This document shows, piece after piece, positions 1 through 35,256 of a stretch of 35,256 nt of DNA. Source of the stretch: Thaumarchaeota archaeon 13_1_40CM_4_38_7. Lineage in GTDB: Archaea; Thermoproteota; Nitrososphaeria; Nitrososphaerales; Nitrosopumilaceae. The first letter of the stretch is position 1, and every line of letters begins with the position of its first letter. The stretch lies in the NCBI GenBank assembly GCA_001917995.1, contig MNFB01000023.1:1-35256 (forward strand), given 5' to 3'. A program made the translations under genes and the position numbers. Below the pieces are notes generated by a model, which ran no database searches, was not told where the DNA came from, and saw only the letters and a list, made by a program, of their open reading frames with translations.

Positions 1-1
1 C

Positions 2-430
2 ATAGACCAAATTGCCAAAGAAGCTGCAGACAGAGCTAATGACAATGTTGATGCGGTTTACATTAGTTGGGACATAGACACATTTGATCCCGCATACGCC
101 CCAGGAACTGGAGAGCCAGAACCCAACGGACTTACCTCTCGGGAAGGAATGAGATTGATGAGGTTATTATCAACCTCATTTGATCCCGGCAAGTTTGCTT
201 TTGACTTGGTAGAAGTAGCCCCAAACTACGACGTAAGCGATGGCAACTCCTACAATGGTGGCATCACTTCTGGCCTTGCAAACCGTTTGATAGTGGAGCT
301 CCTAGCTGGACTGTCCCTTACAAAGAAAGGTCTAATGGAGGGCACTCCAGTAAGACCCAGATCCTATCGTGGCAAGGGAAACACTTACAGCTTCGGTCAC
401 CCCAAGGCCAAGATTCCAAAAAGAAATTGA
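2..430 (+). CDS. speB: Agmatinase/arginase-family ureohydrolase, C-terminal part (5' truncated by window edge)
   Basis: Frame 2 is open from the window edge and reads IDQIAKEAADRANDNVDAVYISWDIDTFDPAYAPGTGEPEPNGLTSREG; SWDIDxFDPxxAPGTGxPEPxGLTxRE is the ureohydrolase metal-site signature. Confidence 0.92.
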   Translation: MDQIAKEAADRANDNVDAVYISWDIDTFDPAYAPGTGEPEPNGLTSREGMRLMRLLSTSFDPGKFAFDLVEVAPNYDVSDGNSYNGGITSGLANRLIVELLAGLSLTKKGLMEGTPVRPRSYRGKGNTYSFGHPKAKIPKRN

Positions 431-849
431 TTAGAATCGATGCCCTGATGGAGGGAGAGCCAGACGTTCCTCCCTCTACCAAACTGTATGAATTCAAAGA
501 TGAGGATGAGGCAATTTTTCGTAATGTTATAGAAATGGTAAAAGACAAACTCTCCAGAAATTTGAAATTAAATACACATGAAGCTTTGTTAGTCTTTTGT
601 GCTTATATAGTAAGTGAAATTCGTTCGGGAAAATCAGAATCACAAATAATAGATAATTCGTCAAAAATTTTGACAAGAGATAATGTTTTGTTCGGAGTTC
701 CGGAAACCTTAAGACAAATTACGTTCAATATTACTGTAGATAATTTGCCAAAAAAGATAATCCGATTCATTGAACCAGTTCCAACTGCGAATTACATAAT
801 GGTAGATCCACGAGCAATTAGGGTAACCAATTGTGAAAAGCAATCGTAA
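427..849 (+). CDS. Urease gamma subunit (UreA)-like protein, divergent, with C-terminal extension
   Basis: 140-aa ORF overlapping the ureohydrolase stop (TTG start at 427, or ATG at 448). LSRNLKLNTHEALLVFCAYIVSEIRSGKSESQIIDNSSKILTRDNVLFGVPETLRQITFNITVDNLPKKIIRFIEPV lines up by eye with the UreA pattern RGLKLNYPEsVALIsaFIMEGARDGKSVxxLMeegrxVLTRdqVMEGVPEMIpdIqVEATFPDGtKLVTVHxPI. Confidence 0.72.
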   Translation: MIRIDALMEGEPDVPPSTKLYEFKDEDEAIFRNVIEMVKDKLSRNLKLNTHEALLVFCAYIVSEIRSGKSESQIIDNSSKILTRDNVLFGVPETLRQITFNITVDNLPKKIIRFIEPVPTANYIMVDPRAIRVTNCEKQS

Positions 850-952
850 AAAGATCTTTGAAAAAATCTGGACTACAATAGCAATTGTAATTATCTCTGG
901 ACTATCTGGAAAAGCTAATTCTTTCGGACTTGATGACCAGAAGAAAGAATAA
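833..952 (+). CDS. Possible small membrane/secreted protein (39 aa)
   Basis: GTG-start ORF overlapping the previous stop: VKSNRKKIFEKIWTTIAIVIISGLSGKANSFGLDDQKKE; basic N-terminus plus hydrophobic stretch. Too short for the supplied ORF track. Confidence 0.35.
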   Translation: MKSNRKKIFEKIWTTIAIVIISGLSGKANSFGLDDQKKE

Positions 953-1051
953 TCTGATATGAATTTGAAAGAGACATGCTGGCGCAACCTCAATCATCTT
1001 TTGCAGCACCTCTTTGGTGTACGGTCTATTTTAGTTCCATGAATGGGTAGG

Positions 1052-1140
1052 CGGGTCTAGTGGGATTTGAACCCACGGCATAGGGATTTCCCCGAAAGAT
1101 CATAAGAGTCCCTCGCTCTACCTGGCTGAGCCATAGACCC
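1052..1140 (-). tRNA. tRNA-Lys(CTT) containing a 15-nt intron at the canonical 37/38 position
   Basis: Reverse complement folds as acceptor GGGTCTA/TAGACCC, D-arm GCTC AGCCAGGTA GAGC, anticodon stem AGGGA/TCCCT, T-arm GTGGG TTCAAAT CCCAC, discriminator G. The 22-nt anticodon loop CTCTTA-TGATCTTTCGGGGAA-A becomes CTCTTAA when the 15 nt (about 1088-1102) are removed. Confidence 0.9.
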
Positions 1141-1195
1141 GTAAAATAGCAAACAGAAAGTTCGTTATTTAAACTTGAGTCAAAAAGAAAGTGAG

Positions 1196-1792
1196 CTAGT
1201 TTTTGATTGTCTCGATTTGGGAATATTTCTCAAGTATTTTTGCTAACACTGTAGAAACTGGAGCGTTATTCATTTTTTCCTTTTCTACCAAAAGTTTTCT
1301 GTACGCATCAAGTGTAATATACACTGGGATTGAACCATTTCCTTCTAGTAATCCTCGCACTCTATACAGAGCAGTTTCCATTCCTTTTTCTGCGGTCTTG
1401 GCAAATTTTATTTTGTTTAAAATTCCACCTAATGGACCAAATGGCATTTCATAGTTTACTGTCATGGTAACACGAGTTAACTTCTCAGCCACCTCTTGAA
1501 ATCCGACTGAAATTTCCCATTTTTTAAATGGTCCTTTTATCATTTTGGCCGCAATTTTTTGTTCTGGTATGTATTCTGTTGTTTCGCAATCCCATTCTAG
1601 TCTTTTGCCATCAAAGTCACCAATCACTCGGAAAGTTGTGCCTACACCCATTCCGGCTTTTATATCCATGGGAACTATTGTCATTCCTACGCGCTCTTCA
1701 AATTGGTCAGAAATGTGTTCTGGCCTTGCAAAATATGTGAAAACATTTACAGTTTTTTCTTTGATGTCAATTGTTTTGCTAACAATAGTCAT
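1196..1792 (-). CDS. SRPBCC/START-like domain protein with C-terminal ribbon-helix-helix-like segment
   Basis: MTIVSKTIDIKEKTVNVFTYFARPEHISDQF...RVTMTVNYEMPFGPLGGILNKIKFAKTAEKGMETALYRVRGLLEG is SRPBCC-like (CoxG/polyketide cyclase style). The tail IPVYITLDAYRKLLVEKEKMNNAPVSTVLAKILEKYSQ resembles a strand-helix-helix RHH unit. Confidence 0.7.
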   Translation of the reverse strand: MTIVSKTIDIKEKTVNVFTYFARPEHISDQFEERVGMTIVPMDIKAGMGVGTTFRVIGDFDGKRLEWDCETTEYIPEQKIAAKMIKGPFKKWEISVGFQEVAEKLTRVTMTVNYEMPFGPLGGILNKIKFAKTAEKGMETALYRVRGLLEGNGSIPVYITLDAYRKLLVEKEKMNNAPVSTVLAKILEKYSQIETIKN

Positions 1793-1890
1793 ACATTGGC
1801 CATACTTTTCGGACTTGATTTAAAGCTTTTGCTAATTTTCAGGGATCGAATAGTTGTAATAATATATTAAAGAAAAACCATTACAAGTCA

Positions 1891-2445
1891 ATGATTAATT
1901 TACATTTATCATTTTTTTTGGCAATTGGGCTATTGTTATTTCCTGCAATTAATTATGCCAGTGCTCATGAGAATCTTAATTCTGGTGATGAAACCTTGGG
2001 AAACTATGAAGTTCAAATTGCTACTGATCCAGAGATACCATCTGCTAATCAACCCTTCAAATTAACCTTCAGAGTATTGAATCACCAATCATCTTCCAAT
2101 ATTCTAAATTCGTTGAATACTCAAGTAAGTGAGGTTGACCACTTTAGAATGGGCGTACGAATTTACTATAATGATAATCTTGTTGGTACAGTTCCTGTAC
2201 AAAGCTTTGATGGAGGAGAATGGTCCACATCATATGTATTTCATGAGTCAGGAAACCACATCGTTAATGTTGATCTGTATGATGTAGGACCAAATGGTAA
2301 AACGTTAACGTATACCTTCAATGTCAGTGTTTTAAACATATTTGGTCCGATGTTCCAATACATAATTTCAGCTGGTGGTATTGGGTGCTTTGTGATATTG
2401 GGCTGGATACTAGTAACCAGAAAGAAAGTAAAATCTAAGCACTAG
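1891..2445 (+). CDS. Secreted/membrane-anchored beta-sandwich protein (YtkA/FixH-like), 184 aa
   Basis: N-terminal signal peptide (LHLSFFLAIGLLLFPAINYASAHE), beta-rich middle (GNYEVQIATDPEIPSANQPFKLTFRVLNHQ...), C-terminal TM helix and KKVKSKH tail. Confidence 0.6.
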   Translation: MINLHLSFFLAIGLLLFPAINYASAHENLNSGDETLGNYEVQIATDPEIPSANQPFKLTFRVLNHQSSSNILNSLNTQVSEVDHFRMGVRIYYNDNLVGTVPVQSFDGGEWSTSYVFHESGNHIVNVDLYDVGPNGKTLTYTFNVSVLNIFGPMFQYIISAGGIGCFVILGWILVTRKKVKSKH

Positions 2446-2884
2446 TTTTAATCGTTGCCCCGTGAGACAATCTAAATGCAAAGATTACTGTAAGTAAAGT
2501 CATAGCAAACAATAGTATTCCTACACCATTATGAATTGCGACTATTACGGCATGAAGTTTTGTATCAATCACTATTGCGCCAAGAGCAATCTGTGATACG
2601 GCAAAAACTCCTGCCAAAGTTCCTGTTATTCTAATTTTTGTGTGCGAACCCTGTACTTTCCAGCTAGCTATGGCAGTAGCTACAATCAAAACTCCTGTAG
2701 ACGCTGCAATCAACCTGTGAATCCACTCTGTTAGATATTCTTCTGATGGAAGAATTCCACTAGGGCATAGGGGCCAGTCTGGACATGATAATCCTTGTCC
2801 ACTTGCTTGAAGATATCCACCGATGAACATTAGTGAATACAAAACTACGAGGGACGACAGAGCTAGATATTTGAAATACATCAT
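2435..2884 (-). CDS. ctaA: Haem A synthase CtaA/Cox15 family, half-size
   Basis: MMYFKYLALSSLVVLYSLMFIGGYLQASGQGLSCPDWPLCPSG...EWIHRLIAASTGVLIV...HNGVGILLFAMTLLTV; CPDWPLC motif and paired TM His residues. The annotated 2941 start overlaps the upstream gene; the MM at 2884 is more likely. Confidence 0.85.
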   Translation of the reverse strand: MMYFKYLALSSLVVLYSLMFIGGYLQASGQGLSCPDWPLCPSGILPSEEYLTEWIHRLIAASTGVLIVATAIASWKVQGSHTKIRITGTLAGVFAVSQIALGAIVIDTKLHAVIVAIHNGVGILLFAMTLLTVIFAFRLSHGATIKTSA

Positions 2885-3864
2885 TACTCGACTATAAAGT
2901 TCCCATCCATTCCAAGTGCTGCATGCCCTGGAACTGTACAAATGTAATGATAAGTTCCTGAAGCACCAGCTACAAACGTAACATCGCCTGATTCATTTGG
3001 TTTTAGTGGATTGTCTGGACTCTTGATTGCTGAGTTCCACAATATTGCAGACGAGTTGTCTGGATCTACCACTACACCAAATGAATGGAATGATTTACTA
3101 TCATTTTTGATGTGAATTGTAACAGTGTCACCTGATTTGACTTTGATATCAGGGTTGTGACCTGTTTGTCCTGGTAATGCGTTAAATGCATATTGTTTAA
3201 AGTCAGAGCTCATAACAAAGCTGAGTGTAAATTCTACTTTGTTTCCTGTCGGTTTCACTTCTGCACTAGATGGTTGTTCTGCTCCACCAGATGGAGCAAC
3301 CTCTATCTTTCCTTCCATCCCAAGTTCTCTATGACCTGGAACTGCACAAATGTAATAGTACTCACCTGGCTGAGAAGGTACAAATGTTGCCTGACCTGAT
3401 GCACCAGGTTTCATTGGATTGTCTGCAGTGCCTATAGTGGTTCCCTCAATTGCCGGGCCTGGTCCTTCCTTCGAGTCCGTAACTGCAAACGCATGGAATG
3501 ATTTGCCTCCATTTGTTACATCAAAGACAAGCTTGTCTCCTGCATTTGCGTGAATCTCCGGATTATTATCGGGTCCTGATATAGCATTAAATGCATATGT
3601 CTTAAAATCAGATGATTCTACGAATTTTAGTGACACGTTTATTGTTTTCCCACCAGGTGGCGGCGGAGGTGGTGGTTGACCACCGGGTGTTATAAGTCCC
3701 TCCTGAATCTTTCCTGCCATTGGAAGGTACGAGTTCCAGTAATCATAATGAGTGAAAAAAATTACGGCTCCGACGACCTGAATTCCTATGATAATTGCAA
3801 GCATTTTAGCCAATCTTCTAGGGGATGTCCTGGGGATTGGCTCTTCGTGTTCATTATGGCTCAT
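2884..3864 (-). CDS. Membrane-anchored protein with two tandem cupredoxin (plastocyanin-like) domains
   Basis: N-terminal TM, PPPPPPP linker, then two repeats with type-1 Cu motifs: SFHAF...YYYICAVPGHRELGM and SFHSF...YHYICTVPGHAALGM. Confidence 0.9.
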   Translation of the reverse strand: MSHNEHEEPIPRTSPRRLAKMLAIIIGIQVVGAVIFFTHYDYWNSYLPMAGKIQEGLITPGGQPPPPPPPGGKTINVSLKFVESSDFKTYAFNAISGPDNNPEIHANAGDKLVFDVTNGGKSFHAFAVTDSKEGPGPAIEGTTIGTADNPMKPGASGQATFVPSQPGEYYYICAVPGHRELGMEGKIEVAPSGGAEQPSSAEVKPTGNKVEFTLSFVMSSDFKQYAFNALPGQTGHNPDIKVKSGDTVTIHIKNDSKSFHSFGVVVDPDNSSAILWNSAIKSPDNPLKPNESGDVTFVAGASGTYHYICTVPGHAALGMDGNFIVE

Positions 3865-3865
3865 A

Positions 3866-5410
3866 TCAATATCCTGTGTGATGGGTTGGGTTCTTTGCTT
3901 GGTATGGATAATAGTATTTTCCGCCTAGTCCAAATGGATCGTCCATGTTTGCTTCTTTGCCCTTTGCAACACTGTATATCAAATTGGCCAAGAAGAATAC
4001 AAATGAACCACCTAGTATCCACGCACCAACAGTTGCAATCTGGTTTAGTTCTACCCAAGATGTGTATTCTGCTGGATAATCGTAAATTCTTCTTGCCATG
4101 CCTTCAAGCCCAAGCAAATGTTGTGTGAAAAATACTTGAACTGTTCCCCACATCATTCCTACGAAATGAATGTTTGCAAGCTTTTCACTGTACATTCTTC
4201 CAGTGATAAATGGGAACATGTAGTACGCCATGGCAACAAATCCAAATGCAATTGTACCTGTCAAGAACAAGTGCATGTGTCCTACTACCCAGTAAGTTCC
4301 ATGAGTGATAAAGTCAAGCGGCATCGCTGAGTTTAAAACACCGCCTGCGCCGGCAGAGAAGAACAGAGCAATTCCACCAACTGCAAATTTCATCGGTGCA
4401 GCAAATCTAATTCTACCTCCCCACATTGTAGCTAGGAAATTGAATACATGCATGCCAGATGCTGGTACTGCAGCCAAAGTTCCAATCATAAATACCACCT
4501 TTGTTGTAAAATCCATTCCTGTAGAGTACATGTGATGACCCCAAGAAGCAAAACCAATCAATCCAAGCATTACAAACGCAAAGATTCCACTTGCCTGACT
4601 GAACAATGGTTTTCTTGAGAATCTTGGAATCAATTCATACATCATTCCAATTGCTGGTAGCAGGAAGATGTATACTTCTGGATGGAATGTGAACCAGAAC
4701 AAGTGAAGATATGCAATTGGATCTCCACCTGCCGAAGGATTGAAGAAACCTGAAACTCCAAGTCTGTCTGTAAGTAACATAATAAGCGAAGCAGCATACG
4801 AAGGCATGGCAACAAGTGTCATCAAAGAAACAGTAAGTATTGACCACGCAAAGAGCGGAACTTGGCGCAGTGGAAGGTCGGGGTGTTTGCATTTGAGTAT
4901 GGTTACGACAAAGTTAATCGATGACAATATAGACGATATACCAAGTATCTTCAATCCAAATATCATCATATCAGCAGCAGGTCCTGGCGCTCTGATAACT
5001 GAATATGGCGCATATGAAACCCACGAAGTATCCGAAAATCCAAGCCAAAGCAGTGCTCCTCCAATTGGGTTCATCCAAAATGCTACAGCATTCAGTTTTG
5101 GATACGCCATGTCTTTGTATCTTACCATTATTGGAACCAGATAATTTCCAATGCCAGCTGCAAATGGAAGGGCAAACAAGAAAAGCATCGTAAGGCCATG
5201 AACCGTAAATATTCTGTTAAATGTTGCAGGATCCGAAATGAGAATTCCTTGACCTGGGAAGAACAAATGTGTTCTTATCATAAGAGCCAAGACTCCTGCC
5301 ATAAACAAAAATGCAAGACCTGTTATGGTATAAAGCAGAGCCACATCTGTGTGATGTGTTGAAAACATTATTTGCCAAACTGGGCGAGGTTTTCTAAGCT
5401 CTAATACCAT
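3866..5410 (-). CDS. coxA: Haem-copper terminal oxidase subunit I
   Basis: 514 aa; FTVHGLTMLFLFALPFAAGIGNYLVPIM, FHPEVYIFLLPAIGMM (His-Tyr site), GHHMYSTGMD (CuB His pair), VVGHMHLFLTGT haem ligands. Confidence 0.97.
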   Translation of the reverse strand: MVLELRKPRPVWQIMFSTHHTDVALLYTITGLAFLFMAGVLALMIRTHLFFPGQGILISDPATFNRIFTVHGLTMLFLFALPFAAGIGNYLVPIMVRYKDMAYPKLNAVAFWMNPIGGALLWLGFSDTSWVSYAPYSVIRAPGPAADMMIFGLKILGISSILSSINFVVTILKCKHPDLPLRQVPLFAWSILTVSLMTLVAMPSYAASLIMLLTDRLGVSGFFNPSAGGDPIAYLHLFWFTFHPEVYIFLLPAIGMMYELIPRFSRKPLFSQASGIFAFVMLGLIGFASWGHHMYSTGMDFTTKVVFMIGTLAAVPASGMHVFNFLATMWGGRIRFAAPMKFAVGGIALFFSAGAGGVLNSAMPLDFITHGTYWVVGHMHLFLTGTIAFGFVAMAYYMFPFITGRMYSEKLANIHFVGMMWGTVQVFFTQHLLGLEGMARRIYDYPAEYTSWVELNQIATVGAWILGGSFVFFLANLIYSVAKGKEANMDDPFGLGGKYYYPYQAKNPTHHTGY

Positions 5411-5468
5411 GTAACTCCCTCTATATTTTCAAATGTTTTTAATGGACATAAAATGTTTTTGTTCATTA

Positions 5469-5894
5469 TCAAGACTTGCTCTCCTCTACTACTAGTGTAC
5501 CCCTCATCTGATAGTGTCCAATACCACAATATTCCCTGCATTGGATTGGAAATTCTCCAGTCTGTTCTGGTGAAAACCATGCGTGGTTTACATGACCTGG
5601 AACTGCATCTTCGAACACTACGTAATCAGGAATGTTAAACGAGTGCATCACATCTTTTGCATAGATCTCAAATTTGTATGCGTGACCTTTTTGGAGATGT
5701 AGTGTAATCTTTTCCTTTGTTCCATCTGGATGCTCAAAGCTCCAGAACCATTGTTGCCCTGTTACCTTGATAGTTTCAGCATCAGCAGGAATTTCTTCCA
5801 CTGCTTTTTGAACTATCCAAGAGTCTACACCAACATAGAATAATATTGCAATAACTATACCGACAAATACCCACTCGGCTGTATCGTGACCCAT
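5469..5894 (-). CDS. coxB: Haem-copper oxidase subunit II, TM2 + CuA domain part
   Basis: 141 aa; one TM followed by QQWFWSFEHPDG and CuA site FPIQCREYCGIGHYQMRGTLVV. GGAGG Shine-Dalgarno 7 nt upstream of the ATG. Confidence 0.92.
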   Translation of the reverse strand: MGHDTAEWVFVGIVIAILFYVGVDSWIVQKAVEEIPADAETIKVTGQQWFWSFEHPDGTKEKITLHLQKGHAYKFEIYAKDVMHSFNIPDYVVFEDAVPGHVNHAWFSPEQTGEFPIQCREYCGIGHYQMRGTLVVEESKS

Positions 5895-6227
5895 CTAATG
5901 TCCTCCTTCTTCATATGTTCCCGTTGTAGGATCATCAAATTTTTCCCATCTTGTGGGAGTTTTATTCTTTGGATTTGACTCACGGAATCTCCAGACAAGC
6001 CAAATCATTGTACCAGATACAATAGCACCAACTACAAATGCGGCTGTTGTCATCCTAAAGAACTCGTTCCAAACCTCTGCTCTCAAGTTTATGTATTGTT
6101 TTTCTGAGGTTTTCTGCCCCAACTGAGCATTTGCAAAGTGTATTTGCGGAAAGAGAGCCAAAACAACTAGTGTAACAACTGAGACAACAATGATAGTCTT
6201 CATTTGCTGATTTGACGTGGTCCCCAT
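5895..6227 (-). CDS. Oxidase-associated membrane protein resembling TM1 region of subunit II
   Basis: 110 aa; signal-like N-terminus (VVTLVVLALFPQIHFANAQ) then AAFVVGAIVSGTMIWLVWRFRESNPKNKTP, which looks like subunit II TM1 plus basic loop. Ends TAG immediately followed in frame by the ATG of the CuA ORF. Confidence 0.75.
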   Translation of the reverse strand: MGTTSNQQMKTIIVVSVVTLVVLALFPQIHFANAQLGQKTSEKQYINLRAEVWNEFFRMTTAAFVVGAIVSGTMIWLVWRFRESNPKNKTPTRWEKFDDPTTGTYEEGGH

Positions 6228-6357
6228 TTTCTATTTAAGCGTTTTGAAGATTGTCATGATCGATAGATATTTCTAAATGAAATTTTGATTAGTTTTTCAC
6301 TTAAGCTTGATGTTTATGAAAGTATGATTCTAATTTTTAGAATAACTTACGTTATCT

Positions 6358-6388
6358 GATTTTTTTTAAAAAAAGGAAAAAAAGGGAA
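6358..6388 (-). terminator. T-rich transcription terminator downstream of S-layer gene
   Basis: On the minus strand: CCCTTTTTTTCCTTTTTTTAAAAAAAATC shortly after the stop codon at 6415; consecutive T tracts typical of archaeal termination. Confidence 0.5.
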
Positions 6389-6414
6389 AGTTAGATTTTG
6401 TTTTCTGTACTAGT

Positions 6415-9400
6415 CTATGCTACGTTGATTGTCGTACTCAGCGGTGGCGACAGTGCGTTTGGATTATCAATGCTCTGCCATACAAAGATTTGAGCAGTGT
6501 ATGTGCCAGTAGCAGTTGGAGTCCATGACTGTGCCGGGTTGAGTGATTGACCTGCAGTTAGTGTACCTGTGATCCAAGATAGTGATACCGTTACTCCGTT
6601 GCTGTCCTGTACTTGTACAAGATATGCAAATGGCTGATCTCTGTCCTGACCGTTTGTCAAGTCAGCAGTGATTTGTATCTGCTGTCCTGATTTTACAGTG
6701 CCAGTTATTGCGTTACCAAATGAATCCACGATTCTTGGGTTAGCTGCCGGTGCTCTTTCAAGCGGTGGCACTATTGTTCCAATGAATGTGGTACTTGTTA
6801 GACGTAGTTGATCAGCTGGTGTGTATGGAGCAGGTAATGTCCTGTCTTTATACTCACCTGTTACGGTGTCTCCTTCAGCGACATGCAGTCTGTTTCCAGA
6901 TGACTGGAAGTTGGTTGTAAAGTACGCAGTACCTTGGAAGATACCAGTTGCTTCACCTGTCTCTGTCATGGTAAGTTTGATACCACCTGAATCAGAGTCA
7001 GACCATACGCTGGTGTCGAACTTGTCGACTGCCTTTGGATTTAAGTTCATGTCTGGGTCAACAATCTGTAATACTCCTTGACCATTTGCTGGGTATGATG
7101 CCTCTAGCCACTTGATCTCACCAATGTTCCATCGTATCAGTGCAGAACCAGTAACAGTTTGGTCTTTTGTAAACTCAAATGATACTGATACACCGTCCGA
7201 GTCTTCAGCTGGTATGAATCCATCTGTTGGACCATTGCCTGATGTCACACCTGGCACGCCTGTTGGTTCTGTACCAGAACCATCAACACCGCCTGGTGCC
7301 TTGAGATTCTCATCACCTGTTAAGATGACGTATCCAGTGAAGATGCCTGTATCGACTCCAGTCTCAACTAGTTTGTAGTTGTTGATGCTGTTTCCTCTTG
7401 TTGATATGGTGACTTGATTGTCACGGTTATCACCAATGGTATCGATAAGGTTTGGATCAAAGTTGTGATCTGGTGCTACTACTGTAGTGTAAACACGGTC
7501 AGTCCATGTGTATACCTTCTGGTCTAGTTCAACTGTAGCTCCGAAGTTAGACGTGTAAATGGTAAGATGGATGTCTTGATCGTTCTTACCTACAGTCTTG
7601 GAACCAGCTGGACCCCAGTCTGTATATTCTAGATGGATCTGTTCTCCTCGTTCAAGTAGTGTTGAACCAAGTTTCTTTGGAATCTTGATTACTGCTTGGA
7701 AGATACCAGTGTCTTTGCCTGTCTCTACAAGTGTTGATGGTTTTGGATCAAATGCTGCTAATTCAGAGACCGTTGGGTTGTTTAGATTTGGACCCATTGT
7801 TCCCTTGAATGCATGTGAATCCCACTCTATCAAGTCAAGTGAGGCAGCTTCTGCAGTCTGTGAATCACGGTTCAAGTCTGGCTCTACTAGAGTCAGTATC
7901 ATGTCTGAACCTATGATGTATACGGACTTGTCAGATTGTAGTACACCGTTTCTAAGATCAAATGTTGAAGAGTCTGTGACTGTTTGTTGGTGACCTGATG
8001 CATCGTTGAGATCAAGGTATGTTACTGTCATAACATCACCCTGTCTTACACAAAAGTTACCAGTTGGGGCTACAACGTTGAATCTGAACAGTTGACTTCC
8101 AAAGAATCCTGATGAGCCGTTGGTGGCCTGCCAGTTGTTTACTGCCGGACAGTCACCGCCTTCTGGACCATCAGTGAGTTTTATTGGCAAGTCAGCTTGG
8201 AAGATTCCAGCATCTGGAGCAATCTCAATCATTGGACCGAGTTCTCTTGCTCCTGCCCATACTGCATTGTTTTGTGCAGGTAGTGTTGTAGAACCGAGTC
8301 TAAGTATCGTACCGGTAGCAGAGGCTCCAGCGCCAGCTGTTGCCAATAACATTGAGTTTCCTTGGCGTGCTATCTGTACAGCTACTGGACCATGTGTTCC
8401 ATCAAATCCAGCGGTTGCAATCTTGTCAGTACCAACTGCTGATGTATCAAAGTCACGATCATTTACTCTGATGTGAACTACGACATCGCCGGTTTGTACT
8501 ACATTACCAGGTTGCAGTCCTCCGCCTGTATTTGATTCAGTTACGTCCCTGTGTAATGGGAACACACCGTTTAGAAATGTTGTAGCTGGACCTGTTGTGT
8601 CAAAGTCGGTAGTTCCTGCTGCACCTACAGAACCAAATGGTACTGGGTAGACAGACTTGTCGAACTTGACTGAACCAGTGTTGCCTCTGATGCCTGCATT
8701 GTCTGAGACCTCAACCAGTTTGCTTGAATCATCTCTAAAGTCAACATAGTTGACCTTGACGTTCTGGCCTACTGTTGAGATTGGAAGAGCAGACTGTTTG
8801 TTGTCACATAATTGATCTGGGATCTCAAAGGTACCTTGGAAGATGCCTGTTGATGGACCGGTCTCAACTAGTGAAAAGCCAGTAGCAGATAAGCTTGTGG
8901 CAAATCCGCCTGCAGTGTTTGCATTGCCTTCTGTTGCAAAGCATGCAACGGTGTGGTGAGTGTCACCTGGTATGATAGAGTTAGACCATCTTGCGTTTTG
9001 CTGACCAAATTGTATATCTAAGAGTCTACCAACGGCAGTACCATCAGAATATTTTCCGAGGCCTGTCTTGCCAATGGTATCTACTGCAACATCTTGTGTT
9101 ACAAGTAGACCGCCAGCGTTTGGAACATTTGTGTAGATATCTATAAGGTCATTATCGACGTTAAGGTCTAGGTCATTTAGTGTTATAGTCACAGTGTCTG
9201 CAATCTTGTATGTCTTGGAATCAAATGATACAACGCCAGTGTGTGTTGTGATATCTTGCTGTGCAGATATTTGTGTGTCAACACCGTCGTAACCAAGGTC
9301 TAGATAAGTAGCCTGTGGAGCACGAGCGTCTGCCCGGAGCATGTCTTGAATCGCAACAAATTTCACATCGTGGTTGACTGTTCTCAGTGTACTGTAGGTG

Positions 9401-11673
9401 TTAGGATCAAAGATGTTAAGCTGGTTGAGCATTACATACTGGCTTGTGCCAGTAAATGTAGAGGTGTTGTCACCTGACTCTTCAAGCTCCCATCTATAGA
9501 TGCCATTGTTGACTCTTTGGTCAGTTGAAAGACCGTCACTCTTGATACCAACTGAGAAGAAGTCAGCTACTACTGGCTGTCCTAGAGTTGTTGGCTTTAC
9601 GCTACCGCCTGTTATATCAAATGTGAATAGCAACCCAATATTTGCAGTGTTTGGAATTTTGCCAAATGCATTACCAAATGCGTTGTTAATCGCTGTACCG
9701 TTAGCAACCAGCGCCGATGTGACGTTGAGGTTGATAAAGTCTTGTAGCGATGTAGAGTTGGCAAGTGAAAATGCCGCTGCAGTATTAAATCCGCTACCTA
9801 CATTGAGGTTGGCTGGATTACCTGATGTTGTATATACTAGGAATGTATGAACACCTGTGATTGAACCTGTACCTCCGGTACCAGTTAATGAACCAAGTGA
9901 TCTGAGATCATAATTCAAGAAGTTGAAGCCTTTGAATTTCTCCGCGTTGCCTCCATTAGCATTGTGCACAGTGTTTTTGAGTTTTGCCATTGTAGTCTTG
10001 AGATCTACAAAGAGAGCACCTGTGTTGTCCAGTACTATTTGGCTTGTTCCATTGAAGATTGGTCTTGAACTAAATCCTTCATCCTGTGCAATATTGATAG
10101 TGGTATTTGCTGTACCAACTGCAGCTATTGTACGGTTACCTGAAGGATAGGCTTGAGTAAATGCGCCAAGTGTATCTATGTAGGTAGCATTTTCTCCGCC
10201 ACCAGTGTTCAATGAGAATGGAGTTCCAATCTTCATTGTGGTAAGTCTTGCAACTGTTGGAATCTCTAGGTCGAGGTGTTCTGTAGTCTTGCTGTTCTTG
10301 TTTGCGTCAGGATCAGTCAAGATTATAGGAGTTCTTTGTCCGGATGCCCATGTGTTTGTTGAATTAGTGCAACAAAGCGTAGCGAATACAAATCCTCCTA
10401 CGATGCTATGTGAAATGTCATTGTATCTGAACGAAGCTGATTGATCTCGGATAACATTGGAGTCAAGTGTTACGATATCTGATTTCTTTCCACCATCCCA
10501 GTTTCCAAGTGTGCCAGTATTGACACCACCTGTTTCAATGAGGGTAATTGGCTCAGAGTTTAAACTAATTGATTGAGTTCTAACTTGAGCTGGATTACCT
10601 CTTCCTGGAGTGAGGATTTGTTTACCGTTTGACTGGAAGTCTATGACTCTGGTTGTGGAAGTCGCTGGATTAACAGTCAATTTGCCGTTGTGGTTAAACA
10701 TGAAACTGGAAAGGAGTGGGATAAGATTCGACATTCCTGCAGTTCCATCTGCATCGACAACTCCGTTTCTGTCAAATGCCTGATAGTACAGAGTACTATT
10801 TGTGGTATTTGCGCCCCATGTCCAAGAGTCTTCTTCCGTTGGGTCAATGTTAAGCTGTGGATCATTCATGGTAATGAATACTTGAGTATTCTTTGAATAT
10901 TTTTCTCTATCTGCACTAGTGCTGATAAGCTCCACTGGAATCCTATCGAAGGTCAGTGTAACTGATTGTACACCACCTGCCTTTTGATATTGCACTGTTA
11001 CTTTAGATGGAAGTGATGAAAAGTCATAGAATTGGATTACTGGCCATGCAGCTACTAGATCTGCATTGGCAGCATAACCCGCTGCTGCTGTGTTAAGAGT
11101 CTTATTTTCTCTTACCACATGTTCCTGGACAGTACCACTTGCTGGAGCCGTACATACATTGGAAAGTGCTCCCACAGGGACTGGAGTTGCTGTGGTGGAG
11201 AGACCCACTGCGCCAGTTTCGTCTTGAGCAGTAGCGAATCCTTTGGTTTCTGCACCAAAGTCAACACCACCTATTGTTCCTGTCCCACAAAGGCCACCAA
11301 AGTTCAGTCCCTTTGCTGGGACTGGTGCGGTGTTACTTGCGCGTTCTGCTTGATTTCTGTCAGCAAAGTATGCATACCAATTACCGTCTGTGTTCTGTGC
11401 CATTCTCAGTTTCTTACCGTTGACAGTTACAGTAGGTTCACCATATTTCTGATCTAATCTGTTGATATCAGGATCAGATACTATGACTTGAACTACTTGT
11501 GGACCTGCAAAGTAATTGTTGAACTGGGAACTTTCGGCAGAGACAAACAAGTTTGCGTTTGTTGCAGCATGTGCTGCTGGTATTGCGTTTGGCAATACGA
11601 AAGCAGCAGTGCTGGTTAGAAGTATTATTAATAATGATAGACTAGTTATTTTACGTAATATGTTGTTGTACAT
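6415..11673 (-). CDS. S-layer protein, 1752 aa
   Basis: Signal peptide (LSLLIILLTSTAAFVLPNAIPAAHAA), then a very large beta-rich extracellular protein with recurring DPDxN and VETGxxTGIFQG motifs and N-glycosylation sequons; size and start match the thaumarchaeal major S-layer protein family. Confidence 0.88.
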   Translation of the reverse strand: MYNNILRKITSLSLLIILLTSTAAFVLPNAIPAAHAATNANLFVSAESSQFNNYFAGPQVVQVIVSDPDINRLDQKYGEPTVTVNGKKLRMAQNTDGNWYAYFADRNQAERASNTAPVPAKGLNFGGLCGTGTIGGVDFGAETKGFATAQDETGAVGLSTTATPVPVGALSNVCTAPASGTVQEHVVRENKTLNTAAAGYAANADLVAAWPVIQFYDFSSLPSKVTVQYQKAGGVQSVTLTFDRIPVELISTSADREKYSKNTQVFITMNDPQLNIDPTEEDSWTWGANTTNSTLYYQAFDRNGVVDADGTAGMSNLIPLLSSFMFNHNGKLTVNPATSTTRVIDFQSNGKQILTPGRGNPAQVRTQSISLNSEPITLIETGGVNTGTLGNWDGGKKSDIVTLDSNVIRDQSASFRYNDISHSIVGGFVFATLCCTNSTNTWASGQRTPIILTDPDANKNSKTTEHLDLEIPTVARLTTMKIGTPFSLNTGGGENATYIDTLGAFTQAYPSGNRTIAAVGTANTTINIAQDEGFSSRPIFNGTSQIVLDNTGALFVDLKTTMAKLKNTVHNANGGNAEKFKGFNFLNYDLRSLGSLTGTGGTGSITGVHTFLVYTTSGNPANLNVGSGFNTAAAFSLANSTSLQDFINLNVTSALVANGTAINNAFGNAFGKIPNTANIGLLFTFDITGGSVKPTTLGQPVVADFFSVGIKSDGLSTDQRVNNGIYRWELEESGDNTSTFTGTSQYVMLNQLNIFDPNTYSTLRTVNHDVKFVAIQDMLRADARAPQATYLDLGYDGVDTQISAQQDITTHTGVVSFDSKTYKIADTVTITLNDLDLNVDNDLIDIYTNVPNAGGLLVTQDVAVDTIGKTGLGKYSDGTAVGRLLDIQFGQQNARWSNSIIPGDTHHTVACFATEGNANTAGGFATSLSATGFSLVETGPSTGIFQGTFEIPDQLCDNKQSALPISTVGQNVKVNYVDFRDDSSKLVEVSDNAGIRGNTGSVKFDKSVYPVPFGSVGAAGTTDFDTTGPATTFLNGVFPLHRDVTESNTGGGLQPGNVVQTGDVVVHIRVNDRDFDTSAVGTDKIATAGFDGTHGPVAVQIARQGNSMLLATAGAGASATGTILRLGSTTLPAQNNAVWAGARELGPMIEIAPDAGIFQADLPIKLTDGPEGGDCPAVNNWQATNGSSGFFGSQLFRFNVVAPTGNFCVRQGDVMTVTYLDLNDASGHQQTVTDSSTFDLRNGVLQSDKSVYIIGSDMILTLVEPDLNRDSQTAEAASLDLIEWDSHAFKGTMGPNLNNPTVSELAAFDPKPSTLVETGKDTGIFQAVIKIPKKLGSTLLERGEQIHLEYTDWGPAGSKTVGKNDQDIHLTIYTSNFGATVELDQKVYTWTDRVYTTVVAPDHNFDPNLIDTIGDNRDNQVTISTRGNSINNYKLVETGVDTGIFTGYVILTGDENLKAPGGVDGSGTEPTGVPGVTSGNGPTDGFIPAEDSDGVSVSFEFTKDQTVTGSALIRWNIGEIKWLEASYPANGQGVLQIVDPDMNLNPKAVDKFDTSVWSDSDSGGIKLTMTETGEATGIFQGTAYFTTNFQSSGNRLHVAEGDTVTGEYKDRTLPAPYTPADQLRLTSTTFIGTIVPPLERAPAANPRIVDSFGNAITGTVKSGQQIQITADLTNGQDRDQPFAYLVQVQDSNGVTVSLSWITGTLTAGQSLNPAQSWTPTATGTYTAQIFVWQSIDNPNALSPPLSTTINVA

Positions 11674-11700
11674 AGTTATTGTAATTTTTGCAAGATTTAT

Positions 11701-11710
11701 GATATATAAG
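11701..11710 (-). promoter_or_regulatory. Putative TATA box of S-layer gene
   Basis: CTTATATATC on the minus strand about 28-38 nt upstream of the ATG at 11673, consistent with a short or leaderless transcript. Confidence 0.5.
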
Positions 11711-11987
11711 CATAATGGACAATTTGTTCACTCTTTGGTATAATGTCATTTTATTTTGATTTTGAGGATAGATTTTATGAATATTTCACATCTCATCATT
11801 CTAGGATTTGTAATATGAGTCCTTTTTTGTAGATCTATGTAAATCTCTTGAGGTTCCAAGTATTACACACAAATTCTCCACTGGCAGCACATATATCTCA
11901 TGAGAACAAGGCTTTCACGATTATTTTATTCAAAGTTGGTTATTTGTAAGACTTGAAAGGGTTGGCGTTGCCTGTATTCCAAAATAA

Positions 11988-11997
11988 CATTATAAGG
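11988..11997 (+). promoter_or_regulatory. Putative TATA box for tRNA-Gln
   Basis: CATTATAAGG about 30-38 nt upstream of the tRNA 5' end at 12026. Confidence 0.35.
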
Positions 11998-12025
11998 GAA
12001 CCAAAATCAAGATTGAGCGCCCGGC

Positions 12026-12115
12026 AGCCCGGTAGAGGAAATTTCCGCCGACTGTAGCGGTCAAGCATAGGGGCCTTTGGAGCCCTTGACCCCAGTTCGA
12101 ATCTGGGCCGGGCTA
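12026..12115 (+). tRNA. tRNA-Gln(TTG) with apparent 17-nt non-canonical intron in the D-arm
   Basis: Acceptor AGCCCGG/CCGGGCT with discriminator A, anticodon arm GGGGC CTTTGGA GCCCT, T-arm CCCAG TTCGAAT CTGGG. Removing AGGAAATTTCCGCCGAC (12036-12052) gives a normal D-arm TA-GTG-TAGCGGTCAAG-CAT and a 73-nt tRNA. Confidence 0.82.
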
Positions 12116-12117
12116 CT

Positions 12118-12354
12118 TTAGATATAATGCATGTTATTCATCATAGGAAAGTTTGGAAACAATGCAAACCCAATCAAAAATGGAATCACAAACAGTGCAA
12201 ACCAAATTGCAGCAAGTATTATTCCAAGATAAAGACAGCTCCTTGCCCTCTTTGGGTCATCTTCTTTTATTACAAAGTATGCTATGATACCGCCTAGTAT
12301 ACCAAAGATGATAGGTAACAAAAACCACCAGCTGCTTCTCTTCCGAATTTCCAT
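12118..12354 (-). CDS. Small membrane protein (about 78 aa, two TM helices)
   Basis: MEIRKRSSWWFLLPIIFGILGGIIAYFVIKEDDPKRARSCLYLGIILAAIWFALFVIPFLIGFALF; hydrophobic hairpin. Confidence 0.7.
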   Translation of the reverse strand: MEIRKRSSWWFLLPIIFGILGGIIAYFVIKEDDPKRARSCLYLGIILAAIWFALFVIPFLIGFALFPNFPMMNNMHYI

Positions 12355-12401
12355 GGTATAACAACACCGCAATATCATTTAAACCAAAGTATGTTTTGGT
12401 A

Positions 12402-13163
12402 TCATAATTCTAGTTTTGACAAGAGTTTTGTTGCTATGACAAACAAAACAGCAGAGCCACAAGCTAGCACCAACATTTCTAGTCCTACAAATGAATTAAA
12501 ATTTCCAAATATTCCAGCTCGCACCACATCAACAAGATACGTTAAGGGATTAAAGTAAAATGCCGTTGCAAGAATTTTTGGTGCACCTTCTGCAGGATAA
12601 AATGCCGTGCTTACAAATGCAAAAAACAAAAACACGGTATTGATAACAACATTGAATCCTTCACTAGATTTTAGTCTAGTTGATATTATAGATGCAATCG
12701 AGCCAAAAAGAATTGAACCGGTAATTGATGCAAATACAACAAGTGGTATAGTCAGAATGTTAAATTCTACTGATTCAAAAAACAATGGATAGCCAACTGC
12801 TGTAATTAATCCAGCACTAATTAGCCCGATTATTCCTATCGTGTATACATTACTTAGAATGTATTGGGTTCTTGTAAAAGGTCCTACAAGAATTTGTTCA
12901 AACATTCCGTGTCGTCTGTCATTCCAAATTATTATCCCCGATACTAGTGTGCTATTCATTATGTTAAAGCCAATCATGCCAGATGCGATAAAAGCAGGAT
13001 AATCTAGTCTCTTGTTTGCAAATGGTACCTCATGTATCAACGCAGTATATGCAAAGCCTGCAACAAAGATGTAGATTAGTGGAAAAACTACCTGCCAGAT
13101 GAGAAATCCCATATTAAGGGATATTGTCAAATTTCTATTTACTAATCTAATCACTGGATACAT
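12402..13163 (-). CDS. ABC-2 type transporter permease
   Basis: 253 aa, six-TM-like; RRHGMFEQILVGPFTRTQYILSNV, FYPAEGAPKILATAFYFNPLTYLVDVVRAGIFGNF typical of ABC-2 permeases. Overlaps the ATPase gene. Confidence 0.92.
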   Translation of the reverse strand: MYPVIRLVNRNLTISLNMGFLIWQVVFPLIYIFVAGFAYTALIHEVPFANKRLDYPAFIASGMIGFNIMNSTLVSGIIIWNDRRHGMFEQILVGPFTRTQYILSNVYTIGIIGLISAGLITAVGYPLFFESVEFNILTIPLVVFASITGSILFGSIASIISTRLKSSEGFNVVINTVFLFFAFVSTAFYPAEGAPKILATAFYFNPLTYLVDVVRAGIFGNFNSFVGLEMLVLACGSAVLFVIATKLLSKLEL

Positions 13164-14088
13164 TAGAATTTTTCACCATTGTCAGAAATATCTCTTCAAG
13201 GCTAGTTGGCACTACACTTAGGTCCTCGATTGGAATTTTGTTTACAGTAAGAATCTTCAATATCTTAAGAAGAATATTCTCCGAGCTATGTGATTGTATA
13301 GTAATTGTTGTTCCCGAATTGTAGTCAATCTGATAATCCCTTATTCCTTGTAAAAGAACTGAAAGGTCTTTTCTTATTGTATCAATGTGGATCTTGATTG
13401 TCTTTTCTCTTCCAAATTTGTTTTTCAGTTCTGCAGGTGTATCCACTGCAATAATTTTCCCTTTATTTATGATTGCAATTTCATCGCAAAGATATTCTGC
13501 CTCTTCAAGAATATGGGTTGTAAAAAATATTGTAAGCCCTTCCCGCACTCTCTTTTTGATATAGTCAAGAAGACTTCGCCTTGCGGAAGGATCAAGTCCT
13601 ACTGTGGGCTCGTCAAGAAATAAAAGGTCCATGTCATGTACAAACTCTCTAGCTACCTGTACCCTCCTCCTATGCCCAATTGAGAGATCATCGTTCTTTT
13701 TCTTTCGTATATCTTGTAGGTCAAACGCTAAGAGAAGATCTTCCATTCTATCCTTTTGCAATTTCTTATCTACATTCCACATCATTGCATATTTTTCAAT
13801 AGACTTTTCTACACTCAGTGTTGGTTCGTAGCTTGGCTGCTGCAAGACAACACCTATCCTTTTTCTGACCTCTAATGGGTTACTGATGGCATCCATTCCA
13901 AGAATACGTATAGTCCCACCTGTTGGAGGAACCAGTGTAGTCAAGAGCTTAATTGTAGTTGTCTTGCCTGCACCATTAGGACCTAAGAATCCGAATATTT
14001 TTCCTGTTGGTACCGAAAGATCGATGCTGTCTACTGCCAGTATTCCGTCATAAGACTTGGAAATAGATCTTGCCTCTATACATGACAT
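13147..14088 (-). CDS. ABC transporter ATP-binding protein (drug/ABC-2 type)
   Basis: Walker A GPNGAGKTTTIK, signature LSIGHRRRVQVAREFVHDMDLLFLDEPTVGLDP, H-loop TTHILEEAEYLCD. Confidence 0.95.
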   Translation of the reverse strand: MSCIEARSISKSYDGILAVDSIDLSVPTGKIFGFLGPNGAGKTTTIKLLTTLVPPTGGTIRILGMDAISNPLEVRKRIGVVLQQPSYEPTLSVEKSIEKYAMMWNVDKKLQKDRMEDLLLAFDLQDIRKKKNDDLSIGHRRRVQVAREFVHDMDLLFLDEPTVGLDPSARRSLLDYIKKRVREGLTIFFTTHILEEAEYLCDEIAIINKGKIIAVDTPAELKNKFGREKTIKIHIDTIRKDLSVLLQGIRDYQIDYNSGTTITIQSHSSENILLKILKILTVNKIPIEDLSVVPTSLEEIFLTMVKNSNVSSD

Positions 14089-14162
14089 TGATACAGGTGG
14101 TTATAACCCACTAATTTGCCTAATGAAATTTTTATTAATGTACGGTTTCTATCAGACCTTGT

Positions 14163-15560
14163 TTGTCTGAATTTGATTCGCTACTAAGCAAGCTATTAGA
14201 GCAAAAACCAGAACTAGCAAGAAAAGATATCGAGGAATTAATCAAAAGAAAGAAAGAGAAGATTGGGGCAGGATATCTTACTGACCAAGGCGCACTCTTT
14301 CTTATTGCCTCTGATCTTGGTGCTTCATTAAGTGAGCAGCTAAAAGTGGAGATGGGTCTTAAAGACCTCTACGTTGGGGCAAAGGAGATTACACTAGAAA
14401 CAAGAGTTATGAACATATATCCAGTAAAACAATTCTCACGAAAAGACGGCACGCAATTCCTTTTGCGAACGATGACAGTCTATGATGGGGATTCTAGAGC
14501 CAAGGTCAAGTTGTGGGATGAAAAAGCTAACCTGCCAGGTATTGAAAATCTAAAACCTGGAGATCTTGTGAAGATAATCAAAGCGTATGTGAAAGCAGAC
14601 ATGAAGGGCAATCCAATAATCAATGTTGGCTCGGGTGCTGCAATTGAACCAAACAAGGACAGTAGCACCATACCTACTCTTGATGCAATAACAGAGGACA
14701 TAAGCAACGTCAAGGAAAATCAACAAAATCTTGTGGTCTCAGGACTACTAGACGGTGCCATTAGATCAACTGAATTTACAAACATCAGAGGAGAGCCAGG
14801 AAGAGCGTTGCAATTAAGATTGAAAGGCAAAGACGGAATGATTTTACGAGTAGTTCTTTGGAACAAGGATGAAGGCTCCATTCCAAAGATGATTACTTCT
14901 GGAGCAAACACCAGACTGATAGGTGTAAGAACAAAGATGGGACAGCAAGGTCTTGAACTTCATGGTGATGAAGGAACGGTCGTAGAAATCGAAGGGGCAA
15001 CTGAGATACAACCCATAGTAATCAGAATCTTATCGATGACAAAAAGTGAATCAGGAAATTCTTTGATCGTCGGTGTTCAAGAGGACAAGAAACTTGTAAA
15101 CATCAGCGATTTAACTGCAGCAACAAAAGATCTGCAGCCTGGAGATGTGATTGAGTGTATGCCATCAAAAGTTTATGGAAATTCTATTACACTTGAACTT
15201 GATTCTTTTGTTAGAAAAATTGATGGCAAAAAGATCCCGACTCTTTCAGAGTTGAGAACAAAGATAAAAGACATTAGGCCTGCCGATGGCACTTATTGTA
15301 TTGAGGCAATAATTCTAAAATCTCCCGAGAAACGCGAGATTCAGACAAAAGCTGGTGAGAAAATTTCTTTGTCTGAGACATTTATTGAAGATGACACTGG
15401 TCAGATATGGCTTAAGGGTTGGAGGGCTCAGGCAAGGCTGCTAGAACAGTTTACACAAGGCGAGATCATTAGTGTGACTGGAGTAACGGCAAAGCCAGGT
15501 CTTGAAGGGAGAACCGAGCTCTTTTTGACTCCATTTTCTGTTATTACAAGAAAGAATTAA
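14163..15560 (+). CDS. Replication protein A-like OB-fold ssDNA-binding protein
   Basis: 465 aa with repeated OB-fold-like segments (VYDGDSRAKVKLWDEKANLPGIENLKPGDLVKI; LRLKGKDGMILRVVLWNKD; FIEDDTGQIWLKGWRAQ); TTG start. Confidence 0.85.
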   Translation: MSEFDSLLSKLLEQKPELARKDIEELIKRKKEKIGAGYLTDQGALFLIASDLGASLSEQLKVEMGLKDLYVGAKEITLETRVMNIYPVKQFSRKDGTQFLLRTMTVYDGDSRAKVKLWDEKANLPGIENLKPGDLVKIIKAYVKADMKGNPIINVGSGAAIEPNKDSSTIPTLDAITEDISNVKENQQNLVVSGLLDGAIRSTEFTNIRGEPGRALQLRLKGKDGMILRVVLWNKDEGSIPKMITSGANTRLIGVRTKMGQQGLELHGDEGTVVEIEGATEIQPIVIRILSMTKSESGNSLIVGVQEDKKLVNISDLTAATKDLQPGDVIECMPSKVYGNSITLELDSFVRKIDGKKIPTLSELRTKIKDIRPADGTYCIEAIILKSPEKREIQTKAGEKISLSETFIEDDTGQIWLKGWRAQARLLEQFTQGEIISVTGVTAKPGLEGRTELFLTPFSVITRKN

Positions 15561-18316
15561 TCCCAAAATCCTCTTGTTGTAACGTATTGCCGTTCTGCTT
15601 CGTATATCTGCTTGTAAAGTTCTTCTTCCCCTATCATATTTCTTAAGATTCTAGCACCAGTATCTGCTCCCACGCCAAACCCAGAAAGAGCTACAAGTGC
15701 GGTCCTTCCAAAGTTCTCCAAAAGTGAAGAGATCTTCCACGCACGATTAAATTTATGATCATCTTCGGTGCTGATCTTCTTTCCTGCTATCTTTTTTTGA
15801 ACTATTTTTGATAAATCATAGTCCGAATAGAAAGTAGCACTTATCTGTCTTGACCTGCAATGTGGACAAGACAGATTGTCCTTCATTTCATTTGTTTCTA
15901 TGACCTTTTCCCATTTCCCGCATCGCATACAAACAAGTCTGTGCCTTGTTTTCATCAGGCGGGACTTGACTAGATCAAGAATTCCCTGGTCTATGCTTGC
16001 AGGAGAGGCATAGTATTTCGTTGTATGATCTAATATCGGGTCTGCAAGCTTTGAGAAGGTATCAATTTCCATCCATCTTATCTTGACTTCGCCACAGCGT
16101 ATTTTCCCAAGAAGTTTAGCCGTATTTTCTAAATCGTATTTATCATGAAATAATTCGCGAAGTGCTTCTTTGGTAAGTGGTGTCCCAGAATATTTTTCGT
16201 AAATGAATCGTGCTGATTTTCTATCATAAACTGCTTCTCTTCCTACAATACCAAACTTTTTTGCAACACACCAAGTTCTCCAGTTTACATTATGAGTTCC
16301 TGCAAGTGATGCGTTCACTATTACTGGCAGGTCATAATTGTCAGCTAGAACATCTGTCACTCCCTTTTCTTGAATTCTACCGTTTGATGATATCATTATT
16401 CGATATGCGTCTGACCTAGAATCAGCTAGGTAGCCGCTTTTGGCAGACAACATTGCAGAAAGTAATGTTGCCAAAGTAGCATTGATTCGTGTTCCAAAAC
16501 AAGCATGGATCACTATTGTGTTTCTTGCTCGTTTTGATTCAACTACAATGGTCTTCTCATCAGGAATTGCACCAAGACTTAGACTCTCAATTACCTTGCT
16601 TGCAAGTGGTTTTATTATTTTCTTTGTTCTGAACATTCCAACTTTTCTTGCTGTTTGAAAATCAACTGGGATGTTTTCGCCCTCCCAGTATGGAACATTT
16701 ATCCCACCAGATCTAACAGGTTCAACATTTATCTTAAGTGATCTGTCATCTACGTTGAGAATTCTCCATTGCATTCCTCGTAGCACGAAAACATTTCCTG
16801 GATCTCCGTAATCTCCAACAAACCTTTGATCTAGGCTGCCAATTATTTTCTTACTTGCGGTATCGAAGACTTTGAATTTTAAGATATCAGGTATGGTTGA
16901 AAGGTTTTCAAAAAAATATCTAAATGAGCGTCCTTTCTTTTTGAAAACCATCTCCTCTTCGTCAAGATAAAGAATTGATCCGTTGTGCAATATCTGCAGA
17001 ACATTGAAGAGGTCTTGTATTGTAACATGCCTAAAAGAATACGCCTTTCTTATCATATTTAATGCAGAATCGATTGATACCGTACCAAATTGCATAGTCA
17101 TGCCAACCAGATGGTGTGCAAGGACATCCAGTGGACCATCGTGTATCACTTGGTCTTCGATTGATCTTTCTTTTACTCGCTCAAGTATCGCTAGCGTTTC
17201 AAACTCGTCATCAGGGCTATTAGTTACGATTAGACCTTTTGCAGATGATCCTCTTCTGTGTTTACTTCGTCCTATTCGTTGCATTAATTTTGATACTTGT
17301 CTTGGAGAACCATAATGAATGACTAGTTCAACCGAACCAATATCTAATCCAAGCTCAAGCGAAGAAGTGCAAACAACAATTCCTGGTTTTCCTTCTCTTA
17401 GTGTAGCTTCCGTTTCTTCACGTACCTCTTGTGAAAGCGAACCATGGTGTAATTCAATTGGAATGCCGGTTCTCTCTCTGAGGATAGATGCAATGTATTC
17501 TGACTCTCCTCTTGTATTTGTGAACAATAAAACTGGAGAATCTAAATGGTACTTTGTAACATAGTCAATGATAAAATCCACAACATCTGTTATTGTTCCG
17601 TCGATATACTTGACCTCAACATCATATTTTCTAATAGATTTGTCCTCGATTATCTTACATTTTCTCTTGGTACCTACTATGAACTTGGCAGATTCTGTTG
17701 TATTCCCTACTGTGGCAGAAAGGCCTATTCTTGTAATTGGATATTTTGTATTGGTTTGAAGCCTTTCAAGACTTAGTGAAAGTTGCGCGCCGCGCTCGTT
17801 GCCTAACAACTCGTGAACTTCGTCTATTACTATCCATTCAAGTTCACTCAAGGCTTGAAGCATTGCTGGTTGACTTAGCAAGATTATGATGGTTTCAGGT
17901 GTTGTAATCAGAACATCTGGAGGTGCAAGTGTAATCTTACGCCTAACGGATTGTGGGGTGTCTCCATGTCTTATCTGAATACTTAGATCTTCGTTTTCTG
18001 CATATTTGATAATTCTTCTAAATACATCACGATTAAGGGCACGCAGTGGGGTAACATACAGCGCTTTTATTTTTCCAAGTCTTTTCGATTTCGCAATTCT
18101 TGTAAAGATGGGAATTACTGCAGTTTCTGTCTTGCCAGAACCTGTTGGTGCAACTACTAGTGAATCTATCTTTTGGTATATGATTTGAACTGCCTTTCTC
18201 TGAATCTCAGTAAGGCTTTCAAAACCAAGTTGACGGAACTTGTCTTCTAACTCAAGTAGCAGATTCTGGTTTTTTACTTTGCCTTGTTCTAGTTCGTTCG
18301 TATGCCATTGCTCCAA
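15557..18316 (-). CDS. lhr: Lhr-type superfamily 2 ATP-dependent helicase
   Basis: 919 aa; VVAPTGSGKTET, DEVHELLGNERGAQLSLSLERL, GLSATVGN, HHGSLSQEVREETEATLREGKPGIVVCTSSLELGLDIGSVELVIHYGSPRQVSKLMQRIGRSKHRRG; C-terminal Cys4 motif CMRCGKWEKV...CPHC. TTG start. Confidence 0.93.
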   Translation of the reverse strand: MEQWHTNELEQGKVKNQNLLLELEDKFRQLGFESLTEIQRKAVQIIYQKIDSLVVAPTGSGKTETAVIPIFTRIAKSKRLGKIKALYVTPLRALNRDVFRRIIKYAENEDLSIQIRHGDTPQSVRRKITLAPPDVLITTPETIIILLSQPAMLQALSELEWIVIDEVHELLGNERGAQLSLSLERLQTNTKYPITRIGLSATVGNTTESAKFIVGTKRKCKIIEDKSIRKYDVEVKYIDGTITDVVDFIIDYVTKYHLDSPVLLFTNTRGESEYIASILRERTGIPIELHHGSLSQEVREETEATLREGKPGIVVCTSSLELGLDIGSVELVIHYGSPRQVSKLMQRIGRSKHRRGSSAKGLIVTNSPDDEFETLAILERVKERSIEDQVIHDGPLDVLAHHLVGMTMQFGTVSIDSALNMIRKAYSFRHVTIQDLFNVLQILHNGSILYLDEEEMVFKKKGRSFRYFFENLSTIPDILKFKVFDTASKKIIGSLDQRFVGDYGDPGNVFVLRGMQWRILNVDDRSLKINVEPVRSGGINVPYWEGENIPVDFQTARKVGMFRTKKIIKPLASKVIESLSLGAIPDEKTIVVESKRARNTIVIHACFGTRINATLATLLSAMLSAKSGYLADSRSDAYRIMISSNGRIQEKGVTDVLADNYDLPVIVNASLAGTHNVNWRTWCVAKKFGIVGREAVYDRKSARFIYEKYSGTPLTKEALRELFHDKYDLENTAKLLGKIRCGEVKIRWMEIDTFSKLADPILDHTTKYYASPASIDQGILDLVKSRLMKTRHRLVCMRCGKWEKVIETNEMKDNLSCPHCRSRQISATFYSDYDLSKIVQKKIAGKKISTEDDHKFNRAWKISSLLENFGRTALVALSGFGVGADTGARILRNMIGEEELYKQIYEAERQYVTTRGFWD

Positions 18317-18377
18317 CTAAACCAGCTCCAAATAAAATCACCGTGATTATTGGTATATAATCAAAAATTCCTGACAT
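18252..18377 (-). CDS. Candidate 41-aa single-TM small protein overlapping the 5' end of lhr
   Basis: ATG at 18377, TGA at 18252: MSGIFDYIPIITVILFGAGLVGAMAYERTRTRQSKKPESAT. Hydrophobic helix then basic tail; not in the supplied ORF track. Confidence 0.5.
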   Translation of the reverse strand: MSGIFDYIPIITVILFGAGLVGAMAYERTRTRQSKKPESAT

Positions 18378-18408
18378 GAACACTTTTGTTATCACAGTGA
18401 TAAATAGC

Positions 18409-19059
18409 TTAAGATAACTCTACTACGCCGTTTTTTGTTATCTCATAAGATATTTGCTTTCCTAAACCAAAGAAAGGAAATACCTGCGCTATGAATTTCT
18501 GTCCCACTTTAGCAAGCCGTACCTTTCTGTGAGTAAACATGCTAATTGATTTATCCAGGTTCTCCATCTCTTCTTTACCAGAACTTCTAACAGTATTTGT
18601 TATGACTATAGGAATCTTCTCCTGAATTGCTACCAACGATAACATGCGCATATATTCCATGAATCTAACATGTTTTTCAAGTGTGCTTGATTCTTTTGAA
18701 TATTCAAACGAAAAAAGACTTGTTACGTCATCAATTACAACTAGACTTGGGTTTATCTCAGCTATTTTGTTTACATAATTTACTTGTTCTGCAACATTTG
18801 TGATTCTAGCTACTATTACTTTATCCAAGAGTTTTTCATTTTTACCTCTAGATTGTACTAGTCCAAGCAGGCGCTCGGGTCTAAATCCTCCGCTGGTATC
18901 TTGGTATACTACATTACCACGGTCAAGCAAATTTACACAAATTTGCAGTGCAAGTTGCGTTTTACCACTACCCGCTGGACCAAAAATGTCTGTTATTGTT
19001 CCAGCTGCTATCCCACCCCCTAGTAGCTTGTCAAGTCCCATTAGACCAGTTGAAATCAA
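18409..19059 (-). CDS. radB: RadB-like RecA-family ATPase
   Basis: 216 aa; MISTGLMGLDKLLGGGIAAGTITDIFGPAGSGKTQLALQICVNL, LVVIDDVTSLF, IPIVITNTVRS; RadA/RadB core without N-terminal domain. Confidence 0.87.
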   Translation of the reverse strand: MISTGLMGLDKLLGGGIAAGTITDIFGPAGSGKTQLALQICVNLLDRGNVVYQDTSGGFRPERLLGLVQSRGKNEKLLDKVIVARITNVAEQVNYVNKIAEINPSLVVIDDVTSLFSFEYSKESSTLEKHVRFMEYMRMLSLVAIQEKIPIVITNTVRSSGKEEMENLDKSISMFTHRKVRLAKVGQKFIAQVFPFFGLGKQISYEITKNGVVELS

Positions 19060-19101
19060 ATCATTAATCTATAAAATACCACAAATTAAACAGTATAAGA
19101 G

Positions 19102-19401
19102 ATGATCGGGAAGGCTTTTATTCCCGAATTCAAGCACTGGTTCACAAGTGATTTAAGATTGTCGCAACCGATTCCGAAAAGACCATTGACTATCTTACAA
19201 AAAGGCATTAACAAGAACGTGATAGTCAGACTCAAGAGCGATATAGAATACAAAGGCAAAATGAACAACGTGGATTCTTACATGAATCTCATCATGACAG
19301 ATGCTGAAGAAATAAACAATGGCAAAGTGATTGCAAATTACGGTAGAGTTATAGTAAGAGGTAATAACGTACTTTTTATCAAGTTAGAAAATGAGCTGTA
19401 A
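19102..19401 (+). CDS. Sm-like (LSm) RNA-binding protein
   Basis: [44 protein letters not shown]...[11 protein letters not shown] matches Sm1/Sm2 motifs. N-terminus uncertain (ATG 19102 or TTG about 19159). Confidence 0.88.
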
Positions 19402-20576
19402 TGACGCAGATCACGGATATGAGTAGAAGTTTTCTTTTTACCTCAGAATCAGTTACCGAAGGACATCCAGACAAGGTTTGTGATCAGATCTCAGATGCAA
19501 TTTTAGATGAATATCTAAGACATGATCCAGAATCAAGGGTGGCAGTAGAAACTATGACAACTACTGGAATTGTTGTGGTAGCAGGAGAAGTAACTTCCAA
19601 GGCAAGATTTGACGTACAAGCTATAGTAAGGAAAACAATTCGTGAAATAGGTTACGACGATCCACAATATGGTTTTGATTCAGATTCATGCAGTGTACTA
19701 GTCTCTCTTCATTCACAAAGCCCTGACATATCATTGGGTGTTTCTGCTAGTGAAGACAAAGAGCAAGGTGCGGGAGATCAAGGTTTGATGTTTGGTTATG
19801 CCACAAATGAAACAGAGGAATTTATGCCAATGCCAATTATGATAGCTCACAAGTTAACCAAACGGCTATCAGAGGCAAGAAAGAATAAAGAGATTCCCTG
19901 GGCTCGGCCCGATGGCAAGTCTCAGGTAACAGTTGAGTATGAGAATGGGCGACCAAAGAGAATAGAAGCTATTGTAGTTTCTACTCAACATTCTCCTGAT
20001 GTAAGTAACGAGCAAATTAAGAAGGAAATAATTGATAAAGTCATCAAGCCGGTTTGCGGGAGCCTATGGAACGACAAGATAAGGATTCATGTAAATCCCA
20101 CTGGTAGATTCGTCATAGGAGGCCCGCCAGGCGATGCTGGTCTTACAGGTAGAAAGATAATTGTAGACACTTATGGTGGAATGGGAAGGCATGGAGGTGG
20201 TGCCTTTTCAGGCAAGGATCCTTCAAAGGTTGACCGTTCTGCATGCTACATGTGCAGATATATTGCAAAAAATATCGTAGCAGCTGGTCTTGCGGATAGA
20301 TGTGAGGTTCAAGTAGCTTATGCAATTGGTGTTGCAGAGCCTGTATCTCTGATGGTAAGTACTTTTGATACCAGCAAAATTCCTGAAGAACAAATTGAGA
20401 ATCTTGTTAGAAAACACTTTGATATGAGACCTGCTTCAATTATATCTCAATTAAAGCTGAAAAGTCCGATTTACAGGAAAACTGCTGCGTATGGCCACTT
20501 TGGAAGAAATGAGCCAGAATTCACGTGGGAAAGAACAGACAAGGCAGATATACTAAGAAAAGCTGCTGGACTTTAA
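19401..20576 (+). CDS. metK: S-adenosylmethionine synthetase, bacterial/eukaryotic-type MetK
   Basis: [85 protein letters not shown]. Confidence 0.97.
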
Positions 20577-21416
20577 GACGTCTTTATACCTAGTAAATTT
20601 AATTCCTGAAATTCTTTTAAGTTTCTTGTGATTACTAACATAATTCCCTACCAGTATGCTAAGGTCATCTACTCCAAATGGACCACTGTTATGCATCGCC
20701 TCATGATAGGCATGCTCAAAATCAATATTTCTAATTTTGATTCTTCTCCCACGGATAAAATCTTTGATAAAATGATTGTATATTACCGTGTCAGCTCCTA
20801 CCAGATCTAGTATCTTGTTCGAAAATTTTTTTTCAGTTATAGATTTCATAACAACCTTTGCTACATCCTTTACAAAAATTGGTTGTATGCGATAATTCCC
20901 CGAGCCTGGAATAACAATTGTTCCTCTTTTCATTTGGGCGTGGAGAATTTTCGACAACGGATCACCCTTACCTATGATATATGATGCCCGGAGTATGGTA
21001 TAATCAAGTCCTGATTTTATTATCTCTTGTTCAGCCTTGTACTTTGAAATAAAATATCCAAGTGTACTTTTTTGATTAACGCCGAGGCCACTGATATAGA
21101 TTATTTTTTTAACAGAGGCTTTCTTGCATAATCTAATTGCATTTTTCGTTGTATCTACATTTACGGTTTCATAGTCAGAATTAACTGTCTGACTACCTTT
21201 ACCAATAAAATGCAAGAGAGCCAACGAATTTTTTATACCAGAAACAAGCCTGTCTTCTGAAAAACTTTTGGAAACTATAGTTTTCCCAAAAGCTATTGCC
21301 TTCTTTTTTCGTACTATATTTACCACATTAAAGCCATTCTTTGACAGAAATTCTCCTATGTTTCTTCCAACAAATCCGTTGGCGCCTGTTATAGATACTT
21401 GCTTTGATTTTTCCAC
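20553..21416 (-). CDS. NAD(P)-dependent epimerase/dehydratase (extended SDR; NDUFA9-like)
   Basis: [18 protein letters not shown] Rossmann start; [45 protein letters not shown]. Confidence 0.87.
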
Positions 21417-21429
21417 ACAAAGGCAAGAA

Positions 21430-21915
21430 ATGCCCCGACAAATTAATTTTGGTGCTAGTCTATTATATCATCAATTGAACCTAACTGATTGTTATCAGAT
21501 CCTAGGCGTGAAAAGAGATGCTTCTCAAAAGGAAATAAAAAGTGCGTATAGACGACTTTCCTTAAGATATCACCCAGATAGAAACAAAGACGAAAAAGAT
21601 GATGAAAAATTCAAGAAAATTATAGAAGCATATCAAATTCTAAGGAGAGAAGAAAAGAAAATGAACAGGTTGTCTGAGACCGACGTAGAAGCAAAATATG
21701 CAGAGTTTTGGAAGAAATATGACAGTAAGATAAATGAGCCTTTTAATTTCGATTCTAATGTAGGTGGATTTAGAAATCCCTTTGGTGCAAATGTCGCAGA
21801 AGGTTATAGCCATAACCAAGAGAAAGAATCTTCTCCTGTGAGGACTCATATGATCCTATTCGGTGGTCTTGGAGTGATAGCACTTTGGATAATTTTATCA
21901 ATGATTCTAAAATAA
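21430..21915 (+). CDS. Membrane-anchored DnaJ/J-domain protein
   Basis: [52 protein letters not shown] (HPD motif) and C-terminal TM ([19 protein letters not shown]). ORF-track start at 21268 is too far upstream. Confidence 0.87.
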
Positions 21916-21953
21916 CCTGATAAGGATTAATACAGAAGAAAGTAATTCCTTTT

Positions 21954-23051
21954 GTGGAAGATGATTCAAAACCAAAGGGTAAACTTAGGACTGGTTTTAC
22001 AACTGGAACATCTGCAGCTGCTGGAGCGAAAGCAGGTGTTTTATCAATTCTAAATCAAAAGAGAACAAACTTTGTAGATGTTACATTACCAAAAAAGTCA
22101 AAGATTCAAATAAAGATTGAAAAATGTGAGTTCAATTCTTACAATGCTCGCTGTTCTGTTATAAAAGATGGTGGAGACGATCCAGATGTAACACATGGGG
22201 CAGAAATTTGTACCGAAGTATCACTTACTGACAAACTAGGACAAATAGAGATAGATGGCGGTGAAGGAGTGGGCAAAGTCACAAAGCCTGGACTTGGGCT
22301 AGAAGTTGGTTCTGCTGCAATAAACCCAACTCCAAAGAAGATGATAACAGAAAACATCTTAGAGGTGGCAAAAGACATTCTAAAGAAAAATGGAATCAAG
22401 GTTCTGATATCAGTTCCTAAAGGCAAAGAGCTTTCTGTAAAAACTGACAATCCAAGGTTGGGAATTTTAGGCGGTATCTCAATTTTAGGAACAAGCGGCA
22501 TTGTAATTCCATATTCAACTGCGTCTTTTGCAGCAGCCATTAGGCAGAGCATTGATGTGACTATTGCCATGGGCGATAATAGAGTGGTCTTGACTACTGG
22601 TGGCAGGAGCGAGGATTTCTCAAAGAAAATAATCAACTTACCTGATCATTGTTTTATTCAGATGGGAGACTTTTCTGGATATACTGTGCAACAATGTGCC
22701 AAAAAAGGAATCAAGAAGGCTTATGCCGCAGGGTTCATCGGAAAGCTAACAAAGATGGGCATGGGCGTTAAACAGACTCATGTAAAAGGATCAAAAGTGG
22801 ATATGAAGTTTTTAGCAGACATGGCAAGAAAATGTAACGCGCCAATCGAAGTCATAGATGAAATCAAGCACGCTAATACAGCAAGGCATGTGTTTGAAAT
22901 AGTTACAACTAAGAGCGTCCAAGGGTATTTTGATTTGATTTGTTCAGAGGTACATGATCATCTACGTGAACACTCTGAAAATAAAGTAAAGTTTGACGTG
23001 ATAATGTTTGATTTTGATGGAAATGTCATAGGAAGATTTCCAAGACAGTAA
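21954..23051 (+). CDS. cbiD: Cobalt-precorrin-5B C1-methyltransferase CbiD
   Basis: LRTGFTTGTSAAAGAKAG, VIKDGGDDPDVTHGAEI, GEGVGKVTKPGLGLEVGSAAINPTPKKMI, VPKGKELSVKTDNPRLGILGGISILGTSGIV. Confidence 0.96.
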   Translation: MEDDSKPKGKLRTGFTTGTSAAAGAKAGVLSILNQKRTNFVDVTLPKKSKIQIKIEKCEFNSYNARCSVIKDGGDDPDVTHGAEICTEVSLTDKLGQIEIDGGEGVGKVTKPGLGLEVGSAAINPTPKKMITENILEVAKDILKKNGIKVLISVPKGKELSVKTDNPRLGILGGISILGTSGIVIPYSTASFAAAIRQSIDVTIAMGDNRVVLTTGGRSEDFSKKIINLPDHCFIQMGDFSGYTVQQCAKKGIKKAYAAGFIGKLTKMGMGVKQTHVKGSKVDMKFLADMARKCNAPIEVIDEIKHANTARHVFEIVTTKSVQGYFDLICSEVHDHLREHSENKVKFDVIMFDFDGNVIGRFPRQ

Positions 23052-23082
23052 CAGATATCTTAAGAGATAGAAAAGCAAAATT

Positions 23083-24147
23083 GTGGAAAGCGTAGCAATA
23101 CTTGCAATTACTAAGAATGGTATCAAAATAGCTTCTTCTTTAAAGAAACATTTTCCTCAATGGAAGATATTTGCTCCATCAAAGTTTTCAGATAATAGTA
23201 CAACCATAAATTGGTTCGAAGATTCCACTACTGCCAAAGTGAGCGAACTTTTCAATAAATATGATGCTTTGATATGTATTTTTTCATTAGGTGCTGTAAT
23301 ACGTTTGATAACACCTAATCTGAAAGACAAAAAGACCGATCCTGCAGTTGTAGTAATAGATGATACTGCTAAATTTATCATAAGTGCTCTTTCTGGTCAT
23401 CTTGGAGGCGCAAATAAGCTCACAGAAGATATTGCTATGTCGCTTAATGCAACACCAGTTATTACTACTGCAGCAGATGTAAACAAGACCATTGCTGTAG
23501 ATTTACTAGGGAAAGAATTTGACTGGGAGATAGATGACGATTCTACTGTTACTAAAGTGAGTGCATTAATGGTAAACGAAGAGAAAATTGGAGTATTCCA
23601 GGATGCAGGAGAAAATGATTGGTGGATGCCAAAAAAGGAATTACCGCGGAACGTTCACGTGTATAAGACTTTAAAGGAACTTGCAGAATCTGAGTGCAAA
23701 GGATTTCTTATCATTTCAGATCGAATAATCGATAACAAAGAGATTTTGGAACGTGCTGTAGTTTACAGACCCAAGACATTAGTTGTAGGAGTTGGATTAC
23801 ACTGGGATACTACAAAAGACACAATAAAAGAAGGACTAGAGTTTTGTTTTAATAAATTCAGTCTTAGCCCTAAATCTATTGCCAGATTTGCGTCAATAAA
23901 AAAAGAAGATGATATAGAAGGCTTGAAACAGTTATCGGAGAAAATGAAGATTCCAATGGAATATTTTGAAAAAGATGATCTTGTTAAAATAAGTATACCA
24001 AATCCATCAGATATTGTACAAAGTTATGAAGGCACTCCAAGTGTTTCAGAAGCTGCAGCGATTAAGAGCTCAAGAGGTTCCTTGGTAGTTGAAAAACAAA
24101 AATTTCCACCTAATCTTACTATTGCGATAGCAAGGATAAAGAAATGA
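23083..24147 (+). CDS. cbiG: Cobalt-precorrin-5A hydrolase CbiG
   Basis: LICIFSLGAVIRLITPNLKDKKTDPAVVVIDDTAKFIISALSGHLGGANKLTEDIA; C-terminal LVVGVGLHWDTTKD...EAAAIKSSRGSLVVEKQKFPPNLTIAIAR. Confidence 0.94.
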   Translation: MESVAILAITKNGIKIASSLKKHFPQWKIFAPSKFSDNSTTINWFEDSTTAKVSELFNKYDALICIFSLGAVIRLITPNLKDKKTDPAVVVIDDTAKFIISALSGHLGGANKLTEDIAMSLNATPVITTAADVNKTIAVDLLGKEFDWEIDDDSTVTKVSALMVNEEKIGVFQDAGENDWWMPKKELPRNVHVYKTLKELAESECKGFLIISDRIIDNKEILERAVVYRPKTLVVGVGLHWDTTKDTIKEGLEFCFNKFSLSPKSIARFASIKKEDDIEGLKQLSEKMKIPMEYFEKDDLVKISIPNPSDIVQSYEGTPSVSEAAAIKSSRGSLVVEKQKFPPNLTIAIARIKK

Positions 24148-24890
24148 GAAGAGGGCTTTTGCTAATAGATAGAGGAAGTCGTGAGGAGGAAGTTAAAGAA
24201 GAACTTCAATACATATGTGAAAAAGTGAAGTTGAGGGGAAACTACTATTTTTCTGATTATTGTTTTTTGGAAGTAGTACCACCATATATTGCGGATGGAA
24301 TAAAGAAATGCCTTTCACAAAATATTGATGCACTAACTATAATACCCTATTTTCTCTATCCTGGAAGAAAGGTAAAGGCAGCTGTTAACACGGCAGTTAG
24401 ACTGCAGTCTCAGACCGGAGTCAAATTTACCATTTCAAGACCAATGACTCTTCATAAATCTTTGATAAAAATTGTTGATGAAAAAATAGATTCAGTTCTC
24501 AAGAAAAATAAAATATCTATACCGAAGATTGAAGTAGACATTCTACTTATAGGTCATGGAAGTAAAGATCCTAACGCAAGGATGTCGTTGAGATACGTTG
24601 CAGATGGATTAGAAGAACGATATCGTTCAGTCAAGTATTGCTTCCTAGAAATTGAAGAGCCAAATATCAAACAGGGGATAGAAATGAGCGCACAAGATAA
24701 TCCAAACATTCTAGTTGTCATGCCATATTTTTTGCACAAGGGCGTTCATGTGAAACGAGATATTCATGAAGATCTCGACTCTGCCATTACAAATTCAGGT
24801 ATAAACAATATTCTAGTTTCCGAACATTTGGGTACAGATGATGGAATGATAGACCTTGTATTGCAGCGAGCAAGAGAAGTGGAAATATGA
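24144..24890 (+). CDS. cbiX: Sirohydrochlorin cobaltochelatase CbiX, two tandem domains
   Basis: Two CbiX-like halves: LLLIDRGSREEEV...IIPYFLYPGRKVK and ILLIGHGSKDPNA...VVMPYFLHKGVHVKRDI. ATGA overlap with cbiG. Confidence 0.9.
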   Translation: MRRGLLLIDRGSREEEVKEELQYICEKVKLRGNYYFSDYCFLEVVPPYIADGIKKCLSQNIDALTIIPYFLYPGRKVKAAVNTAVRLQSQTGVKFTISRPMTLHKSLIKIVDEKIDSVLKKNKISIPKIEVDILLIGHGSKDPNARMSLRYVADGLEERYRSVKYCFLEIEEPNIKQGIEMSAQDNPNILVVMPYFLHKGVHVKRDIHEDLDSAITNSGINNILVSEHLGTDDGMIDLVLQRAREVEI

Positions 24891-25525
24891 TTACAGAGAA
24901 AGGCCAATCAATTGAAGACAAAAGCATGGAAATAATTGAAAACGAAATTGGCTCTCATTCATACTCATCTGATGAATGGACAATAGTAAAGAGGGTCATT
25001 CATTCCACGGCTGATTTTGATTTTGCAAGAGATAACAAGATAGTTTTTCACAAGGATGCAATTAGAAATGGAATAGAAGCTCTCAACAACGCTTGTGCCA
25101 TAGTAGTAGATGTAAATGGAGTGATTGGTGGTTTTAACAAGGATAATCTCAAAAAGTTTGGAAACAAGGTGATATGCAATATTTCTGAGCCTAATGTAAT
25201 AAGCGAAGCCAAGAATCTGAATAAAACGCGGGCACAGATTTCAATGAGAATGGCAAGTAATGATATGAATGGAGGAATTATAGTTATAGGAAATGCACCA
25301 ACTGCTCTCCTTGAGGTAATACAGATGATAAAAGATAATGTTGCAGTTCCTTCTCTTGTAATTGGCATTCCAGTAGGCTTTGTATGTGCCTCGGAATCAA
25401 AAGAAGAGCTGCGGAGCTTTAACATTCCTTACATCACAAATTTAGGTCGAAAGGGTGGAAGCCCATGCGCTTCTGCCATCATAAATGCACTATACATATT
25501 GCTCAAAGGACGATTATCTTCTTGA
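24887..25525 (+). CDS. cbiC: Precorrin-8X/cobalt-precorrin-8 methylmutase CbiC
   Basis: KSMEIIENEIG, VKRVIHSTADFDFA, RAQISMRMASNDMNGGIIVIGNAPTALLEVIQMI, PSLVIGIPVGFVCASESKEEL, GRKGGSPCASAIINAL. Confidence 0.95.
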   Translation: MITEKGQSIEDKSMEIIENEIGSHSYSSDEWTIVKRVIHSTADFDFARDNKIVFHKDAIRNGIEALNNACAIVVDVNGVIGGFNKDNLKKFGNKVICNISEPNVISEAKNLNKTRAQISMRMASNDMNGGIIVIGNAPTALLEVIQMIKDNVAVPSLVIGIPVGFVCASESKEELRSFNIPYITNLGRKGGSPCASAIINALYILLKGRLSS

Positions 25526-26869
25526 GTATTTTACGCAGTTTTCAACAAATGTTCTAGCTACATTTGGTAGAGCAAAGTGTAGATGCATATAGGAAGCCAA
25601 CGAGTTATACTGAACAAGTCCATCTTTTTTCTTGTTTATCCCTACTCCTATTTCCATATCATAAGCAAATTTAGAGTCTTTATCTACAGATTCTAGATCA
25701 GAGAAGTGAAACTCATGGCCTCTGATTGTATTGTTGGCATTTGAAATAAGGCAATTTCTAGAAGTTTTAGCTTTTGTGTAGTTTAACTTAAGATTTTTTT
25801 GCATTACCGTTTCCGCATCAAAAAGACCAACCATTCTAAATTTCTTGCTCTTGTATCTAATCGATTTGGTCAAATACATCAGACCGCCACATTCAGCATA
25901 GATTGGAACTCCGTCTTCACCTGACTTTTTCACAGATTTTTTCATGAAAGGATTTCGCTCAAGCAGTTGCCCTTTGACTTCTGGAAAACCACCACCTATG
26001 TATAGTCCGTCACAAAAAGGAATTTTCTTGTCCAAGACAGGACTGAAGAACTCAAGTTCAGCTCCTTCTCTTTGCAAGGTATCTAGGTTGTCTTGATAAT
26101 AAAAATTGAAAGACTCGTCTAAAGCTACTGCAATTTTGGTTCTTTTTTCTCTTTTTCTCTCTGCTGAAATAACTGGTAGGTTCATGGTTTTTTTGCTTAT
26201 TTCTATGATTTTATCAATATCAATAAAATCAGAAAATAATTTTGCAATGGAAATAATCTTACGCTGAAGAGATTTCTCTTCCTTTACTGGAATTAAACCG
26301 AGATGTCTTGATTCCAGATGAAGATGAGTTTCTCGTGGAATAACTCCTACAATGGGTATTCGTAGTGGTTTTAGAGCCTGCCTGCATAGGTCTTCATGCT
26401 TCTTACTTCCTATCTTGTTTAAAATAAAGCCTGAAATCCTCGAGTTTTTTTGAAAGCTGGTAAAGCCTAATGCTATTGCTGCGATTGAACGGGCAGTCTT
26501 ACTTGCATCCAAGACAAGAATTACGGGAGATTTAATGATGTTTGCAACGTGATATGTACTTGAAAAATTCGAATTGCCTGAGAACCCATCAAAATAACCC
26601 ATTACACCTTCTGTGACAGAAATCTCTGCTTTTGAGTTTAAAATGAAGCTCTTCAAAACTCCTTTACTGCCCATAAGCCATGGATCTAAGTTACGGCTAA
26701 CCCGTTGCGCTACAACTGTATGGTAACTTGGATCTATAAAGTCTGGGCCTACTTTGAAAGGTTGTACCGAATATCCCCTTTTTTTAAGTCCGTGTATAAT
26801 AGCGACTGTTATTGAGGTTTTACCAACACCGCTTGTAATGCCTGAAAGGACAATCCTTGGTATTTTCAA
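25514..26869 (-). CDS. cbiA: Cobyrinate a,c-diamide synthase CbiA
   Basis: IVLSGITSGVGKTSITVAIIHGLKKRGYSVQPFKVGPDFIDPSYH; GAT domain LYIGGGFPEVKG...PIYAECGGLMYLTK. Confidence 0.95.
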   Translation of the reverse strand: MKIPRIVLSGITSGVGKTSITVAIIHGLKKRGYSVQPFKVGPDFIDPSYHTVVAQRVSRNLDPWLMGSKGVLKSFILNSKAEISVTEGVMGYFDGFSGNSNFSSTYHVANIIKSPVILVLDASKTARSIAAIALGFTSFQKNSRISGFILNKIGSKKHEDLCRQALKPLRIPIVGVIPRETHLHLESRHLGLIPVKEEKSLQRKIISIAKLFSDFIDIDKIIEISKKTMNLPVISAERKREKRTKIAVALDESFNFYYQDNLDTLQREGAELEFFSPVLDKKIPFCDGLYIGGGFPEVKGQLLERNPFMKKSVKKSGEDGVPIYAECGGLMYLTKSIRYKSKKFRMVGLFDAETVMQKNLKLNYTKAKTSRNCLISNANNTIRGHEFHFSDLESVDKDSKFAYDMEIGVGINKKKDGLVQYNSLASYMHLHFALPNVARTFVENCVKYSRR

Positions 26870-26908
26870 TTTCCATCAATATTTCCTTACTTCATTTAAA
26901 ATTAGCAT

Positions 26909-28150
26909 TTAATTTCCTTGTATATTGTTAGTGTCATTTTTAACATTTTTTATCATATCAAAAAGTTGGCGTATGGCTAGCTTTGGGTGATGAGCTGCAA
27001 TACGAATAACGTTTGACATTCCAAAATCAGCTTTTACAAAGTCTAGAAATTCTTCGGTAGAAAGTTCATTGATTATATCTAACTCTTTGTCCCATTCAGC
27101 ATCTTTCAGACCTAACCATCTATATTGTACTTTTATGGCCGCACGTAGTTTGGAACCTATGTCTTTTTTGGTCGAGTCTTCATATGGTTTTAAGGATTCT
27201 TTTGATGTATTTCCCCTAATTACTGCATCAGCACCAACTGCTCCTGCTCTTCTGCCAAATTCAATTGCATATCTTATTCCTTCCAGAACCAGAGGATTTG
27301 CTTGTCCTGCTGAATCTCCAACAAGTATCAAGTTGTCAGATACCATTGAATCCCTTAATCCCTCATTGGGGATAAGACCATAATGAAATTCAATTGGAAC
27401 TATTCTTCCAAGTTGATCTATTGGTTTTGGTTTACTTTCAAGCAGTTCTAAGAGGCGTTGTGTAGCATCCATTTGCGATTCCGGTTTGCCTATTCCCACA
27501 CCTATTCTAACTTTGTTATTACCCAATGGAAAGATCCAAGCATAACCAGCTGGTGAATATTTGTTTCCTACCATTAGATGCCATGTAGCCTGATCTATTT
27601 TATCTACATAGGCTTCATATTCAGCACCAGCTCCGAATCTTCTCCATTGTGAAACCATTCCAACGCTTTTCCCAACAATTGAATAAAAGCCACTTGCGTC
27701 TATAATGAGTTTAGAACGAAAGATCAGATCTTCTTTCATCGATGTTGCCTTGATGCCTATTAATTTTCTCTTCTCGTCTGTTAATGCATCAATCACATTT
27801 GTCTTCAGGAAAATATTTGCACCAGCACTAGCTGCTTGATATGCCAAAAACTGATAGGTTCTTCTTACATCTAGTACTGCAGCGTGAGGCTCAGAACTGC
27901 TTTTTAAGACATAATTATTGGGAGAGTAAAATGCATAATTTCTTATTTTGTTATAATAGTCATCTGGAATCCCAAATGATTTTGCGTTTTCTATCCATGT
28001 AACGCCGCTTGTTCTAACACTTTGGCCTATTGCTTCTTCTCTTTCTATCAGCGCTACACTGACTCCTTTTTTTGCTGCGCCCCACGCGGCAGATAAACCA
28101 GCTGGTCCACCTCCTACTATTACTATGTCATAGTCATAATTTTTTGTCAA
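26909..28150 (-). CDS. Geranylgeranyl reductase-family FAD-dependent oxidoreductase
   Basis: YDIVIVGGGPAGLSAAWGAAKKGVSVALIEREEAIG FAD motif; LILVGDSAGQANPLVLEGIRYAIEFGRRAGAVGADAV. Confidence 0.88.
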   Translation of the reverse strand: MTKNYDYDIVIVGGGPAGLSAAWGAAKKGVSVALIEREEAIGQSVRTSGVTWIENAKSFGIPDDYYNKIRNYAFYSPNNYVLKSSSEPHAAVLDVRRTYQFLAYQAASAGANIFLKTNVIDALTDEKRKLIGIKATSMKEDLIFRSKLIIDASGFYSIVGKSVGMVSQWRRFGAGAEYEAYVDKIDQATWHLMVGNKYSPAGYAWIFPLGNNKVRIGVGIGKPESQMDATQRLLELLESKPKPIDQLGRIVPIEFHYGLIPNEGLRDSMVSDNLILVGDSAGQANPLVLEGIRYAIEFGRRAGAVGADAVIRGNTSKESLKPYEDSTKKDIGSKLRAAIKVQYRWLGLKDAEWDKELDIINELSTEEFLDFVKADFGMSNVIRIAAHHPKLAIRQLFDMIKNVKNDTNNIQGN

Positions 28151-28228
28151 GTGTTAACTACTAAATTCAAGGAAATTTAGTATTATAAGCTGTGTTTTTA
28201 CCAGATACGGTCTGAAATTCTTTGACGG

Positions 28229-28801
28229 ATGCTAATCTTTTTACCTGACATATCAAGAACATGCATAGTGAAAAAACAGGGATTAGTCATAGTTTATACT
28301 GGTAAAGGGAAGGGTAAAACTACTGCCGCACTTGGAATGGCGCTTCGAGCTATAGGATATGATCACAAAGTTTGCATGATTCAATTCATTAAAGGTTCAT
28401 GGCACTATGGCGAAATGACTTCATCAAAAAAACTGGAGCCAGAATTTGAGCTTACCGCAGTTGGAAAAGGATTTGTTGGCATTATGGACGATAAGAGTTC
28501 TATTGAAGAGCATAGGAAGATTGCCAATGAAGCCCTTCATATAGCCCAAAAAAAAATCAACTCAAAAAAATATAACCTTGTAATACTTGACGAAATAAAT
28601 TATGCTGTAAATCTTGGTTTGATAAATCTAGACGATGTACTAGATTTGATAATGAAAAAACCTAAAGATCTAAATCTAGTCTTGACTGGAAACTATGCTA
28701 GAAACGAGATAATTGATTTAGCTGATCTGGTAACTGAAATGAAAGAAATAAAACATCCGTTTAAATCAGGAATAAGAGCTAGAGAAGGAATCGATTTTTA
28801 A
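28229..28801 (+). CDS. cobO: Corrinoid adenosyltransferase (CobO/CobA/BtuR family)
   Basis: GLVIVYTGKGKGKTTAALGMALRAIGYDHKVCMIQFIKGSWHYGE; NLVILDEINYAVNLGLI; LVLTGNYAR; ADLVTEMKEIKHPFKSGIRAREGIDF. Real start may be GTG about 28268. Confidence 0.94.
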   Translation: MLIFLPDISRTCIVKKQGLVIVYTGKGKGKTTAALGMALRAIGYDHKVCMIQFIKGSWHYGEMTSSKKLEPEFELTAVGKGFVGIMDDKSSIEEHRKIANEALHIAQKKINSKKYNLVILDEINYAVNLGLINLDDVLDLIMKKPKDLNLVLTGNYARNEIIDLADLVTEMKEIKHPFKSGIRAREGIDF

Positions 28802-28830
28802 TCAGCAACATTAAATTACGTACCAAAAAC

Positions 28831-29640
28831 TTGAAGGTTATGACTACAACTATTCAAGATTTCCCTGAAGTTGGAGAAATTATAGTTGCTACTATAACTA
28901 GAATAATGGATCAGGGAGCTTATGTTACACTTGACGAATATAATAATATACAAGGATTTTTACATGTTTCTGAGATCACTACCGGATGGATAAGAAATGT
29001 GGAGAAATTTCTCAGGGTGGGAGAAAAGAAGGTATTACTTGTAAAGCGTGTTGATTCTGCTAGGTCTGAAATTGATTTATCATTAAAACAAGTATCTACT
29101 GACCAAAAAAAGAAGAAGTTGTTAGAGCTAAAACGTAGAGAAAAAGAAAAGGCATTAGTAGAGAATCTAAAATCAAGGGCAAGTCTATCTAAAGTCGAGA
29201 TCGACAAAATAGAAAGCATGTTGATTGAAAAATTTGATACTGTATATGACGCATTTTCCGAAGTTGCGGCCAAAGGTAAATTGATATTAGATAATCTCAA
29301 CATATCCCCCAAGGCATTAGCGGTAATTGAGGAATTAAGCGCTAAAATTCAAATTCCGCATGTAGAAATTCGCGGAATATTAGAATTAATTTGCACCAAG
29401 TCTAATGGTATAGAAATAATTAAAAGCGCTTTATTAGAGGTTGCCGATAACAAAAATGTAGATGTGTCAATAACCTACATTGGAGCCCCAAAATATCGTA
29501 TTACAATTATTGCGCAAAATTTTAAGGAAGCTGAAAAAGAGTTAAAGCCAATACTTTCGTCAATTCAGGACACTATTGAGAAGAAGGGCGGCACCTTCAA
29601 ATTCACAAGGGAAGAATCCAAGAAGACACGTGAAGGTTAA
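28831..29640 (+). CDS. eif2a: Translation initiation factor aIF2 subunit alpha
   Basis: S1 domain FPEVGEIIVATITRIMDQGAYVTLDEYNNIQGFLHVSEITTGWIRNVEKFLRVGEKKVLLVKRVD. ATG at 28840 also possible. Confidence 0.95.
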   Translation: MKVMTTTIQDFPEVGEIIVATITRIMDQGAYVTLDEYNNIQGFLHVSEITTGWIRNVEKFLRVGEKKVLLVKRVDSARSEIDLSLKQVSTDQKKKKLLELKRREKEKALVENLKSRASLSKVEIDKIESMLIEKFDTVYDAFSEVAAKGKLILDNLNISPKALAVIEELSAKIQIPHVEIRGILELICTKSNGIEIIKSALLEVADNKNVDVSITYIGAPKYRITIIAQNFKEAEKELKPILSSIQDTIEKKGGTFKFTREESKKTREG

Positions 29641-29642
29641 TC

Positions 29643-29798
29643 ATGAAGTTTCAGATGCGAAAATGCCCTTCATGTAAGAGATATACTTTGAAAGAAGAGT
29701 GTTCTAGATGCACAAGTAAGACTGTCAGTGTTCACCCAGGAAAATATTCCCCAGATGACAAGTACGCAAGATACCGCATATCAGATAGGTACAAGTAG
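29643..29798 (+). CDS. nop10: H/ACA RNP protein Nop10
   Basis: 51-aa ORF absent from supplied track: MKFQMRKCPSCKRYTLKEECSRCTSKTVSVHPGKYSPDDKYARYRISDRYK; CxxC zinc ribbon and PxKYSPxDKYxRYR are Nop10 hallmarks. Confidence 0.93.
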   Translation: MKFQMRKCPSCKRYTLKEECSRCTSKTVSVHPGKYSPDDKYARYRISDRYK

Positions 29799-29803
29799 CC
29801 AAG

Positions 29804-32569
29804 TTATTTGGCAGTGTTATTTGAAGCAGATACTATCGTGACTTTATCTATTCGCGCCGCATCAGCATCTTCTGGTTGATTAGTGGGATTTGTTTTCAGT
29901 GATGCTATCTTATCGACAATATCTTGTCCTGATATTACCTGACCAAAAAGTGTGTATTGTCCATCCAACCAGGGAGCATCCCCCAAGGTAATGAAAAACT
30001 GCGAGCTGCCACTATTGACATCAGAACCACGGGCCATTCCAACCATGTATTTTGTGAATTTCATATTATTAAATTCAGGAGGAATGGTATACCCAGCATC
30101 TCCCAGACCCCATGTATCTCTTGATCCGTTAATTGTATTAGGGTCGCCTGCTTGTATAACAAATCCAGGCATTATTCTGTGAAATATTGTTCCTCTATAA
30201 AATCCAGAGTTTGCTAGCATTTCAAAATTTGATACGGTTTTAGGTGCAACATTATCTAGTAATTTAATTGATATTTGACCAAATTTGGTATCTATTGTGG
30301 CAGTATCGCCAGTGGCATTAGAGCTGCTAGTTGGTTTAACTTCTGGTTTTGCTTGTGGCAAGTTATTTGCTTGTGGTACGCTATTTGCTTGTTGCATATA
30401 ATCGGGATTGACTTGATATAAAAGAACTCCAGAAAAGATACCTGAATCGTTTCTATTTATGCTAGGTGAAGAATATACCAGTCTTAAGGGTCCATTGCCA
30501 TTTTCAGGGTACTTGATTGTTTTTGCATATATTGCAGTATATCCAAGCGTATAGTTTGCTGATTCGGTATGAGTGTTAGGATCGTAATATGTCAGAGTAG
30601 CAAAGGGAAACATTTGACCAAGCATTGTATTTTGCCAGAAATATTTGGTAGGTGTGAACTGGTCCTCTTCAAGGAACTTGGATAAATTATATCCAGCGAT
30701 TCTGATAAACCACTGTTTCTTACTCTCATCTCCTCCTCCCCCAAGAACATACAACTCTTGTCCATTTGAGATAAATTTTTGACCAACCACATATACAAGA
30801 ACATAATTTGCGCCCATTTCTCTTAGTGCCTTCCATGCATCATCTGGTGAACTAAGAAACATTCGAGCTATGGTAGCTATTCGTTCAGTATCAATAGTGG
30901 CGTTATCTGCAAGGCTTTTTCTCTCTCCCAAAGTCTGAATCCAGTATCCATAATCCCACCACGAAGCTACTACAGAATCCTTAGGTGTATTGGTTTTTAT
31001 CCAATTCAATGTAACAGGCCAGTCATCAGTTGAAATAGCATAATTTGATCCACCATTAAGAATAGTTGGAGGAGCTTTTGTCATTGATATCCAATTAGCA
31101 TTAACTGGAAACATTGTAGGTACCAAAAGAATGGCTACTATAACTGCCACAAATGAAATCTTTGGTATTCTTCCAAGCAAATCTATAGTTTTCTTTCCCT
31201 TGGATGCTCCCTTTTTTGATGGCTCTGTGACCTTAACATGCTTTTCTTCTTTTCTTAAGATTTCAGATACAATAGCAGTCAACCCAACTGATGACAGCAC
31301 GATAACAGATGTTGCAGTCAATAATTCTAACCTAGAAAATGTCGATCCTGCGTATGCACCTACTATGCCAATAATTAAAGCAAAAACTATCATTTCATTC
31401 CTAAGAGATAATGGTTGAGGAGAATTAGTTTCTGTATTCTTCCTAAATATTAGCCAAATTCCAAGACCGGCAAATAGCATAAGGACCGAAAAGTAAGTAA
31501 AGTTTTGTGCAAGCGTTGGCGTTGCATGTTCTGCAACAGAATCTACCAAGGGATCCTCTGAGGTAAGGAACGGATTTACTGCATTCAAGTAACGAAAGCT
31601 AGCTGTATGAAGAATTCCTGAAGAAAAGATCACTATCCCTATTATGACTAGTGCTGCCAGAACTAACAAGGTATTTCGCAGGCGAACTGGTTCTTTGCTA
31701 AATTTATGAACAAGAATTATTATAACAAGCAATATGGTTGGACCGATTAGGACAAATCCTCGTATTCCAAACACAAAACTTGGCCCTGGTCTTGCAAACA
31801 TTCCTCCAGCCACTACCATTGTAGCAGCAACAAAGAGTGGAATAGCCCAGAGTAAGAATTTATGATCTTTTTTAACAAAAGGCAACACAATAAAAAATAA
31901 CCCTAGTGGAATTAGGAAAAATTCAACACCACCCCATGCCGCAAACCCAACGCCTAGAAAGAATCCAGCACCGATGAGCTTTGCAGCTGCGATTTTAGGA
32001 TTGTCTGATTTGAGCCCGCTCAGAAATAGATAGATTCCCAGTAGACCATAGAATAGTCCAAGGGGTTCTGATTTGAACCACCCTATAGTACCTCTTACTA
32101 TTATAGGAGGTGATAAGGCAAAGAAAAGTGAAGCAAAAAGACCTGCAGTTGTACCACCAATCACACGTACAAGAGCAAATACGATAATGGCTGTTAGGGA
32201 ACCGAAGACTACTGGGAATATTATTGTAAAGTTATACAAGCTTGTACCACCTCCAAAAATTTTATACAAAATTGCATCTGTAAAATGAAGTGGTACCTGG
32301 GCAGTGGCAAAGACATCTCTTCCTTGTGGATACCAACTCATATCATCATGCCAATGAACGTATGCGTCTATTCCGTGATCTAGTAAGTATTGAGTTGCCC
32401 TATAATTAAAATAAGGATCAAATTCATTTAGTTGAAAACCATAATCGGCTGCTTGGGACCTGACCATCGCCGATATAGAAAATGATATTGCAAGTATTGC
32501 AATAATAAGCAAATGGCGTAAATGAAAATCAAAATTTCTTATGTTAAATAACTTTGTATCTTGAATCAA
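29804..32569 (-). CDS. aglB: Oligosaccharyltransferase STT3/AglB fused to C-terminal cyclophilin-type peptidyl-prolyl isomerase
   Basis: 921-aa single ORF. N-terminal multi-TM GT-C region with EFDPYFNYRATQYLLDHG and catalytic SWWDYGYWIQTLGERKSLADNAT; Q/N/P-rich linker; C-terminal cyclophilin ATIDTKFGQISIKLLDNVAPKTVSNF...FHRIMPGFVIQAGDP...MARGSDVNSGSSQFFITLGDAPWLDGQYTLFGQV. Confidence 0.93.
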   Translation of the reverse strand: MIQDTKLFNIRNFDFHLRHLLIIAILAISFSISAMVRSQAADYGFQLNEFDPYFNYRATQYLLDHGIDAYVHWHDDMSWYPQGRDVFATAQVPLHFTDAILYKIFGGGTSLYNFTIIFPVVFGSLTAIIVFALVRVIGGTTAGLFASLFFALSPPIIVRGTIGWFKSEPLGLFYGLLGIYLFLSGLKSDNPKIAAAKLIGAGFFLGVGFAAWGGVEFFLIPLGLFFIVLPFVKKDHKFLLWAIPLFVAATMVVAGGMFARPGPSFVFGIRGFVLIGPTILLVIIILVHKFSKEPVRLRNTLLVLAALVIIGIVIFSSGILHTASFRYLNAVNPFLTSEDPLVDSVAEHATPTLAQNFTYFSVLMLFAGLGIWLIFRKNTETNSPQPLSLRNEMIVFALIIGIVGAYAGSTFSRLELLTATSVIVLSSVGLTAIVSEILRKEEKHVKVTEPSKKGASKGKKTIDLLGRIPKISFVAVIVAILLVPTMFPVNANWISMTKAPPTILNGGSNYAISTDDWPVTLNWIKTNTPKDSVVASWWDYGYWIQTLGERKSLADNATIDTERIATIARMFLSSPDDAWKALREMGANYVLVYVVGQKFISNGQELYVLGGGGDESKKQWFIRIAGYNLSKFLEEDQFTPTKYFWQNTMLGQMFPFATLTYYDPNTHTESANYTLGYTAIYAKTIKYPENGNGPLRLVYSSPSINRNDSGIFSGVLLYQVNPDYMQQANSVPQANNLPQAKPEVKPTSSSNATGDTATIDTKFGQISIKLLDNVAPKTVSNFEMLANSGFYRGTIFHRIMPGFVIQAGDPNTINGSRDTWGLGDAGYTIPPEFNNMKFTKYMVGMARGSDVNSGSSQFFITLGDAPWLDGQYTLFGQVISGQDIVDKIASLKTNPTNQPEDADAARIDKVTIVSASNNTAK

Positions 32570-32599
32570 ACTAGGTTTTGATGGAATTTCCTCTGTTTA

Positions 32600-33256
32600 T
32601 TACTCTTTTGTAAGGATCTGTACTTCACAGGATTTTACTAGATTTTTGAATTCGGTTGCATCATTTTCATTGCCAACTATTGTACCATAATGCATTGGAA
32701 TTGCAATTTTTGGCTTTATGGTTTCTGTAGCTTGGGCAGCTTCTCTTGCTGTCATGACATAGGTTCCACTAACAGGTACCAATAGAATATCTGGTCTTAA
32801 ATCAGACATTTCAGGAATGAGGTCTGAATCACCAGTGTGATAGATGCTGATTCCTTTAATGCTTACCAAGAATCCAACTTTATTGTCTTCTTTTGGGTGA
32901 AATGGTTTTTTCGTATCAGGGTTTATCTTATCAATGTTATACGCATTGACTGCTCTAATTCTTATGCCATCAATTGTTTTATTCTCACCTGGCATGATGC
33001 CTATTTTCTCCTTGTATGAGATTCCAGTGATCTTGTTAAGACATTCTTTTGCTGTTACAATTGTTGTCTTATTTGTTGATATTTTTTTTAGGTCTTCAAG
33101 ACTTAGATGATCAAAATGATCATGTGAAATTAATATCAGATCTGCCTCTGATTTTTTTGATATCTTGTAAGGATCAGTGTAGATTTTGATATCTCCTTCT
33201 AGGCTAAATGTATCATGGCCATACCATTTTATCTGTAATCCTTTGTATTCAAACAT
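32600..33256 (-). CDS. UlaG-like metallo-beta-lactamase-fold metal-dependent hydrolase
   Basis: IKWYGHDTFSLEGDIKIYTDPYKI, LILISHDHFDHLSLEDLKKI, ISIYHTGDSDLIPEM, IAIPMHYGTI. Confidence 0.87.
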   Translation of the reverse strand: MFEYKGLQIKWYGHDTFSLEGDIKIYTDPYKISKKSEADLILISHDHFDHLSLEDLKKISTNKTTIVTAKECLNKITGISYKEKIGIMPGENKTIDGIRIRAVNAYNIDKINPDTKKPFHPKEDNKVGFLVSIKGISIYHTGDSDLIPEMSDLRPDILLVPVSGTYVMTAREAAQATETIKPKIAIPMHYGTIVGNENDATEFKNLVKSCEVQILTKE

Positions 33257-33280
33257 GACTTAATCTTGTCTATCTAAGAG

Positions 33281-33657
33281 TTAAATTTTACTTGATTCCA
33301 AAATTATTTTATTATTTGCCACAGACAGAATTGAGCCACCATTTTCTCTTATTCTCTTCTTAAGTTCTGCATCAATTGTTGCTATGATTCCGCCATTTTT
33401 CTTGGTGTATTCTACCAAAGCATCATCAACCGAATTTCCGGAAATCTTTATGGTTTTAAAATTTTGTATAATTTTTAAAGCATAAGAAGCAGAACTTTTT
33501 TTTTATTATTAAGAGAAATCCTTTCTAATTCTTGAATAACCAAGTTTGGTACAACAAACTCTATGGCACCTATTTCAGTCTCTATATTTTGAATATTTTT
33601 TATTCGATTTGAAGCTAATAGCATAACAAAACTCGTGTCACAGATAACCTCAACCAA
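33281..33657 (-). pseudogene. PIN-domain (Fcf1/VapC-like) protein gene interrupted by a one-base frame change at an A9 run
   Basis: MVEVICDTSFVMLLASNRIKNIQNIETEIGAIEFVVPNLVIQELERISLNNKKK, then a stop in frame 0. In the -1 frame it continues SSASYALKIIQNFKTIKISGNSVDDALVEYTKKNGGIIATIDAELKKRIRENGGSILSVANNKIILESSKI*, the expected PIN C-half. Confidence 0.75.
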
Positions 33658-34921
33658 TCGCTACACCTGCACCAATTAATCTCCATCTTTCTGCCATTCT
33701 TCTACTTATTGCAACCTTGCTGTTCTCAAAGAGACACACAGGTCTTTTAAATTGAATCTCTACTGTCTTACCTCTCACGCTTGTAACCTTGGAAAGAAGA
33801 GGGGCAGTACCTATACTCAATCTTAGGGATTCGCCAGTTTGTACAGATGAAACCTTGATTTCGTCAGAAGCTCCCACTGCGGTATCAAATAGATTTACCT
33901 CAATTTTTGCATTGTAGGAATTTTCCGGTAGTGTTCCTGGTTCACCTATTACAGAACCAATTAGCGAATCGCTTCTTGTCATAGATGGATCTAATTTAGT
34001 TGCAATAGCTACTAATCCGCCAGGTTTTACCTCTTCTACAATTCCTGCACCTGTCCCAAGCGATGCTATCTCTGTGATAATAGATTCATATTTTCCTGTT
34101 TTTTCATTTGGTAGTCCTGGTTTTATCTCGATTTCATCCCCCTTCTCAAAAGTTCCTTGTATTACGCTTCCTCCAATGACACCGCCCTTCATGTCTTTAA
34201 TCTTCGTTCCAGGTTTGTTAACATCAAACGATCTTAACACATGCATGACAGTACTTTTAGATTCATCTCTTTGTGGAATCGGTATTGATGACTCAATTGC
34301 ACCTATTAGTGCGTCCATGTTTAATTTTGATTGAGCGGAAATTGGGATGATGGGAGCCTTTGCAGCATTTGTTCCTTTGACGAATTGTGCAATTTCTGAA
34401 TAATTTGTCATCGCATCTTCATAGGAAATAAGGTCTACTTTGTTTTGAACCAAGACTATTTCCTTTATTCCAAGTGTCTGCAGAGCAAGCAAGTGTTCTT
34501 TAGTTTGTGGCTGAGGAACCTTTTCGTTTGCCGCAATTACTAACATAGCACCGTCTATTAGTGCGGAACCAGAAAGCATATTGGCCATTAGACTTTCATG
34601 TCCAGGACTATCCACAAAGCTTACTACGCGCGATAATTCACTTTCTTTTCCACAGTTATTACACTTGGGTGTGACCGAATATCCTAGCGGGGGCTCACAG
34701 TTCTTACATTTATAGAATGCAGCGTCAGCGTAACCAACCCTAATAGTAATTCCTCGCTTGAGCTCTTCACTATGTGCACTGGTCCAAATTCCAGTTAAAG
34801 CTTGGATTAGAGTAGTTTTGCCGTGGTCTACATGACCTGCAGTTCCAATGTTAACACATGGTTGATAACCATATTTCTTTACATACCAATCAGGAAGTGT
34901 TTCTTTCCAGTGCACAGACAA
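33650..34921 (-). CDS. eif2g: Translation initiation factor aIF2 subunit gamma
   Basis: QPCVNIGTAGHVDHGKTTLIQALTG, CKNCEPPLGYSVTPKCNNC zinc knuckle, FVDSPGHESLMANMLSG, VQNKVDLISYEDA. Confidence 0.97.
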   Translation of the reverse strand: MSVHWKETLPDWYVKKYGYQPCVNIGTAGHVDHGKTTLIQALTGIWTSAHSEELKRGITIRVGYADAAFYKCKNCEPPLGYSVTPKCNNCGKESELSRVVSFVDSPGHESLMANMLSGSALIDGAMLVIAANEKVPQPQTKEHLLALQTLGIKEIVLVQNKVDLISYEDAMTNYSEIAQFVKGTNAAKAPIIPISAQSKLNMDALIGAIESSIPIPQRDESKSTVMHVLRSFDVNKPGTKIKDMKGGVIGGSVIQGTFEKGDEIEIKPGLPNEKTGKYESIITEIASLGTGAGIVEEVKPGGLVAIATKLDPSMTRSDSLIGSVIGEPGTLPENSYNAKIEVNLFDTAVGASDEIKVSSVQTGESLRLSIGTAPLLSKVTSVRGKTVEIQFKRPVCLFENSKVAISRRMAERWRLIGAGVAIG

Positions 34922-34945
34922 GCTAAAGAAAGCGGATATGTTAAC

Positions 34946-35256
34946 TTATGCCTTTTTACTTTTTTCCGCGGTTTCTTTCTTTTCTTGTTCACTAGATTTT
35001 TCTTCTATTTTCAATTCGCCTTCGAAGAAACAATTTAGCTGATAAACATCTTCTGTGATTGTGTTTCCTCTGACAAGCTTACGAAAGCGCTGACCTTTTT
35101 CAGCATCTCGTAGTCCTACTCCCTTGGACAGTAGTATGTATCTTCTAGCTCCCCCGTGAATATCTGCTCTAAGAGAAACGCCAGATTTATCGCTGCCACC
35201 AGTTATCTTTAACTTGCCAGCTTCACCTATGAGAGAGGCATCTAGTTCATTGCCCA
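34946..35256 (-). CDS. rps6e: Ribosomal protein S6e (5' truncated by window edge)
   Basis: GNELDASLIGEAGKLKITGGSDKSGVSLRADIHGGARRYILLSKGVGLRDAEKGQRFRKLVRGNTITEDVYQLNCFF; S6e-eIF2g-PIN order is a recognised archaeal arrangement. Confidence 0.92.
   Translation of the reverse strand, partial: GNELDASLIGEAGKLKITGGSDKSGVSLRADIHGGARRYILLSKGVGLRDAEKGQRFRKLVRGNTITEDVYQLNCFFEGELKIEEKSSEQEKKETAEKSKKA

What the first reader, a model, noticed from the sequence alone, without database searches (positions are those of the whole stretch)
29804..32569. STT3/AglB oligosaccharyltransferase fused in frame to an extracytoplasmic cyclophilin
One uninterrupted 921-aa ORF joins a complete STT3 (WWDYG catalytic motif) through a linker (QQANSVPQANNLPQAKPEVKPTSSSNATGD) to a near-complete cyclophilin domain (roughly 29807-30310) that keeps FHRxxPGFxxQxGD and SQFFIT...WLDG. 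The STT3 C-terminus lies on the extracytoplasmic side, where substrates emerge, so the fusion implies coupled N-glycosylation and prolyl isomerisation of secreted proteins such as the S-layer. I do not know of this as a characterised architecture, but cannot rule out that it is common in Thaumarchaeota.
Basis: partly seen in the sequence, partly recalled or inferred. Interest (0 to 1): 0.82.

Follow-up and report, generated by a model that had tools for sequence, protein, structure and literature searches.

The report
Oligosaccharyltransferase fused to a prolyl isomerase
In most lineages of ammonia-oxidising archaea the enzyme that attaches sugars to secreted proteins carries, on a flexible tail outside the cell membrane, a second enzyme that helps proteins fold; this is a real, old and conserved fusion that we found described in no paper we could search.

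Summary
The 921-aa ORF (29804-32569, minus strand) is real. It joins a complete STT3/AglB (residues 1-724), a disordered 30-aa linker and a cyclophilin (758-902). It is not an assembly join: 96 fetched ORFs (78 distinct sequences) carry both domains, in Nitrosotalea, Nitrosotenuis, Nitrososphaera, Nitrosocosmicus and others. On an STT3 tree, deep relatives are unfused; the simplest history is one gain on the ammonia-oxidiser stem and several losses, including most marine Nitrosopumilus. Two unfused proteins keep a linker-like tail. The cyclophilin is under purifying selection and keeps its catalytic Arg in all copies and its pocket in nearly all. No transmembrane segment follows residue 494, so it lies outside with the STT3 C-terminal domain. 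Most likely it is an OST-tethered prolyl isomerase acting on emerging secreted chains; isomerase activity and coupling are inferred. It cannot be essential for glycosylation: N. maritimus has an unfused AglB and an N-glycosylated S-layer. The rival, mere membrane anchoring, stays open. No paper in the library searched describes the fusion. Novelty: new variant of a known kind. Passing find: the whole order has Lys for the metal-binding Asp in STT3's second acidic motif.

The parts
29804..32569 (-). STT3-cyclophilin fusion ORF, 921 aa, TTG start, stop codon included
   Evidence: full-length relatives
30398..32569 (-). STT3/AglB oligosaccharyltransferase part, residues 1-724: polytopic membrane domain (last hydrophobic segment 462-494) and extracytoplasmic C-terminal domain with WWDYG (537-541)
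   Evidence: Pfam PF02516 and core domains; PDB sequence match to human STT3A E 4.4e-55; Foldseek to OST-A/OST-B/yeast Stt3/AglB; hydropathy
32408..32428 (-). first acidic motif NEFDPYF (residues 48-54, Asp51)
   Evidence: invariant D51 in alignment A1
32063..32083 (-). second acidic motif GWFKSEP (residues 163-169): Lys166 where other STT3s have the metal-binding Asp; Glu168 kept
   Evidence: all rows of the order; Asp in human STT3A and in most other families of the phylum sampled
30947..30961 (-). WWDYG catalytic motif (residues 537-541)
   Evidence: invariant
30308..30397 (-). linker (residues about 725-754), Ser/Thr/Asn/Pro/Gln-rich, predicted disordered, with one N-A-T sequon
   Evidence: AlphaFold pLDDT below 50 at 729-753; relaxed selection; linker lengths and composition in relatives
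29864..30298 (-). cyclophilin-type peptidyl-prolyl isomerase domain (residues 758-902)
   Evidence: PF00160 147.9 bits; genome placement; Foldseek to solved cyclophilins, rmsd from 1.2 A; catalytic residues R798, F803, Q806, F859, W867, L868

Best explanation
The gene encodes a bifunctional secretory-pathway enzyme. The polytopic STT3 part transfers a lipid-linked glycan to Asn-X-Ser/Thr sites of polypeptides emerging outside the membrane (from homology). A flexible linker of about 30 residues tethers a cyclophilin to its extracytoplasmic C-terminus, so the prolyl isomerase is concentrated where the chain leaves the translocon and meets the OST. It most likely speeds proline-limited folding, or keeps the chain open so that sequons stay accessible, for S-layer and other envelope proteins. 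Shown: fusion, conservation, purifying selection, intact catalytic residues, sequence features consistent with an outside location. Inferred: isomerase activity, substrates and any gain from proximity. The domain is accessory, not required for glycosylation.
For: Conserved in-frame fusion across most ammonia-oxidising lineages with single-gain parsimony on the STT3 tree; one clade of fused cyclophilins plus the Nitrosocosmicus copies is not rejected (p-AU 0.43). Purifying selection: dN/dS about 0.10-0.13 for the cyclophilin, 0.04-0.08 for STT3, 0.16-0.6 for the linker. Catalytic Arg in 77/77, Gln63 in 76/77, Phe113 in 75/77 fused copies. Confident domain folds with a disordered linker; no transmembrane segment after residue 494. 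In some Nitrososphaeraceae the fused domain is the only cyclophilin found in the genome (G057, G307). N. viennensis AglB, detected in its proteome (NVIE_RS12080, PMC12153357), is the fused form if G292 is that species, and that species N-glycosylates its S-layer.
Against: No direct assay. N. maritimus has an unfused AglB (714-aa frame in G162, whose length matches that species) and 17 N-glycans per S-layer protein (PMC11153153), so the domain is dispensable for OST function. It has been lost several times. Other extracytoplasmic cyclophilins exist with other anchors, so tethering to the OST is not the only way to place one there. In humans the PPIase FKBP11 sits at the OST-A translocon with its catalytic site buried (PMC12804085), a warning that such a domain may act as an adaptor. 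The relative orientation of the domains is not determined by the model.
Confidence: 0.55

Rival explanations
1. Anchoring only: STT3 serves as a membrane anchor for the cell's extracytoplasmic cyclophilin, and the two activities do not influence each other.
For: Deep unfused families carry a separate cyclophilin behind an N-terminal membrane segment (L169-L172). Nitrosopumilaceae have a secreted cyclophilin of about 515 aa with a PsbP-like and a CFI-box C-terminal region. Nitrosocosmicus carries a 90.5% identical copy of its fused cyclophilin on an unrelated 484-aa protein. In the near-complete ammonia-oxidiser genomes with an STT3 that I compared by eye, an extracytoplasmic cyclophilin of one kind or another was present.
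Against: The same partner and the same order of domains were kept over the whole radiation from Nitrosotalea to Nitrososphaera and family f3, while a simple signal anchor would do as well.
Confidence: 0.35
2. Non-catalytic role: the cyclophilin binds prolyl segments of substrates or partner proteins as a recruitment or chaperone module, as FKBP11 is thought to do at the human OST-A translocon.
For: FKBP11 precedent (PMC12804085). His126 of CypA is Tyr in all 77 fused copies and Trp121 is often Phe or Asn.
Against: The catalytic Arg and pocket are conserved in nearly all copies; Tyr at 126 is equally usual in stand-alone cyclophilins of the group (15 of 18).
Confidence: 0.08
3. Local artefact: an assembly join or frame error merging two genes.
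For: One genome shows the two domains in different frames (L049/L117).
Against: 96 ORFs (78 distinct) from independent assemblies, including complete genomes, carry the fusion.
Confidence: 0.01

Closest known systems
Archaeal AglB / eukaryotic STT3 oligosaccharyltransferases (PF02516)
   Same: Fold, WWDYG, first acidic motif EFDP, SVAE motif; best PDB sequence hits are human STT3A/STT3B and yeast Stt3, best structural hits OST-A, OST-B, yeast Stt3, then A. fulgidus AglB
   Different: C-terminal linker plus cyclophilin; Lys instead of Asp in the second acidic motif
PpiA/PpiB-type single-domain cyclophilins
   Same: Cyclophilin fold and catalytic residues
   Different: Covalently attached to the OST; Tyr at CypA position 126
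FKBP11 at the human OST-A translocon
   Same: A prolyl isomerase placed beside STT3A where chains emerge (PMC12804085)
   Different: Different PPIase family, separate subunit, catalytic site buried; analogy, not homology
NmPin, membrane-associated parvulin of Nitrosopumilus maritimus
   Same: Active PPIase on the outer membrane surface, proposed to act on S-layer folding (PMC4922055)
   Different: Parvulin, held by a lysine patch, not fused
Ost3/Ost6 (TUSC3/MAGT1) oxidoreductase subunits of eukaryotic OST
   Same: A folding-enzyme domain held at the OST to keep acceptors accessible (from my own knowledge)
   Different: Thioredoxin-fold subunit, not a cyclophilin, not fused to STT3

Membership tests
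STT3/AglB oligosaccharyltransferase (PF02516) | Pfam STT3 profile above its cut-off | tested here: met
   99.5 bits against 24.5
STT3/AglB oligosaccharyltransferase (PF02516) | WWDYG in the C-terminal domain | tested here: met
   residues 537-541, invariant
STT3/AglB oligosaccharyltransferase (PF02516) | First acidic motif Asp and SV(A/S)E Glu | tested here: met
   D51 and E347 invariant
STT3/AglB oligosaccharyltransferase (PF02516) | Second acidic motif GxxDx(D/E/H) | tested here: not met
   GWFKSEP: Lys for Asp, Glu kept, in all rows of the order. A group-wide variant; N-glycosylation is nevertheless reported for N. viennensis (PMC12153357) and N. maritimus (PMC11153153), so I keep the protein in the family by fold, profile and the other motifs
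STT3/AglB oligosaccharyltransferase (PF02516) | STT3 fold | tested here: met
   Foldseek TM-score 0.71-0.78 by target length to human and yeast STT3
STT3/AglB oligosaccharyltransferase (PF02516) | Glycan transfer activity | not testable with these tools
   needs an assay
Cyclophilin (PF00160) | Pfam profile over nearly full length | tested here: met
   147.9 bits, positions 3-151 of 159
Cyclophilin (PF00160) | Catalytic Arg55, Phe60, Gln63, Phe113, Leu122 (CypA numbering) | tested here: met
   R798, F803, Q806, F859, L868
Cyclophilin (PF00160) | Prolyl isomerase activity | not testable with these tools
   needs an assay
TIGR04154 archaeosortase-A-associated STT3 | NCBIfam cut-off of 450 bits | tested here: not met
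   120.3 bits

The most novel reading that the evidence does not exclude
An ancestral ammonia-oxidising archaeon built a covalent glycosylation-and-folding machine in which prolyl isomerisation by the tethered cyclophilin controls which Asn-X-Ser/Thr sites STT3 can modify, with an OST catalytic site that uses a lysine in place of a metal ligand.
Probability: 0.12. Interest if true: 0.8.

Novelty: new variant of a known kind. Interest (0 to 1): 0.52.

Why it matters
N-glycosylation and proline-limited folding compete for the same emerging chain. An OST that carries its own prolyl isomerase makes that relation testable in a single polypeptide. The trait looks ancestral for a group central to the nitrogen cycle and was lost in most marine lineages, which gives natural with/without comparisons with cultured species on both sides (N. 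viennensis fused; N. maritimus and N. piranensis unfused). Surveys of AglB or of cyclophilins in these archaea can miscount if they look at one domain only.

Tried and rejected
Assembly artefact: rejected by the relatives. Independent internal translation of the cyclophilin: the only nearby in-frame ATG (residue 725) and TTG (737) have no ribosome-binding-site-like purine run upstream; not pursued. Fusion elsewhere in the phylum: none among the longest STT3 ORFs I fetched outside the order, whose extra C-terminal parts are not cyclophilins; not exhaustive, and other phyla were not searched. A conserved operon with folding or translocation genes: no; neighbours are eIF2-alpha, cobA, a metal-dependent hydrolase and eIF2-gamma, kept in order in many relatives but not of the same pathway. 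Presence of the fusion as the switch for glycosylation (N. viennensis glycosylates, N. piranensis not detected): rejected because N. maritimus is unfused and glycosylated. Several origins of the fused cyclophilin: not needed, one clade not rejected, though the short domain resolves the deep branches poorly. Ten paper searches found no description of the fusion; subscription papers such as Nikolayev et al. 2020 on AglB evolution were not found in the library, so prior mention there cannot be excluded.

Full report
Observation. The ORF 29804-32569 (minus strand) encodes 921 aa without interruption. Pfam finds STT3 (24-418), the STT3/AglB core region (508-592) and a cyclophilin (758-902). The genome (G000, 76 contigs, about 80% complete) has one STT3 and two cyclophilins: this one and a 161-aa stand-alone protein on contig C9 that begins directly with the cyclophilin domain.

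It is not an assembly join. In the window's genus about 30 genomes align over both domains in one open frame at 71-87% identity. The named genome collection gives full-length relatives in records labelled Nitrosotalea, Nitrosotenuis, Nitrososphaera, Nitrososphaeraceae, Nitrosocosmicus and a few labelled Nitrosopumilus. In 306 genomes of the order, at least 76 align across both domains as a single match (my count from the listed rows; the list is cut, and further genomes such as G043 appear as two pieces in one frame). Of the loci fetched up to L176, 96 ORFs (78 distinct sequences, 886-986 aa when complete) hold both domains.

Distribution and history. Deep families of the order (f4, f6, f7, f9-f17) have unfused STT3 of about 710-810 aa. 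On an STT3 tree of 60 representatives these lie on one side; the ammonia-oxidiser side has fused members at its base (f2/g50, f3) and in Nitrososphaeraceae, and Nitrosopumilaceae split into a mostly fused group and an unfused, mainly Nitrosopumilus group. Parsimony needs seven changes, at least six forced by well-supported branches; one of them is a frame break in a single genome (L049/L117). One gain and several losses is the simplest reading. Two unfused proteins, L108 (Nitrosopolaris) and L142, still end in a long low-complexity tail where the linker would be, as expected after loss of a terminal domain. The fused cyclophilins of Nitrosopumilaceae form one clade (100/96); deeper branches are poorly resolved. 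After removal of four divergent rows, holding all fused cyclophilins plus the two Nitrosocosmicus copies as one clade is not rejected (p-AU 0.43); without those copies p-AU is 0.11. Stand-alone cyclophilins of ammonia oxidisers group instead with the membrane-anchored cyclophilins of deep families (96/93).

Function of each half. STT3: WWDYG, the first acidic motif and the SV(A/S)E Glu are invariant. Its best solved relatives by sequence are human STT3A, STT3B and fungal Stt3, and by fold OST-A, OST-B, yeast Stt3 and then A. fulgidus AglB. Selection between the window and its nearest relatives is purifying in both domains (dN/dS about 0.04-0.08 for STT3, 0.10-0.13 for the cyclophilin where synonymous change is not saturated) and weaker in the linker (0.16-0.6) (simple counting method). 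AlphaFold from a 62-row alignment gives mean pLDDT 82, confident domains and a disordered linker at 729-753. The relative orientation of the domains is therefore unknown and probably not fixed. No hydrophobic segment follows residue 494, so the cyclophilin lies on the same side as the catalytic C-terminal domain, outside the membrane by homology to solved OSTs.

Context in the cell. Some Nitrososphaeraceae genomes (G057, G307) have the fused domain as their only cyclophilin match. Nitrosopumilaceae other than the window's genus have a different extracytoplasmic cyclophilin of about 515 aa (signal, cyclophilin, PsbP-like, CFI-box C-terminus); fused genera such as g22 and g36 have both. So an outside cyclophilin seems to be kept in this group by different anchors; this is the main support for the anchoring rival.

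Link to published biology. N. viennensis has one AglB, NVIE_RS12080, detected by proteomics, and N-glycosylates its S-layer and multicopper oxidases; N. piranensis AglB is roughly five to fifteen times less abundant by NSAF and no N-glycosylation was detected (PMC12153357). G292 is fused (928 aa), G164 (723 aa) and G162 (714 aa) are unfused. The tempting link, fusion equals glycosylation, fails: N. maritimus carries 17 glycans per S-layer subunit (PMC11153153). The domain is thus accessory. In humans a different prolyl isomerase, FKBP11, sits near STT3A at the translocon, with its catalytic site buried, and was argued not to act as a nascent-chain isomerase (PMC12804085).

Known or new. A survey of archaeal PPIases mentions some multi-domain cyclophilins with the domain at the N-terminus and keeps 106 of 122 homologues after curation, without naming this fusion (PMC8530231). 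The AglB papers read do not mention a cyclophilin. Ten literature searches gave no description; the library lacks most subscription papers, so prior mention cannot be excluded. Both domains are textbook families; the architecture is what is new to me. I rate it a new variant of a known kind.

Side observation. The second acidic motif of STT3, which carries a metal-binding Asp in solved OSTs (from my own knowledge; human STT3A reads GSYDNE here), reads GW(F/Y)KSEP in every STT3 row of the order, fused or not. Elsewhere in the phylum Asp is usual, but a few families have Lys (GFFKHE, L214-L216) or Arg (GFFRNE, L207-L208). It predates the fusion and is a separate lead: the basic side chain could take the place of the metal ion or change its binding.

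Noticed in passing
window 32063-32083 (-), and every STT3 row of the order; L207, L208, L214-L216: Second acidic (metal-binding) motif of STT3 has Lys for Asp (GWFKSEP) throughout the order, and Lys or Arg in a few other families of the phylum, with the neighbouring Glu kept. A possible change in metal use by these oligosaccharyltransferases.
   Followed up: partly
L160, L161, L163, L166 (and about 505-525 aa ORFs): A second extracytoplasmic cyclophilin in Nitrosopumilaceae: signal, cyclophilin, PsbP-like region, CFI-box C-terminal domain with a membrane segment; not seen in the window's genus.
   Followed up: partly
L125:1478-2929 and L124:2927-5884 (genome G043): A Nitrosocosmicus-like genome carries a 90.5% identical copy of its STT3-fused cyclophilin on an unrelated 484-aa protein: recent duplication or gene conversion.
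   Followed up: partly
L162:1892-4660 (genome G258): A 923-aa protein with a signal-like N-terminus joins a cyclophilin, a glucose/sorbosone dehydrogenase domain and a DsbA-like thioredoxin domain.
   Followed up: no
L164:1263-3068 and L165:1180-3117 (minus and plus strand): 602-646 aa ORFs in another family of the phylum (f40) join what looks by eye like a solute-binding-protein region to a C-terminal cyclophilin.
   Followed up: no
genomes G037, G053, G100, G101 (family f2, genus g2): Genomes of at least 97% completeness with neither an STT3 nor any cyclophilin match; the related genus g50 has the fusion.
   Followed up: no
L049, L117: One genome has a frame break at the linker, with the cyclophilin intact in another frame: sequencing error or a recent split.
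   Followed up: partly
window 30308-30397 (-) and relatives: Linkers carry an Asn-X-Ser/Thr sequon in 54 of 76 distinct cases against 42.8 expected from shuffling, so the tether may itself be glycosylated; relatedness not corrected.
   Followed up: partly
window 28229-34921: STT3 sits downstream of eIF2-gamma and a metal-dependent hydrolase, with eIF2-alpha and cobA convergent on the other side; this order is kept in many relatives.
   Followed up: yes
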